Positions 1 to 53,200 of a DNA stretch of 53,200 nt are shown here, piece by piece. Both the position numbers and the translations under genes were made by a program. The stretch's first letter is position 1. Each line of letters begins with the position of its first letter. The notes beneath the pieces were generated by a model. It made no database searches, was not told the origin of the DNA, and saw only the letters and a program-made list of their open reading frames with translations. Source of the stretch: Alistipes sp. GTDB lineage: Bacteria; Bacteroidota; Bacteroidia; Bacteroidales; Rikenellaceae. The stretch lies in contig JAFTNV010000035.1 in NCBI GenBank assembly GCA_017451685.1, positions 1 to 53,200 on the forward strand, written 5' to 3'.

Positions 1-31
1 ATGGAGGCGTGAGCAGTGGGGAGGGCGGGGG

Positions 32-58
32 CAAAAAAGAGGCTGCGCATGCGCAGCC
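32..58 (-). terminator. Intrinsic terminator of the BspA-like gene
   Basis: A perfect 18-bp palindrome (41-58, GGCTGCGC/GCGCAGCC arms) is followed on the minus strand by TCTTTTTTGC. It lies 36 bases past the stop of the minus-strand gene ending at 95, the expected place for its Rho-independent terminator. Confidence 0.8.
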
Positions 59-94
59 CCAATTTCTCACTACTAATTACTCATTGAACGCAGC

Positions 95-1165
95 TCAAAA
101 CTCGTAGCCAACGATATCTGACGCATAGTCACTCCAATATGTTGCCGACTTATATGCCTCAACAGAAGCTGTAGGAACATAAAGCGCGCACCCAATATTG
201 ACCGAATTCCAACTACTATCATACCATTTGAAAGCATCCTCTCCCAAGCTTGGCGGAGTTGTCGGCTTGCAATATACACTCGTCAGCGAGGTGCAACTCG
301 AGAATGCCTCCTGTCCAATCGAAGTAACGCTATCGCCAATAGTAACACTTGTCAGCGAGGTGCATGCGCTGAATGCAGCAGATCCAATCTCAGTAACACC
401 ATCGGGAATAGTTACACTTGTCAGCGAGGTGCAGTAAGCAAATGCAGCATATCCAATTGTTGTAACACTATCGGGAATAGTTATACTTTCCAGCGAGTTG
501 CAACTACAGAATGCATATTCTCCAATCGTAGTAACGCTATCGGGAATAGTTATACTTATCAGCGAGGTGCAAAAATAGAATGCATTACTTCCAATCGAAG
601 TGATGCTGTCATCGAAGGTGAGGACACCCTGCCCCTCCTCGTAGGTGTTCGAAACAAGGATTGCACCGAAGGCAGCAGGCTCGGTGGTGTAGGGGAAGAG
701 TTTTTTGCCATCGGAGGTGGTGTAGTATATTTTGTTGTTCTCTGCCGAAGGCTCGCCACCATCGCTACTGCCACCACTACCCAAAGGAATAACTATCACG
801 GTGCCATCGGCGAGAGTGAAAGTCACATTCTCCTCGCCAACCACAATGGATTCGATAAAAGAGTCGCCTTGCTCACCCTTATCACCTTTATCACCTTTGT
901 CGCCCTTTTCGCCATCATTAATGGTCATAGAGGTTCCATCCGAGAAGGTAATGGTGTAGCCGTTGTCGGTCTGGGTCACGGCTGTGATTGTGAGGTTGTT
1001 GGCAAGGGCATCGAGGAGCGTCTGCTGGGCATCAAGTTGCTCCTGCATCTCGTTCTGCTCTTTCTCCATTTCGTCAATCTTGTTCAAAATTGCGCTGTCG
1101 TCATACGAACAGCCTGCCAAAACTCCCATTGCTGCAAAGGCAATAAATAGAAATAGTTTTTTCAT
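95..1165 (-). CDS. BspA-like leucine-rich-repeat surface lipoprotein
   Basis: A 356-residue predicted surface lipoprotein. The ATG at 1165 is chosen because it opens directly into a signal peptide (MKKLFLFIAF) ending in the lipobox LAGC (Cys19); an upstream ATG at 1201 would put 12 residues before the signal. After the Cys comes a short coiled coil (DEMEKEQNEMQEQL), a beta-rich DUF4988/PL29-like segment, a collagen-like GDKGDKGDKGEQGD linker, then about five 23-residue BspA/LRR_5 repeats (TSLTSVTIPDSVTTIG type) and a C-terminal cap. BspA-type repeats are known to mediate adhesion or ligand binding; the ligand here is unknown. It is transcribed alone, with a terminator behind it and a long structured leader ahead. 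Start and family are clear; function is inferred. Confidence 0.85.
   Translation of the reverse strand: MKKLFLFIAFAAMGVLAGCSYDDSAILNKIDEMEKEQNEMQEQLDAQQTLLDALANNLTITAVTQTDNGYTITFSDGTSMTINDGEKGDKGDKGDKGEQGDSFIESIVVGEENVTFTLADGTVIVIPLGSGGSSDGGEPSAENNKIYYTTSDGKKLFPYTTEPAAFGAILVSNTYEEGQGVLTFDDSITSIGSNAFYFCTSLISITIPDSVTTIGEYAFCSCNSLESITIPDSVTTIGYAAFAYCTSLTSVTIPDGVTEIGSAAFSACTSLTSVTIGDSVTSIGQEAFSSCTSLTSVYCKPTTPPSLGEDAFKWYDSSWNSVNIGCALYVPTASVEAYKSATYWSDYASDIVGYEF
284..635 (-). repeat. Five 69-bp tandem coding repeats (LRR units)
   Basis: The motif cagcgag recurs at 284, 353, 422, 491 and 560, exactly 69 bp apart, each unit encoding one 23-residue LRR. The units are similar but not identical at DNA level, so copy number could change by recombination or slippage. 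Confidence 0.8.
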
Positions 1166-1489
1166 AGTAATATAAATTTGGTTTAACTTGTTGTGTTCCA
1201 AATTACATTACCGTAACAACTCCAACTGCGGTGGGTTATGTGCAAAAAGAAAGTGTGGAGTTGATTAGTCTATCTGGTTAGAGGTTCTGGAATACCTATG
1301 CTACAAATAAACAATACCCCACACTCGTATCGTAGCATGAGGTAGAGCACCCCAGACTATACAATACGGAGTGACGAGTGTGTTGCTCTCCTTGCGATAT
1401 TGAAAATTTTCCAGATTTCTAACCAAGGATAAAAGCTAATACACTTTCATCAAAATATGTCATCGCAGAGTATAACCCCTGCAATAATA
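1166..1489 (-). other. Long structured 5' leader of the BspA-like gene
   Basis: About 320 untranslated bases lie between the minus -7 box at 1490-1497 and the ATG at 1165. It holds an 8-bp perfect inverted repeat (CAACTCCA 1217-1224 / TGGAGTTG 1256-1263), a 9-bp one (1320-1328 / 1374-1382) and an interleaved 6-bp pair (1335-1340 / 1384-1389) that together could form a pseudoknot. I recognise no known riboswitch. Confidence 0.4.
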
Positions 1490-1497
1490 CAAAGGTA
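1490..1497 (-). promoter_or_regulatory. -7 box for the BspA-like gene
   Basis: CAAAGGTA on the plus strand reads TACCTTTG on the minus strand, matching the Bacteroidetes -7 consensus TAnnTTTG. No clean -33 TTG is seen at the proper spacing, so the call is moderate. Confidence 0.5.
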
Positions 1498-1588
1498 CAA
1501 AAATATTTTAATTGTCACCTTAACTCGCACAAAAAAAGAATGATAATAATTTTTTAATTTTTTAATTATATTACTTAAGAATTTTTTG

Positions 1589-1596
1589 TATCTTTG
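1589..1596 (+). promoter_or_regulatory. -7 box of the aldolase gene
   Basis: TATCTTTG matches TAnnTTTG and is preceded by a very AT-rich stretch (1500-1588) that could act as an UP element. The predicted start near 1603 gives a leader of about 58 bases. No clear TTG at -33. Confidence 0.6.
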
Positions 1597-1660
1597 CGGA
1601 GGTATTTGCATAGTAAATAAGCATTGCATTATTTTCTAATAACTAAACATATATTGTAAT

Positions 1661-2659
1661 ATGATTAATTACAAGGATTTAGGTCTCGTGAATACACGCG
1701 AGATGTTCAAGAAGGCCGTGGCTGGTGGCTACGCCATCCCTGCGTTCAACTTCAACAACATGGAGCAGCTTCAGGCTATCATCATGGCTGCTGCCGAGAC
1801 AAAGTCGCCCGTGATTCTTCAGGTGTCGAAGGGCGCGCGTCAGTATGCCAACCAGACACTCCTCCGCTACATGGCTGAGGGTGCTGTGGAGTATGCCAAG
1901 GAGCTCGGCTGGGAGAATCCCCAGATTGTCCTTCACCTCGACCATGGTGACTCGTTCGAGACATGCAAGAGCTGCATCGACATGGGCTTCTCGTCGGTGA
2001 TGATTGACGGCTCACACCTCCCCTACGAGGAGAACGTAGCGCTCACAAAGAAGGTTGTTGAGTACGCTCACCAGTTCGATGTGACAGTAGAGGGTGAGCT
2101 CGGCGTATTGGCTGGTGTTGAGGACGAGGTGTCGGCCGAGGAGAGCCACTACACCAAGCCCGAGGAGGTTGTTGACTTCGTGACAAAGACAGGTTGCGAC
2201 TCGTTGGCTATCTCTATCGGTACGTCGCACGGTGCCTTCAAGTTCACCCCCGAGCAGTGTACTCTCGATCCCCAGACAGGTCGTCTTGTACCTCCTCCCC
2301 TCGCTTTCGACGTGTTAGCAGCCATCGAGGAGCAGCTCCCTGGCTTCCCCATCGTGCTCCACGGCTCGTCGTCGGTACCCCAGGACGAGGTTGACACCAT
2401 CAACAAGTATGGCGGCGCGTTGAAGGCTGCCGTAGGTATCCCCGAGGAGCAGTTGCGCAAGGCATCAAAGAGCGCCGTATGTAAGATCAACATCGACTCT
2501 GACTCACGCCTCGCCATGACGGCTGCCGTGCGTGAGGTATTCGCCCAGAAGCCCGCAGAGTTCGACCCCCGCAAGTACTTGGGTCCCGCACGCGACAACA
2601 TGAAGAAGCTCTACATCCACAAGATTAAGGAGGTTCTCGGCTCGGACAACAAAGCCTAA
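1661..2659 (+). CDS. fba: Class II fructose-1,6-bisphosphate aldolase
   Basis: A 332-residue cytosolic, zinc-dependent class II aldolase that cleaves fructose-1,6-bisphosphate to dihydroxyacetone phosphate and glyceraldehyde-3-phosphate in glycolysis and runs backward in gluconeogenesis. The (beta/alpha)8 fold shows family signatures: AIPAFNFNN near the start, the metal-binding HLDHGD segment about residue 92, EGELGVLAG with catalytic and metal ligands about residue 140, and SIGTSHGA then LHGSSS in the C-terminal phosphate-binding half. Length is normal for the family. Codons are strongly biased to C/G-ending preferred triplets, consistent with high expression. It stands alone with its own promoter and a strong terminator. 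Confidence 0.95.
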   Translation: MINYKDLGLVNTREMFKKAVAGGYAIPAFNFNNMEQLQAIIMAAAETKSPVILQVSKGARQYANQTLLRYMAEGAVEYAKELGWENPQIVLHLDHGDSFETCKSCIDMGFSSVMIDGSHLPYEENVALTKKVVEYAHQFDVTVEGELGVLAGVEDEVSAEESHYTKPEEVVDFVTKTGCDSLAISIGTSHGAFKFTPEQCTLDPQTGRLVPPPLAFDVLAAIEEQLPGFPIVLHGSSSVPQDEVDTINKYGGALKAAVGIPEEQLRKASKSAVCKINIDSDSRLAMTAAVREVFAQKPAEFDPRKYLGPARDNMKKLYIHKIKEVLGSDNKA

Positions 2660-2667
2660 TTAAAAGA

Positions 2668-2699
2668 AACGCCACCCAACGCTGGGTGGCGTTCTTTTT
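2668..2699 (+). terminator. Intrinsic terminator of fba
   Basis: A 10-bp perfect stem (AACGCCACCC 2668-2677 / GGGTGGCGTT 2684-2693) with a 6-base loop and a CTTTTT tail, 9 bases after the aldolase stop codon. Confidence 0.92.
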
Positions 2700-2813
2700 A
2701 GTGAGTAATGAAGAGTGAGTAATTTTTAGTTTTTGATGGGTTTCTATGGGTTCCTATAGGGTTAATGTATAATTTGTTGTCAGAAGGGGTTAGGCTTGGT
2801 CTATCTGAAAAGA

Positions 2814-2866
2814 TGATCCCCTCGGGATAGTACTTTGACGTACAGCCCGAGGGGTCATACTTTTTA
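2814..2866. terminator. Hairpin behind the ABC exporter gene
   Basis: Arms 2814-2826 and 2846-2857 (CCCCTCGGG / CCCGAGGGG core) pair with one bulge; inside, GTAC/GTAC can extend the stem. T-rich stretches follow on both strands (TCTTTTC on minus, CTTTTTAG on plus). It sits about 33 bases past the minus-strand stop at 2900 and is probably that operon's terminator. Confidence 0.6.
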
Positions 2867-2899
2867 GATGGGCCGAGAATGACCCCTTATCACAACAAA

Positions 2900-4738
2900 T
2901 TACGTGAAGGATTGCATCTCTATAAGGTGAGCATATATCCCTCCCTTGTCGAGAAGTTCCTGGTGGGTACCCTCTTCGGCAACGCGACCCTGGTCGATGA
3001 CGTATATGCGGTCGGCGTTATATATGGTGCTGAGGCGGTGGGCAATGACGATAGAGGTACGACCCTCAAGAAGGTTGGTGAGAGCCTCCTGCACGAGCTT
3101 CTCGCTCTCGGTGTCGAGGGCCGAGGTAGCCTCGTCGAGAATGAGAATCTCAGGATTCTTAAGCACGGCACGTGCGATGCTAAGTCTCTGGCGCTGACCT
3201 CCCGAGAGCTTTGTACCGCGGTCACCTATATTTGTATCGTAGCCCTCGGGGCTCTCCATGATGAAGCCGTGGGCATTAGCAACCTTTGAGGCCTCGACAA
3301 CCTCGTCGTGGGTTGCTGTGGGGCGACCCATAAGGATGTTACCCTCGATGCTATCGTTAAAGAGTACGGTCTCCTGCGACACGATGCTCATCTTGCTACG
3401 CAGCGACTCCTGCTTATAGTCACCCACAGGGACTCCATCAAACAGCACCTCGCCCGCCGTGACATCATAGAAGCGGGGAACGAGCTCGCTAAGTGTCGAC
3501 TTACCGCCTCCCGAGGCACCAACAAGGGCGATAGTCTCACCCTTACGTATCTTAAGGTTTACGTTGTTGATAACCTCCCTCTCGCCATCATACGAGAAGT
3601 GCACGTTGCGCATCTCTATACAATCTTTGAGTCCCTCAAAATCCTTAGCATCGGGCTTATCCTGGATGCTGCTCTTGGCGTCGATGATGGTAAAGATACG
3701 CTCACCGGCAGCAACACCCTGGTTGATATTTGCAAACTGGTCGATAAACGAGCGTAGAGGGCGCGTAATCTGCGAGAAGGCTGCGATGAAGGCGATGAAT
3801 CCCGCTCCCGTGACCATGCCACCATCGACGAGCGTACCGCCAAAGACGAGGATGACAGCAACGGCCGTGATGCCGAGGAACTCGCTCATAGGCGAGGCCA
3901 ACTGTTGGCGGCGGGCCATAGATATGAGGATGCGCGCAAGGTCGGCGTTTATCTTCTTGAACTTATCGCCAATGAACGATGTGGCGTTATAACCCTTGAC
4001 TATCTTCATGCCTGAGAGTGTCTCGTCGAGCACCGACACCATGTCGCCCATGCGCTCCTGACCACGCTTGGCGGGGTGGCGCAGGCGCTTGACGATGCTA
4101 CCGATGACAACACCCACGATGGGCAGGAAGATGACGGCAAATAGCGACAGCTGCCACGAAATACCTATCATAAGGGTGAGGTAGCCAATGATAAGGAAGG
4201 GGTCGCGGAACGCTACCTGGAGCGTATTGGTGATGCAGAACTGCACGACCATGACATCCTGCGTAATCTTCGACATGATGTCGCCCTTACGCTGGTCGCT
4301 GAAGTAACCCACGTTCATGTCGATGACATGCGTAAACATCTCGTCGCGCATACGTCGCACGGTGTTTATACGCAGGCTCTCGACGGTCATGGCCGCAGCA
4401 TAGCGGAAAAGGTTACTAAAGAGGTTCATACATACCGTAACACCACCCAAAAGGCCGAGAAACTTGATGGCGGTGAACTCCTCGCCAAAGCTTAAGGTGT
4501 AGATATACGACAAGATGTCGTTAAATCCCTGCTGGTTGAGCTCTATGGCCGGGAAGGTGTATATAGGCTCGAACTGAAAGCCACCATCCGAGGCAAACAT
4601 GGCGTTAAGGATGGGGATTATCATTGCGTAGTTGAAGGTGTTGAACACGGCATGCAACGCTGCAAAGATGAAGTAGGGTATGGTATATCGGCTTAGGGGC
4701 CTTGCGAAGTTCAGTAGTCGGAAATATGTCTTAATCAT
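2900..4738 (-). CDS. ABC exporter, fused permease and ATPase (MsbA-like)
   Basis: A 612-residue half-transporter of the type I exporter class that should work as a homodimer in the inner membrane. The N-terminal half (about 20-340) holds the six-helix transmembrane domain; the C-terminal half is the ATPase with Walker A GASGGGKS (407-414), Q-loop SIVSQE, signature LSGGQRQRLS, Walker B ILILDEATSALD and switch IAHRLST. Length and layout resemble MsbA lipid A flippases common in Bacteroidota, but substrate cannot be read from sequence. It lies 18 bases behind the DHH phosphoesterase and is probably co-transcribed with it. Peptide, drug or lipid export are alternatives. Confidence 0.9.
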   Translation of the reverse strand: MIKTYFRLLNFARPLSRYTIPYFIFAALHAVFNTFNYAMIIPILNAMFASDGGFQFEPIYTFPAIELNQQGFNDILSYIYTLSFGEEFTAIKFLGLLGGVTVCMNLFSNLFRYAAAMTVESLRINTVRRMRDEMFTHVIDMNVGYFSDQRKGDIMSKITQDVMVVQFCITNTLQVAFRDPFLIIGYLTLMIGISWQLSLFAVIFLPIVGVVIGSIVKRLRHPAKRGQERMGDMVSVLDETLSGMKIVKGYNATSFIGDKFKKINADLARILISMARRQQLASPMSEFLGITAVAVILVFGGTLVDGGMVTGAGFIAFIAAFSQITRPLRSFIDQFANINQGVAAGERIFTIIDAKSSIQDKPDAKDFEGLKDCIEMRNVHFSYDGEREVINNVNLKIRKGETIALVGASGGGKSTLSELVPRFYDVTAGEVLFDGVPVGDYKQESLRSKMSIVSQETVLFNDSIEGNILMGRPTATHDEVVEASKVANAHGFIMESPEGYDTNIGDRGTKLSGGQRQRLSIARAVLKNPEILILDEATSALDTESEKLVQEALTNLLEGRTSIVIAHRLSTIYNADRIYVIDQGRVAEEGTHQELLDKGGIYAHLIEMQSFT

Positions 4739-4756
4739 AAGTATCGTGTTTGCGGT

Positions 4757-5782
4757 CTACAATCTACCCTCCTTAGCGTACTCCCTAATAGATTTCTCGA
4801 AGTGCTTGAGGGTATCTTCCATCGACATGAAGGACTTACCTCCGGCAGCATTCTTATGTCCGCCACCGTTGAAGTAACGCTGCGCAAAGATGTTGACATC
4901 TATATCGGCACGCGAGCGCAGCGACACACGTATAAAGTCGGTATGCTCGGTAAACATCGCCGATATCTTCATCTTCTTAATCGTGAGCGGGTAGTTAACA
5001 AAGCCCTCGGAGTCGCCCTGCTGGAACCAGAAGCGACGAAGCTCGTCGGCCGTGAGCGAGAGGTGCGCAACGGTGCCATTATGGAATATCTTCATCTTGC
5101 GGTTGATGACATATCCAAACAAGCGGGCACGACCCTCGGTGAAGGAGTTATATACGTGGTTGTGTATGTCGGGGATGGATATGCCCGTGGCAGCAAGAAC
5201 GCTGACCATACGGAACACATCGGGCGTGACACTCGAAAAGGCGAAGTTACCAGTGTCGGTCATCATGCCAACGAAGATATTCTCGGCCATGGTTTTAGAT
5301 ATATGCTCCGCACCATACATCTGCTCGATGATGAGCGCCACGAGATAACAGGTGCTCGAGGCCTGGGGGTATGAGAGCATAAGGTCGAAGTCCTCCGACG
5401 GGTCGAGGTGGTGGTCGATGAGTATGCGCTTGGCGCTCTGGTTTTCGTCCAAGAGGTCGCTGAGACCATCGAGACGCGACATGGTGTGGAAGTCGAGGCA
5501 GAAGATGAGCGTAGCGTTCTTCACTGCCTCCGCAGCACGACCATCGCTATCATTCTTATATATGTGCACGCGCTCGCAGCCGGGCATGAAATCCAAGTAG
5601 TAGGGGTATTTATTCGGTAGGATACACGTCACCGTATGTCCCCTCTTTTCTAATATCTCGGCCCATGCCAACGACGAGCCTAAGGCATCGCCATCGGGAT
5701 TTGTGTGCGATAGTATCACTACACGTTGTGGCGTTGAAAGATATTTTTCGAGCTCCTCGAGCCTATTTTTCGATATCTGCAT
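4757..5782 (-). CDS. nrnA: DHH/DHHA1 phosphoesterase (NrnA-type nanoRNase/pAp phosphatase)
   Basis: A 341-residue cytosolic DHH-family phosphoesterase. Metal ligands are visible in HTNPDGDALGSS (about 25-36), CLDF, the diagnostic DHH in LIDHHLDPS (about 122), and MTDTGNF; the C-terminal DHHA1 substrate domain carries the GGGH motif (NGGGHKNAAGG). Relatives named NrnA degrade very short RNAs or cyclic dinucleotide products and dephosphorylate pAp to AMP; which activity dominates here is not decided by sequence. Length fits the family. It is the first gene of a two-gene transcript with the ABC exporter, behind a TATATTTG box at 5809-5816. Confidence 0.88.
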   Translation of the reverse strand: MQISKNRLEELEKYLSTPQRVVILSHTNPDGDALGSSLAWAEILEKRGHTVTCILPNKYPYYLDFMPGCERVHIYKNDSDGRAAEAVKNATLIFCLDFHTMSRLDGLSDLLDENQSAKRILIDHHLDPSEDFDLMLSYPQASSTCYLVALIIEQMYGAEHISKTMAENIFVGMMTDTGNFAFSSVTPDVFRMVSVLAATGISIPDIHNHVYNSFTEGRARLFGYVINRKMKIFHNGTVAHLSLTADELRRFWFQQGDSEGFVNYPLTIKKMKISAMFTEHTDFIRVSLRSRADIDVNIFAQRYFNGGGHKNAAGGKSFMSMEDTLKHFEKSIREYAKEGRL

Positions 5783-5808
5783 AATTACCGGTTTATGCTA
5801 AAACATTG

Positions 5809-5816
5809 CAAATATA
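5809..5816 (-). promoter_or_regulatory. -7 box of the nrnA-ABC exporter pair
   Basis: CAAATATA on plus reads TATATTTG on minus, a full match to TAnnTTTG, about 27 bases before the ATG at 5782. Confidence 0.65.
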
Positions 5817-6249
5817 CAAAAAAATAGGTGTAACATGCTAAAATAATGTAATTTTTAACCATTAAACCAAAGGCTTAGACTTTTATCACATATTGTAGTA
5901 TACAATATATGGAGTTTGTTGCAGCGATTGTCACCCTCCGCACCACGACTTGTCAACAATTGTTTTTTATTTTTTATACTTATATTAATATTAAATAAAA
6001 TATAAATAATAATAAAGGCTGTTGATAGTGTTAACAAGTGTTTTTGGTTTTCTTTATTAACAATTATTTATTTTTGTTTTAATTAAAAATTTATATAAAC
6101 AATTATTAATCACATTAATAGAAAAATAATAAACACTGTGAACATTGGGTTATCAACATATTAACTTTTGTTTATTATTAACATTCGCGGTTTACAACTG
6201 CCCGAAATGAGGTTGAAAATATTTTCAATAAAATATATCCTTTTAATTT
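5817..6249. other. AT-rich intergenic tract with repeated TTATnAACA boxes
   Basis: No convincing gene lies between the nrnA promoter and the mrp terminator. The stretch from about 5960 to 6185 is extremely AT-rich. It contains TTATCAACA (6150-6158), TTATTAACA (6054-6062 and 6174-6182), an inverted TGTTGATAG (6020-6028) and TTGTCAACA (5950-5958), plus an IR ATATTGTA/TACAATAT (5890-5908) and the palindrome AACAATTGTT (5955-5964). These boxes resemble weak DnaA boxes (TTATCCACA) but both flanking genes run the same way, so an origin is only a possibility. Confidence 0.4.
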
Positions 6250-6285
6250 GGAAAAGAGAAACGGCCGTATATACAACGGCCGTAA
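6250..6285 (-). terminator. Intrinsic terminator behind mrp
   Basis: Two copies of ACGGCCGT (6261-6268, 6276-6283) with a 7-base spacer form a hairpin, followed on the minus strand by TTCTCTTTTCC. It is 57 bases past the mrp stop. Confidence 0.75.
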
Positions 6286-6339
6286 CTACAATGCAAATTA
6301 TTTTATCAAAAGTTTTACTACTACTTTTCAACGCCCTTA

Positions 6340-7395
6340 TTAACACTCTGCGGGGAGTTTGTCAACAACCTTCTCGGCAATGTCGGCATAGTACTCCACG
6401 ACCCTCGGGTCGAAGCCTCCGGCAGGGCGTCCTGTATCGCTACCCTCCATAATAGATTGTATGATAGGCACTTGTCCTAACAGCTCTATGCCTGCCTCCT
6501 CGGCATACTGCTTAGCACCGCCCTTGCCAAAGAGGTAGTAGCGGTTATTTGGCAGCTCCTCGGGCGTAAACCACGCCATATTCTCAACAACGCCCAGAAC
6601 GGGGATGTTTACAGCCTCGTGGCGGAACATCTCAACGCCACGCACCACATCTGCGACAGCGACTTGCTGGGGTGTAGATACGATGACGGCACCTGAAATC
6701 TTGAGCTCGTTGATGATAGAGAGATGTATGTCGCCCGTGCCTGGAGGAAGGTCTACCAACAGGTAGTCGAGCTTACCCCAGCGTGTCTGGTGTGTGAGTT
6801 GATGCAGGGCATTCACGGCCATGCCTCCGCGCCACATGAGGGCATCCGTCGGGCGGATGAAGAAGCCGATAGACATAATCTTAATGCCGAGAGCCTGTGC
6901 CGGAATGATGAAGTCGTTACCCTCCTCGTCGCGCTCAGCCTCGGGAATGTAGCCCTCAACACCAAACATCTTCGTCTGCGACGGGCCATAGATGTCGGCA
7001 TCGAGGATGCCCACGTTATAACCTCTCTGGCGTAGTGCCACGGCGAGGTTGGCCGTGACCGTAGACTTACCCACGCCACCCTTGCCCGAGGCGATGGCTA
7101 CAACACGGCATATATCTGTTGTCGTGGTAATGTTCTCCTTACGGCGGGGCTTGGGTGCCGCCTCGCGGATGATGACCATAGTCTGGCTCTGGGGAAAACG
7201 CTCGGACATGAGAGCCTCGACCTGATGCTTAATCTTCTGCGCAAAGGGGTCGCGAGCCTTCTGGAAGCGTAGCGTGATGGCTATGGCGCCATCATCGCCC
7301 ATGTCGGCACGATCCACAAAGCCGCTATCTACGATATTGCTACCCGTCTCGGGGTGTATAATGTCGCGTAGCAATAGTTCTAATTCTTCGTTCAT
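6340..7395 (-). CDS. mrp: Mrp/ApbC-type P-loop iron-sulfur carrier ATPase
   Basis: A 351-residue cytosolic P-loop NTPase of the Mrp/NBP35 family, which binds and hands over Fe-S clusters to apoproteins. Residues about 1-90 form the MIP18/DUF59 domain; about 100-345 form the deviant Walker A ATPase (SGKGGVGKST, then DADIYGPSQ and LVDLPPGTGD). The CxxC pair that binds the bridging cluster in many Mrp proteins is absent: the matching segment reads ENMAWFTPEELP. Length is normal. It follows sppA by 14 bases and is last in the run, with a terminator behind it. Family is certain; Fe-S carrier function is inferred. Confidence 0.92.
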   Translation of the reverse strand: MNEELELLLRDIIHPETGSNIVDSGFVDRADMGDDGAIAITLRFQKARDPFAQKIKHQVEALMSERFPQSQTMVIIREAAPKPRRKENITTTTDICRVVAIASGKGGVGKSTVTANLAVALRQRGYNVGILDADIYGPSQTKMFGVEGYIPEAERDEEGNDFIIPAQALGIKIMSIGFFIRPTDALMWRGGMAVNALHQLTHQTRWGKLDYLLVDLPPGTGDIHLSIINELKISGAVIVSTPQQVAVADVVRGVEMFRHEAVNIPVLGVVENMAWFTPEELPNNRYYLFGKGGAKQYAEEAGIELLGQVPIIQSIMEGSDTGRPAGGFDPRVVEYYADIAEKVVDKLPAEC

Positions 7396-7409
7396 CGTTA
7401 TATTGTGTT

Positions 7410-9239
7410 TTATAGATTAACCTTTAAGTTGCCGGGCACGAGAGCCTGGATGCCGCTATTCTTCATGATGATGGGGTTTTCTTCTAACACCTCACGTATC
7501 GCATCACCATAGATGTTGTAGTCTATACCCCACGACTTAGCATAGAGCATACCCATGCTGTCTAACCACTCCTCGAAGGGTGTGAGCGGCGCTCGGAACT
7601 CGTACAAGGCATAGTCGCCCTTGAGGTCGGCAAGCTCTATAGCCTTGCCTATAGCCTCGTTGAAGCCGCCAAGAGCATCCACAAGGCCGCACTCCAATGC
7701 CTCGGTGCCACTCCAGACCCTGCCCTCGGCAATGTTTAATACATCCTCCAACGGTAGGTTACGACCCTCCGCAACATGGCTGGTGAAGGTGGCGTATACG
7801 CGGTCGATGCTACGCTCCAAGGCCTTACGCTCGGTGGGTGTGAGCGAGCGCATCATATTCATGCCTCCGGCAGTGGGCGAGGTGGCAGCCGTGTCGAAGG
7901 TTATGCCGAGCTTATTCTTAAACGTATTCTCGAGGTTGAAAAGCACGCCAAAGACTCCTATCGAGCCCGTGAGCGTGAGCCTGTCGGCAATGATATAATC
8001 GGCAGGGGCCGAGATGTAGTAGCCTCCGCTTGCCGCCATCGAGCCCATAGATACAACAACGGGCTTAACCTGCTGCAAGAGCTCCATCTCGCGCCATGCT
8101 ACCTCCGAGGCTAAGGCCGAGCCACCGGGTGAGTTTACACGCACAACGACAGCCTTCGTCTCGTCGCTGAGGCGCGCCTGGCGTAGCTCCTCGGCGAGGC
8201 GTGTGCCGAAGACACTGCCGTCCATATACATGTTGCCGTCGACAATCTCGCCATCGGCATAGATGATTGCCACGAGCGACTTATCCGAGCCCTTAATCAT
8301 CGTATTGTCACCCACCGAGGCAGATAGCGGCGCTACGTTTACCATCGTCACATACTCGCCAAGCGACAGCGTAGAGTGTAGGCCCATGTCGTTACGCTTA
8401 ACACCATAGCTGTCGTAGAGCGCAAAGAGCTCGTCCTCGTAGGCTATGGCATCAATGAGGTGGGCGTTGAGGGCATCCTCCGGAAGCGTGATGCTGAGGT
8501 CGCGAGCATAGCGCTTCAACAGCTCCACATCGACACCTCGCGAGGCCGACACATCGCTGCATATCGTCTGCCACATAGAGTCCACGAGGCTCTGCATCTG
8601 CTTACGGTTGGCATCCGACATCTTGGTGAGGATGAAGGGCTCAACGCCACTCTTATACTTGCAATCCGTGGGTCGGAACACCTCAACCTCAACATCGAGC
8701 TTATTAAGGAGTCCCTTGTAGAACATCGACGACATGCCTAAGCCGTGCCACTCCAACGAGCCCTCGGGGTTGAGCAACACCTGGTCGGCAACGCTGGCAA
8801 GGTAGTACTCGCCCTCGGTGTAGTTGTCGTCGTATGCCACGACAAACTTGCCCGAGAGCTTGAAGCGTGCGATGGCTGCGCGCAGCTCCTCGAGGTTTGC
8901 CGTCTCGACAACGCCCGCACCGTCGATGTTGATACATATACCCTTGATGTTATCGTCCGTGGCAGCATTCTCGATGGCAGCCAAGGCCTCCAACATGGTT
9001 ATGGGGGCGTAAAACTCCATGCTTGAGGGGTCAAAGACACCAAGGGGCGAAAGCAGCGGGGCATCGACAATGTCCTCCGCAAGGTCTATATATAGCACCG
9101 ACTGTGATGGTACCGTGGGCTGCTCCGTCTCGAACAACGTGGCGAGGCTACCGAGAGAGCCGATAACGACGAAGACTAAAACGATGATGCCCACGGCCGT
9201 AGCCAACAACGAGGCACTAAATGATTTCCAGAAGTTCAT
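7410..9239 (-). CDS. sppA: Signal peptide peptidase SppA, long (67K) type
   Basis: A 609-residue inner-membrane serine protease with one N-terminal anchor (about 13-34) and two tandem S49 domains, the layout of the E. coli 67K type. SppA digests leftover signal peptides after cleavage. The catalytic Lys lies in the first domain (Lys196, YKSGVEPF) and the nucleophile Ser in the second (Ser404, MAASGGYY), as in E. coli SppA. The second domain also has VRVNSPGGSALAS. It is 15 bases behind the CotH gene and 14 before mrp, so the three are probably one transcript. Confidence 0.95.
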   Translation of the reverse strand: MNFWKSFSASLLATAVGIIVLVFVVIGSLGSLATLFETEQPTVPSQSVLYIDLAEDIVDAPLLSPLGVFDPSSMEFYAPITMLEALAAIENAATDDNIKGICINIDGAGVVETANLEELRAAIARFKLSGKFVVAYDDNYTEGEYYLASVADQVLLNPEGSLEWHGLGMSSMFYKGLLNKLDVEVEVFRPTDCKYKSGVEPFILTKMSDANRKQMQSLVDSMWQTICSDVSASRGVDVELLKRYARDLSITLPEDALNAHLIDAIAYEDELFALYDSYGVKRNDMGLHSTLSLGEYVTMVNVAPLSASVGDNTMIKGSDKSLVAIIYADGEIVDGNMYMDGSVFGTRLAEELRQARLSDETKAVVVRVNSPGGSALASEVAWREMELLQQVKPVVVSMGSMAASGGYYISAPADYIIADRLTLTGSIGVFGVLFNLENTFKNKLGITFDTAATSPTAGGMNMMRSLTPTERKALERSIDRVYATFTSHVAEGRNLPLEDVLNIAEGRVWSGTEALECGLVDALGGFNEAIGKAIELADLKGDYALYEFRAPLTPFEEWLDSMGMLYAKSWGIDYNIYGDAIREVLEENPIIMKNSGIQALVPGNLKVNL

Positions 9240-9254
9240 AGTATCACGTTTTTT

Positions 9255-10787
9255 TTATTTCTTGGGTATTGATGAAGCCTTAAGGCGGAAGAAGTTAACA
9301 CTCTCCGACGGGTCGAGGATGCGGTACTCGTGGCGGTTGCCCCAATATGCGGGGTTGTCGCTAATCACGCAATCCTCCTCCGTATCGTTATATACGTAGT
9401 TGCGTATCATCGAGTGCCAACCGTTGATGCGGGCGATAGACTTCTCCCAGTAGAAGAGGTCGTTCTCGGGCGAGCACAGCTCGTTGAGCGCCTCGACATA
9501 TATCGCGCGGTAGTCGTCAAACGCCAAAATCTTGCCAATAAGCGGGCTTCGGTTAGTGTCGCCCCACTGTAGCGGGTTGTGGCGCGCAGAGTCCTCCTGT
9601 ACGCCGCAGTAGTGCGACGTGCCGAGCGTATTGTCGTAGTCGTAGGGGATGAGGAAGAATTTGTAGTTGTTCTTATCCGACGAGTTGAAGTATATGTAGT
9701 AGTTGTTGCTATTGTTCCAATAGTCGTCCCACATGCCCACGACAACATTCACGGCATAGGTGCGAAGCAACAGGCGTATGTCGCACACCGAGGCTATCCA
9801 GTCGTGGAAGTCCTGGCCCGTGCGCTGTGTGACATTGCGCGTAAACTCTATGAGCTGCTCCTTCGCTGCGGCGAAGTTCTCGGTGTTGGTCTTAAGCTCG
9901 TACGAGTAGTAGTTGCCCGAGTTATCGTCGAAGGCGATAGAGCAGTTGTATATGTCGTTATAGTTGAGCGTAGCACCATGGCAGCACTTCCAGAGGTTGT
10001 GCTGGTGGTCGCCAAAGAGCTCCTTGCGCTTCTTGAGGTACTTGTCGTCGATAGACTCCAACATCTCGTATACACCGTAGTATGCGGGCTGCGAGTCGCC
10101 CTCGACATGTATCCATAGGCGGCAGTACGAGCTATATACCGCCGTCCAGATGCCGTAGCGACGGAAGAGGTCGTAGCAGTAGAGCTCGCGGCAGTAGGCA
10201 CTATCGTCCTTATGCCACTTGAGGTGTAGCTTGCGCACGTTATGCAGCTCGTGGGCATCGTCCTTCTGATACTTGCGCAGGTTGAGCATAAAGTGGCAGT
10301 GGCGCCAGTCGGTGTTGTTCGTTTGGTGCATCTCGCCACCATTACCCTCGGGGCGGCGGCGCGAGGTGTTGCCTCGAAGGCGCAGGCCCGCATCCTCGAA
10401 GTAGTGGGTCTCGCCCTTGGACTTAAACTCGGCATCGCAGTGCACATACTCCGCCGTGTTGCTATTCTGGTCGTAGGCCTTGAGGAGGTTGTTCCACTCC
10501 TCCTGGGTGATGTTGATGGTAATCTCGGGCACGACGTTCATGTCGAAGACCCACGCCAACTCGCCCTCGGCCCAGCTGGTGTCGGGCGTTGTGGGTGTGC
10601 TCGGCTTCTCGGGCTCCTTGTTGGTGTCGTCATCGTTGTTGCCACCATTGTTGTTACCACCATCGTTGCCACCCTCATTCTCCTCGCCGGTTGAGGGTGT
10701 GAACGTGAAGTTAAAGTCTTCACAGCCAACCATAACGCCCGCCATCAGGAACGACACAAGCGCCATGAGATAAAAGTTACGCTTCAT
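9255..10787 (-). CDS. CotH-family kinase lipoprotein
   Basis: A 510-residue exported lipoprotein with a CotH domain. The ATG at 10787 starts the signal peptide (MKRNFYLMAL, lipobox VGC); an upstream ATG at 10814 is less likely. A Gly/Asn/Asp/Pro linker (about 35-70) leads into the CotH domain: LRLRGNTSRR, LHLKWHKDDSAYCREL, YYGVYEMLESIDD and the C-terminal IPYDYDNTLG, which matches the metal-binding DxDxT-like region of CotH kinases. CotH proteins are secreted protein kinases in spore coats; roles in Bacteroidota are mostly unknown, some being linked to carbohydrate loci. Gaps of 33 and 15 bases tie it to the TPR-like gene and sppA. Confidence 0.85.
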   Translation of the reverse strand: MKRNFYLMALVSFLMAGVMVGCEDFNFTFTPSTGEENEGGNDGGNNNGGNNDDDTNKEPEKPSTPTTPDTSWAEGELAWVFDMNVVPEITINITQEEWNNLLKAYDQNSNTAEYVHCDAEFKSKGETHYFEDAGLRLRGNTSRRRPEGNGGEMHQTNNTDWRHCHFMLNLRKYQKDDAHELHNVRKLHLKWHKDDSAYCRELYCYDLFRRYGIWTAVYSSYCRLWIHVEGDSQPAYYGVYEMLESIDDKYLKKRKELFGDHQHNLWKCCHGATLNYNDIYNCSIAFDDNSGNYYSYELKTNTENFAAAKEQLIEFTRNVTQRTGQDFHDWIASVCDIRLLLRTYAVNVVVGMWDDYWNNSNNYYIYFNSSDKNNYKFFLIPYDYDNTLGTSHYCGVQEDSARHNPLQWGDTNRSPLIGKILAFDDYRAIYVEALNELCSPENDLFYWEKSIARINGWHSMIRNYVYNDTEEDCVISDNPAYWGNRHEYRILDPSESVNFFRLKASSIPKK

Positions 10788-10820
10788 AATATTTATTGTT
10801 TTGTTCGCATACAAAGTAAT

Positions 10821-11504
10821 CTAAGCCCTCAGCCTCTCAATGAACTCCGGAAACTCGCTCCATAGCGGCTCCGTCATAAGCCACCACTCGCGCGCCTCGG
10901 CCGCTGCCGTGGGGCGCTCCGAGCCTATATCGCGCCTGAAGGCTTCGTCGTCGGGGTGCTCCGCAGCCGTGAGCTCGGCATAGTAGGCCTTATGGCGTGA
11001 GCGGAGAAGGCCTAACAGCGCGCTATCAACGACACCCTGCTGGCGGAACGATGCCCACAGTCGTGCGATGACAGCCTCGGCAGACTTATCCGTGAGGTCG
11101 ATGACAAGCTCCTCGTAGGCATCCCACTCCTCGGTGGCGATATAACAGAGTGCCAGGAGGTTGACACCCTCGAAGTGATCCTCGGGGTCGCACTCCAGAA
11201 GCATCTCCAGCTGTGCCATTGTCATCTCGAGGTCGCCAATGCGGAAGTGGTCGACAGCCGAGCCGTAGAGGATATATATGGCAGCCCTGCTATTGCCATG
11301 CTCCCAGCGTAGCGCCATGGCCTCATCCTCGGGGAGCACCTCGGCAAGCAGTTGAAACGCCTCGTAGCGCGCCTCGCAAGCCTCGGCATAGCGCCCCGCA
11401 GAAACAAGCTCCTCGATGGCAGCATGGTGTGCCGCGAAGTTATAGCGTCCGCGACCCTCAAGCTCGAAGGTCTGGTCTGCGGTAGGGTTAAATCTCACCT
11501 CCAT
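10821..11504 (-). CDS. TPR-like helical repeat protein, function unknown
   Basis: A 227-residue cytosolic protein without signal or membrane segments. It is almost all helical and rich in Ala, Glu and Leu, with paired-helix units such as YAEACEARYEAFQLLAEV and LEMTMAQLEMLLECDP spaced like tetratricopeptide repeats. It probably mediates protein contacts. Its start overlaps the end of cstA by 17 bases, suggesting translational coupling with the peptide transporter. I do not recognise a named family. Confidence 0.75.
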   Translation of the reverse strand: MEVRFNPTADQTFELEGRGRYNFAAHHAAIEELVSAGRYAEACEARYEAFQLLAEVLPEDEAMALRWEHGNSRAAIYILYGSAVDHFRIGDLEMTMAQLEMLLECDPEDHFEGVNLLALCYIATEEWDAYEELVIDLTDKSAEAVIARLWASFRQQGVVDSALLGLLRSRHKAYYAELTAAEHPDDEAFRRDIGSERPTAAAEAREWWLMTEPLWSEFPEFIERLRA

Positions 11505-12921
11505 GGCGCATACCTCTCTTTATAAGTAACATCATAAAACCTCCGATAACGGCCGTCGCAGCGGCACCATAGACGTATGCCGCCGTGCATGAGCCCATGC
11601 CTACAAACTGGTTCGACACGAAGACAAACGACGAACATATATAGGTCATAAAGAGGGCGGGGATGAGCGACACGATGCTCCACCTGCTGTCGCGGCGCAT
11701 GAGCCATGAGGTTATCATCCACAGCGTGATGACCGAGAGCGCTTGGTTAGACCATGCGAAGTAGCGCCAGATGACGTCGAAGTCAATAAAGGCGATGCCT
11801 ATGCCTATGGCAAAGAGCGGGGCGCTCACGATGAGGCGGTTGATGATGGGCTTCTGGTCGTAGTTGAGCATGTCGGCAACGATTAGGCGTGCCGAGCGGA
11901 AGGCCGTATCGCCCGAGGTGATGGGCGCAGCAACGACACCCAGGAGTGCGAGGATGCTGCCCACCGTGCCAAGCGTCGTGACAGATATTGTCGACACAGC
12001 GAGGCCGGCATCGCTGCCGTTATCCTGCATCCACGTGTTGAGTCCCTCAACGCCACCGAAGAAGGCCATAGCCACAGCGGCCCATATAAGGGCGATGATA
12101 GACTCCGAGATCATCGCTCCGAAGAATATCGGGCGCGACTGCTTCTCGTTGGTCATGCAGCGCGCCATCAGGGGCGACTGCGTGGCGTGGAAGCCCGAGA
12201 TGGCACCACAGGCGATGCTTATACACAGCGTGGGGACGATGGGTAGCGCCTCGGCATTGAAGTGCATATTCTCTACCGTCGTCAGCTCCGGCATCTCGTA
12301 GTCTCCAAAGAGGATGACGCCAAACATGCCTAAGGCCATGAAGATGAGTGCCGCGCCAAAGAGCGGGTATATCTTACCGATGATTTTATCCACGGGCATG
12401 ATTGTGGCGATGAGGTAGTAGACGATGACGATGCCCACCCACCAGAGGTAGGGTATGTCGGTCATCGACGTAAGTATCTTCGAGGGGGTTACGATAAAGA
12501 CACCGCCGACCAATACCATGAGTATGGGTATCATCACCAGCGAGAACTTACGCATACCGCCACCGAGGTACTTGCCGATAGTCTCAGGGAGGCTCTTGCC
12601 ACCATTGCGTAACGAGATAACACCGGCAACATAGTCGTGCATCGCACCCATGAAGATGCCACCAAGCGTAATCCATAGGAAGGCAACAGGGCCATAGCAA
12701 GCACCGAGGATAGCACCAAAGATGGGCCCCGTGCCCGCGATGTTCAAGAGTTGTATGAGGAATATGCGCCAGCGCGGCAGGGGCATGTAATCCACGCCAT
12801 CGTAGTGTGTCTTTGATGGCACATCTGCCTCAGAATCAATGCCTACCACGCGGTCGAGGAAGGCGCCATAGAGGAAATATGCAGCAATGAGCGCAACGAG
12901 ACAAACAAAAAAAGTTACCAT
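11488..12921 (-). CDS. cstA: CstA-family peptide/pyruvate transporter
   Basis: A 477-residue polytopic inner-membrane protein of the carbon-starvation CstA family, with about 12-13 hydrophobic segments through its whole length. Family hallmarks include IAGTGPIFGAILGACYG (about 63-79), GAMHDYVAG and SGFHATQSPLMARC. CstA members take up peptides or pyruvate under carbon limitation. It is shorter than E. coli CstA (about 700), as in many Bacteroidota homologs. The ATG at 12921 is preferred over the adjacent GTG at 12924. It begins the minus-strand run cstA, TPR, cotH-like, sppA, mrp; no clear promoter is seen upstream. Confidence 0.92.
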   Translation of the reverse strand: MVTFFVCLVALIAAYFLYGAFLDRVVGIDSEADVPSKTHYDGVDYMPLPRWRIFLIQLLNIAGTGPIFGAILGACYGPVAFLWITLGGIFMGAMHDYVAGVISLRNGGKSLPETIGKYLGGGMRKFSLVMIPILMVLVGGVFIVTPSKILTSMTDIPYLWWVGIVIVYYLIATIMPVDKIIGKIYPLFGAALIFMALGMFGVILFGDYEMPELTTVENMHFNAEALPIVPTLCISIACGAISGFHATQSPLMARCMTNEKQSRPIFFGAMISESIIALIWAAVAMAFFGGVEGLNTWMQDNGSDAGLAVSTISVTTLGTVGSILALLGVVAAPITSGDTAFRSARLIVADMLNYDQKPIINRLIVSAPLFAIGIGIAFIDFDVIWRYFAWSNQALSVITLWMITSWLMRRDSRWSIVSLIPALFMTYICSSFVFVSNQFVGMGSCTAAYVYGAAATAVIGGFMMLLIKRGMRHGGEI

Positions 12922-12981
12922 CACTCCAATTTTTTTAAGTTTTATGGTGCGAATTTAATAATTTTTTGCGATATTTGCACC

Positions 12982-12999
12982 GTCAACCTCAAAGTTGAC
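12982..12999. repeat. Small inverted repeat between cstA and tRNA-Thr
   Basis: GTCAAC (12982-12987) and GTTGAC (12994-12999) flank a 6-base centre in the 87-base divergent gap. It follows GATATTTG (12970-12977), a near-match to a plus-strand -7 box for the tRNA. It could be an operator or a leader stem. Confidence 0.3.
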
Positions 13000-13008
13000 C
13001 ATTAGGTT

Positions 13009-13081
13009 GCCTTAATAGCTCAGTCGGTAGAGCACTTCATTCGTAATGAAGGGGTCGGGGGTTCGAGTCCCCCTCAAGGCT
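13009..13081 (+). tRNA. tRNA-Thr (anticodon CGT)
   Basis: A full 73-base cloverleaf: acceptor GCCTTAA/TCAAGGC with one A-C mismatch, D arm GCTC/GAGC, anticodon stem CTTCA/TGAAG with loop TTCGTAA (anticodon CGT at 13042-13044), T arm GGGGG/CCCCC with TTCGAGT. CCA is not encoded, so the CCA-adding enzyme at 44.9 kb is needed. Confidence 0.96.
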
Positions 13082-13089
13082 CCGAGTTG

Positions 13090-13126
13090 CAGACCGTGTC
13101 ATTTTTCTGATGCGGTCTGTTTGTTT
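13090..13126 (+). terminator. Terminator behind tRNA-Thr
   Basis: CAGACCG (13090-13096) and CGGTCTG (13113-13119) pair, with an inner TCA/TGA extension, then TTTGTTT. It is 8 bases behind the tRNA. From 13127 to 13306 I see nothing recognisable except AT-rich sequence next to the following gene. Confidence 0.85.
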
Positions 13127-13306
13127 AGGGGGGCGGATTGTTTTGAAGGTTTGTTTGAGAGGTGTGGTCTACGACCAAACGAGGTAGCGAGGGAGAGGGC
13201 TTTGTGAGCAAGCTCCCATTTTGCACCTACCCTGCTGCGCTTCGAGGCCCCAGTGTTTGATAGTTTATTTTCCTATGTATTATATATAAAAAATAGGTCG
13301 GTTAAT

Positions 13307-14071
13307 ATGGCGAAGAAGATAGAACGCATGGTAATAATTGGTGCCACATCGGGCATAGGACGTGAGGTGGCGGAGCGCATGGCGGAGCGAGGGGTACACC
13401 TCGGCGTGGCAGGTAGGCGCATAGAGCTCCTCGAGGAGTTGCAGGCAAAGTATGGCGCCGAGCGCATAGCCATAGCGCAGATGGATGTAACCGACAGCGC
13501 GGCAGCAGATGCCTTAGATAATCTTCTGAATGAGATTGGCGCCCCCGATGTATTGCTCTACGCCTCGGGCGTAGGCAAGCAGAACCCCGACCTCGAGGAG
13601 GAGCGCGAATTAAACACCGTGACGACAAACTGCGAGGGCATGGTGCGCATCGTCGACCGCTTCGTAAACTACGTTAAGCGCACACCGGCATACAGCCGTA
13701 AGCATAAGGCCCACATTGCCGTCATAACCTCCGTGGCGGGCACCATGGGCATGGGGCAAGCACCCGCCTACTCGGCATCCAAGAGCATGCAGAGCGCCTA
13801 CATCGTAGCACTCGCGCAGCACGCAAGGATGCAGCGCATACCCATGACATTCACCGACATACGCCCCGGATTTGTCGCCACAGAACTCCTAAACCCGGCC
13901 AAGCACTACCCCATGCTTATGACCAAAGCCGAGGCCGCGCGACACATCATACGCGGCATAGAGCGACGTAGGCGCATAGTCATCTTCGACTGGCGCTTCA
14001 GGTGTATTGTCGCCCTCTGGCGTCTTATCCCGCGCTGGCTATGGGAGCGTATTACGATAGTAAAGAATTAG
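13307..14071 (+). CDS. Short-chain dehydrogenase/reductase with C-terminal tail
   Basis: A 254-residue NAD(P)-dependent oxidoreductase of the classical SDR superfamily. The Rossmann cofactor motif is GATSGIG (about 12-18), followed by AGRR, which hints at NADP preference; the active site shows ITSVAG and YSASK (Tyr-x-x-x-Lys), then RPGFVATE. The last 35 residues are very basic and hydrophobic (ERRRRIVIFDWRF, LWRLIPRWLW), suggesting membrane attachment. The ATG at 13307 is chosen because it opens into the Rossmann strand; the upstream extension is unrelated. Its stop overlaps the convergent PAS gene by 4 bases. Substrate unknown. Confidence 0.88.
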   Translation: MAKKIERMVIIGATSGIGREVAERMAERGVHLGVAGRRIELLEELQAKYGAERIAIAQMDVTDSAAADALDNLLNEIGAPDVLLYASGVGKQNPDLEEERELNTVTTNCEGMVRIVDRFVNYVKRTPAYSRKHKAHIAVITSVAGTMGMGQAPAYSASKSMQSAYIVALAQHARMQRIPMTFTDIRPGFVATELLNPAKHYPMLMTKAEAARHIIRGIERRRRIVIFDWRFRCIVALWRLIPRWLWERITIVKN

Positions 14072-14418
14072 GGTCGTTGCTCCCTGACGTAGTGGGGCAT
14101 ATCCTCGGGAATCTCCAGCGAGAACTCCACAAGGCCGGCAACCTCGCCCTTCTCGTACCACGGCGTCTGGTATATCATTTTCTTGAGGCCACGCTTCGAG
14201 ATGGTATAGGCATTGTTGGCACCCTCGTTCATCAGGCGGGCGATAATCTCGCGCGAGCGCTGCGAGTGGCACGGTATCATCGATTTACCACGCACATCGC
14301 CATTGACCTCCACCGAGCGCTTATTCTGGTAGAGCACAACGCCATCGAGGTCGCAGACCGTAATAGCACATGTCTTGAGCGTATCGCTCCACGGGGTACG
14401 GATGTTTTCGAAATCCAT
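14068..14418 (-). CDS. Stand-alone PAS-domain protein
   Basis: A 116-residue cytosolic protein that is essentially one PAS fold: TVCDLDGVVLYQNKRS (first strands), then a conserved CH in MIPCHSQRSREIIARLM, and closing strands MIYQTPWYEKGEVAGLVEFS. Small single PAS proteins with this CH...S motif occur in anaerobes and may bind heme or a small ligand, but no output domain is present, so a partner is needed. It is 21 bases behind the RelA/SpoT gene, at the end of a ten-gene run, suggesting a link to stress signalling. The ligand is not visible. Confidence 0.78.
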   Translation of the reverse strand: MDFENIRTPWSDTLKTCAITVCDLDGVVLYQNKRSVEVNGDVRGKSMIPCHSQRSREIIARLMNEGANNAYTISKRGLKKMIYQTPWYEKGEVAGLVEFSLEIPEDMPHYVREQRP

Positions 14419-14439
14419 AATTGTATGTAGGTTAATAGT

Positions 14440-16671
14440 TTAGTTTATCCTATAAGCATTTTTCACGCCCTTGATACGGCGCAGCGAGTGTAGCAACATA
14501 TCTGTCACGCCGCTACTCGGCACCTCAACAGTGAGTTGTGCTGTGGCTGTGCCGTCGCCCTTGGGCGTATAGTTGATGCCGCGCACCGATAGTTTCAGCT
14601 CCTTGCTTGCCACATCCATGATTGTCGTCGCCAGGCCCGGGATGTCGGCCGAGGTGATAGCCACGGTGATGCGGAAGGCACCCGAGGCACCCTCTCGCCA
14701 GCGCGCCTCCATAACGCGGTAGGGATAGCGCTCGCGCATACGGCGGGCATTGGGGCAGTCGGCACGGTGTATGGTGATGCCCGAGCTTATGGTCACGAAG
14801 CCGAAGATGTCGTCGCCCTTGATGGGGTTGCAGCAGCGCCCGAGCTTATATTCTATGTTGTTTATCTTCTCGTCGATAACAAGGGCATCGGTGCTACGTG
14901 GCGTCTGCTCCTCGCGTTCCTCTCGGAGTTTCAGCTTGCGCTCCTCGACCTCCGCAGCGGCCTGGCGACGCTCCTCGTCGGCCTTGCCAGAGAGCCAGCG
15001 TTGAAGGATATCCTTGATGTCGAACATATCGACCTCCTGGTCGGCAATATGTACATATAGTTCGTTACCGCTACGTATCTTGAAGTGCTTACACAGGTAT
15101 GCCACGGCCTCGTCGATGGCGATATCCATCTTCCAGTTTTTGAGCTTGCGCTCCAGCTCCTCACGACCGAGGCGGGCATTCTTCATGCGCTCCTCGCGGA
15201 GGTAGGCACGTATGCGTGAGCGCGCCTTCTGCGTAACGCATATCGAGAGCCAGTCGGCCTTGGGAGTCTGATCCTTGCGTGTGAGCACCTCGCAGATGTC
15301 GCCATTCTTAAGTTGCTCCTTGATGGGCACAACGCGGTTACCCACCTTGCCACCCACGCATATAGCACCCAGCGAGGTGTGTATGTCGAAGGCGAAGTCA
15401 AGCACCGTGGCACCCTCGGGGAGCTTGCGTATGTCGCCCGTGGGGGTGAAGACGAATATTTCGCCCGTGGCGGGCTTCGACTCGAAGCGACGCGCTATAG
15501 ACTCCGACGTGGTATCCTCCAGAAGCTCGCGCAGGCGCCCAAGCCACTCCTCAGCACCCATGCCGCCCTGCTTGACACCCTTATAGCGCCAGTGTGCAGC
15601 GATACCACGCTCGGCAACCTCGTCCATACGCTCGGTGCGTATCTGCACCTCCACCCAGCGACCATCGCGCGTGACGACAGTCGTATGTAGCGACTCGTAG
15701 CCGTTGGACTTAGGGATAGATATCCAGTCGCGCATGCGGTCGGGGTTGGGCGTATAGAGGTCGGTGACGTGCGAGAATACCGTCCAGCAGAGGCGCTTCT
15801 CCATCTCGCGCGGGCAGTCGATGATGATGCGCAGCGCGAAGATGTCGTAGACACCCTTGAAGCCAACCTTCTGCTTGCGCATCTTCTGAAATATCGAGAA
15901 TACGGACTTCGTGCGGCTCTTGATGTGGTACTTGATGCCATCCCTATCCAAGAGCTCGCGCACAGGCTCCAAGAAGCGCTCGATAAAGGCCATGCGCTCA
16001 GCCTCGCTCTCCTTAAGCTCTTCGACAATATGGCGATACTCCTCGGGCTCGAGGTATTTTAATGATAGATCCTCAAGCTCGCTCTTTATGTTATAGAGGC
16101 CGAGTTTATGGGCTATCTGAGCATAGAGGTTGAGGCTCTCCCAACTCTTTGTGCGACGCTTCTTCTCGGGGAAGATGTCGAGCGAGCGCATGACCTCGAG
16201 GCGGTCGGCAAGCTTGATGAGGATGACACGCGGGTCCTCCGAGTACGACACTATCATGTCGCGAAAGTCTGAGGCCTGCTCCTTAGACACCTTGAGCTTT
16301 ATGTCCGAAATCTTGCATAGCGCGAGCACAATGCCAAGAACCTCGTCGCCATACTCCGCGCGTATATGCGTAGTGAGGGTGTCGAGGTTGTCACTATGCT
16401 TCTGTATGGCGATACGCACGACATCGTGCACGATGGCTGCGATGGTAGAGTTACGCCCGAGGCCCACCTCCTCGACAACGATGCGCGCCACGGCGACACC
16501 ATGGTCGAGCATCGGCATGCCGTCGTAGCGCACATGTTCGTGAAGGTGCTCGGCAGCAAAGCATAGGGCGCTATCGACCATATTGACCGTCTTCTCGGAA
16601 AACTGCGAAGCGACAACGCCACGAAACGCTGCGTATCTATCTAATATATTGTTATCCATAGTGTTAATCAT
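14440..16671 (-). CDS. RelA/SpoT-family (p)ppGpp synthetase, hydrolase site degenerate
   Basis: A 743-residue long RSH protein controlling the stringent response. Order: HD hydrolase (about 30-190), synthetase (about 235-360), TGS (about 400-465), helical region, C-terminal ACT. The synthetase looks intact (SRTKSVFSIFQKM, YDIFALRII, PKSNGYESLHTT, EVQIRT). In the hydrolase, His57 and His82-Asp83 remain, but the Glu-Asp of HDxxED is Arg86-Ile87, and the Asn of ADRxHNMR is lost (ADRLEVMR, Val160). This suggests a synthesis-only, RelA-like enzyme. ATG at 16671 overlaps the methyltransferase stop (TGATG). A second bifunctional Rel is expected elsewhere in the genome. Confidence 0.92.
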   Translation of the reverse strand: MINTMDNNILDRYAAFRGVVASQFSEKTVNMVDSALCFAAEHLHEHVRYDGMPMLDHGVAVARIVVEEVGLGRNSTIAAIVHDVVRIAIQKHSDNLDTLTTHIRAEYGDEVLGIVLALCKISDIKLKVSKEQASDFRDMIVSYSEDPRVILIKLADRLEVMRSLDIFPEKKRRTKSWESLNLYAQIAHKLGLYNIKSELEDLSLKYLEPEEYRHIVEELKESEAERMAFIERFLEPVRELLDRDGIKYHIKSRTKSVFSIFQKMRKQKVGFKGVYDIFALRIIIDCPREMEKRLCWTVFSHVTDLYTPNPDRMRDWISIPKSNGYESLHTTVVTRDGRWVEVQIRTERMDEVAERGIAAHWRYKGVKQGGMGAEEWLGRLRELLEDTTSESIARRFESKPATGEIFVFTPTGDIRKLPEGATVLDFAFDIHTSLGAICVGGKVGNRVVPIKEQLKNGDICEVLTRKDQTPKADWLSICVTQKARSRIRAYLREERMKNARLGREELERKLKNWKMDIAIDEAVAYLCKHFKIRSGNELYVHIADQEVDMFDIKDILQRWLSGKADEERRQAAAEVEERKLKLREEREEQTPRSTDALVIDEKINNIEYKLGRCCNPIKGDDIFGFVTISSGITIHRADCPNARRMRERYPYRVMEARWREGASGAFRITVAITSADIPGLATTIMDVASKELKLSVRGINYTPKGDGTATAQLTVEVPSSGVTDMLLHSLRRIKGVKNAYRIN

Positions 16672-17441
16672 CACTTTTTGCGTACTATTACAAGGTCGTC
16701 ACCGCCCACGGCATATAGGCTGCGCTCCTCGGGTGTAAGCATCGTGGCGAAGGCTATGCGCTCGACATCGAAGCCCACCTCGCAAAGTCTGTCGTCGTAG
16801 TCGCGGCCATAGATGCGACGGTGGTCGTACTGTCCGAAGATGCGTGTGCGCTCCGCTGGGTCGGTGATGGTGTCGTCCTCGAAGGTCGCGGCACGGCTCC
16901 TATCCTCGGGAACAATCATTATGCCCCAGCCCCCCGTGCGCATGATGCGGAAGAGCTCACGCATGGCGCGACGGTCATCCTCGACATGCTCCAGAAGATG
17001 GTTGCATACGACCACATCAATAGAACGATCCTCCAGGGGTATATGTTGCACATCGAAGTGTATATCGGCCAAGGGTGACTCCAAATCGGCCGTCGTGTAG
17101 CACTCCGTGCCACGGTATAGGCGTTTGAAGTGGCGCATGAGCGACACCTCGGGGGCTATATGCAGTAGGCGTGGGCGGCTATCGAAGAGGTCGGTATGGC
17201 GCTCCATCCACAGCCATATCATGCGGTGGCGCTCGAGGGACAGGCACCGCGGGCAGAGGGCATCCTCGCGCGACGAGACATAGCCGTAGGGCAGGAACTT
17301 ACGCCTCCGGCAGCCACATATAGGACACCGACGACCACGGCCTACGTAGAGGATGCCCACGATGGGCACCGCCCAGCCGGCGATGCGTTGCAGCCAGCGG
17401 CGCGGAACATGGTTCAGTATCCAGCGTATGAGTCCCTTCAT
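16671..17441 (-). CDS. Class I SAM-dependent methyltransferase with zinc ribbon
   Basis: A 256-residue protein. Residues about 38-67 carry CPICGC and CPRC, a likely zinc ribbon. Then comes the methyltransferase fold: LLHIAPE in place of the usual GxGxG motif I, DLESPLADIHFDV with the acidic residue for SAM ribose, VVVCNHLLEHVED (motif IV) and LFRIMRTGGWGIMIVP. A hydrophobic stretch near 17-33 may touch the membrane. Similar proteins sit in polysaccharide or envelope loci; substrate unknown. It is 4 bases behind xseB and overlaps the RelA/SpoT start, so it belongs to the same transcript. Confidence 0.82.
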   Translation of the reverse strand: MKGLIRWILNHVPRRWLQRIAGWAVPIVGILYVGRGRRCPICGCRRRKFLPYGYVSSREDALCPRCLSLERHRMIWLWMERHTDLFDSRPRLLHIAPEVSLMRHFKRLYRGTECYTTADLESPLADIHFDVQHIPLEDRSIDVVVCNHLLEHVEDDRRAMRELFRIMRTGGWGIMIVPEDRSRAATFEDDTITDPAERTRIFGQYDHRRIYGRDYDDRLCEVGFDVERIAFATMLTPEERSLYAVGGDDLVIVRKK

Positions 17442-17445
17442 CGCG

Positions 17446-17643
17446 CTACGCCTCGGGGTTTATAAGTCGCTCAACATCCTCCTCGGCCCTAAGGAGCATC
17501 TTCCTGCACTCGGCGATAAGCTCCGAGGCACGGGCCACGGCCGACGACAGCTCGTCGACACCAAGCTCTCCGGAGCGTAGGCGTGCCAGGATAGTATCCA
17601 CCTCAGCCATAGCCTCTACGTATGTTAACTTTTTCTTTGCCAT
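17446..17643 (-). CDS. xseB: Exodeoxyribonuclease VII small subunit
   Basis: A 65-residue helical protein (LTYVEAMAEVDTILARLRSGEL, then a second helix ending ERLINPE) matching XseB in size and heptad pattern. Several XseB copies coat the coiled-coil of XseA to form exonuclease VII, which degrades single-stranded DNA to oligonucleotides in both directions. It lies 11 bases behind xseA, the usual arrangement. Confidence 0.92.
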   Translation of the reverse strand: MAKKKLTYVEAMAEVDTILARLRSGELGVDELSSAVARASELIAECRKMLLRAEEDVERLINPEA

Positions 17644-17654
17644 ATTGTTATAAT

Positions 17655-18929
17655 CTATTTTTTTCGTTTCTCCGTAACAACACTCTCGATTGTTCCCTCC
17701 GCCACCTCGATGCTAAGGCTGTCGCCCGCAGCTATAGTATCAATGTTTACCGCCCGGCCATCCTTGCCACGCACAATGGCGAAGCCGAGACCGAGAATCC
17801 TTGTGGGCGAGGCGCTCGCGACGATGCTCTCGGCAGCCGTGAGGCGCTGGTGTGTTTGTCGTAACACACTACGCGCCTCGTCGTGGATGCGTTGTTCGGC
17901 ATTGTCGAGCGTTAGGCGCCAGCCGTTGAGGGCAACGGCCGAGGTGCGCGCAAGCTCCGCGGTGCCACGTTCAAGGCGCAGGCGCTCATTCGCGATACGT
18001 GCTACGACGCTATCGCGCAATTGCTGTGCAAGGCTCTCAACAGCGTTATACTCCGCATCGGCAAGCTCCACAAGGAGCGTAGCCACAGCCGTGGGGGTCT
18101 TACACATCGTGTGTGCCACCATATCCGTCACCGACACATCCTTATCGTGGCCGATGCCCGTAACCACGGGGAGCGGAAATTGAGCTACATGTGAGGCTAT
18201 GCGGTAGGAGTCGAAGAGGGCGAGGTCGCTCGTCGAGCCTCCGCCACGTATGATGGCGACGACGTCGAACATCTCCTCATGCTCAGCGACATAGTCGAGC
18301 GCAGCAATGATGCTCGCCTCGGCAGCATCACCCTGCATAAGGCTCTCAACGAGGGTGACAGCATAGCGGAAGGGGGCACGGCGCAGCTCGTTCATGAAGT
18401 CCTGATAGCCCGCAGCCGTGCGGCTCGATACCACAGCGATGCGGAGCGTGGGGCGCGCGAGGTCTAACTCGTGGTTCATATCCCACACACCATCGGCCTC
18501 GAGCTGAGCTATGGTCTGACGACGACGGCGCTCAACCTCGCCAAGCGTGAAGCTCGGGTCGATATCCACAATCTGCAACGAGAAGCCGTACACCTCGTGG
18601 TAGGTGACAACAACGCGCACGAGGATGCTTATGCCCGCAGCGAGCGTTGCACCCGTGGCACTCGCGAACTTTGCCGCGATGGTCGTATATGCCGAGCGCC
18701 ATATCACGGCACGTGCCTCGGCGCGCGGAGCACCATCATTCGCACCTTTCTCCACAAGGTTGAGGTAGCAGTGCCCTGAGCGGTTGAGCTTCAACTCCGA
18801 CACCTCGGCACTTATCCACAGGGGCGCAGCAAAGCGACCCTCGAGCGTGGCACGTACCATGCGCTGGAGGTCGAGGAGTGTGATACTCTCTGCGGGTGTC
18901 GGGGCTATATCTCGAAGCGTGTCAATCAT
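17655..18929 (-). CDS. xseA: Exodeoxyribonuclease VII large subunit
   Basis: A 424-residue catalytic subunit of exonuclease VII, acting in DNA repair. The N-terminal OB fold (about 18-110: LWISAEVSELKLNRSGHCYLNL) binds DNA; the catalytic core holds VVSSRTAAGYQDF, IIRGGGSTSDL, PVVTGIGHDKDVSVTDMVA and CKTPTAVATLL; a long coiled coil and a C-terminal beta segment follow. Length and motif order are typical. It starts 2 bases behind the upstream plug/TonB-like gene, which places this repair enzyme inside an envelope-gene transcript. Confidence 0.95.
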   Translation of the reverse strand: MIDTLRDIAPTPAESITLLDLQRMVRATLEGRFAAPLWISAEVSELKLNRSGHCYLNLVEKGANDGAPRAEARAVIWRSAYTTIAAKFASATGATLAAGISILVRVVVTYHEVYGFSLQIVDIDPSFTLGEVERRRRQTIAQLEADGVWDMNHELDLARPTLRIAVVSSRTAAGYQDFMNELRRAPFRYAVTLVESLMQGDAAEASIIAALDYVAEHEEMFDVVAIIRGGGSTSDLALFDSYRIASHVAQFPLPVVTGIGHDKDVSVTDMVAHTMCKTPTAVATLLVELADAEYNAVESLAQQLRDSVVARIANERLRLERGTAELARTSAVALNGWRLTLDNAEQRIHDEARSVLRQTHQRLTAAESIVASASPTRILGLGFAIVRGKDGRAVNIDTIAAGDSLSIEVAEGTIESVVTEKRKK

Positions 18930-18931
18930 CG

Positions 18932-19474
18932 TTATCGTAGTATTACGGCGTGTTCCGTGGGGAGACTCTTCCCTTCGGGGAGGAGCAGGTTGACAAGCAC
19001 AATGCTTGCCACGGCCCTATCGTCACGTACGGCGGGCTCCCAGCGCGGAGCGTTCTCGATGGCCGAGGTCACGCGCTTCAAAAATTGGCGCGACGTGGAT
19101 TGTAGCACCTCCGCGATGCTCGCCCCACCCTCGGGGTCTATCCTTAGGCGCAGCGACACCCGCTCGGCGGGCATCCTCTCGTCCCACTTGACATTGTCGG
19201 CGAGGTAGTCGGTATAGTTATCGTAGCCCTCCGTAACGAAGCGTGCCGGAGTGTCGTATACAAGGCGAAGAAGGATGACACCCTCCGCAGCACCCTCACC
19301 CCACGTAGCGATGCTCTCCTCGTTGGCGGGGAGGATGTCGATGCTCTCGATATCCCCCTGCGGGATATGCTTGATGCTCTCAACGACCTTGCCATTGACA
19401 ACGTACAGCGGCTCGCGGGCACTAAGCGTGGCAGTGCCGAGGAGTAGAACGATGCTTAGGATAAGTCGGCACAT
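18932..19474 (-). CDS. Small exported protein joining a SusC-plug-like segment to a TonB C-terminal-like domain
   Basis: A 180-residue exported protein with a cleavable signal (MCRLILSIVLLLGTATLSA). Residues about 22-75 (LYVVNGKVVESI, IESIDILP, EGVILL) look like the plug of SusC/RagA receptors, where IESIxVLK and GVILI are hallmarks. The rest (about 90-175) resembles a TonB/energy-transducer C-terminal fold with RVSLRLRIDPEGG and FLKRVTSAIENAPRWEPA. No membrane anchor apart from the signal and no barrel are present, so it is neither a normal TonB nor a receptor. It is packed 2 bases from both DUF2490 and xseA. Confidence 0.7.
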   Translation of the reverse strand: MCRLILSIVLLLGTATLSAREPLYVVNGKVVESIKHIPQGDIESIDILPANEESIATWGEGAAEGVILLRLVYDTPARFVTEGYDNYTDYLADNVKWDERMPAERVSLRLRIDPEGGASIAEVLQSTSRQFLKRVTSAIENAPRWEPAVRDDRAVASIVLVNLLLPEGKSLPTEHAVILR

Positions 19475-19476
19475 GG

Positions 19477-20262
19477 CTACAGCTTGAATTTATACGATAT
19501 GCCAAACGTATGGCGGAACTCGTTCTCCTGGACATAGCCCTTAAGCGTACCCTTATTACCCTTATAGTCGATGTCGTAGCCACGGTCGTAGTCGAAGTAG
19601 TAGTAGAAGTCTAAGCGGTGGTAGCGCGAGATGCGGAACTTAGCACCCACACCGAGGCGATAGCGGGCGATATAGTTGTCGGTACGCAACGCGGCCTTTT
19701 TGTAGTTATCCACAACCTTCGGGGCGTTGAGCGTATTGTTAAGCTCGAACATCGCGTAGGGGCTCCAGCGCGAGTGGCGGATGCTATACTCGGCCATGAG
19801 GCGCGAGCGCAGCATAAGCTCGGGGTTCATCTTCTCGTAGCGGTTAACGGAGTCGGTGCGGAAGGTTGTCTGCAGGCGCTCCCTGAGCGACAGCACCACG
19901 CGACCCACCTTAACCTTGCCGCGCACATTCACATTCACGCGGTGGCGAGGCTTATCCCACGCCTTGACATCGGCCTCGTAGCCGTTGATAAGCACGTAGT
20001 CGGCACCAAAGTCGAAGTATTTGTTTACCTCGTAGTTAGCACCCACGCTCGTCTGTATGCGGTCGACCGTGGCAAGGTCGTTATTCAGGCGCAGCTGCAC
20101 GCCCGCCTCGAGCGTAAGGTCGTCGACAACCTCCCACTCGAAGGCCCCCTCCACGCGACCACGGAAGTCGTTCGTCGTGCTCCGCGCAGGGGTAAACGGC
20201 TCCTGTGCCGTGGCACCGAGCGTAAGGCTTAAAAGCATGGCTAATAGAAGTATCTTTCTCAT
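19477..20262 (-). CDS. DUF2490-type outer-membrane beta-barrel protein
   Basis: A 261-residue exported protein: signal peptide ending ATAQ (about 1-20), then amphipathic beta strands with alternating hydrophobic residues to a C-terminal aromatic strand (FRHTFGISYKFKL), typical of an outer-membrane barrel. The pattern (VEWEVVDDLTLEAGVQLR-like, RYRLGVGAKFRIS, RLDFYYYFDYD) fits DUF2490, whose role is unknown. It lies 7 bases behind DUF4956 and belongs to the polyphosphate-polymerase cluster, perhaps as its outer-membrane part. Confidence 0.78.
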   Translation of the reverse strand: MRKILLLAMLLSLTLGATAQEPFTPARSTTNDFRGRVEGAFEWEVVDDLTLEAGVQLRLNNDLATVDRIQTSVGANYEVNKYFDFGADYVLINGYEADVKAWDKPRHRVNVNVRGKVKVGRVVLSLRERLQTTFRTDSVNRYEKMNPELMLRSRLMAEYSIRHSRWSPYAMFELNNTLNAPKVVDNYKKAALRTDNYIARYRLGVGAKFRISRYHRLDFYYYFDYDRGYDIDYKGNKGTLKGYVQENEFRHTFGISYKFKL

Positions 20263-20269
20263 GGCGCGG

Positions 20270-21019
20270 TTACTCGTTAAAGGCGTTCTTCTCGTTAATC
20301 TTAAGCGTGCTATCCGCAGGTGGCACCTCGCCCTTGACGGGGGTATAGTACACCTTCAGGAAGGCTACATCGCGCAGAAAGTCCACATTGCCAACATCGA
20401 CCCTCAAGACCCTATGTCCAAGGCGCTCCTCGAGGTCGGCGATAAGCTCCGCACGGCGCTCGGGGCGGATAAGGTCGATGCGCTCGTAGCAGACGAGCTT
20501 CGAGGCCTCCTTATGACGCATGACGACGTACTCCATGATGTAGAGGATGACAAGGATAAGGCCGTTAGCCAGAGCCAGCTCGGCATACGACACCATGAGG
20601 TTGATGCCGTTAATCACCGCCACGGCAATAGAGAGAAAGAGGTAGGTCATCTCGCGGATGGGAACCATCTCCGTGCGGTAGCGCATGATGCCGAAAATCA
20701 TGAACAGGCCGAGGCCGATGCTCACATCTATGCCCACGCTCTTCATGAAGAACAGAAGCATGAACACCGCCGCCGAGAAGAGCATGAACGTGATGGAAAA
20801 GTCCTTGCGGTGGCTCTTGGGGTAGTAGAAGAGCCAGACGATGGCGCTACATACTATGATGTTTATCAAAAATTGCACGCCCAACTGCATAACCGACATG
20901 GTGTCGCACAGTGGGATGCCGAGGAATGTGGCGCCCATATCGGCATCAGCACCCGAGAGGGCGGCAATCTCTGCATCAAAGAGGTCGGGGTCAAGACCCT
21001 CATTATCAAAACGTATCAT
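20270..21019 (-). CDS. DUF4956 inner-membrane protein
   Basis: A 249-residue membrane protein: about four transmembrane helices between 45 and 160 (LGVQFLINIIVCSAIVWLF, FMLFSAAVFMLLFFM, GLGLFMIFGIMRYR, LANGLILVILYIM), then a cytosolic alpha/beta domain (LIADLEERLGHRVLRVDVGN). GLFMIFGIMRYRTE is the hallmark of DUF4956, which is often encoded next to VTC-type polyphosphate polymerases and may be a channel or anchor for the polymer. Its start overlaps the VTC stop by 4 bases, implying coupled translation. Confidence 0.85.
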   Translation of the reverse strand: MIRFDNEGLDPDLFDAEIAALSGADADMGATFLGIPLCDTMSVMQLGVQFLINIIVCSAIVWLFYYPKSHRKDFSITFMLFSAAVFMLLFFMKSVGIDVSIGLGLFMIFGIMRYRTEMVPIREMTYLFLSIAVAVINGINLMVSYAELALANGLILVILYIMEYVVMRHKEASKLVCYERIDLIRPERRAELIADLEERLGHRVLRVDVGNVDFLRDVAFLKVYYTPVKGEVPPADSTLKINEKNAFNE

Positions 21020-21843
21020 AAGTCGTTGTTTTGTGTGTTCGTTACTATGGTGAGGCCTCCGAGCCTCTTCTCTATATCGCGCAGCTTCATCTTGAAGCGG
21101 TTATGTTTGATGCCCGCAACCGTAAGCACGGTGGCAAGGCAGTACTTGCTGACCTTAAGTGGCGGAATACGCATGTCGCGCAGCAGCTCCTTCATCACCG
21201 AGCGCGAGAGTCCATCCTGCTTAAGTTCCAAGATGGCCATGCCCTCAATCGAGGCGCTACATCCACTGCGCACATCCGTATATCGCAGGTCGAGGTCTAT
21301 CGTTATGCGCTCGGTGAGAGCCTCGTTTACCAGCGTGATGCGCCGAAAGTGCGTGGCAATGGCGGGGCTTATATCCTCGGCACGGAAGGCGCTACGTGAC
21401 GCGAAGAAATCGCCGGCCTTGGCATCCATCGTAAATCTATCGAAGTGGGCGCGATCAATCTCCACGCGCTGCTTCTTCGTGCGGCCACGGTTGCTCTTAT
21501 CCTTAATCTCGAGGAACGTCACACCCGAGGCCTCGTAGGTGCGTGTGCGTATCTTCTGGCGCGTGAGCACCCTATTGTGGTGCATGAGGTACATATCTCG
21601 CTCCGCAGTGTCGTAGTAGAGCGTGTCGTAGCCCACAGCCCGCAGCCCGTCGATATGTTGCACGCGGTAGCCCGCAAGAGCGCTACGCTCAAGGAGCGTA
21701 AAAGCCTCATCATAGCCGAGGACGTACTTCGTGTCGATGCGGTTCATAAGCTTCACGCTGCGCATCTCATTGAGCGTGATGAGTCGCATGCTGTGCCACA
21801 GCGCAAGGTCGTTAATGTCGGGGTATGTCGCGAGGCTCTGCAT
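21016..21843 (-). CDS. VTC-domain polyphosphate polymerase
   Basis: A 275-residue cytosolic or membrane-peripheral tunnel-fold protein of the VTC/CYTH class. VTC4 relatives make inorganic polyphosphate from ATP inside a basic, metal-binding tunnel. Visible marks: NRIDTKYVL (about 34-42), TLYYDT, RQKIRTRTY, FLEIKDKSNRGRTKKQR (basic tunnel strand), RITIDLDLRY and ILELKQDG near the C-terminus, all expected tunnel strands with alternating charged residues. No SPX domain is present, as in most bacterial members. It follows the YD-like gene by 3 bases and overlaps DUF4956. Polymer synthesis is inferred from family. Confidence 0.88.
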   Translation of the reverse strand: MQSLATYPDINDLALWHSMRLITLNEMRSVKLMNRIDTKYVLGYDEAFTLLERSALAGYRVQHIDGLRAVGYDTLYYDTAERDMYLMHHNRVLTRQKIRTRTYEASGVTFLEIKDKSNRGRTKKQRVEIDRAHFDRFTMDAKAGDFFASRSAFRAEDISPAIATHFRRITLVNEALTERITIDLDLRYTDVRSGCSASIEGMAILELKQDGLSRSVMKELLRDMRIPPLKVSKYCLATVLTVAGIKHNRFKMKLRDIEKRLGGLTIVTNTQNNDL

Positions 21844-21846
21844 CGG

Positions 21847-22272
21847 TTACTCGTAGATATACTCAAACTGACGGTAGGAGTTGAGCGTGCCGTTGGCGTT
21901 ATAGTTAAGGCGGCGCGTGCACACCCCCTCGTCGTCGTACTCGAACTTACGCACCTTGTCGATCTTGTTACGCTCGTTGTAGACAACCTCCTTGACGAGC
22001 AGCCCCCTGTCGTTGTAGGTATACTCCGAGCGCCATGCCTGATGGCGGCCAAAGTCGCTATACTCGATCTCCTCAATGAGTTGTCCCAAGGCGTTATACA
22101 CCTCGACATGGTCTATCCACTTGTTACGCCCATCGGGCGTAGTCTTCCACTCCTTAACCGTGAGCGGCTTACCGTGGCTACGTGCCAACTCGCCACGCCC
22201 GGGCTCCGAGGCGTAGGCCACAATGCTCGCAACAAGGGCGGCAAGGGTTATGATTGCTCTCTGTATCTTCAT
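21847..22272 (-). CDS. Small exported protein with YD/RHS-like repeats
   Basis: A 141-residue exported protein: signal peptide to about residue 22 (YAS), then three or four short beta-hairpin units resembling YD repeats (EYTYNDRGLLVKEVVY, KFEYDDEGVCTRRLNY, NANGTLNSYRQFEYIYE). Such repeats form beta wraps that bind carbohydrates or act as scaffolds. ATG at 22272 is preferred over GTG at 22275. It opens the ten-gene minus run and lies only about 10 bases after the prfA terminator, with no visible promoter of its own. Confidence 0.7.
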   Translation of the reverse strand: MKIQRAIITLAALVASIVAYASEPGRGELARSHGKPLTVKEWKTTPDGRNKWIDHVEVYNALGQLIEEIEYSDFGRHQAWRSEYTYNDRGLLVKEVVYNERNKIDKVRKFEYDDEGVCTRRLNYNANGTLNSYRQFEYIYE

Positions 22273-22281
22273 CACGCTTGG

Positions 22282-22317
22282 TTAAAAAACGACCGAACAC
22301 CATGGCGGGTCCGGTCG
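22282..22317 (-). terminator. Intrinsic terminator or attenuator between prfA and the YD-like gene
   Basis: On the minus strand CGACCGGAC pairs with GTTCGGTCG (one G-T), followed by TTTTTTAAC. It is 35 bases past the prfA stop and ends about 10 bases before the next ATG, so it either isolates prfA or attenuates readthrough. Confidence 0.75.
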
Positions 22318-22351
22318 ATATAGTGAAGCCTATCGTCTGTACCGTACCCGA

Positions 22352-23437
22352 CTACAACTCGCTCTCCTTCAATCGCTCGGCGTTCTCCGCAACGATGAGC
22401 TGGTCGATGACATCCTGAATGTCGCCATCCATGAATGCCGAGAGGTTGTAGATGGTGTAGTTGATGCGGTGGTCGGTGATACGACCCTGCGGATAGTTGT
22501 AGGTACGAATCTTCGCTGAGCGGTCGCCCGTAGATACCATCGTCTTACGCTTCGAGGCTATCTCGTCGAGGTACTTCGAGTACTCGAGGTTGAACACTCG
22601 CGTACGCAACTCCTCGAAGGCCTTGTCGAAGTTCTTGAGCTGCGACTTCTGATCCTGGCACTGCACGACGATGCCCGTGGGTATGTGCGTGAGGCGGATG
22701 GCCGAGTAGGTGGTGTTCACCGACTGACCTCCCGGGCCCGAAGCACAGAATATATCCTTGCGGATGTCGTTCATCGAGATCTCGATATCGAACTCCTCGG
22801 CCTCGGGGAGCACAGCAACAGAGGCTGCCGAGGTGTGCACACGGCCCTGTGTCTCGGTCTGGGGCACACGCTGTACGCGGTGCACGCCCGACTCGTACTT
22901 CAACGTGCCGTAGACACTCTGTCCCGTGACCTTCATGACGACCTCCTTGAAGCCTCCGGCAGCACCCTCCGACGACGATGTTATCTCGTAGCGCCAGCCC
23001 TTAGACTCGATGTACTTGGTGTACATGCGCAATAGGTCGCCGGCGAAGATTGCCGCCTCGTCGCCACCCGTGCCACCACGAATCTCGACGATGGCATTCT
23101 TGTCATCCTGCGGATCCTTCGGGATAAGGAGCAACTTGATATCCTCCTCCATCTTGGCGATGGCGGGCTCGAGCGTCGCTACCTCCTCGCGCGCAATCTC
23201 GCGGAACTCCTCGTCCTTCTCGTTTGCCAAAATATCCTTCGCCTCGGCAAGGTTGGCCAGCGCCGTGCGAAAGCGATCCGACGTCTCGACGATGGGCTCA
23301 AGCTCCTTGTACTCCTTCGTCAGCTGCACAAACTGCTTGACGTCGGCAATAACCTCGGGGTCGGTAAGCTTCTGGCCTATCTCCTCGTATTTGAGCTTCA
23401 GTCCGTCAAGTCGGATAAGTATCGAATTATCTGCCAT
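22352..23437 (-). CDS. prfA: Peptide chain release factor 1
   Basis: A 361-residue class I release factor that reads UAA and UAG and triggers peptide release on the ribosome. Domain order: helical domain 1 (about 1-110, rich in [19 protein letters not shown]), codon-recognition superdomain, and domain 3 with the catalytic GGQ loop ([12 protein letters not shown]) followed by [11 protein letters not shown]. The GGQ loop Gln is the site methylated by PrmC in known systems. The C-terminal [11 protein letters not shown] and NAERL complete the fold. Length is normal. It has its own -7 box and a terminator, so it is probably monocistronic. Confidence 0.96.
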
Positions 23438-23462
23438 ATTTCTAATAAATTAATTTTCCGCG

Positions 23463-23470
23463 CAAATATA
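23463..23470 (-). promoter_or_regulatory. -7 box of prfA
   Basis: CAAATATA on plus reads TATATTTG on minus, matching TAnnTTTG, 26 bases before the prfA ATG. Confidence 0.65.
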
Positions 23471-23625
23471 ACGAAAATTTTTCATTCTCCGTGTAGCTTT
23501 CCCATAAAAACCATCACCCTGCATCGTGCCAAAAAAATTTAATCCCTCTATCGTCATAATAGGTTGACGGTTAAATGATTTGATTTGTTTCTAAAAATTA
23601 TAGTAAAAAAATTTGATAAAAAGAC

Positions 23626-23656
23626 TTGACAACGCTATATTCACGTTGTATATTTG
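23626..23656 (+). promoter_or_regulatory. Strong promoter of the phage-like gene cluster
   Basis: TTG (23626-23628, in CTTGAC) and TATATTTG (23649-23656) are separated by exactly 20 bases, an excellent match to the Bacteroidetes housekeeping promoter. The predicted start near 23663 gives a leader of about 240 bases before the first gene at 23901. Confidence 0.8.
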
Positions 23657-23697
23657 TACCGTCAAACGTCGCTTAACGGATGGTTGAAGGCTCTCGG

Positions 23698-23814
23698 TTA
23701 TTAACATTAAAAGTTGGTAGTTGGCAGGTTATGAACATTTATAATATGCTATGTATTAATGGTATAGTGTTTATTATATAAAACTATCAACGTGTTATGA
23801 ACGGTTTATTAACA
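23698..23814 (+). promoter_or_regulatory. Cluster of phased TATnAAC boxes in the leader of the phage-like operon
   Basis: Same-orientation boxes: TTATTAACA (23698-23706), TTATGAACA (23729-23737), CTATCAACG (23784-23792), TTATGAACG (23795-23803) and TTATTAACA (23806-23814). The last three are exactly 11 bp apart, placing them on one helix face. They may be operators or weak DnaA boxes; they lie downstream of the promoter, inside the 463-base gap where leftward genes give way to rightward ones. Nothing else recognisable is in this gap. Confidence 0.5.
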
Positions 23815-23900
23815 CAGCGTGGCAGGCTGATAATTAGTGTTAAGGCCGGAAGTTGAGGGCGGTTGACACGACAAAGTCTAACATCTTAAAAAATTTAACA

Positions 23901-24851
23901 ATGAGGTTTTTGAAAATACCCGAAAACGGGGCTTCCTGGAACGCGGCATTATGCTACACCATGGCTACGGAGCGAGGACTCAAAGACGATGTGGTTGTCG
24001 AGGTTATAGATGCAATAAGCGGGGAGGTGCTCGGCACGCGCCGTCTCTACGGCATCACCACGGCGGAGGTCGACATAGCGCCCTACGTGCGAAATGCCAT
24101 AGGCGTGGCGACGCTTACGACAGCGATACTCGAACTATCGCCCTCGGCACGAGCCATCATCGTGCGTGCCAACGGCGTGGATGCAGAGCAGCGCATCTTC
24201 TACCGCGCAGAGTTGCACACCACCTCGCCACACATCCTATCGAGCTTGAAGCAGCCATCGGTCGTGGCACATGGCGATGTTATCCGTATCACGGCATTTG
24301 CGACGGAGGAGGTGAGGGTGTCGGTGGAGGACAAGCGCATAGTGGAAGCGGAGGTTGTCTCGGCGATACAATCGAAGAGCATGCCCGTGGAGATAGCCGT
24401 GCAGACATCCTTATACGTGGGTCACAATGTGCCAATAAGGGTGAAGGTAACGTGCGACCGCGGCTACACATACACCTTCGACTGCACCATCGTTGAGCCC
24501 ACGGAGGCGAGCTACCGCATAGCGTGGTACAACACCGAGGGTGGCATTGAGTGTTACACCTTTCCGCGAGGTGTGCGCGAGAGCCTCGGGGCGGAGATGG
24601 CGGCCGAGATTCGGGGACGTGCATCGCGACTAAGAGGGGTAGTGGCGAGGTATCGTTTGGTGTCGGCATTCGAGGCGCGTGACGAGGTGGAGCGCATCGC
24701 GGGGGTGATATTCTCGCCCGAGGTGTACGAGTGCAAAGGCGTGGAGAGTAGTGTGGTAAAGCTCCTCGATCGTGAGATAAGGTATGACGACCATGGTGGC
24801 TTACGACGTGTGGAGTTGGGTGTTGAAAAGGAGTGGACTGTAGGGCTATGA
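23901..24851 (+). CDS. Putative phage tail-tip/structural protein
   Basis: A 316-residue soluble protein with no signal or membrane segment. ATG at 23901 (MRFLKIPENGASW), after an A-rich AAATTTAACA leader, is preferred over a weak upstream start at 23853. It is predicted mostly beta: an N-terminal sandwich-like part (VVVEVIDAISGEVLGTRRLYG, VDIAPYVRN), a middle Ig-like part (VRVSVEDKRIVEAEV, VPIRVKVTCDRGYTYTFDC) and a helical C-terminus. I do not recognise a family; a tail or baseplate role is inferred from its ATGA overlap with the next, tail-tip-like gene and the capsid genes beyond. Codon use resembles host genes. Confidence 0.5.
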   Translation: MRFLKIPENGASWNAALCYTMATERGLKDDVVVEVIDAISGEVLGTRRLYGITTAEVDIAPYVRNAIGVATLTTAILELSPSARAIIVRANGVDAEQRIFYRAELHTTSPHILSSLKQPSVVAHGDVIRITAFATEEVRVSVEDKRIVEAEVVSAIQSKSMPVEIAVQTSLYVGHNVPIRVKVTCDRGYTYTFDCTIVEPTEASYRIAWYNTEGGIECYTFPRGVRESLGAEMAAEIRGRASRLRGVVARYRLVSAFEARDEVERIAGVIFSPEVYECKGVESSVVKLLDREIRYDDHGGLRRVELGVEKEWTVGL

Positions 24852-27172
24852 TGGAGTTTAAGATTGATGGCGTGGTATGTCCCTTGGCTGCGGGGGATGT
24901 GCATCTACCGGGGTATAGCGCCAAGCGCCTGCGTAGCGTGGAGGCGTGGCGCGAGGGCAGCACCCTAAAGTTGAGCGTTAGCGCCACGGCGGATGTAGAG
25001 AGGCTCTTTGGCTTCGCCCTCGACCTACACCGCGGTGTAGACTTTAACGACAGCTACCACCATGCGGAGCTTATTGTCGATGGTGTTGTGGTCTTTGAGG
25101 GGCGTGTCGTATTGTTGGGCGTGGAGCATACGGCAGCGGGTGATAGCTACAATGTGGAGGTGCGCTCGGGAGGCGACGACTGGGCGGAGAGTGCTGCGCT
25201 GAAGAGGCTCAACAAGAGCAGCGTGGCGTGCAACAGGACGATGACCATGGCGGGCGTGCGGCAGTCGTGGAGCGACGAGGGGGCGGTGCGCATGTTGCCG
25301 GTGCGTCGTGACAGCTATCCCGAGCCGGCACCGACGGGGTTATTCGTGTCGCAGCAGATGCTCCTGCCACAGGATTATGTCCCCTTTATCTCGGTGCGTG
25401 ATGTCATCCGCAGCATAATGCTCGATAGCGGCTATACGCTGCGTAGCGACTTTCTCGACACGGCATTTGCCCGTCGCCTGATGATAAGCGGGGCGTACCA
25501 TCGTCCCAACGTGGAGGCGGCATACGCACAGATGGGGTTCAAGGCCATGCGCACGGCATCGACGACAGCAACGGCAGGGGTGCTCGGCAGGGTAGACATG
25601 CGTAATCCCGTGATGGCCGATAGTCTCGGGGCGCTCGTCGACACGGTAAACCCCAATGTCGAGGATGAGGAGGGCGTGCCGTTGGGCGATGCTTACTCTG
25701 CGGGAGGGTGCTTCCGCTTCGAGTTGGGAGAGCCTACGTTTGTACCACGGCGCGAGATAAACGTCGCCTTCGACCTCCACTTGCGCTACACGACAGATTA
25801 TCGCATAGTGTCGTCGAAGCGCCTCAAGGGCTTCGATAGGGTATACCTGGGTAACAACTGTTATGTCGACACCGTATTGCAGAATCCGTTCAAGGATATG
25901 CGTAACAGCATCACCGCGGGAGTGCTGTACAAGCTCTTTATCTTCGACTACAACCCCGAGTTGACGTATATGCTGTCGGGCGTGGGTAACATCACGGCAG
26001 CGGTATCCAACGTGGTGTTCGATGCGGAGTTTAGTGGTAGGCCGGCACTATACTTCAAGGCGGCCACGGACGAGATATTCGTGCCCTACCTGAACGACTG
26101 GGCGCTATACGAGGGATACGTCAAGGAGCGTGGCGAGCGTACCGTAGAGCTCACGGTGCGCACCCCCTACGAGCTATGTACACCGACATCTCCGCGTCGC
26201 TTCAACGACCTATCTATCGAGGGTGCGGAGCAGGGGCAGAAGATAACGCTCCATGCGCGTTGCAGCATAACGCCCGTATTTAGTGGTGCTGCGGGGTATG
26301 GCCAGGAGCTCACGTTTGCCGACATGGCCAACCACGACATCGCACAGGCAACGCTCCTCGGCGCCCTCGCCCAGATGTTCAACCTGTGTATCTACTCGCA
26401 CCGCCCCTCACGCACGCTCTACATCGAGCCCTACGACGACTTCTTCTCTGCCGAGGAGTGCGACTGGCGCGGGCGACAGGTGGAGGAGAGTCTCACGTAC
26501 GACGAGTGTGCCGTGGAGAGCTTCGAGTGCACGAAGTTAGGATATCAGCATCCCGATGGCGCTGCCGCGCGCATGGTCGTGGGCGAGGGCAAGGAACTCG
26601 GCATGTGGAGCTATGTGAACAACAGCTATGCCGCGAAGCATGCCACCGACACGCGCCGCAACGCCCTCTTCATGCCCACGGCATCGTTCAGCGGAGCTCT
26701 CTCGATGGCTCCCTCGGCAGAGATACTCACCGTGGGCGACAGAGATAGCGTCGCCGAGGGCGACTACATCGCACCGCGCATAGCCCTCTATTACGGCATG
26801 CAGCCCCTGCCCGAGGATGAGATATGGCCCGAGGGTGAGGGCGACGATTATCCCCTCGTGGCGTTCCACGCCCCGGTCATGGGTGAGACGCTATGTTACG
26901 ACGACCGCGACGGCTGCAAGGGGCTTCACAGCTACTTCGATGCCGAGCTACAGCAGGAGGCCATGCGACAGCGGCTCACGGTAAGGGTTATGCTCCACCC
27001 CGAGGAGTATATCTCCCTCTTTGACCCTGCCACCGAGGGTGCCACGATACGCTCACGCTTCCGCCTCGCCGTGGGTGGCGACAGCTCGCTATTCAGGCTC
27101 GACGAGGTTGTAGACTACGATGCCGAGCATCACATAGCGACATGTCGCTTCCAGCGCCTCATGGAGGATTAG
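24848..27172 (+). CDS. Putative phage baseplate/tail-tip hub protein
   Basis: A 774-residue soluble protein starting within an ATGA overlap with the previous gene. The N-terminal part (about 1-130: MMEFKIDGVVCPL, ERLFGFALDLH, AELIVDGVVVFEGRVVLLG) and the middle (VRDVIRSIMLDSGYTLRSDFL, RRLMISGAY, LGALAQMFNLCIYSHR, LYIEPYDDFF) match what I recall of large tail-tip proteins in Bacteroidota prophages, where GY-x-S-x-F, ISGAY and NL..IEP.DDF recur. The C-terminus is beta rich. No tape-measure or major-tail gene is nearby, unusual for such a protein. Family assignment is from pattern memory and should be tested by profile or structure search. Confidence 0.55.
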   Translation: MMEFKIDGVVCPLAAGDVHLPGYSAKRLRSVEAWREGSTLKLSVSATADVERLFGFALDLHRGVDFNDSYHHAELIVDGVVVFEGRVVLLGVEHTAAGDSYNVEVRSGGDDWAESAALKRLNKSSVACNRTMTMAGVRQSWSDEGAVRMLPVRRDSYPEPAPTGLFVSQQMLLPQDYVPFISVRDVIRSIMLDSGYTLRSDFLDTAFARRLMISGAYHRPNVEAAYAQMGFKAMRTASTTATAGVLGRVDMRNPVMADSLGALVDTVNPNVEDEEGVPLGDAYSAGGCFRFELGEPTFVPRREINVAFDLHLRYTTDYRIVSSKRLKGFDRVYLGNNCYVDTVLQNPFKDMRNSITAGVLYKLFIFDYNPELTYMLSGVGNITAAVSNVVFDAEFSGRPALYFKAATDEIFVPYLNDWALYEGYVKERGERTVELTVRTPYELCTPTSPRRFNDLSIEGAEQGQKITLHARCSITPVFSGAAGYGQELTFADMANHDIAQATLLGALAQMFNLCIYSHRPSRTLYIEPYDDFFSAEECDWRGRQVEESLTYDECAVESFECTKLGYQHPDGAAARMVVGEGKELGMWSYVNNSYAAKHATDTRRNALFMPTASFSGALSMAPSAEILTVGDRDSVAEGDYIAPRIALYYGMQPLPEDEIWPEGEGDDYPLVAFHAPVMGETLCYDDRDGCKGLHSYFDAELQQEAMRQRLTVRVMLHPEEYISLFDPATEGATIRSRFRLAVGGDSSLFRLDEVVDYDAEHHIATCRFQRLMED

Positions 27173-27200
27173 GTAAACTGTAAAACAAACAAATTAACGT

Positions 27201-28376
27201 ATGACAACATCGCATTGGCAGGGGCCCAAAACGCCCGCGCCTCGCCCCTCGCGTCGATATGAACGCCTCATAGGACAACTCTTGGAAATGGATATGCTCG
27301 ATATGAAGAGGTGTGAGCAGCGCGCCATGTACCAGATGGTGCAGGAGCTAAAGGGGCGTCATGGTGGCCGCTGCATGGCGATGGTGATCGCTGCCGACTA
27401 CTTCAGCTGCTCGTACGAGAAGGTGCGACTTGCGGTATACACGGTAGATAAACAGATTAAAGAGAACGAGATGAACAAAACAATCAAGATTAAGAACGAG
27501 GTGGGGCAGACCACCATCGACATCGAGGGAACAATAGGCCTCAGCGAGGCGTGGCAGTTCGACAACCCCGAGAGTCGCGTGGCTACCTACGAGCGCTTCC
27601 GCGAGTGTGTGTCGGAGATTGCCGACATCCGCAATGCACAGATACGTGTGAACATACGCTCCACGGGTGGCGATGTGAACGATGCCATCCTCATCTACGA
27701 GGCGCTGCGTGCCACAGGTGCACACATCACAACCTGCTGCTACGGCTATACAGCCTCGGCAGCAACCATCGTGGCACAGGCCGCAAGCCCGGGGTGTAGA
27801 CTCATAGCACCATCGTCGCTATACCTCATTCACAACTCGCTATGTGCAACGGAGGGTAATGCCGAGGAGCTTCAGGCCGAGGTCGACATGCTCAAGCAGA
27901 CGGATCGTCGCATCGCCGAGATTTACGCCTTACGCTCGGGGCGCGATGTGGAGGTCATAGCCGCGCTCATGGCCGAGAATGGCGGTCGCGGACGATGGCT
28001 CTCACCGGCAGAGAGCATCGAGGCGGGGCTTGTCGACAGCATCGAGGGCGAGGTCGTGACCGAGGGTGACGACAAGAGCATCATCGAGCGCACGAAGCAT
28101 GGCGTGAAGGCCTTACTTAAGGCTATAGGTGTGAGTGCCGAGGATGATAAGCCTGCCGTCGAGGACGACGTAAACTATATTTCGCGCCAGGCGGTGAGCG
28201 ACATTGCGCCACAGCCCAAGGGCGGCGAGGGTGTGACCATAGCGTTCGAGGAACACCAGCGTGCCGTGGAGCCATCGACAGTTAAGGCTGTTGAGGACCC
28301 CGACCCCGTAGACTTTGTTGCCAACCCCCGCGCAAGGTCGTACGATGCCGATGCTTGCAGGCTGAAGATGCGATAA
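27201..28376 (+). CDS. ClpP-type prohead protease with an extra N-terminal domain
   Basis: A 391-residue protein. The core (about 95-290) is a ClpP/S14-like fold used by phages to mature capsids: IRSTGGDVNDAILIYEALRA, catalytic Ser in GYTASAATIVAQAA, His in SSLYLIHNS, and the C-terminal WLSPAESIEAGLVDSI. Residues 1-90 are an unusual extension with a helix-turn-helix-like segment (VIAADYFSCSYEKVRLAVY); an internal ATG at 27471 begins right before the protease core, so two products are possible. The last 100 residues are disordered and may act as scaffold, as in some phage protease-scaffold fusions. It directly precedes the capsid gene. Confidence 0.82.
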   Translation: MTTSHWQGPKTPAPRPSRRYERLIGQLLEMDMLDMKRCEQRAMYQMVQELKGRHGGRCMAMVIAADYFSCSYEKVRLAVYTVDKQIKENEMNKTIKIKNEVGQTTIDIEGTIGLSEAWQFDNPESRVATYERFRECVSEIADIRNAQIRVNIRSTGGDVNDAILIYEALRATGAHITTCCYGYTASAATIVAQAASPGCRLIAPSSLYLIHNSLCATEGNAEELQAEVDMLKQTDRRIAEIYALRSGRDVEVIAALMAENGGRGRWLSPAESIEAGLVDSIEGEVVTEGDDKSIIERTKHGVKALLKAIGVSAEDDKPAVEDDVNYISRQAVSDIAPQPKGGEGVTIAFEEHQRAVEPSTVKAVEDPDPVDFVANPRARSYDADACRLKMR

Positions 28377-28463
28377 CGCTTCGACACAAAACTTAGAAAT
28401 CATTAAACCGAGGATAGCGTCCTCAAAAACAACCATTTACTAACATCTAAAACATTTTTAATT

Positions 28464-29432
28464 ATGGGACTTATTGAAAATCCTAAGACCTACACCGGTC
28501 GCGACCTTGAGACAATCTTCTTCCGCCCTATGTTCTCGGGCGACAAAGCCGAGGATCTCGGCATCCGCGTGCTCTACAACATGCCTGTGCCTACGACAAT
28601 ACAGGTGTGGAGCCCGCAGTCTAACATCCTTCAGGAGTATAGCACAGGCTGGTCGGGTGGCGACCCTGCCGAGAGAGTGCAGAAGAGCATCGAGATGAGT
28701 AAGATTAAGGCCGAGGTCGCCTTCTCGGCACAGAACTACTTCCAGCAGGTATACGAGAATATCGTATGTCGTGCCGATGTAAACCTCGAGGATCTTACGG
28801 GCACCGAACTCGAGCAGGCCGAGACGGAGATGTTCCGTCGTGCCATCACCGAGAACCTCCGCGCGTTGATGTGGATAGGCGACAAGGATGCCTCAACGTA
28901 TAACAACATCAATGGCTTCCTCACGTTGGTACACCGCTACTCCGAGGATGTGGTGATTCCTTGTGCCGAGTTCCCCGAGTTGGAGGTGACGGCCGACAAT
29001 GTCATCGACGTCCTCAAGACGATTTGGAGCAAGGCGCCCGCAGCACTGAAGGCGTTGAAGCACGAGGGTCACTTGGCCTTCTATGTCACATCGGACATCT
29101 ACGAGGCCTACGAGGAGTACCTCGATGGTCGTGGTGGTGACGGTGCGTATACCGACATGGTGTCGGGTCGCCGCGAGCTGTCATACCACGGCATCAAGCT
29201 GGTGGATATGGGCATATCGCAGTACATGCCCTTGCACTACAACACGAAGTCGACGCATGCTATCCTCACCGACAGCCGCAACCTCGTCCTGGCGGTAAAC
29301 ACTGCCGACATGCCCGGCTCGGAGGTGCGCATGTGGTACAACCCCGATGAGATGGAGAACCGCCAGCGTGCAACCTTCCTCGTGGGTACCGAGATTCTCG
29401 ATGAGCAGCTGCTTGTGCTCGCCATTTTCTAA
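28464..29432 (+). CDS. HK97-fold-type phage major capsid protein
   Basis: A 322-residue protein with the layout of mature HK97-like capsid proteins: N-arm (ENPKTYTGRDLETIFFRPMF), a helical spine (ETEMFRRAITENLRALMWIGD), TYNNINGFL, the A-domain strands (HLAFYVTSDIYEAYEEYLDG, YHGIKLVDMGI) and the closing segment (MWYNPDEMENRQRATFLVGTEILDEQLLVLAIF). It lacks a long N-terminal delta domain; the protease C-terminus ahead could supply scaffold. An 88-base A-rich spacer with a 5-bp hairpin (GAGGA/TCCTC, 28410-28424) precedes it, perhaps setting higher capsid expression. Encapsulins share the fold, but the portal next door favours a phage-type shell. Confidence 0.8.
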   Translation: MGLIENPKTYTGRDLETIFFRPMFSGDKAEDLGIRVLYNMPVPTTIQVWSPQSNILQEYSTGWSGGDPAERVQKSIEMSKIKAEVAFSAQNYFQQVYENIVCRADVNLEDLTGTELEQAETEMFRRAITENLRALMWIGDKDASTYNNINGFLTLVHRYSEDVVIPCAEFPELEVTADNVIDVLKTIWSKAPAALKALKHEGHLAFYVTSDIYEAYEEYLDGRGGDGAYTDMVSGRRELSYHGIKLVDMGISQYMPLHYNTKSTHAILTDSRNLVLAVNTADMPGSEVRMWYNPDEMENRQRATFLVGTEILDEQLLVLAIF

Positions 29433-29458
29433 CTTACACCGACAAACACTTTCTACCT

Positions 29459-30682
29459 ATGTCAAAGGATAGAGTATCAACACGTGTTGTCGCCACACAA
29501 AACCGCTCGGAGCCCCTTTTGGGCTCCGGAGGTGTGGTGGCAACAACAAGCAAGGTGTGGCGCTGGGGTGGCGATAATATGTTGCCGCGCGCCCTCTCAC
29601 TCCTTGCGCGCCGCTCCGTGGCGCATCGTCGCATAATAAACGACAAGGCAGACTATATCTCGGGCAAGGGATTTACCTGTGCAGAGGGCTCGGCCGAGTT
29701 GAAGTATATGGTTGAGCATGCTAACGGCCGGGGCGAGTCGTTGCACAGCATCCTGCGCCGCATAGCCACGGATGAGGCTATGTTTGGCAATGCCTTTATG
29801 GAGGTGGTGACGGATGCGGAGCACTCGTTCCTCTCGTTCTACCACGTGGATGCCTCGCAGTGCCGTGTGGCATGCGATGAGTCGCACGTGGTCATGCACC
29901 ACGACTGGTCGCAGTTCAACGCCTCGCAGGCCATAACACTGCCACTATATCCGCTTTTTGAGCCAATGGAGGATGGCACACTCCGCACGGTGGTACACTA
30001 CAAGAGCTACGAGCCTATGTTCTCACACTATGGCGTGGCGCCATATATCGCGGCGTTGGATGCTGCGGCCATCGTCTACAAGACCGACCGCTGGAACATA
30101 TCGCGCATAGACAACGCCTTTCAACTCTCGGGCGTGATGATGCTCGATGGTGCAATAGACAACGAAGAGGAGGCCGACCGCGTTGTGCGCCTTGCGGAGG
30201 AGAAGTTTGCCGGCAATCCGGGGCAGGTGCTCTTCGTGCTACGCGACAATGCCGAGGGTGACAACTCGCGCTTCATCCCCATCAACACCTCGACCGATGG
30301 CGACTGGCACACGTTGCACTCCGTGGCCGAGTCGGACTTGGTAGTAGCGCACTCGTGGTTCCGCTCGCTCAGCGGCTTAGACTACGCCTCGGGATTCTCC
30401 TCAGACCGCATCTTGCAGGAGTACGAGGTGGCGCTGAATACGGTCATACTGCCGATTCAGGCGCAGTTGCTGGAGCCCATACGCGCCATCATCGCATCGC
30501 AGCTCGGTGTCGATGCCTCGTCGCTCGACATCGTCAACCGCCCGCCCTCGCGCTCGAAGCCCCTATATATGCGTATCTGGGAGGCACGTCGTGCCGACGG
30601 CCTTGACTACGACGAGTGCGACCCCGAGCAGCAGCGCTTCCTTGCCGAGATTACGAAGTATAACATACGTTCAATCGAGTAG
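29459..30682 (+). CDS. Phage portal protein
   Basis: A 407-residue protein resembling HK97/SPP1-class portals, which form the dodecameric DNA gate at one capsid vertex. Typical parts are VWRWGGDNMLPRALSLLARRS and RRIINDKADYISGKGF (N-terminal wing), DEAMFGNAFMEVVTD, the clip/stem stretch KTDRWNISRIDNAFQLSGVM and the C-terminal helices SSDRILQEYEVALNTVILPIQAQLLEPI. Length is within range. It is 27 bases behind the capsid gene and 3 bases before the connector; the reverse order (portal first) is more usual in phages. No terminase gene is next to it. Confidence 0.85.
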   Translation: MSKDRVSTRVVATQNRSEPLLGSGGVVATTSKVWRWGGDNMLPRALSLLARRSVAHRRIINDKADYISGKGFTCAEGSAELKYMVEHANGRGESLHSILRRIATDEAMFGNAFMEVVTDAEHSFLSFYHVDASQCRVACDESHVVMHHDWSQFNASQAITLPLYPLFEPMEDGTLRTVVHYKSYEPMFSHYGVAPYIAALDAAAIVYKTDRWNISRIDNAFQLSGVMMLDGAIDNEEEADRVVRLAEEKFAGNPGQVLFVLRDNAEGDNSRFIPINTSTDGDWHTLHSVAESDLVVAHSWFRSLSGLDYASGFSSDRILQEYEVALNTVILPIQAQLLEPIRAIIASQLGVDASSLDIVNRPPSRSKPLYMRIWEARRADGLDYDECDPEQQRFLAEITKYNIRSIE

Positions 30683-30685
30683 ACT

Positions 30686-31144
30686 ATGAAGACGCTAATC
30701 ACACCTACGGAGGTCATGAGCCTCGCATTTAGTGCCGAGGAGATGTACAATGTCGCCGTTGTCACCGACCTCGATATCGCGGCTGCCGAGGAGCGCTACG
30801 TGCGCCCCGTCGTGGGTCGCGAGCTCTACGCCAGACTCCTTGAGGGCGACTACCCTAGCCTTAAGGATGACTATGTGGCACCTCTTGTTGCTGCCTGGAC
30901 ACGCTATATCGTCGAGCCACTCTTGGCCTCGCGCTGCGATGTATGCCACGAGGCGGGCAGCACGGCGGCGGAGAATGAGGCCACGGCGGAGCGTTGTCGC
31001 TCGCTGCGCCTCAGGGCCCGCACCCTCTCACGTGCTCTTGCGGAGCACCTTAACTCTCGGGCGGAGGATTACCCCGAGTACAACCCCTATGCAAACCCCT
31101 TAAATCGCTGTTCTATAGATGGAAATATTGTTCAAGTATATTAG
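30686..31144 (+). CDS. Phage head-tail connector-like protein (DUF6712 type)
   Basis: A 152-residue helical protein similar in size and pattern to head-completion/connector adaptors of Bacteroidota phages: LITPTEVMSLAFSAEEMYN, AAAEERYVRPVVGRELYARLLEG, DDYVAPLVAAWTRYI and C-terminal YPEYNPYANPLNRC. Such proteins dock under the portal ring. It starts 3 bases behind the portal gene and overlaps the holin gene by 26 bases, so it is part of the same transcript. The DUF6712 label is from memory of this pattern. Confidence 0.7.
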   Translation: MKTLITPTEVMSLAFSAEEMYNVAVVTDLDIAAAEERYVRPVVGRELYARLLEGDYPSLKDDYVAPLVAAWTRYIVEPLLASRCDVCHEAGSTAAENEATAERCRSLRLRARTLSRALAEHLNSRAEDYPEYNPYANPLNRCSIDGNIVQVY

Positions 31145-31544
31145 CGCCACGCTCGCTGCTATCGTGGCGACGCTATGCCCCGTGGCACCCCTCATCGCCA
31201 CAGCCCTCCTCTTCGTTGTCATCGACTTCCTCACGGGCATTGCCGCCTCACGTGCTGTTGCCCGTCGCGAGGGCCGCGAGTGGTGGCTGGAGAGCCGCAA
31301 GGCGTGGCGCACGGTGGCAAAGGCGGGATTTGTAGCCATCGCCATCGTCATGATGTGGATTATGGATAGTTACATCCTCGGCTTCATGCATCTAAACCTC
31401 GCCAACATATTCACAGGCTTTGTATGTGGCGTGGAGCTATGGTCGTTTCTGGAGAATGCTGCAACCATCAGCCAGGCGCCACTCTTCGAGTGGCTCGGCC
31501 GTTGGGTCAAGCGTCGTGTAGGCAAGGAGGTGGGCGATGAGTAG
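31119..31544 (+). CDS. Phage holin-like membrane protein
   Basis: A 141-residue inner-membrane protein with three or four hydrophobic segments (ISATLAAIVATLCPVAPLIATALLFVVIDFL; AGFVAIAIVMMWIMDSYIL; LANIFTGFVCGVELWSFL) and a basic C-terminal tail (RWVKRRVGKEVGDE). The VVIDFLTGIAAS signature and ending LENAATI match the phage holin family of toxin-secretion/lysis type common in Bacteroidota phages. It would permeabilise the inner membrane or release the endolysin. It overlaps both neighbours (26 and 8 bases), a compact lysis module. Confidence 0.82.
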   Translation: MEILFKYISATLAAIVATLCPVAPLIATALLFVVIDFLTGIAASRAVARREGREWWLESRKAWRTVAKAGFVAIAIVMMWIMDSYILGFMHLNLANIFTGFVCGVELWSFLENAATISQAPLFEWLGRWVKRRVGKEVGDE

Positions 31545-31941
31545 GGGTCTTAGAAACCGTAACCCGGGAAATATACGTCGCTCTGCCGTGCACTTTAGGG
31601 GTGAGGTGACACCGAGCCGCGATGCCGAGTTTAAGGAGTTTTCCTCGATGGCCTATGGGTATCGAGCCATGTTTGTGGTGCTCGACAGCTACCGTCGTCG
31701 CTACGGTCGAAACACCATACGCACGATGATTGAGCGCTATGCTCCACCCACGGAAAACTTCACTGACGGCTATGTGCGCTTCATCACTCGCCGCACGGGC
31801 ATCGCCCAAGATGAGGTGCTCGACACCCGCTCCCCGCGCGACATGATACCCGTCGTGGCCGCCATGAGCGAGATAGAGAATGGCACAGCACCCGTCATGG
31901 CCGACATTGAGGCCGGCTGGGAACTCTTTACTCAGAAATAG
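31537..31941 (+). CDS. P5-type lysozyme/transglycosylase-like protein
   Basis: A 134-residue protein beginning RGLRNRNPGNIRRS, followed by FKEFSSMAYGYRAMFVVLDSY, TIRTMIERYAPPTENFTDGYVRFITRRTGI. This is the pattern annotated 'structural protein P5' in Bacteroidota phages, a small lysozyme-like fold (RNxNPGNIR, GYRAM, YAPP-ENxT-Y). It lacks a signal peptide, as expected for a holin-dependent endolysin, whose gene it overlaps by 8 bases. It could equally be a virion-bound peptidoglycan hydrolase. It is the last gene of the cluster. Confidence 0.78.
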   Translation: MSRGLRNRNPGNIRRSAVHFRGEVTPSRDAEFKEFSSMAYGYRAMFVVLDSYRRRYGRNTIRTMIERYAPPTENFTDGYVRFITRRTGIAQDEVLDTRSPRDMIPVVAAMSEIENGTAPVMADIEAGWELFTQK

Positions 31942-31952
31942 TTGTACCAATG

Positions 31953-32076
31953 TTGAGGCTGAATAAAAAGGCTCTTTTGTCGTTGTGCTTGCCCTCAAAA
32001 TGCTCATTTACGTTCAGTAAACTCCGCTTTTTCGGGCTTCGCAGGCCTAAAAATAGCTCATTTTATTCAACCTCCT
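31953..32076. repeat. Intergenic inverted-repeat element (copy 1)
   Basis: About 120 bases bounded by imperfect terminal inverted repeats: GAGGCTGAATAAAA at 31955 and, on the other strand from 32074, GAGGTTGAATAAAA, both continuing toward CTxTTTT. Inside is gccctcaaaatgctca, identical over 16 bases to the last bases of the window. It begins 12 bases after the last phage-like gene. The form is that of a MITE- or BIME-like dispersed element. Confidence 0.55.
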
Positions 32077-32082
32077 AATAAC

Positions 32083-32132
32083 GGGGATGACTAATTTACT
32101 TTTTAGTCATCCCCACTTTTGTAAAAAGTGGG
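32083..32132 (+). terminator. Double hairpin ending the phage-like operon
   Basis: An 11-bp perfect stem (32083-32093 / 32104-32114, GGGGATGACTA arms) is followed by ACTTTTGT; its 3' C-run also starts a second perfect stem (CCCACTTTT 32112-32120 / AAAAGTGGG 32124-32132). The two are mutually exclusive at the shared Cs. The first, with T tail, looks like an intrinsic terminator. Confidence 0.65.
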
Positions 32133-32141
32133 CCTCGAATT

Positions 32142-32171
32142 TTGACCGCACGATAAATTTTTGTAGATTTG
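32142..32171 (+). promoter_or_regulatory. Promoter of the ydfG-GH33-apt-recG operon
   Basis: TTG (32142-32144) and TAGATTTG (32164-32171) with a 19-base spacer match the Bacteroidetes consensus; the start near 32178 gives a leader of about 38 bases. Confidence 0.8.
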
Positions 32172-32215
32172 CACGATATAGTGCGAATTTGTGAAACTAA
32201 AACGATAACCTTACT

Positions 32216-32962
32216 ATGAAACGTAGAATTTTGATTACCGGAGCAACATCGGGCATAGGTCGTGCCACGGCTCTTAGGCTGGCTGCTGCCGACACCGAGA
32301 TTATCATTACGGGCCGTCGTCGCGACAGGCTCGAGGCGCTCAAGGCCGAGGTCGAGGCGCGTGGTGCCGAGTGCATGGTCTTAAACTTCGATGTACGCTC
32401 GGAGGCCGAGTGTATCGAGTATCTCAAGCCACTTGGCAGGGTAGATGTGTTGGTCAACAATGCGGGCTTGGCTGCCGGCCTGGAGCATATCGACAAGGGC
32501 GACTCGGCAGACTGGGATGCCATGATTGACACCAACGTGAAGGGCTTGCTCTACGTAACGAAGATTATTAGTGGCGCCATGGTCGAGGCGGGCAAGGGTG
32601 GCCACATCATCAATATAGGCTCTATCGCCGGCACGGAGCCCTACGAGAATGGTGCCGTATACTGCGCCTCGAAGCATGCCGTGCATGCCATCTCGCAGGC
32701 CATGCGTGCCGACCTTCTCTCTGCCGGCATCAAGGTTGGCGAGGTGCGCCCGGGCATGGTCGAGACGGAGTTCTCGGAGGTGCGCTTCCATGGCGACAAG
32801 GAGCGCGCTGCGGGCGTATATAAGGGCGTTGAGGCGTTGCAGGGCGAGGATATTGCCGAGGCGATACACTGGATGTTGTCGCTACCTGCGCACATGAACG
32901 TAAACGACATCGTGCTTATGCCCACGTGCCAGGCCGGAGCATACTACACATATCGCAAATAA
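32216..32962 (+). CDS. YdfG-like short-chain dehydrogenase
   Basis: A 248-residue NAD(P)-dependent SDR. GATSGIG (about 8-14) binds the cofactor, TGRRRDRL suggests NADP, VNNAG supports the central sheet, and the active site has NIGSIAG plus YCASKHA (Tyr-x-x-x-Lys). The C-terminal NDIVLMPTCQAG matches YdfG-type 3-hydroxy acid/serine dehydrogenases, which oxidise L-serine, L-allo-threonine and 3-hydroxy acids. Length is that of YdfG (248). It is first in an operon, 21 bases before the sialidase. Exact substrate is inferred. Confidence 0.9.
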   Translation: MKRRILITGATSGIGRATALRLAAADTEIIITGRRRDRLEALKAEVEARGAECMVLNFDVRSEAECIEYLKPLGRVDVLVNNAGLAAGLEHIDKGDSADWDAMIDTNVKGLLYVTKIISGAMVEAGKGGHIINIGSIAGTEPYENGAVYCASKHAVHAISQAMRADLLSAGIKVGEVRPGMVETEFSEVRFHGDKERAAGVYKGVEALQGEDIAEAIHWMLSLPAHMNVNDIVLMPTCQAGAYYTYRK

Positions 32963-32983
32963 CAACCTAATACCTACATACCT

Positions 32984-34543
32984 ATGAAACATATATTTAC
33001 CACCATAGCCCTCTGCATCATGACCACGGGAGTGGTCGTGGGCTGCAACAACGAGGGTGCGGAGACGAAGCCCGTAGTCATTGCCGTGTCGAATGGTACG
33101 TTTGCCGTAAATGAGGATGGCGGCGAGTTTAGCACGGCCTATGTTGCCGACACGGAGGCGTTGCCCGAGGTGTCGACCGAGGCCGCGTGGATTGAGAACC
33201 TGACGATTGACGCTGCACGTGTGTCGTTCAGCGTACAGCCTAACGCGGAGGAGGGTGCGCGCAGCACGAAGATTATCGTAAAGAGTGGCACGGGGAGCAA
33301 CACCATAGCCGTTACGCAGTGTGCCGCCTCGGAGAACTTCGACGTCTTCCCCTACACCTCGGCAGCAGATGTGCCCTACCGTATTCCTGCGGTGGCGGTG
33401 ACACCCGAGGGCACGATGGTGTGCGTGGCGGACTATCGTCACTGCGCCTCGGATATAGGTGTTATCAAGAATGGCCGTATAGACCTGCACTACCGCCTGA
33501 GCCACGACAATGGTAAGACTTGGTCAAACATCATGACCCTTGTTGAGGGTAAGGGTGCAGAGTCTGAGGACTTCATGAACGTAGGCTATGGCGACCCTTG
33601 CATCGTTGCCGACCGCACATCGAACAGGGTTCTTGTGCTTAGTTGCGCAGGCAACGTGTCGTTCCAGAATGGCACGCGCCAGGTACACCAGAACGTGGCG
33701 CGCTTCTACAGCGAGGATGGCGGCCAGACATGGAGCAAGCCCGACGATATTGCTGAGAGCATATACTCGCAGTTCGACCAGAGCAGCTACGGCCCCATAC
33801 GCTCGATGTTCATAGCCTCGGGAGCCATATATCAGAGTAAGTATGTTAAGGTGGGCGACTACTACCGCCTCTACTGTGCCATCCTTGCGCGCACACCGAG
33901 TGCTACGCACATGAACTATGTCATCTACTCGGACGACTTCGGTGGCACGTGGAAGGTATTGGGCGACATCAACACACCGCCCGTATTCAGCACTGCCGAC
34001 GAGGCTAAGGTCACGGAGCTACCCAGCGGTGCACTGCTCATAAGCTCGCGATATAACGGTGGCCGCTACTACAACATATTCTTCTTCAACGACGAGGTCG
34101 CAGCAACGGGCATGTGGATGTCGTCGGCATTCTCGGGCGCTGATAACGATGGTGTTGAGGCTAAGGATAACTCAACAAATGGCGAGGTTATGGTCGTTCC
34201 CGTAGTGCGCCAGGCCGATGGCCAGAAGATGCACCTCCTGTTGCAGTCGGTACCTCTGGGTCAGGGACGCAGGAATGTGGGCATATACTACAAGGCGCTC
34301 GGCTCGGAGATGGACTACATATCATCGGCGGTTGTTGCTGCCAACTGGGATGGCGTGAAGCAGGTGTCGACGCTCGCCTCGGCATACTCGACAATGGCGT
34401 TGCAGTGCGACAACAGCATAGCCTTCTTCTTCGAGGAGGAGACATACGGCGTAGACGCTTACGCTCATGGCGGATATAATCTCGTATACCGCAACTTCAC
34501 CATCGAGCAGCTTACCGACAACCTATACCGCTACAGCGAATAG
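32984..34543 (+). CDS. Exo-alpha-sialidase lipoprotein (GH33) with BACON domain
   Basis: A 519-residue surface or periplasmic lipoprotein (lipobox Cys21, VVVGC). Residues about 32-115 form a BACON domain (WIENLTID, SFSVQPN, ITVTQC-like NTIAVTQCA), often a binding module for glycoproteins. The rest is a six-bladed sialidase: the YRIP motif with catalytic-triad Arg133, then Asp boxes SHDNGKTWS, SEDGGQTWS and SDDFGGTWK. GH33 enzymes release terminal sialic acids from mucin glycans. No sialic acid catabolic genes are in the window, so the sugar may be used elsewhere or shared. It sits 30 bases ahead of apt. Confidence 0.88.
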   Translation: MKHIFTTIALCIMTTGVVVGCNNEGAETKPVVIAVSNGTFAVNEDGGEFSTAYVADTEALPEVSTEAAWIENLTIDAARVSFSVQPNAEEGARSTKIIVKSGTGSNTIAVTQCAASENFDVFPYTSAADVPYRIPAVAVTPEGTMVCVADYRHCASDIGVIKNGRIDLHYRLSHDNGKTWSNIMTLVEGKGAESEDFMNVGYGDPCIVADRTSNRVLVLSCAGNVSFQNGTRQVHQNVARFYSEDGGQTWSKPDDIAESIYSQFDQSSYGPIRSMFIASGAIYQSKYVKVGDYYRLYCAILARTPSATHMNYVIYSDDFGGTWKVLGDINTPPVFSTADEAKVTELPSGALLISSRYNGGRYYNIFFFNDEVAATGMWMSSAFSGADNDGVEAKDNSTNGEVMVVPVVRQADGQKMHLLLQSVPLGQGRRNVGIYYKALGSEMDYISSAVVAANWDGVKQVSTLASAYSTMALQCDNSIAFFFEEETYGVDAYAHGGYNLVYRNFTIEQLTDNLYRYSE

Positions 34544-34572
34544 TCAGTTTAGAAACGATATATCATAACGAC

Positions 34573-35133
34573 ATGAAAGAGGTACTTAAGTATTACAAGG
34601 ATTTCCCGAAGGAGGGCATCGTCTTCGTAGACATCATCCCCTACCTACAGAATAAGAGCATCTTCAAGGAGCTCATCGGCCGCGTGGCGGAGGCTACGAC
34701 AACGCCCAATGTCATCGCCCCCGAGGCTCGTGGCTTCCTCTTTGCAGCACCGCTATTGACCGAGGCGGAGCATGTGGAGAATGTGGTGCCTGTACGTAAG
34801 AGCGGCAAGCTACCCTTCGCCGAGGGCGATCTCCAGGAGGTGCTTATCGAGAAGGAGTATGGCTTCGACAAGCTCTACTACCGCACGAGCGACATCGCAG
34901 CAGGCAAGGCCACGGGCGATGTTATCGAGGTGACCATCCTCGACGATGTGCTCGCCACGGGAGGCACGGCTGAGGGTCTTGCTCGCTCGTTGGAGAGCCA
35001 GCATATCGTGATGGATGGCAAGGAGTATAGGGTGAAGGTTAAGGAGTTTGTCTTCATCGTCGAGATTGTCGAGCTTGGTGGCGCCAAGCGCCTCGAGAAG
35101 ATTGCCCCCGTGCGCTCTATCGCACAGATATAA
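34573..35133 (+). CDS. apt: Adenine phosphoribosyltransferase
   Basis: A 186-residue cytosolic enzyme that converts adenine and PRPP to AMP and pyrophosphate in purine salvage. Signatures: FPKEGIVFVDIIPYL at the start, PEARGFLFAAPL (APT-specific adenine site), RKSGKLPF, and the PRPP loop VTILDDVLATGGTAEG. Length is normal. It lies between the sialidase and recG with gaps of 29 and 21 bases. Confidence 0.94.
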   Translation: MKEVLKYYKDFPKEGIVFVDIIPYLQNKSIFKELIGRVAEATTTPNVIAPEARGFLFAAPLLTEAEHVENVVPVRKSGKLPFAEGDLQEVLIEKEYGFDKLYYRTSDIAAGKATGDVIEVTILDDVLATGGTAEGLARSLESQHIVMDGKEYRVKVKEFVFIVEIVELGGAKRLEKIAPVRSIAQI

Positions 35134-35154
35134 TCGAACAGAGGGTTGAGGGCT

Positions 35155-37278
35155 ATGGCTGATGTGTTAGGTCGCGATATAAAGTACGTTGCGGGCGTGG
35201 GCGAGGTTCGTGCACGTCTTATGGAGCGCGAGGTGGGTGTCCGCACTGTGGGCGACCTGCTCATGCGCTTCCCGTACCGCTATATCGACCGCACACGCCT
35301 CTTGCGTATTGCCGACATCGATGAGTCGATGGAGAGCACCTACGTGCAGCTGCGCTGTCGCGTGGTGGGCAAGTCGTTCATCGGCGAGGGGCGCAAGCAG
35401 CGCCTCGTCGTCGAGGTGACAGACCCCACGGGCTGTGGCGAGCTGCTATGGTTCCAGGGCACGAAGTGGATAGACAAGCGCGTAGAGTTACAGCGCGAGT
35501 ACCTCGTCTTTGGCCGGCCCTCGATATTTAAGGGGCGCATGAGCATCGTACACCCCGAGATTGAGCCCATAGAGCAGGCCCTCGCACGTAAGGTCGAGAG
35601 CGGCTTTCAGGGTATATACTCGACGACGGAGAAGCTGTCGTCGGTCGTAAGCGTGAAGGCGATGCACACCATTGTGCTTAACGCCTGGCGGCTTGTGGCC
35701 ACGGATGCTACAGCCTTTAGTGACCCCCTCACCGCGGATATGCGCCACCGCCTGGGGCTCATATCGCTACGCGAGGCCATCTACAACATACACTTCCCGC
35801 AGTCGGCCGAGTTGCTGCGCCAGGCGCAATATCGCCTGAAGTTCGACGAGCTGTTAGGCGTGCAGTTGACGATACAGGCACGTCGCACCTCGCGCCACAA
35901 CCGCGGAGGAGGTTTCATCTTCCCGCGTGTGGGTGAGGCCTTCAACACCTTCTTTCGCGAGAAGCTGCCCTTCGCCCTCACAGGGGCGCAGCAGCGCGTG
36001 ATTAAGGAGATACGTGCCGACATGGTCTCGGGGCAGCAGATGAACCGCCTCCTGCAGGGCGATGTGGGTAGTGGCAAGACGATGGTGGCGTTTATGTCGA
36101 TGCTCTTAGCGGTAGACAACGGCTACCAGGCATGCATCATGGCACCCACGGAGATCCTCGCGCGCCAACACTACGCCTCGATGACGCGCTTTGCCGAGGG
36201 GCTAAATGTCAGGGTTGCCATCTTGACAGGGTCGTCGAAGGCGAGGGAGCGTCGCACGGCACTCGAGGGTATCGCCTCGGGCGAGGTCGACATCCTCATA
36301 GGCACGCACGCCCTTATCGAGGATCGTGTGCAGTTCTCAAACCTCGGATATGTCGTCATCGACGAGCAACATCGCTTCGGTGTGGAGCAGCGTGCTAAGC
36401 TGTGGACGAAGAACCAGCAACCACCACATATCCTCGTGATGACCGCCACACCCATACCTCGTACTCTTGCTATGACACTCTATGGCGACCTCGAGGTGTC
36501 GGTGATAGACGAGCTACCCCCCGGGCGACAGCCTATACGCACGTACCACTACTTCGACTCTATGCGCCTGAAGATGTTTGGCTTCCTGCGCAGCGAGATA
36601 GCCAAGGGACGACAGGTGTATATCGTCTACCCGCTTATCAAGGAGTCCGAGAAGATGGACTACAAAGACCTCTACGATGGCTACGACTCCATCACGCGCG
36701 ACTTCCCGCTGCCGAAGTATCGCACGACGGTGTGTCACGGCAAGATGAAGCCCGCGGATAAGGATGCGGCTATGGCGCAGTTCAAGCGTGGCGAGGCCGA
36801 CATCCTTATTGCCACTTCGGTGATAGAGGTAGGTGTCGATGTGCCTAACGCCACGGTCATGGTCATCGAGTCTGCCGAGCGCTTCGGCCTCTCGCAGTTG
36901 CATCAATTGCGCGGGCGTGTGGGGCGCGGTGGCGAGCAGTCCTACTGCATACTCATGTCGGGCGACAAGCTCTCGAAGGAGGGGCGCGCACGCCTCGAGG
37001 CTATGTGCGCCACGAACGATGGTTTCGAGCTCTCGGAGCTCGACCTCAAGCTACGCGGTGCGGGCGACATCCACGGCACGCAGCAGAGTGGCGAGGCCTT
37101 CGAGCTCAACATCGCCAACCTCGCTACCGACACGCAGATTATGCAACTCACGCGCGACGAGGCCCTTGCAATCCTCGCCTCCGACCCCGCGCTCGAGCAC
37201 CCCGAGAATGAGGGTCTGCGCCACCTGCGCGATAGGCACCATAAGCGCGAGCGTATAGATTTTTCCGACATATCGTAA
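35155..37278 (+). CDS. recG: ATP-dependent DNA helicase RecG
   Basis: A 707-residue branch-migrating helicase that reverses stalled forks and processes Holliday junctions. Residues about 1-230 form the wedge/OB domain (VGEVRARLMEREVGVRTVGDLLMRFPYRY); then helicase motifs: I GDVGSGKT, Ia APTEILARQHY, II VIDEQHRFGV, III VMTATPIPRTLAM, then IV-VI including SVIEVGVDVPNA and QLRGRVGRG. The ATG at 35155 is preferred to the TTG at 35146. Length is normal. It is the last gene of the ydfG operon. Confidence 0.95.
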   Translation: MADVLGRDIKYVAGVGEVRARLMEREVGVRTVGDLLMRFPYRYIDRTRLLRIADIDESMESTYVQLRCRVVGKSFIGEGRKQRLVVEVTDPTGCGELLWFQGTKWIDKRVELQREYLVFGRPSIFKGRMSIVHPEIEPIEQALARKVESGFQGIYSTTEKLSSVVSVKAMHTIVLNAWRLVATDATAFSDPLTADMRHRLGLISLREAIYNIHFPQSAELLRQAQYRLKFDELLGVQLTIQARRTSRHNRGGGFIFPRVGEAFNTFFREKLPFALTGAQQRVIKEIRADMVSGQQMNRLLQGDVGSGKTMVAFMSMLLAVDNGYQACIMAPTEILARQHYASMTRFAEGLNVRVAILTGSSKARERRTALEGIASGEVDILIGTHALIEDRVQFSNLGYVVIDEQHRFGVEQRAKLWTKNQQPPHILVMTATPIPRTLAMTLYGDLEVSVIDELPPGRQPIRTYHYFDSMRLKMFGFLRSEIAKGRQVYIVYPLIKESEKMDYKDLYDGYDSITRDFPLPKYRTTVCHGKMKPADKDAAMAQFKRGEADILIATSVIEVGVDVPNATVMVIESAERFGLSQLHQLRGRVGRGGEQSYCILMSGDKLSKEGRARLEAMCATNDGFELSELDLKLRGAGDIHGTQQSGEAFELNIANLATDTQIMQLTRDEALAILASDPALEHPENEGLRHLRDRHHKRERIDFSDIS

Positions 37279-37298
37279 TATTACTTATAAATAAGCGT

Positions 37299-37306
37299 TA
37301 TATTTG
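37299..37306 (+). promoter_or_regulatory. -7 box of the zinc-ribbon protein gene
   Basis: TATATTTG, a full match to TAnnTTTG, 19 bases before the ATG at 37326; no clear -33 TTG. Confidence 0.6.
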
Positions 37307-37325
37307 CACCCCAAATACCACTATT

Positions 37326-38555
37326 ATGGCACTCATAAGATGTAAGAAGTGTGGCAACCTCGCCTCGAGTAAGTCTAAGGCCTGCCCTGCATGTGGCGAG
37401 CCTATCGCCGCGGTGGAGGCTACGCCCGTGACGACCGTTGCCGAGGAGGCACAGACAACAACCCCAAAGACTCTTAACGACATTCTTGCGGAGCGTGCAG
37501 CCGCGCCCTCGATAAACGATGCTATGGCCACGGAGGAGACTACGCCTATAGCAGAGGAGCAGCCACAGCCGCAACCCGCCCATACCTCTACGCCTGAGGT
37601 GGAGCCCGAGGCGGAGGATGACTACGCCTACGATAATGCCATTGCCGACTATGAGGCGGAGCTCGACCGCAAAGATCGCTCGCTGAAGGGATTTCGTCTA
37701 CTTCTCGGTGTGCTCGTTGTTCTGTTGGTGCCTGCGGCCTTCTTCTCGATACGTTGGGGCTTGAAGGTCAAGACCATCGAGGAGGACTACGCCATCGTGC
37801 AGTCGGCGCGCAAGCTCTTCGAGGAGCAGAACTCTATGCTTCAGCGTGATGCCGAGAGCCTCGTTGCCGAGCTTGAGGATTTGAAGGATCAGAACGACAC
37901 GATGCTCGTTAAGTACCAGGAGGCTGTCGTCATGCTCGAGCAGTTGCAGAGGGAGAAGACCTACAACTACGAGCAGCTGGCGAAGTATAAGCGCGAGGTT
38001 GAGACGCTGCGCGGTGTGATGAAGGGCTACCTGCGACAGATAGACTCGCTCAACACCATAAATAGCAGCCTTCAGGCGCAGAACGTGGCGTATAAGAAGG
38101 AGATAACCACGGCGCAGCTGCGTGCCGATGTTGCGGAGGAGAAGGCCGACGAGCTGAATACGAAGGTGCGCATCGGTGCTGTCATACGCTCGAGCGGCAT
38201 ACGCATGGTGGCGCTGAATAATAAGTCGAAGGAGGTGCGACGCATTAAGATGGCCACGCGCCTGCGTGTCGACTTCGAGCTCACGGCCAACGAGCTTGCT
38301 GAGCCCGGGGAGAAGAGTATATATATATGTATCACCTGCCCCGACGGCTATGTTCTCTCGCCTGCGGATATGATTCTCTTCTCGTTCGAGGGTGAGGATA
38401 TGATGGCCTCGGCTGTGCGTAAGGTCGACTACGAAAACCAGTCGGTGCCTGTGAGCATCTTCTACGATGGCGCCGCCTTCGAGAAGGGTACGTACAAGGT
38501 CGACATCTACATCGACGGCCGCCATAGCGGCTCGCAGGAGACATACTTCGAGTAG
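37326..38555 (+). CDS. Zinc-ribbon, single-pass membrane, coiled-coil protein
   Basis: A 409-residue protein of unknown function. N-terminus: a zinc ribbon (CKKCGN...CPACGE, about 6-24), then an acidic, Pro-rich linker with PQPQP (about 50-105), one transmembrane helix (LLLGVLVVLLVPAAFFSI, about 122-140), a long coiled coil (about 150-280, EEQNSMLQRDAESLVAELEDLK) and a beta-rich C-terminal domain (SIYICITCPDGYVL, VPVSIFYDG, TYKVDIYIDG). The zinc ribbon should be cytosolic and the coiled coil periplasmic. Ribbon-TM-coil layouts suggest an envelope sensor or scaffold. It is monocistronic between recG and a strong bidirectional terminator. Confidence 0.75.
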   Translation: MALIRCKKCGNLASSKSKACPACGEPIAAVEATPVTTVAEEAQTTTPKTLNDILAERAAAPSINDAMATEETTPIAEEQPQPQPAHTSTPEVEPEAEDDYAYDNAIADYEAELDRKDRSLKGFRLLLGVLVVLLVPAAFFSIRWGLKVKTIEEDYAIVQSARKLFEEQNSMLQRDAESLVAELEDLKDQNDTMLVKYQEAVVMLEQLQREKTYNYEQLAKYKREVETLRGVMKGYLRQIDSLNTINSSLQAQNVAYKKEITTAQLRADVAEEKADELNTKVRIGAVIRSSGIRMVALNNKSKEVRRIKMATRLRVDFELTANELAEPGEKSIYICITCPDGYVLSPADMILFSFEGEDMMASAVRKVDYENQSVPVSIFYDGAAFEKGTYKVDIYIDGRHSGSQETYFE

Positions 38556-38570
38556 AGGTGTCGTTCATAA

Positions 38571-38616
38571 TAACAAGATAGAGGTTGTCCTTTTCGGGAC
38601 AACCTCTATCTTGTTA
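38571..38616. terminator. Bidirectional terminator between convergent genes
   Basis: A perfect 20-bp stem (38571-38590 / 38597-38616) with a 6-base loop, lying between the stops of two convergent genes (38555 and 38631). A/T-rich outer arms supply the U-tract on either strand. Confidence 0.9.
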
Positions 38617-38630
38617 TAGTCGTGTGCTGC

Positions 38631-39161
38631 TTACTCCACGATGCCGAGTTCGGTCTTAACCGCTGCGGTGATGTCGGTGAGGGCAGCAGCGTCGAAGTAG
38701 GCGAGGCCGGCAGCGGCAGGCTGATCCTGCGTGGTGCTGAAGATGGCGAGGTAGCCACCCTCCGAAGCAACCTTCTTAACAGCCTCATTAGCCTTGTCGT
38801 AGATGGGGTTCATAACGTCGGCCTCCTTCTTCTGCATATCCTGCTGTGCTATCTGCTGGAAGTCGGTGAAGCGCTGCTGAAGCTGCTGGAGCTCTGCCTC
38901 CTTAAGCTGGCGTACAGCATCCGTATACGTGCCTACATTCTTCTCATATTCAGCATACTTGGTGTTAAACTCCACCTGAATCTGCTCAAGTTGGTCCTGA
39001 AGGTCTTTGCCATAGGCCTCAAGGTTTGTTTGCGCCTCCTTGAACTCGGGCATGTTGGTAACTATGGCTGCGAGGTCTACGCGGCCAAACTTCTGTGCGA
39101 ATACCGTCGTGGTGCTAAGCATAAGCACAACGGCAAGGGTCAGTTTCAAAAAATTCTTCAT
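38631..39161 (-). CDS. Skp/OmpH-family periplasmic chaperone
   Basis: A 176-residue exported protein: signal peptide MKNFLKLTLAVVLMLSTTTVFA, FGRVDLAAIVTNMPEFKEAQ (start of the Skp body), two long coiled-coil arms (QLEQIQVEFNTKYAEYEKN, EAELQQLQQRFTDFQQIAQ) and a return strand GGYLAIFSTT. Skp trimers hold unfolded outer-membrane proteins like tentacles for delivery to BamA. It is the second of two Skp-like genes directly behind bamA; the two proteins are clearly diverged, so partners may differ. Confidence 0.88.
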   Translation of the reverse strand: MKNFLKLTLAVVLMLSTTTVFAQKFGRVDLAAIVTNMPEFKEAQTNLEAYGKDLQDQLEQIQVEFNTKYAEYEKNVGTYTDAVRQLKEAELQQLQQRFTDFQQIAQQDMQKKEADVMNPIYDKANEAVKKVASEGGYLAIFSTTQDQPAAAGLAYFDAAALTDITAAVKTELGIVE

Positions 39162-39189
39162 TACAATAGCTTATTTATGTTGTTATTCT

Positions 39190-39696
39190 CTATTTCAATG
39201 TCTCGATGATGCGCTCCGTGAAGTTTACCTTCTCCGAGTAGTAGAGCACCGTGGGGTTGGCCGAGATGTCGATGACAAGGTCGTAGCCATACTGCTTCGA
39301 GAAGTTCTCGATGGCGTCGAACACGCGCTTCTGTATCGGCTGAATGAGTTCCACACGCTTCTTCATAAGCATGCCGTCGGTGCCAAAGAGCGACTCCTGG
39401 AACTTCGTGGCCTCGGCCTCCCTCTGAAGGATGGCCTGTTCCTGCTGCTGGCGCACAGCACTCGAGAGCGATGCGCGCTGCATCATATAGTTATTGTAGA
39501 GTGTCTCCACCTCCGCGAACTTCGCATCCACCTGCTTCTGGTACTCCGCAGAGAGTGCCTCGATATGCTCTAAGGCCTCATTGTAGGCGGCGATAGACTT
39601 AAAGACCTTCTCGCTATCCACAACCATATAGTTCTGTGCCGTGGCGATGCCCGCAGCAAAGACCATGGCTACAACGGCTAAAATTACTCTTCTCAT
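39190..39696 (-). CDS. Skp/OmpH-family periplasmic chaperone (first copy)
   Basis: A 168-residue exported protein: signal MRRVILAVVAMVFAAGIATA, then MVVDSEKVFKSIAAYNEALEHIE, coiled-coil arms (YQKQVDAKFAEVETLYNNYM, QQEQAILQREAEATKFQE) and the closing YGYDLVIDIS and LYYSEKVNFTERIIETL. It is a second Skp-like chaperone, 28 bases upstream of the other copy. A TATATTTG box at 39743-39750 gives both genes a promoter independent of bamA. Confidence 0.88.
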   Translation of the reverse strand: MRRVILAVVAMVFAAGIATAQNYMVVDSEKVFKSIAAYNEALEHIEALSAEYQKQVDAKFAEVETLYNNYMMQRASLSSAVRQQQEQAILQREAEATKFQESLFGTDGMLMKKRVELIQPIQKRVFDAIENFSKQYGYDLVIDISANPTVLYYSEKVNFTERIIETLK

Positions 39697-39742
39697 ATTG
39701 CGTTCCGTTTTTTGTGTTCTACATATATAATGCTCTACATCT

Positions 39743-39750
39743 CAAATATA
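39743..39750 (-). promoter_or_regulatory. -7 box of the two Skp genes
   Basis: CAAATATA on plus reads TATATTTG on minus in the 87-base gap after bamA, 47 bases before the first Skp ATG. Confidence 0.6.
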
Positions 39751-39783
39751 TTGCCACGAGCCTCGATTTTCGTCGCCTACGTG

Positions 39784-42357
39784 TTAAAATTGCTGACCCA
39801 TGACGAAGTGGAACTGCGAGCCACTGCGCTTTGTCGAGCCGTAAGGGGCATCGAAGCCGTAACCCCAGTCGATGCCGAGCATGCCGACAACGGGGAGGTA
39901 GAGGCGCACGCCGACACCCGCCGAGCGCTTAATCTTAAATGGCGAGAACTCCTTCCACGAGTTGAAGCCGTTACCACCCTCGAGGAAGCCGAGAACGTAT
40001 ATCGACGAGTTGGGCTTGAGGATGATGGGGTAGCGCAACTCCATGGTATACTTATTATACGCCACAGAGTAGTAGTTCGAGGGATCGAGGGCGCCATCCT
40101 CATAACCACGCAGGGCGATGATGTCGACACCGTAGATGTTGTAACCCGTCATGCCATCGCCACCAATCTCGAAACGCTCGAAGGGCGACACCTTATTCTT
40201 GTTATAGTTACCCAAGTAACCCATCTCGGCACCGAGCATCAAGACGAGGTTCTGGTTGTTCGTGAGCGGGAAGTACCAGCGACCCTTCAACAGCCACTTG
40301 TGGAACTCTATCCAGCGATACATCTCTTGCTTTGCCTCCGTGGTATTCTGGGCGCTGAGGGCGGCGTAATCCTTGCCATCCCATGCCGAGAAGGGGGGTG
40401 TCGCCTGTACCGAGAGCGTAAACTCAGAGCCCGAGCGCGAGAAGAAGGGGGCATCGACCGATGAACGCTGCAATACGAGCTTCAACGACAGCGTATTGGC
40501 GTTACCGTCGCTTAGGATGAACGACTTCCAGCCACGCAGGCCGTAGCGCTGGTAGCCTAATTCACCGTAGAACGTGAAGTAGGGGTCGGGCCACTGTAGG
40601 CGCTTGCCGAGGCCGATGAACAGACCCATCGAGCGGTAATACATCGTGGCATTCTGCCATACGTAGTAGGCATCGTTCTGCTCCGAGATATATCCCGACA
40701 GGGTGAACGAGTTGGGTCGCTTACCTCCAAGCCACGGGTCGGTGAAACTTAGCGACAACGCCTTGTAGTACGTACCGTTTGTCTGTCCCGATATTGAGAG
40801 GCGCTGATTCTGTCCCGAGGGATAGGGGCGCCATGCTCCCTTCTTGAAGAAGTTGCGCATCGAGAGGTTGTTGAGCGTGACACCTATCGAGCCCACGAAT
40901 GTTCCCGAGCCCCAGCCTCCGGCGATGTTGAACTGATCCGAGGCCTTCTCCTGCAATGGCCAGTTGATGTTTACCAACTCGTCAGATACGGGCTGTATGT
41001 CGGGCACGATGGCCTGCTCGTCGAAGTGACCCATGCCCATGAGCGTACGCATCGTCTGCATCAAAAGGGCACGGTTGTAGAGGTCGCCCGGGCGCACGTA
41101 CAGCTCACGGCGTATGACCTCGTCGTCGACACGTATGTTACCCGAGATACCTACCTCGTTGATGGTGAAGGGCTTACCCTCGTATATGCGTATCTCGAGG
41201 TCGAGCGAGTCGGGGCCCACGACAATCTCGGCGGGCTCGATTTGCGACATGAGGTAGCCGTTGTTGTTGTAGAGCGACGATATAGACATCTCCTCGGGGT
41301 TCATCTCCTTGCCTATACCAAGACGCTTGTGCATCGACTTCTTGTCGTACACATCGCCCGACTGCACACCAAACATGTTTTCGAGCTGCTCGGTGGTATA
41401 TACCGAGTTACCCACCCAGTTGATGTTGCGGATATAGTATTTGTTACCCTCCGACAGGGCGATGTCGATGCCGAGGGTCTTATCGTCGATGTAGTATATC
41501 GAGTCCTTCAGGATTGTGGCATTGCGATAGCCGCGCGAGTTGTAGAAGTCCAAGAGTAACTCCTTGTCGTTCTCGTACTCATCCTCCAAGAGCTTCTGGT
41601 TTTGGAAGAAGAGGATGCTCTTCTGGTGTGTCTTCTTGAACGTGCGACGCAGGCGCTTGTCGTCGAACGACTCGTTACCCTCGAAGTTGATGGCTCCGAC
41701 CTTGACCTTCGGGCCACGGTCGACATCGAAGGTGACGTTGACGCACTGCTCGTATACCGTGTCGTTGGTGATGATGACATCAACCTCGCAGGTGCGGTAG
41801 CCCTTCTCCGAGAAGTGCTCCTTGATGAGCTTCACGTTCTTGTCGATGACGTAGTCCGAGAGCTCGGTGTTGCGGCGCAGCTTGAGCACCTCCTCCATCA
41901 AATCCTTAGACTTCGACTTCGACACACCCTGAATATCCCACTTGAGGATGCGGGCGCGCTCCTTGAGGAACACCTCTAAGTCGAGCGAGTCGCCCTCGAT
42001 GGTGGCGCCTATCTGTATGTTCGAGAAGTATCGCGGAGCCCAGAGGCGCTGCATGGCGTTTGAGATGAACTTGCTCGGAAGATATATCGAGTCGCCCTCC
42101 TGCAATCCTGCCGACGACTTCAATATGTCGTGGTTTAGGTACTTCACGCCGTGGAGGTTGATGTGGCGTATGTAGTATAGCTTGCCGTCGCCCTCGGTGA
42201 GGATGGGGGCGCTGCGGTCGAAGTCCACGCTGTCGGAAATCTCGTTGTTCGCATCCTCGCCAATGGTATAACGCGACGATGCCACCTGAGCACTGAGGTC
42301 GAAGGCGGCAACAAGCATTATAGCAATGACGACAAATAATATCTTCGTATATTTCAT
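39784..42357 (-). CDS. bamA: Outer-membrane protein assembly factor BamA
   Basis: An 857-residue outer-membrane insertase. Signal peptide to about residue 24 (DLSAQ), five POTRA-like repeats (about 60-470; e.g. IQGVSKSKSKDLMEEVLKLR, NFEGNESFDDKRLRRTFK, NWVGNSVYTTEQLENMF), then a 16-strand barrel ending FHFVMGQQF with a C-terminal Phe. GVGVRLYLPVVGMLGIDWGYGFD is the usual penultimate-strand region. BamA folds and inserts outer-membrane proteins delivered by Skp. It is 8 bases behind uppS and ahead of the two skp genes, a frequent Bacteroidota order. Confidence 0.95.
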   Translation of the reverse strand: MKYTKILFVVIAIMLVAAFDLSAQVASSRYTIGEDANNEISDSVDFDRSAPILTEGDGKLYYIRHINLHGVKYLNHDILKSSAGLQEGDSIYLPSKFISNAMQRLWAPRYFSNIQIGATIEGDSLDLEVFLKERARILKWDIQGVSKSKSKDLMEEVLKLRRNTELSDYVIDKNVKLIKEHFSEKGYRTCEVDVIITNDTVYEQCVNVTFDVDRGPKVKVGAINFEGNESFDDKRLRRTFKKTHQKSILFFQNQKLLEDEYENDKELLLDFYNSRGYRNATILKDSIYYIDDKTLGIDIALSEGNKYYIRNINWVGNSVYTTEQLENMFGVQSGDVYDKKSMHKRLGIGKEMNPEEMSISSLYNNNGYLMSQIEPAEIVVGPDSLDLEIRIYEGKPFTINEVGISGNIRVDDEVIRRELYVRPGDLYNRALLMQTMRTLMGMGHFDEQAIVPDIQPVSDELVNINWPLQEKASDQFNIAGGWGSGTFVGSIGVTLNNLSMRNFFKKGAWRPYPSGQNQRLSISGQTNGTYYKALSLSFTDPWLGGKRPNSFTLSGYISEQNDAYYVWQNATMYYRSMGLFIGLGKRLQWPDPYFTFYGELGYQRYGLRGWKSFILSDGNANTLSLKLVLQRSSVDAPFFSRSGSEFTLSVQATPPFSAWDGKDYAALSAQNTTEAKQEMYRWIEFHKWLLKGRWYFPLTNNQNLVLMLGAEMGYLGNYNKNKVSPFERFEIGGDGMTGYNIYGVDIIALRGYEDGALDPSNYYSVAYNKYTMELRYPIILKPNSSIYVLGFLEGGNGFNSWKEFSPFKIKRSAGVGVRLYLPVVGMLGIDWGYGFDAPYGSTKRSGSQFHFVMGQQF

Positions 42358-42365
42358 CCTCTATC

Positions 42366-43088
42366 TTAACAATCTTCAGTCACTAAACCGTAACGGCGCT
42401 CTCTACGCGCATACTCCTCCATGGCCTTGTCGAACTCCGCTTCGTCGAAGTCGGGCCACAGCACCTCGGGGAAGTATAGCTCGGCATACGACGACTGCCA
42501 CAAGAGGAAGTTACTCAGGCGACACTCGCCACTTGTGCGTATCACGAAGTCAGGGTCGGGGATGCCACGGCTCATAAGCTCCGAGGCAAAGCGCTCCTCG
42601 TCAATGTCGTCGGTCGTAATCTCTCCCTTTGACACACGCTCCGCAAGTGCTCGTGTGGCTAAAATCATCTCGCGACGTGCCGAGTAGTTGAACGCCAAGA
42701 CCAATGTTAGCTTGTCGGCCTCGGCCGTCGTGCGCTCGATGTGGTCTATCATCTCGAGCACCTTTGCCGTGAAGCGCGTGCGCTCACCCATAATCCTTAC
42801 CCTCACACCCTGGCGTGCCAGGTCGTCAGCCTCGCCCATCACCGTGCGGCAGAAGAGCTCCATGATGGCCTCCACCTCGGCTGTCGGGCGCCCCCAGTTC
42901 TCCGTCGAGAAGGCGTATAGCGTGAGCCACTCCACACCATTACGCACGGCAGCACGCACCGCTGCGCGCACCGACTCCACGCCCGCGATGTGTCCCTCGT
43001 AGCGCTCCTTGTTGCGCTGCTTGGCCCAGCGGCCGTTGCCATCCATGATGATGGCTACGTGTTTTGGTATGGCTCTCTCCTGACTCAT
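42366..43088 (-). CDS. uppS: Undecaprenyl diphosphate synthase
   Basis: A 240-residue cis-prenyltransferase that builds C55 undecaprenyl diphosphate, the lipid carrier for peptidoglycan and surface glycans. HVAIIMDGNGRWAKQR (catalytic Asp, pyrophosphate loop), GHIAGVESVRAAV, LTLYAFSTENWGRP and the C-terminal DFVIRTSGECRLSNFLLWQSSYAELYF are all present. Start: the ATG at 43088 is right because the -7 box lies at 43107-43114, so the longer start at 43109 would be inside the promoter. First gene of the uppS-bamA-skp-skp set. Confidence 0.95.
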   Translation of the reverse strand: MSQERAIPKHVAIIMDGNGRWAKQRNKERYEGHIAGVESVRAAVRAAVRNGVEWLTLYAFSTENWGRPTAEVEAIMELFCRTVMGEADDLARQGVRVRIMGERTRFTAKVLEMIDHIERTTAEADKLTLVLAFNYSARREMILATRALAERVSKGEITTDDIDEERFASELMSRGIPDPDFVIRTSGECRLSNFLLWQSSYAELYFPEVLWPDFDEAEFDKAMEEYARRERRYGLVTEDC

Positions 43089-43106
43089 AATGGTCGTATT
43101 ATCTTG

Positions 43107-43114
43107 CAAATGTA
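43107..43114 (-). promoter_or_regulatory. -7 box of uppS
   Basis: CAAATGTA on plus reads TACATTTG on minus, matching TAnnTTTG. It fixes the uppS start to 43088, with a leader of about 12 bases. Confidence 0.65.
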
Positions 43115-43185
43115 GTAAATAAATTTACATTTCGCCCTCTATTTTGGGCAATTTTTCTCACGTGTGCATGGCACGCGAGGCTAAA

Positions 43186-43212
43186 GCGTTGAGTTGCAAC
43201 ACTCTAAAACGC
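43186..43212 (-). terminator. Weak hairpin behind nadK
   Basis: GCGTT (43186-43190) / AACGC (43208-43212) with an inner GAGT/ACTC pair, followed on minus by CTTTAGC. Placed 20 bases past the nadK stop, but the stem and T tract are weak. Confidence 0.3.
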
Positions 43213-43231
43213 AGGGGGTGAATATGTTGTA

Positions 43232-44095
43232 TCAGCGCTTATCTACGCCCCACATCATCTTTTCTCTTAACGTGTCGTAGAACGTATTATTATGCGGCAC
43301 GGCTAAAATAAGCTCACGCGAAGCACGGCGCAGGGTTACTTCGGCGCCATCTTTGAGCGAGAAGGTGCGGTTGTCGGCCGAGAGGAAGGCTTCGCCACTG
43401 CGCGTATGAACACGCAGACGCACGATGCTGTTGTCGGGGATGACCACGGGGCGCATCGTGAGGTTGTGCGGAGCGAGGGGCGAGAGCGTGAAACAACGAC
43501 ACATGGGGTCTAATACGGGGCCTCCGGCACTCAGCGAGTATGCTGTTGAGCCTGTGGGTGTTGCAACAATAAGGCCGTCGCCATGATATGTGGCTACGGG
43601 CTTGTCGTTTATAAGCGTGTCGACCGATATCATCGTTGCTCCATGGCGGTGTATCGTCACCTCGTTGAGGGCTGTGAGCGCCGCGGGGATGTCGCCCTCG
43701 ACGGCGAGCATCGCGCGGTGCTCAAACTCGAGGCTGCGGCTCGCTATGCGCTCAAAGAGCGCGGCTATGCCCTTGCCATCGTCGGCCGTGAGGTAGCCCA
43801 AGCGTCCGCAGTTGATGCCCACGACGGGTATGGTGCTGTCGTCGAGGAGCGTAGCGGCATCCAGAAGCGTGCCGTCGCCACCGTACGTCACAACGACATC
43901 GTCACCGCTGCCGGTGATGCGCTCGCTGAAGATACGCTCGGCGGGGATATGTCGGCCTAAGAGGCTCTCTATGACCATGGCAAAGTCCTCATTTATAGTG
44001 TAGTTGAGGCCTAAGCGCTCGATGGCGTGAAGCATCGTCTCGAGTTGCTCCTTGCGGTGATTAAGCTGCTTGCGCGAAAAAAGTATAATGTTCAT
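43232..44095 (-). CDS. nadK: NAD kinase
   Basis: A 287-residue cytosolic kinase that phosphorylates NAD to NADP. The GGDGTLL motif ([11 protein letters not shown]), the NE-type substrate region LNEVTIHR, the pocket motif [21 protein letters not shown] and LSPLAPHNL are all visible and intact. Length matches bacterial NadK. It has a full promoter at 44133-44162 that overlaps the divergent pdxJ promoter. Confidence 0.95.
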
Positions 44096-44126
44096 TGTCG
44101 CAGAATGAAAAAAAATCGTAACTTTG
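44095..44126 (+). promoter_or_regulatory. Promoter of pdxJ (overlaps nadK promoter)
   Basis: TTG (44095-44097) and TAACTTTG (44119-44126) with a 21-base spacer. Start near 44133, leader about 59 bases. Confidence 0.7.
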
Positions 44127-44132
44127 CTACTA

Positions 44133-44162
44133 CAAAGGTAAGAAAAAGAATTGTGGTTTCAA
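44133..44162 (-). promoter_or_regulatory. Promoter of nadK (overlaps pdxJ promoter)
   Basis: On minus, TTG (44162-44160) and TACCTTTG (44140-44133) with a 19-base spacer. Start near 44126; the two polymerase footprints overlap, so only one can be used at a time. Confidence 0.7.
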
Positions 44163-44191
44163 TAGTTGAAGCCCTATTTATTGCAATAAGC

Positions 44192-44923
44192 ATGACAAAA
44201 TTAAGTGTAAACGTGAATAAGATTGCTGTCGTGCGTAACTCGCGTGGCGGTAATGTGCCCAACCTGTTGAAGGCGGCACTCGATATTGAGCGCTTTGGCG
44301 CTGATGGCATCACGGTGCACCCACGCCCCGATGCACGACATATACGCTACGCGGATGTGCGCGAGTTGAAGGCCAACATTGCTACGGAGCTAAATGTCGA
44401 GGGTAATCCCATCGAGAGCTTCTGCGAGCTCGTCGAGGAGGTGCGCCCCGCGCAGGTTACGCTCGTGCCGGATGCCGAGGATGCCATAACCTCGTCGGCA
44501 GGGTGGGATACCATCAAGCACCGCGACTTTCTGTTGAAGATGTCGGAGCGCTTTCATAAGGCGGGCATACGTGTCTCAATCTTCGTAGACCCTGTTGTCG
44601 AGATGGTTCGTGCAGCCAAGGAGTGTGGTGCCGACCGCGTGGAGCTCTATACCGAGGCCTACGCCTCGGGCTATGCCGAGAATCGCGAGGCCGCCATAGC
44701 CCCGTATGTTGCTGCGGCCGAGGAGGCACGCCGTGTAGGTCTTGGCCTCAATGCGGGTCACGACCTTAGCACCGAGAATCTGCAATACTTCATCGAGCGC
44801 ATACCGTGGGTTGACGAGGTATCTATCGGCCACGCCCTCATTAGCGATGCCCTCTACTGGGGCCTGGAGAATACGGTGAGCATCTATCAGCGTTGCATCA
44901 CACGCGCAAACAATAGGGAGTAG
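44192..44923 (+). CDS. pdxJ: Pyridoxine 5'-phosphate synthase
   Basis: A 243-residue cytosolic TIM-barrel enzyme that joins 1-deoxyxylulose-5-phosphate and 3-amino-2-oxopropyl phosphate to pyridoxine phosphate in DXP-dependent vitamin B6 synthesis. Signatures: [59 protein letters not shown] and the phosphate site [11 protein letters not shown]. The ATG at 44192 is chosen: it opens on the conserved LSVNVN strand and lies downstream of the promoter; an upstream ATG at 44027 would start inside nadK. It is 1 base ahead of cca. Confidence 0.94.
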
Positions 44924-44924
44924 T

Positions 44925-46316
44925 ATGCCGCTCAGACACCCTATATTCAAGCATATCACCCGCGTTGTCGACCGCATGGGCGTTGAGGCCTATGTTGTCG
45001 GGGGCTATGTGCGTGACTACTACCTACATCGCCCCTCGTCGGATGTCGACGTTGTCGTTGTGGGCAGTGGTGTCGCCGTTGCCGAGGAGCTGGCGCGCGA
45101 GTTGGGTGCCAAGGTGACGATATATAAGACCTACGGTACGGCGATGCTCCGCTGGAGGGATACGGAGGTGGAGTTTGTCGGTGCGCGTAGAGAGAGTTAT
45201 AGCCCCGAGTCGCGTAACCCGCATGTTGAGCCCGGCACGCTAGAGGACGACCAGCGCCGTAGGGACTTCACCATAAATGCCATGGCATGGTCGCTCAATG
45301 GCCATAACTTTGGCACGCTTGTCGACCCGTTTGGTGGCATGGAGGATATGGACGACTGCATCATACGCACGCCATGCGAGCCCGACAAGACCTTCTCGGA
45401 CGACCCGCTACGTATGATGCGCGCCGTGAGGTTTGCCTCGCAACTCGGCTTCGACATCGACGATGATACATTCGAGGGCATCACGCGCCAGGCCGAGCGC
45501 ATCAAGATTATAACCAGGGAGCGCATCGCTGTGGAGCTCAATAAGATAATGGCCTCGCCCGTACCCTCTATAGGTCTTACGCTGATGCACACCTCGGGAC
45601 TGTTGAAGTATGTACTTCCGGAGCTCGAGCGCATGTCGGGCGTGGAGCGTAGGGGTAAGCATGCGCACAAGGATAACTTCGAGCATACGATGAAGGTGCT
45701 CGACAACCTCGCCAAGCGCTCCGACGACCTATGGCTACGTTGGGCGGCGCTCTTCCACGACATAGGTAAGCCCTCGACCAAGGCCTACGACCCACGCCAG
45801 GGGTGGACATTCCACCAGCATGAGGCTGTGGGCTCGAAGATGATACCGCAGCTCTTCCGTCGTCTGAAGCTGCCGATGAACGAGCCTATGCGCTTCGTTC
45901 AGAAGATGGTGTTCCTGCACATGAGGCCCATAGTGCTGTCGGAAGATTTGGTCACTGACTCTGCCGTGCGTCGTTTGTTGTTCGAGGCGGGTGACGACGT
46001 GGATAAGCTGATGACACTCTGCGAGGCCGACATAACCTCGGGTAACGATAATAAGGTGCGACTCTTCCTCAAGAACTTCGAGCTTGTGCGAGAGAAGATG
46101 CGTGACCTCGAGGAGCGCGACAGGGTGCGTAACTTCCAACCACCGATTACGGGCGACATCATCATGCGCACCTACAACCTACCCCCCTCGAGTGTCATAG
46201 GCGAGATTAAGGAGGTCATCAAGAATGCCATCCTCGATGGCATCATCCCCAACGACTATGATGCCGCCTACCGCCTTATGGAGGAGGAGGCCTCGAAGCG
46301 AGGGATTACAAAATAA
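44925..46316 (+). CDS. cca: CCA-adding tRNA nucleotidyltransferase with HD domain
   Basis: A 463-residue class II nucleotidyltransferase. Head: VVGGYVRDYYLHRPSSDVDVVVVG with the DVD metal motif; then RRRDFTINAMAW, the arginine-rich DDPLRMMRAVRFASQL, and an HD phosphohydrolase domain (LFHDIGKPST). It adds or repairs CCA at tRNA 3' ends; this is needed because the tRNA-Thr in this window lacks an encoded CCA. A poly(A) polymerase role is less likely. It follows pdxJ at once. Confidence 0.93.
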   Translation: MPLRHPIFKHITRVVDRMGVEAYVVGGYVRDYYLHRPSSDVDVVVVGSGVAVAEELARELGAKVTIYKTYGTAMLRWRDTEVEFVGARRESYSPESRNPHVEPGTLEDDQRRRDFTINAMAWSLNGHNFGTLVDPFGGMEDMDDCIIRTPCEPDKTFSDDPLRMMRAVRFASQLGFDIDDDTFEGITRQAERIKIITRERIAVELNKIMASPVPSIGLTLMHTSGLLKYVLPELERMSGVERRGKHAHKDNFEHTMKVLDNLAKRSDDLWLRWAALFHDIGKPSTKAYDPRQGWTFHQHEAVGSKMIPQLFRRLKLPMNEPMRFVQKMVFLHMRPIVLSEDLVTDSAVRRLLFEAGDDVDKLMTLCEADITSGNDNKVRLFLKNFELVREKMRDLEERDRVRNFQPPITGDIIMRTYNLPPSSVIGEIKEVIKNAILDGIIPNDYDAAYRLMEEEASKRGITK

Positions 46317-46329
46317 TATTCAGGTTGTT

Positions 46330-47415
46330 ATGCTCTGGTTTGGATTAGTCATGATGGTGCTGTACGTAGCCGGTAATGGCTATGTGTTTTGGCGGTTGTG
46401 GCAGGTGATGTCGCCACTGCCCATGGCCCTGCGCGTGGGCGTTGCTGTTGCATTCTGGGTTGTTGCCATGCTCTTCTTTGTGGCTATGGCCATGCGTAAT
46501 AGCGAGCATTGCCCCGCGCTGACAAAGACGATGATGTGGCTCGGGACTACGTGGATGGTGTTTATCCTCTACATGGTGCTTGCCACTGCCCTCTTCGACA
46601 TCCTGCACCTCTTTATCCCCGCCCTGAATCATGGCGTGCTCTACGCCCTGGGCATTACCACAGCGCTACTTGTATATGGCAATATCAACTACCATCATCC
46701 GTGTGTTGAACATCTTGAAATAAAGGTTGATAAGCGCATGGAGGATGATAACATACGCATGGTCATGGCCTCGGACATACACCTCGGCTACGGCACCGAC
46801 CGTCGGGCGTTGGAGAGGTATGTCGCGATGATAAACAGCCAGAAGCCCGATGTCGTTGTCATCGTCGGCGACCTCATAGATAATAGCATCACGCCCGTGA
46901 GGCGCGAGCGTATGGGCGAGGTGTTGGATAGGATTGAGGCGCCCGAGGGTGTATATGTCGTTGCGGGCAACCATGAGTATATCAGTGGCATAGAGGCGTG
47001 TGAGGCCTTTCTTCGCGATACGAAGGTGACACTCCTACGCGACAGCGTTGTGACTCTCTCGTCGGGCATTCAGATTGTAGGGCGCGATGACCGCATGAAC
47101 CGTCATCGTAAATCGCTCGAGGAGCTCGTCGCCGAGGTCGATATGTCGCGCCCCGTCGTTGTCCTCGACCACCAGCCCTACGACATAGCGACGAGCAACA
47201 CGCTCGGTGTGGACATTCACCTCTCGGGACATACGCACCGCGGACAGATATGGCCCCTGAGCCTCCTCACGGATGCCATGTACGACCAGAGCCACGGCTA
47301 CCGTCGCTGGTCGCACACCCATGCCTACGTATCGAGTGGTCTCTCGCTCTGGGGCCCTCCCTTCCGTATAGGCACACACAGCGACATGGCTGTTATAGAT
47401 ATTCGTGCTAAATAG
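46330..47415 (+). CDS. Membrane-anchored metallophosphoesterase
   Basis: A 361-residue protein: about four transmembrane helices in the first 120 residues (MLWFGLVMMVLYVAG, VGVAVAFWVVAMLFFVAMA, TTWMVFILYMVLATALF, VLYALGITTALLV), then a calcineurin-like phosphoesterase with MASDIHLGYG, VVIVGDLIDN, VAGNHEYIS and LSGHTHRGQ, so all metal ligands are kept. Similar proteins (YkuE-like) may hydrolyse lipid headgroups or UDP-sugars. The ATG at 46330 opens directly into the first helix. It is 13 bases behind cca; its stop abuts the convergent GH109 gene. Substrate unknown. Confidence 0.88.
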   Translation: MLWFGLVMMVLYVAGNGYVFWRLWQVMSPLPMALRVGVAVAFWVVAMLFFVAMAMRNSEHCPALTKTMMWLGTTWMVFILYMVLATALFDILHLFIPALNHGVLYALGITTALLVYGNINYHHPCVEHLEIKVDKRMEDDNIRMVMASDIHLGYGTDRRALERYVAMINSQKPDVVVIVGDLIDNSITPVRRERMGEVLDRIEAPEGVYVVAGNHEYISGIEACEAFLRDTKVTLLRDSVVTLSSGIQIVGRDDRMNRHRKSLEELVAEVDMSRPVVVLDHQPYDIATSNTLGVDIHLSGHTHRGQIWPLSLLTDAMYDQSHGYRRWSHTHAYVSSGLSLWGPPFRIGTHSDMAVIDIRAK

Positions 47416-48822
47416 CTATTTCATATAGAACGTAACGCCCTGCAACCTATCCCACTCGCCGCGGGTGAAGTCGGGGATGGCTATGGGCATGCTGTTATGC
47501 TTCGCAGATGTTGCCGTAAGCTCGCCTATCGACGACCACTCGGCAGCATCGTACACATCCTGGTCGAGGGGTAGTCCGTTGCGCAAGCAGTACACCAAGC
47601 GGTAGTCCATCACGTAGTCCATGCCACCATGGCCTCCTACCCTGCGTGCCACATCCTCAATCTCGCGATGTATAGGGTGCTTATACGTCTCCATTATGGC
47701 CATCTCAACAGCCTCCGGCACAAAACCATGAGGGTCGATATGCGCACCCTCGGGGATGATATCCGCGGGGAGCATGCCCTCGGCGAAGGTGAAGCCCTCG
47801 ATGGGGTACTTGTTGGCAAAGCCGCGCGTGCCCGTAAGCTGATATAGGCGGTTGTAGGGGCGCGGCGTGAAGACATTATGCTGGAGCATGATGCTCTGTC
47901 CGCGCGAGGTCTTAATCATTGTCGTCGTATGGTCGCCATTGGCAAACTCCGTGGCCCCCATCATCTCGCGGGCTATCTCCGCGCCATTTGCCGACTTGGT
48001 ATCCATCGACACGAGGTACTCGAGGCGGTTGCCACGGTGTATATCGAGAGCCATACATATAGGGCCGAAGCCATGTGTGGCATACACATCACCGCGGTGT
48101 GTGCGGTTGAACTCCAAGCGCCAATTATCCTGGTAGGCACCCCAATACTCCGCGAGGTTGTGTATATAGGCACCCTCGGCGTGTAGTATCTCGCCAAAGA
48201 GCCCCTGCTGTGCCATGTTGAGTGTCGTGAGCTCGAAGAAGTCGTAGACACAGTTCTCGAGCATCATGCAGTGGCGGCGTGTGCGCTCCGACATGTCGAC
48301 CAGCTGCCAGCACTCTGCCACGGTGGTTGCTGCGGGTACCTCGACAGCCACATGCTTGCCATGCTCCATGGCGTAGAGCGCTATGGGCACGTGGCTCGCC
48401 CAGTCGGTAGAGATATACACCAGGTCGATGTCGTCGCGCTCGCATAGCTCCTTATACGCCTCCGCGCCGACGTAACCATCGGCCTCCGGCCAGCCTACAT
48501 ACTCGAGGAAGCCACGGCAGTTATCTACATTCTTCTGCACAAGGTCGCAGAGCGCCTTTATCTCCACGCCCTCGATATGCGTAAAGCGGCTGACGGCATC
48601 CCTGCCACGCATGCCTAAGCCCACGAAGCCTACGCGGACAACATCCAAGGGCTCGGCAGCATATCCCAACATAGACTGCTGCCCCTCGGCACGTGCGGGC
48701 TCGTCGAAGTGTATCATGCCACTTGCGGGGTCGTAGGCGTAGTTGTCGCCACAGATAGTGTCGCCACAGCCACACATCAGGATGGTGGCTAAGAGCGTGA
48801 ATGATAGAACGAGGTGTCGCAT
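47416..48822 (-). CDS. GH109-type Gfo/Idh/MocA glycosidase lipoprotein
   Basis: A 468-residue lipoprotein (LLATILMCGCGD lipobox). The ATG at 48822 is chosen because it starts the signal peptide; the upstream extension is inside the next gene. The fold is Gfo/Idh/MocA with a Rossmann motif VGFVGLGMRGRDAV, then EVPAATTVAECW, MLENCVYDFFELTTLNMAQQG, and GDVYATHGFGPI, matching GH109, an NAD-dependent family whose known members remove alpha-N-acetylgalactosamine. Known GH109 enzymes often carry a Tat signal; here it is a lipoprotein signal. GalNAc removal is inferred. It lies 2 bases behind the M28 peptidase gene and shares its transcript. Confidence 0.88.
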   Translation of the reverse strand: MRHLVLSFTLLATILMCGCGDTICGDNYAYDPASGMIHFDEPARAEGQQSMLGYAAEPLDVVRVGFVGLGMRGRDAVSRFTHIEGVEIKALCDLVQKNVDNCRGFLEYVGWPEADGYVGAEAYKELCERDDIDLVYISTDWASHVPIALYAMEHGKHVAVEVPAATTVAECWQLVDMSERTRRHCMMLENCVYDFFELTTLNMAQQGLFGEILHAEGAYIHNLAEYWGAYQDNWRLEFNRTHRGDVYATHGFGPICMALDIHRGNRLEYLVSMDTKSANGAEIAREMMGATEFANGDHTTTMIKTSRGQSIMLQHNVFTPRPYNRLYQLTGTRGFANKYPIEGFTFAEGMLPADIIPEGAHIDPHGFVPEAVEMAIMETYKHPIHREIEDVARRVGGHGGMDYVMDYRLVYCLRNGLPLDQDVYDAAEWSSIGELTATSAKHNSMPIAIPDFTRGEWDRLQGVTFYMK

Positions 48823-48824
48823 AG

Positions 48825-50537
48825 TTACTTTCGTGTGTATAGTTCGGTTAGAGGTATTATCACAACGGCATCCAGGAGTGCCAACATAAGCACCGCACCA
48901 AAGGCACCAATCGTCAGCGCCATAGCCAAGGCGTAGAGGAACGACAGGGCATGGAGGAGTATCAGCGCGATGGCCACTATGAGCCATAGTCTGAGGCGCG
49001 TGGTGCGGTAGAGGATGATGGCTGCGGTGGCAGCAAGGAGCGGGATGAAGAACATGAGGTTCTCGCCAATGGCCACAATAAGTGCAAGGCTGAGGACAAA
49101 CATCACAATCAAAGCACCATAGAGGCTGTTTGTTGCATGCAGCAGCGCGGCATTCGCGCCCGCATTGGCACGTAGTGAGCCTGCGGTGAGGCGCACAGCA
49201 CCCCTGCGCCCACGCATGTAGAGCGCAGCGACAATGGCGATCATCACGACGACACTCACGGCCATGATGATATTGTCGCCCGCGATGCCCTGCACGATGC
49301 CGAAGGGCTTAAACTCCGCATCGCACACACGGCATGCCACCCAGGCGATAAGCTCACCCGCGACGAGGGCTACGATGGCAGAGATAAGAGCACGAAGCGC
49401 AGCCCCGAGACTCTCTCTAATCTGCACACGCCCGCGGAGAGTATCGAAGGCAAAGAGGAGCGCGAAGGCAACAAAAACGACGATGTTAATAACCCAATAG
49501 CACGGCATCGAGAAGTTGAAGAGTCCCAACAACGGTAGCGTGAAGTTCACGGTGCCACGCTCGCCACGAAGACTATCCTTATCGCTATAGGTGCTGTCGG
49601 TGAGGTATTTATGCACGATGGGGACAATCTGCGCCCCGTAGTGCTGGATAGACTGCGGGTTGATGTTCGAGAAGTTATCCTTGTCGGTGTGGTAGTGGTT
49701 TATGTCGGCGATGGTCGAGAAGTTGAAGCCCGGAATCGTGTCCTTCGCGATGGTGAAGTCGGTGAAGTTGGGCATAAATCCATATACCACGGTCGTCAGT
49801 GAGTAGGTGCAGGGGTAGTCGGCCGTCGTGGCGTACAACTCCATAAGGCGCTCATTGTTGGGCGATGTCTCGAACAGGAGCGTAGGGCCATAGGGGCCAC
49901 GTGCCTCGAGGTTTATCATGAGGCCCACGTTGTCGAACACCTCGTGGTTGTTCTGCCACTGCGCCTTCATGCCCATCATGCCCACCTCCTCGGCATCCGT
50001 GAAGAGCACCTTCACGCCCTGCTGCCACTCGTCGCGATACTTCAGCGCCTGGGCTACAGTCTCGAGGATGACACCCACGCCATAGCCATCATCCGCAGCG
50101 CCATACGACCATACGGTGTCCCTATGTGGCATGGGCTGCGAGTAGCGCGAGTCGTAGTGCGCGACGAGCATAAGCGACGTATACTCCTTCGCGGCATCGC
50201 GTGGTGCGAACTCGGCGAGGATGTTCGTGGCATCGAAGGTGTATACCACATGCTTATTCTCGGGGCCCACAAGAGCCTCGTAGTTATATAGCTTTATGGT
50301 GTCGGCACCGAGCTCACCAAGCCTACGTGTGAGGTAGTCGCGCACCGTGGCGCGCTCCTCGGGGTGGGCGACGGAGTGGTGCTCGCGCGAGATAACCTCT
50401 ATATCCTCGACCACGCGCTCGGCAGAGAAGCCATCATGCTCGATGCCCTCCACCGCGGGGCGACTCCAAAGACCAAAGGCAACCATGCCTACAACCGTGG
50501 CAACAGCCACCAAAACCACTAATCGTACTCTATTCAT
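48825..50537 (-). CDS. M28-family zinc aminopeptidase with C-terminal membrane domain
   Basis: A 570-residue membrane protein. One N-terminal anchor (VRLVVLVAVATVVGMVAFGLW), then an M28 di-zinc peptidase: MLVAHYDSR, YGAADDGYGVGVILE, FTDAEEVGMMGM and INLEARG carry the expected metal ligands and catalytic Glu. The C-terminal 230 residues hold about eight hydrophobic helices. This layout resembles M28 peptidases fused to a membrane domain (Ermp1-like). The ATG at 50537 is preferred: the -7 box at 50565-50572 overlaps the longer start at 50567. It is paired with the GH109 gene, suggesting glycopeptide trimming. Confidence 0.9.
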   Translation of the reverse strand: MNRVRLVVLVAVATVVGMVAFGLWSRPAVEGIEHDGFSAERVVEDIEVISREHHSVAHPEERATVRDYLTRRLGELGADTIKLYNYEALVGPENKHVVYTFDATNILAEFAPRDAAKEYTSLMLVAHYDSRYSQPMPHRDTVWSYGAADDGYGVGVILETVAQALKYRDEWQQGVKVLFTDAEEVGMMGMKAQWQNNHEVFDNVGLMINLEARGPYGPTLLFETSPNNERLMELYATTADYPCTYSLTTVVYGFMPNFTDFTIAKDTIPGFNFSTIADINHYHTDKDNFSNINPQSIQHYGAQIVPIVHKYLTDSTYSDKDSLRGERGTVNFTLPLLGLFNFSMPCYWVINIVVFVAFALLFAFDTLRGRVQIRESLGAALRALISAIVALVAGELIAWVACRVCDAEFKPFGIVQGIAGDNIIMAVSVVVMIAIVAALYMRGRRGAVRLTAGSLRANAGANAALLHATNSLYGALIVMFVLSLALIVAIGENLMFFIPLLAATAAIILYRTTRLRLWLIVAIALILLHALSFLYALAMALTIGAFGAVLMLALLDAVVIIPLTELYTRK

Positions 50538-50564
50538 ACCGTTTGATTGCTTTTTATTTGGTAG

Positions 50565-50572
50565 CAAAGATA
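50565..50572 (-). promoter_or_regulatory. -7 box of the M28-GH109 operon
   Basis: CAAAGATA on plus reads TATCTTTG on minus. Transcription starting near 50558 excludes the longer start codon. Confidence 0.65.
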
Positions 50573-50647
50573 GTAAAAATAGGGGTTAATATATCCTCTT
50601 TGCGCAACTTTGTCGCAGCAATATGTTGTAAAAAAATCACAAAATAG

Positions 50648-50678
50648 TTGTTTGTTAGGATATTTGTATATACATTTG
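50648..50678 (+). promoter_or_regulatory. Promoter of the three-gene envelope operon
   Basis: TTG (50648-50650) and TACATTTG (50671-50678), spacer 20. The start near 50685 leaves an AT-rich leader of about 140 bases in which I see no known riboswitch. Confidence 0.75.
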
Positions 50679-50826
50679 CAGTACAAAAGGTTGAAAATAG
50701 ACTATTCAATTTATTTAACAGAGGGGTGTTTTATGGGTGTGCGCATCCATTTATAACAGACTTCACCCTGCAATATTAACTACTAATCGTTTGTCTGAAG
50801 TCGGCAAACATAAAAAGTGTACAACT

Positions 50827-51609
50827 ATGGTGAAAAAACTTAAACTCCTTCTCGTTGTCCTATTGTGTGTTGGTGCTATGCCTACGGCTATGGCGCAGAT
50901 TACCGAGGGCGAGCCTTCGGCTAAGGTTATCCGCACGGGTAATCGCCCCGAGGCCGGCAACTTCGGTCTCTACATGGGTGCTACCAGCAACATGTTCAAG
51001 GGCCTCTTCGATGGCGATATTAAGATGGAGGCCCTTCCTCTGCTCAACCTCAAGTACATGGCTTCGGATCAGTTCGAGCTTCGCGTAGGCTTGGAGCTCT
51101 ACAGAAGCATGGAGAAGCTTAATGGCGTTATCCCCAACGGTGATGCTACGGTGGTTCAGAATGAGCGCTACACCGAGGGTACGGCCATGCTCTATCCCGG
51201 CTTTGCATACCACTTCTCGCGCCACAACATCTTCGATGTTTACGTAGGTGCTGAGCTTCCTATCGGCTGGAACCGTAACAATGTGGTTAGCGAGCAGGGC
51301 TCAACATCAAGCAAGACGACAAAGAGCTCGTTCACTATCGGTCTTGGTGCCTTCGTAGGTGTTCAGGCCTTCATCGCCAACCTTCCGTTGGCTATCGGTG
51401 TTGAGTATGGTATCTCGTCACGCATCGACACCTCGTTGAAGTATAAGAACGTATACACATTCGACGGCAAGACACAGACATCTATCTCTCCCGATGTTAA
51501 CAGCTTCAAGCACCTCGAGGTGACTTCTACGGCTTACGACAAGCTCAAGGCTAAGGTGGGTGGCATCGGCAGCCAGTTCCGTGTAACTCTTTCGTATTAT
51601 TTCAAATAG
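50827..51609 (+). CDS. Outer-membrane beta-barrel protein
   Basis: A 260-residue exported protein: signal peptide to AMAQ (about residue 23), then an OmpA-like small barrel with alternating strands (NFGLYMGATSNMFKGL, FELRVGLELYRSM, FDVYVGAELPIGW, SSFTIGLGAFVGVQAF) ending FRVTLSYYFK with an aromatic near the C-terminus. The ATG at 50827 starts the signal peptide. Codons are strongly biased to preferred forms with many GGT/GTT/GCT, unlike most neighbours, suggesting high expression. First gene of a three-gene run. Confidence 0.85.
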   Translation: MVKKLKLLLVVLLCVGAMPTAMAQITEGEPSAKVIRTGNRPEAGNFGLYMGATSNMFKGLFDGDIKMEALPLLNLKYMASDQFELRVGLELYRSMEKLNGVIPNGDATVVQNERYTEGTAMLYPGFAYHFSRHNIFDVYVGAELPIGWNRNNVVSEQGSTSSKTTKSSFTIGLGAFVGVQAFIANLPLAIGVEYGISSRIDTSLKYKNVYTFDGKTQTSISPDVNSFKHLEVTSTAYDKLKAKVGGIGSQFRVTLSYYFK

Positions 51610-51618
51610 TAGAGAAGT

Positions 51619-52044
51619 ATGAGATTTATTAAGCTATTCGTTATATTGGCAGTATCTGTGGTGGGCCTCGCCTCATGTAGCGTTGTCAGCCACAATGCTT
51701 ACAAGCCCGATGCTGTGCAGCTCAACCTCTCGATGGACGACCTCGAGAAGTTGGGTGAGGTGGAGATAAGCGTCGAGTATCGCACATATCTCGGCTTCAT
51801 CAGGGCGATAGATACAATCAACGGTATACCCTACGACGGTAAGGTGCATAGGAGCGTTGCTGTTCCCAGCTACCTTGCAGGCATGGTCACCGCACCCCTC
51901 GATCGCGCCCTCTATAAGGTGTTCGAGGAGTACCCCGATGCCGAGTACCTCGTGATTAGCAACGCCACACGCCAGAAGGAGGTTCTCTTCCTCGGTGGCG
52001 AGAGCGTAGCAAAGGCTAAGGTTAAGGTATACAAGTTTAAGTAG
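51619..52044 (+). CDS. Small lipoprotein of unknown function
   Basis: A 141-residue lipoprotein: signal MRFIKLFVILAVSVVGLASC (Cys20), then an alpha/beta body (LEKLGEVEISVEYRTYLGFI, YLAGMVTAPLDRALYKVFEEYPDAEYLVISNATRQK). I do not recognise the family. It starts 9 bases after the barrel gene and probably works with it at the outer membrane. Confidence 0.8.
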   Translation: MRFIKLFVILAVSVVGLASCSVVSHNAYKPDAVQLNLSMDDLEKLGEVEISVEYRTYLGFIRAIDTINGIPYDGKVHRSVAVPSYLAGMVTAPLDRALYKVFEEYPDAEYLVISNATRQKEVLFLGGESVAKAKVKVYKFK

Positions 52045-52090
52045 ACAACAAACGATAAGTCGTTAATACCGAATGCAATAATTGCGTGTG

Positions 52091-52999
52091 ATGAAAAGGA
52101 TTCTCTCTATATTGTTGATGCTGGCGGTCTTTGTGTCGTCGTGCGAGCGTGAGTCGGAGGCCGACAATGTTGTCATCTTCGTGACACCCTCCGCAACCGT
52201 GGCTACGGGTGGCCAGAAGATATATTTCGACATCGCTGCCGAGACCATCAACCAGCAAATCGTGCGCCTTAAGATTGAGTCGTTCGATAGCATCAATGGT
52301 GAGACGCTTCTCTACGACGAGGAGCAGACCTCGAAGAGCCTATCCTTCCGCTATGTATACGATGTGCCGAATGTGGATGTCGCAACACTCGATGTGGAGC
52401 TCACCTTCACTGTCGAGGATAACCTCGGCAATATGCAGTGGATGCGTCATACGCTGAAGGTGGAGAGTAGCACCACGGGGCTTGATGAGCTCACAGGTAT
52501 AGCGCTCTACTCGCCCCACGCGAATAGGGAGGATGCCTTCTCGTTCCGCCTTATGCAAAGGGTTAAGAGTAGCGAGGCTGAGGATACGGATGTAGACATC
52601 TATGTCGAGGCGGATGGCACCGACGAGAATACCCTCGGCCGTAGCTGGGGTAGCAAGACGGGCCTACGCTTCTGCAAGGTCAACAGCTTCAACTATGCTG
52701 CCGCCTCGCAGCACGCCATAGAGTCGGTATACAACAACTCGATAACGTCGACAAGAGTCACCGACCTCGAGGTTGACGATGTCATCCTTGTGGGTGACGA
52801 TGGTGGCGCCATCGCTGCCATACGCATCGTCAACATCTACGACGAGGAGGGTGCAGCCCTCGACCGCTACGACATCAGCATGAAGGCTCCGCGCCACACC
52901 GATGAGGATGGCGACGATGCGGAGGATACCACACCCGAGGAGGGTGAGGATATTCCCGCGGACGAGGAGGGCACGGAGGACGCTACCGAGGAGAAGTAG
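52091..52999 (+). CDS. Lipoprotein with acidic C-terminal tail
   Basis: A 302-residue lipoprotein: signal MKRILSILLMLAVFVSSC (Cys18), a beta-sandwich first domain with Ig/Cadherin-like strands (KIYFDIAAETINQQIVRLKIESF, DVELTFTVEDNLGNMQWMRHTLKV), a second beta domain resembling a lectin- or LamG-like fold (FRLMQRVKSSEAEDTDVDIYVE, LGRSWGSKTGLRFCKV), then a tail of about 30 residues made almost only of Asp, Glu, Pro and Thr. The ATG at 52091 is preferred to TTG at 52082. Third gene of the envelope run. Family not recognised. Confidence 0.78.
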   Translation: MKRILSILLMLAVFVSSCERESEADNVVIFVTPSATVATGGQKIYFDIAAETINQQIVRLKIESFDSINGETLLYDEEQTSKSLSFRYVYDVPNVDVATLDVELTFTVEDNLGNMQWMRHTLKVESSTTGLDELTGIALYSPHANREDAFSFRLMQRVKSSEAEDTDVDIYVEADGTDENTLGRSWGSKTGLRFCKVNSFNYAAASQHAIESVYNNSITSTRVTDLEVDDVILVGDDGGAIAAIRIVNIYDEEGAALDRYDISMKAPRHTDEDGDDAEDTTPEEGEDIPADEEGTEDATEEK

Positions 53000-53022
53000 C
53001 GACTTGGTCTACGGATATTATG

Positions 53023-53200
53023 AGAGTGAATAAAAAGTGTATTTTGTCGTTCTTTGTTATGATAATGGCGCATCTACTTCCGCTAACGAATTATCTCGTC
53101 AATGGGCAGTACGCCTAAGTACAGCCCATCGCCTCGAAATTCGCCGAGCGTTGTATCTGCACCATTCTGACAACAAATGTGCTCGCCCTCAAAATGCTCA
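53023..53200. repeat. Intergenic inverted-repeat element (copy 2), running off the window
   Basis: TGAATAAAAAG (53027-53037) and TTTTGTCGTT (53042-53051) match copy 1 at 31.96 kb, and gccctcaaaatgctca at the very end matches copy 1 exactly. Between them, 53052-53178 is an extra block with imperfect inverted ends (TTTGTT..AATGG / CCATT..AACAAA) and a central hairpin ATGGGCaGTAC/GTACaGCCCAT (53102-53129). It begins about 24 bases after the operon's last stop and continues beyond the window. Confidence 0.55.

What the first reader, a model, noticed from the sequence alone, without database searches (positions are those of the whole stretch)
23626..31941. Eight-gene capsid cassette without terminase, integrase or tail tube, under a host-type promoter
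Capsid, portal, head protease, connector, two tail-tip-like proteins, holin and lysozyme-like genes are all intact, tightly packed and driven by one strong housekeeping-type promoter, yet no terminase, integrase, transposase, tape measure or major tail gene is present. Gene order is also odd (tail-tip first, protease-capsid before portal). By eye, base and codon use match the host. This is what a domesticated capsid or gene-transfer-agent-like system would look like; a decayed or split prophage is the main alternative.
Basis: partly seen in the sequence, partly recalled or inferred. Interest (0 to 1): 0.88.

Follow-up and report, generated by a model that had tools for sequence, protein, structure and literature searches.

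The report
Family-wide domesticated capsid, likely gene-transfer agent
A small set of virus-capsid genes is inherited like ordinary genes by almost every member of a family of gut bacteria, together with a DNA-packaging motor usually kept elsewhere on the chromosome, which suggests that these bacteria have turned an old virus into a tool that packs their own DNA.

Summary
Eight intact, packed phage-structural genes (window 23901-31941) follow one strong promoter; no terminase, integrase or tape measure is beside them. It is neither sporadic nor decaying: the capsid gene, nearly always single, is in 244 of 268 genomes of the bacterial family (106 of 110 good ones), median dN/dS is 0.14-0.24, and its tree follows rpoB. 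The order is not odd: an IMG/VR phage contig has nearly the same order plus a tape-measure-like gene.

The "missing" terminase exists in trans. A TerL with intact ATPase and nuclease motifs is in 242 of 268 family genomes (106 of 110 good), beside a CI/LexA-like repressor in 40 of 42 genomes examined. In G271 TerL and capsid are still one locus. The window's own MAG (80.6% complete) lacks TerL, but also rpoB.

Best reading: a family-wide, split gene-transfer agent (GTA), reduced in the window's clade. Packaging and transfer are inferred; no particle was seen. My 10 literature searches listed no GTA of Rikenellaceae or Bacteroidota. In 18 of 66 loci comEC, the DNA-uptake channel, follows the cassette within 300 nt.

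The parts
23626..23656 (+). Promoter TTGACA-N17-TATATTTG of the cassette
   Evidence: Only match with at most 2 mismatches in the window; both boxes identical in 15 of 15 aligned sequences, window included; TTGACA-N17-TATNTTTG also reads towards terL in 7 of the 11 terL regions that I aligned
23901..24851 (+). g1, tail-tip-like protein (name uncertain)
   Evidence: Found in 73 of 81 loci; weak HMM match to the 505-aa protein at the same place in contig L130 (1.3e-4); no convincing family match
24848..27172 (+). g2, minor-tail / hub-like protein (name from one relative)
   Evidence: 78 of 81 loci; HMM match 4.5e-29 to the L130 protein, which matches phrog_737 minor tail protein
27201..28376 (+). 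g3, ClpP-type head maturation protease; in the window's clade fused to a ~90-aa N-terminal part (H) that is a separate ORF in other clades and in contig L130
   Evidence: phrog_94 2.9e-36; H family
28464..29432 (+). g4, major capsid protein
   Evidence: phrog_1623 1.2e-6; 244 of 268 family genomes; HMM matches to capsid-place proteins of contig L130 (4e-41) and of prophage-like regions in G428 (about 1e-10)
29459..30682 (+). g5, portal protein
   Evidence: phrog_11226 8e-20, portal_PBSX 2.5e-15; match to contig L130 6e-86
30686..31144 (+). g6, connector-like protein (name uncertain)
   Evidence: Position after the portal; weak DUF6712 match; weak matches after the portal in G428
31119..31544 (+). 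g7, holin
   Evidence: PF05105 2.2e-13
31537..31941 (+). g8, lysozyme-like endolysin
   Evidence: phrog_873 1.4e-40

Best explanation
The cassette is the structural and lysis half of a gene-transfer agent (GTA) domesticated from a tailed phage before, or early in, the radiation of Rikenellaceae, and inherited vertically since. Shown: the structural genes and a mostly single-copy terminase are both near-universal; the five structural genes tested are under purifying selection; capsid and TerL follow the host tree; terL usually lies at a second locus divergent from a CI/LexA-like repressor. Inferred: the cassette promoter supplies heads (capsid, protease, portal, connector, g1/g2). When the repressor is inactivated, probably by RecA-stimulated self-cleavage on DNA damage or starvation, TerL is made and fills the heads with whatever chromosomal DNA it meets, because no sequence-specific TerS was recognised in the Alistipes locus tested. 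Holin and lysozyme release the particles from a few lysing cells. Relatives then take up the DNA, perhaps through ComEC, whose gene follows the lysis genes in part of the genus. The window's clade lacks the tube-like gene T and no tape measure is seen, so its particle would be a head with at most a very short tail.
For: Near-universal, nearly always single: capsid 244 of 268 family genomes, 106 of 110 good ones; TerL 242 of 268 and 106 of 110. They co-occur: both 232, capsid only 12, TerL only 10, neither 14 of 268 (my tally of the lists; unlisted misses deduced from the lists of hits; Fisher p 1.5e-10; incomplete MAGs add some joint absence). Four genera (8 genomes) lack both. Purifying selection: median dN/dS g1 0.24 (5 pairs), g2 0.22 (23), g3 0.14 (41), g4 0.18 (90), g5 0.16 (372) (pairs not independent). 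Vertical: in 37 genomes, distances vs rpoB r = 0.88 (TerL) and 0.70 (capsid), largest of 999 permutations 0.37; 18 and 20 of 34 splits shared; well-supported splits in conflict 1 of 16 and 2 of 17. TerL: phrog_38 at 4e-95 in the one tested; Walker and RNase H-type motifs invariant in 12 aligned sequences (motif meaning recalled). Physical link: TerL next to protease-capsid-portal in G271 and about 4 kb upstream of Y-g1-g2 in three genomes; no cassette gene near it in 15 of 19 stretches. Repressor motif divergent from TerL in 40 of 42 genomes (47 of 49 loci); HTH_3 + Peptidase_S24 in the one tested. comEC within 300 nt in 18 of 66 loci. Phage TerLs stay outside the main family group.
Against: No particle, packaged DNA or transfer is shown. 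The window's own MAG has no TerL match (it also lacks rpoB). TerL is not found in good genomes G043 and G234, nor the capsid in G215 and G236; G248 and G256 lack both. TerL appears split in two matches in, for example, G154, G245, G246 and G008, and five listed TerL matches hold one stop. The tube-like gene T has stops in 6 of 67 listed places. L089 has lost most of g2 and g3, and L040 and L062 have truncated g2. No receptor-binding or tube gene is recognisable in the window. A 2026 VLP study names 23 of its 25 GTA-like events and none is in Rikenellaceae, although that family was abundant in total DNA (PMC12946183, passages and section 9; supplements not read). Host-tree agreement rests on one marker and FastTree.
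Confidence: 0.7

Rival explanations
1. A killer particle (PBSX- or tailocin-like): packaged or empty particles lyse the producer and harm relatives, with no useful DNA transfer.
For: Holin, lysozyme, capsid, portal and g1/g2 are kept. PBSX packages host DNA but does not inject it (PMC12946183, passages).
Against: No receptor-binding, fibre, sheath or tube gene is recognised in the window's locus; conservation of TerL motifs points to DNA cutting and packaging.
Confidence: 0.12
2. An old prophage decaying in place, kept by chance or slowly lost.
For: No integrase or replication gene beside it; tape measure and, in the window's clade, T are gone; T presence needs at least 4 changes in 81 loci and T holds stops in some genomes; a few broken copies exist.
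Against: dN/dS 0.14-0.24, presence in 106 of 110 good genomes and tree agreement with rpoB need long-lasting selection.
Confidence: 0.04
3. A domesticated capsid with a job other than moving DNA between cells, such as storing or exporting protein cargo, or DNA protection inside the population.
For: No tail tube or fibre recognised in the window's clade; terL is not in the cassette; the window's MAG shows none.
Against: A portal, head protease and a conserved TerL with nuclease motifs would serve no protein compartment; TerL and capsid tend to be present or absent together.
Confidence: 0.08
4. A phage satellite that borrows parts from helper phages.
For: Small module without terminase beside it.
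Against: Satellites are mobile and patchy (recalled); this follows the host tree, has no integrase among 10 flanking proteins and a conserved TerL of the same lineage.
Confidence: 0.02

Closest known systems
Brachyspira BhGTA (VSH-1)
   Same: Capsid cluster with its terL outside the delineated cluster, single-copy and conserved through the genus (PMC9662315, passage in section 8)
   Different: Another phylum; there particles are proven. Here copies are near-universal across a whole family and a repressor lies at the terL locus
Faecalibacterium FpGTA I/II
   Same: Gut commensal, two separate operons (PMC12946183, section 9)
   Different: There TerL lies with the capsid and the lysis genes are apart; here lysis lies with the capsid and TerL is apart. 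FpGTA particles and DNA were seen
RcGTA (Rhodobacterales)
   Same: Conserved in most genomes of its order, tailed-phage origin, TerS without detectable DNA-binding domain (PMC9662315, PMC11841831, passages); recipients use competence proteins (recalled)
   Different: RcGTA has terL and a full tail gene set in its main cluster, and other regulators (recalled)
PBSX of Bacillus subtilis
   Same: Defective phage that packages host DNA (PMC12946183, passages); weak match to the PBSX portal family
   Different: PBSX is a long contiguous prophage with tail genes (recalled); here the locus is split and reduced
IMG/VR contig IMGVR_UViG_3300017991_000226 (L130)
   Same: Order g1, g2, H, capsid, T, portal
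   Different: Has a 1010-aa tape-measure-like gene between g2 and H, and a 404-aa gene not matched by the cassette's protease model in the protease's place; capsid only 31% identical over 139 residues

Membership tests
Gene transfer agent | Structural genes descend from a tailed phage | tested here: met
   Protease, capsid, portal, holin, TerL families; near-same order in contig L130
Gene transfer agent | Inherited vertically with the host genome | tested here: met
   106 of 110 good family genomes; agreement with rpoB in 37 genomes
Gene transfer agent | Genes kept by selection | tested here: met
   Median dN/dS 0.14-0.24 for g1 to g5; g6-g8 and TerL not tested this way
Gene transfer agent | Own terminase large subunit with ATPase and nuclease motifs | tested here: met
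   In 242 of 268 family genomes, motifs invariant in 12 sequences; not found in the window's incomplete MAG
Gene transfer agent | TerS absent or without DNA-binding domain | tested here: inconclusive
   Both g61 loci tested carry a phrog_309-like (TerS) ORF before terL; the ~95-aa ORF before terL in an Alistipes locus (L212) matches no family; its role is unknown
Gene transfer agent | No integrase or replication genes | tested here: met
   None among the 10 flanking window proteins scanned; of 10 flanking families of relatives 8 match ordinary bacterial families and 2 match none
Gene transfer agent | Particles hold random host DNA and cannot carry all their own genes | not testable with these tools
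   Split loci make self-packaging unlikely; no particle data
Gene transfer agent | DNA is delivered to recipients | not testable with these tools
   No transfer data in any call
Gene transfer agent | Expression under host control | tested here: inconclusive
   Conserved promoter; CI/LexA-like repressor at the terL locus; no shared operator found
Functional prophage | Complete set for excision, replication and virion | tested here: not met
Encapsulin / protein nanocompartment | Capsid fold without portal and terminase (recalled) | tested here: not met
   Portal and protease present, TerL conserved in relatives

The most novel reading that the evidence does not exclude
A whole bacterial family exchanges DNA with a two-part system: reduced, possibly tailless heads made from a phage cassette that in part of the genus is co-transcribed with the uptake channel comEC, and a separately sited packaging motor released by a self-cleaving repressor. 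Capsid export and competence import would then be two ends of one pathway, and loss of TerS and of the tube-like gene would be later specialisations.
Probability: 0.3. Interest if true: 0.93.

Novelty: new variant of a known kind. Interest (0 to 1): 0.86.

Why it matters
Few GTA lineages are established, and none of my 10 literature searches (open-licence papers only, listings seen) shows one described in Bacteroidota, one of the main phyla of the gut. A family-wide, selected, split system in Alistipes and its kin would give a route for gene flow in common gut bacteria, make the question 'why keep a GTA' testable over hundreds of genomes, and explain why pieces of this locus are filed as phage in public collections.

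Tried and rejected
Decayed prophage: rejected on distribution, dN/dS and tree agreement. A capsid system without any terminase: held until. PF04466 (12 of 110 genomes) and PF03354 (9 of 53) are patchy. phrog_2 hits 52 of 53, but the widespread weak hit is, in the own genome, a PhoH-like gene (named by me from its sequence; for the others inferred from the same profile stretch). PF03237 then matched 50 of 53, leading to the conserved TerL.

A shared repressor operator in both promoters: the inverted repeat CAACG-N9-CGTTG of the window's promoter (with 5 to 13 bases between) was found in 1 of 47 terL regions, and there with another spacing, so no link is shown. Defence system: no PADLOC match for 8 of 8 proteins. 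PDB profiles of capsid, g2, T and g1 gave nothing usable; TerL gave only weak matches to two terminase entries (0.004). T, called tube-like from its place and my recall, has no family (best 0.022, in 1 of 14). g6 HMM hits are contaminated by overlapping frames, so g6 counts there are not used.

One search timed out. One search used wrong-frame rpoB rows for many genomes; its rpoB results are discarded and replaced. Of the 53 genomes, I assembled rpoB, TerL and capsid for 39; two of these (G245, G154; short TerL) were dropped before the tree counts. One search uses pairs with dS under 2 only (41 of 42 for g3, 372 of 402 for g5).
Full report
What is in the window. The window is contig C28 of a 1.59 Mb, 80.6% complete MAG; the 80 named relatives kept are titled Alistipes, Rikenellaceae or Bacteroidales. 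Pfam, PHROGs and NCBIfam give head protease, portal, holin and lysozyme-like protein clearly, capsid weakly, and nothing convincing for g1 and g2. One promoter with TTGACA-N17-TATATTTG stands at 23626; both boxes are identical in 15 of 15 aligned sequences, the window and 14 relatives. GC and codon use are those of four neighbours.

How widespread. With the single capsid sequence, 88 of 90 other same-genus genomes match (plus the own), and 0 of 59 outside the genus; no listed match holds a stop. In the order, 9 of 324 genomes match: four belong to the family, the other five are weak or partial. In 80 loci of named contigs plus the window, g1 is found in 73, g2 in 78, g3 in 78, g4 in 81, g5 in 81, g7 in 66 and g8 in 67 of 81; misses include contig ends and limits of my simple ORF calling. 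The 80 loci are the best of 141 confirmed. prfA adjoins in 22 of 81; other clades have other neighbours: of 10 flanking families scanned, 8 are ordinary bacterial genes and 2 match nothing.

Selection and descent. Median dN/dS for close pairs is 0.24, 0.22, 0.14, 0.18 and 0.16 for g1 to g5 (5, 23, 41, 90 and 372 pairs, not independent). For 37 genomes with rpoB, TerL and capsid, distance correlations with rpoB are 0.88 (TerL) and 0.70 (capsid), and 0.57 between the two, against at most 0.37 in 999 permutations. Shared splits are 18 (TerL-rpoB), 20 (capsid-rpoB) and 18 (capsid-TerL) of 34; shuffled trees share almost none. Well-supported splits in conflict with rpoB are 1 of 16 for TerL and 2 of 17 for capsid (1 and 3 of 21 seen from rpoB); capsid and TerL have none with each other. 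I read this as vertical inheritance with little exchange.

Where it came from. The 37.5 kb IMG/VR contig behind L130 carries g1-like (1.3e-4), g2-like (4.5e-29), a 1010-aa tape-measure-like protein (named by me from length, sequence and place), H, a 404-aa gene that the cassette's protease model does not match, capsid (4e-41), T and portal (6e-86) in that order. The cassette is nearly this order without the tape measure, so the 'odd' order looks ancestral. Some other genera of the family keep more: genes X and Y upstream of g1, Z after g2, and T between capsid and portal. T is found in 66 of 120 family genomes, with stops in 6 of 67 listed places, and not in the window's clade; on a tree of 81 loci its presence needs 4 changes.

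The terminase. PF03237 matched 50 of 53 family genomes, which led to a TerL with 69% mean column identity in 12 aligned sequences; PPQHGKS, the DD of Walker B and the nuclease-type motifs are invariant (motif meaning recalled). The one tested matches phrog_38 at 4e-95. It is in 242 of 268 genomes and 106 of 110 good ones. In G271 the order repressor - small ORF - terL - 91-aa ORF - protease - capsid - portal - connector is unbroken, and in G288, G287 and G308 terL lies about 4 kb before Y-g1-g2; in the other 15 of 19 fetched stretches no cassette gene is near. A divergent repressor, found by its helix-turn-helix motif, stands beside terL in 47 of 49 fetched loci, that is 40 of 42 distinct genomes (L216, another terminase, left out). 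The one tested has HTH_3 and Peptidase_S24. GDSM and TVKY, the likely catalytic serine and lysine (recalled), are present in 16 of 18 listed sequences; in the two of genus g69 both are gone. Both g61 loci tested keep a TerS-like ORF (phrog_309, about 1e-7). The own MAG shows no TerL, yet also no rpoB; its near relatives G080, G081 and G082 have it.

Do the two parts go together? My tally of the lists gives both in 232, capsid only in 12, TerL only in 10 and neither in 14 of 268; misses not printed were deduced from the printed hits. Fisher p is 1.5e-10, partly helped by incomplete MAGs. Genera g62, g65, g67 and g68 (8 genomes) lack both.

Not a recent phage gift. The closest phage TerL listed is 50% identical (Bacteroides phages); the Alistipes phage AS73P1 is 44%. 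In a tree of 37 family and 8 chosen phage TerLs, seven phages form one group and none lies inside the 33-row main family group; where the g61 and g75 rows join is unresolved.

comEC. In 18 of 66 loci where it can be judged, a comEC gene (Pfam Competence in the one scanned) stands on the same strand within 300 nt of the last recognised cassette gene; for 17 the distance is 3-178 nt. These lie in two deep branches of the tree, with at least 7 changes, so whether the arrangement is ancestral is open. It may be a real link to DNA uptake or an old neighbourhood; co-transcription is not shown. In the window the next gene is not comEC.

How it would work. Shown: genes, conservation, descent, a second packaging locus with a CI/LexA-like repressor. 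Inferred: head assembly from the cassette, TerL release by repressor self-cleavage, headful packaging of chromosomal DNA without site choice, lysis by g7 and g8, uptake by relatives.

Known work. PMC12946183 (abstract, passages and section 9 read; supplements not) reports FpGTA with two operons; section 9 names the families of 23 of 25 GTA-like events, none Rikenellaceae, which appears only as abundant in total DNA. PMC9662315 (passages) describes terL outside the BhGTA cluster. [quoted passage not shown] Ten searches listed no paper on this locus; most subscription papers and all bioRxiv preprints are outside that library.

Results against. Good genomes without TerL (G043, G234), without capsid (G215, G236) or without both (G248, G256); TerL in two matches in, for example, G154, G245, G246 and G008, and one stop in five listed TerL matches; a large deletion in L089 and truncated g2 in L040 and L062. 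None of this fits a strictly essential function, and all of it fits a useful but losable one.

Noticed in passing
window 31955-32118: A dispersed ~165-nt element with ~14-nt terminal inverted repeats directly after g8; 39 further full or partial matches in the MAG; MITE- or REP-like.
   Followed up: partly
window 32083-32114: A perfect 12-bp hairpin (GGGGATGACTAA) beside that element, perhaps a terminator of the cassette.
   Followed up: no
L119, L120 (MT838805, MT838736): Records deposited as 'Bacteriophage sp.' from human faeces are pieces of this locus; by eye L119 runs on into a comEC-like gene.
   Followed up: partly
L121-L129: Nine IMG/VR contigs carry the capsid at 40-61% identity and are listed there as viral; L124 has the X-Y-Z-T gene set of genus g61; the others were not examined in detail.
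   Followed up: partly
L129: A divergent relative (capsid about 40%) with, by eye, several fibre-like genes between connector and lysozyme; may be a fuller version of the particle.
   Followed up: no
L141-L144 (G428): A genome of another family carries two short prophage-like cassettes with related capsid and portal, one beside a PF04466 terminase; I saw no tail gene in the ORF list of that one but did not search for one.
   Followed up: partly
window 27201-28376: In the window's clade the small ORF H is fused in frame to the head protease; elsewhere it is a separate ~90-aa ORF.
   Followed up: partly
L203, L206: The terL-side repressor of genus g69 has lost the S24 serine and lysine, so its control must differ.
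   Followed up: no
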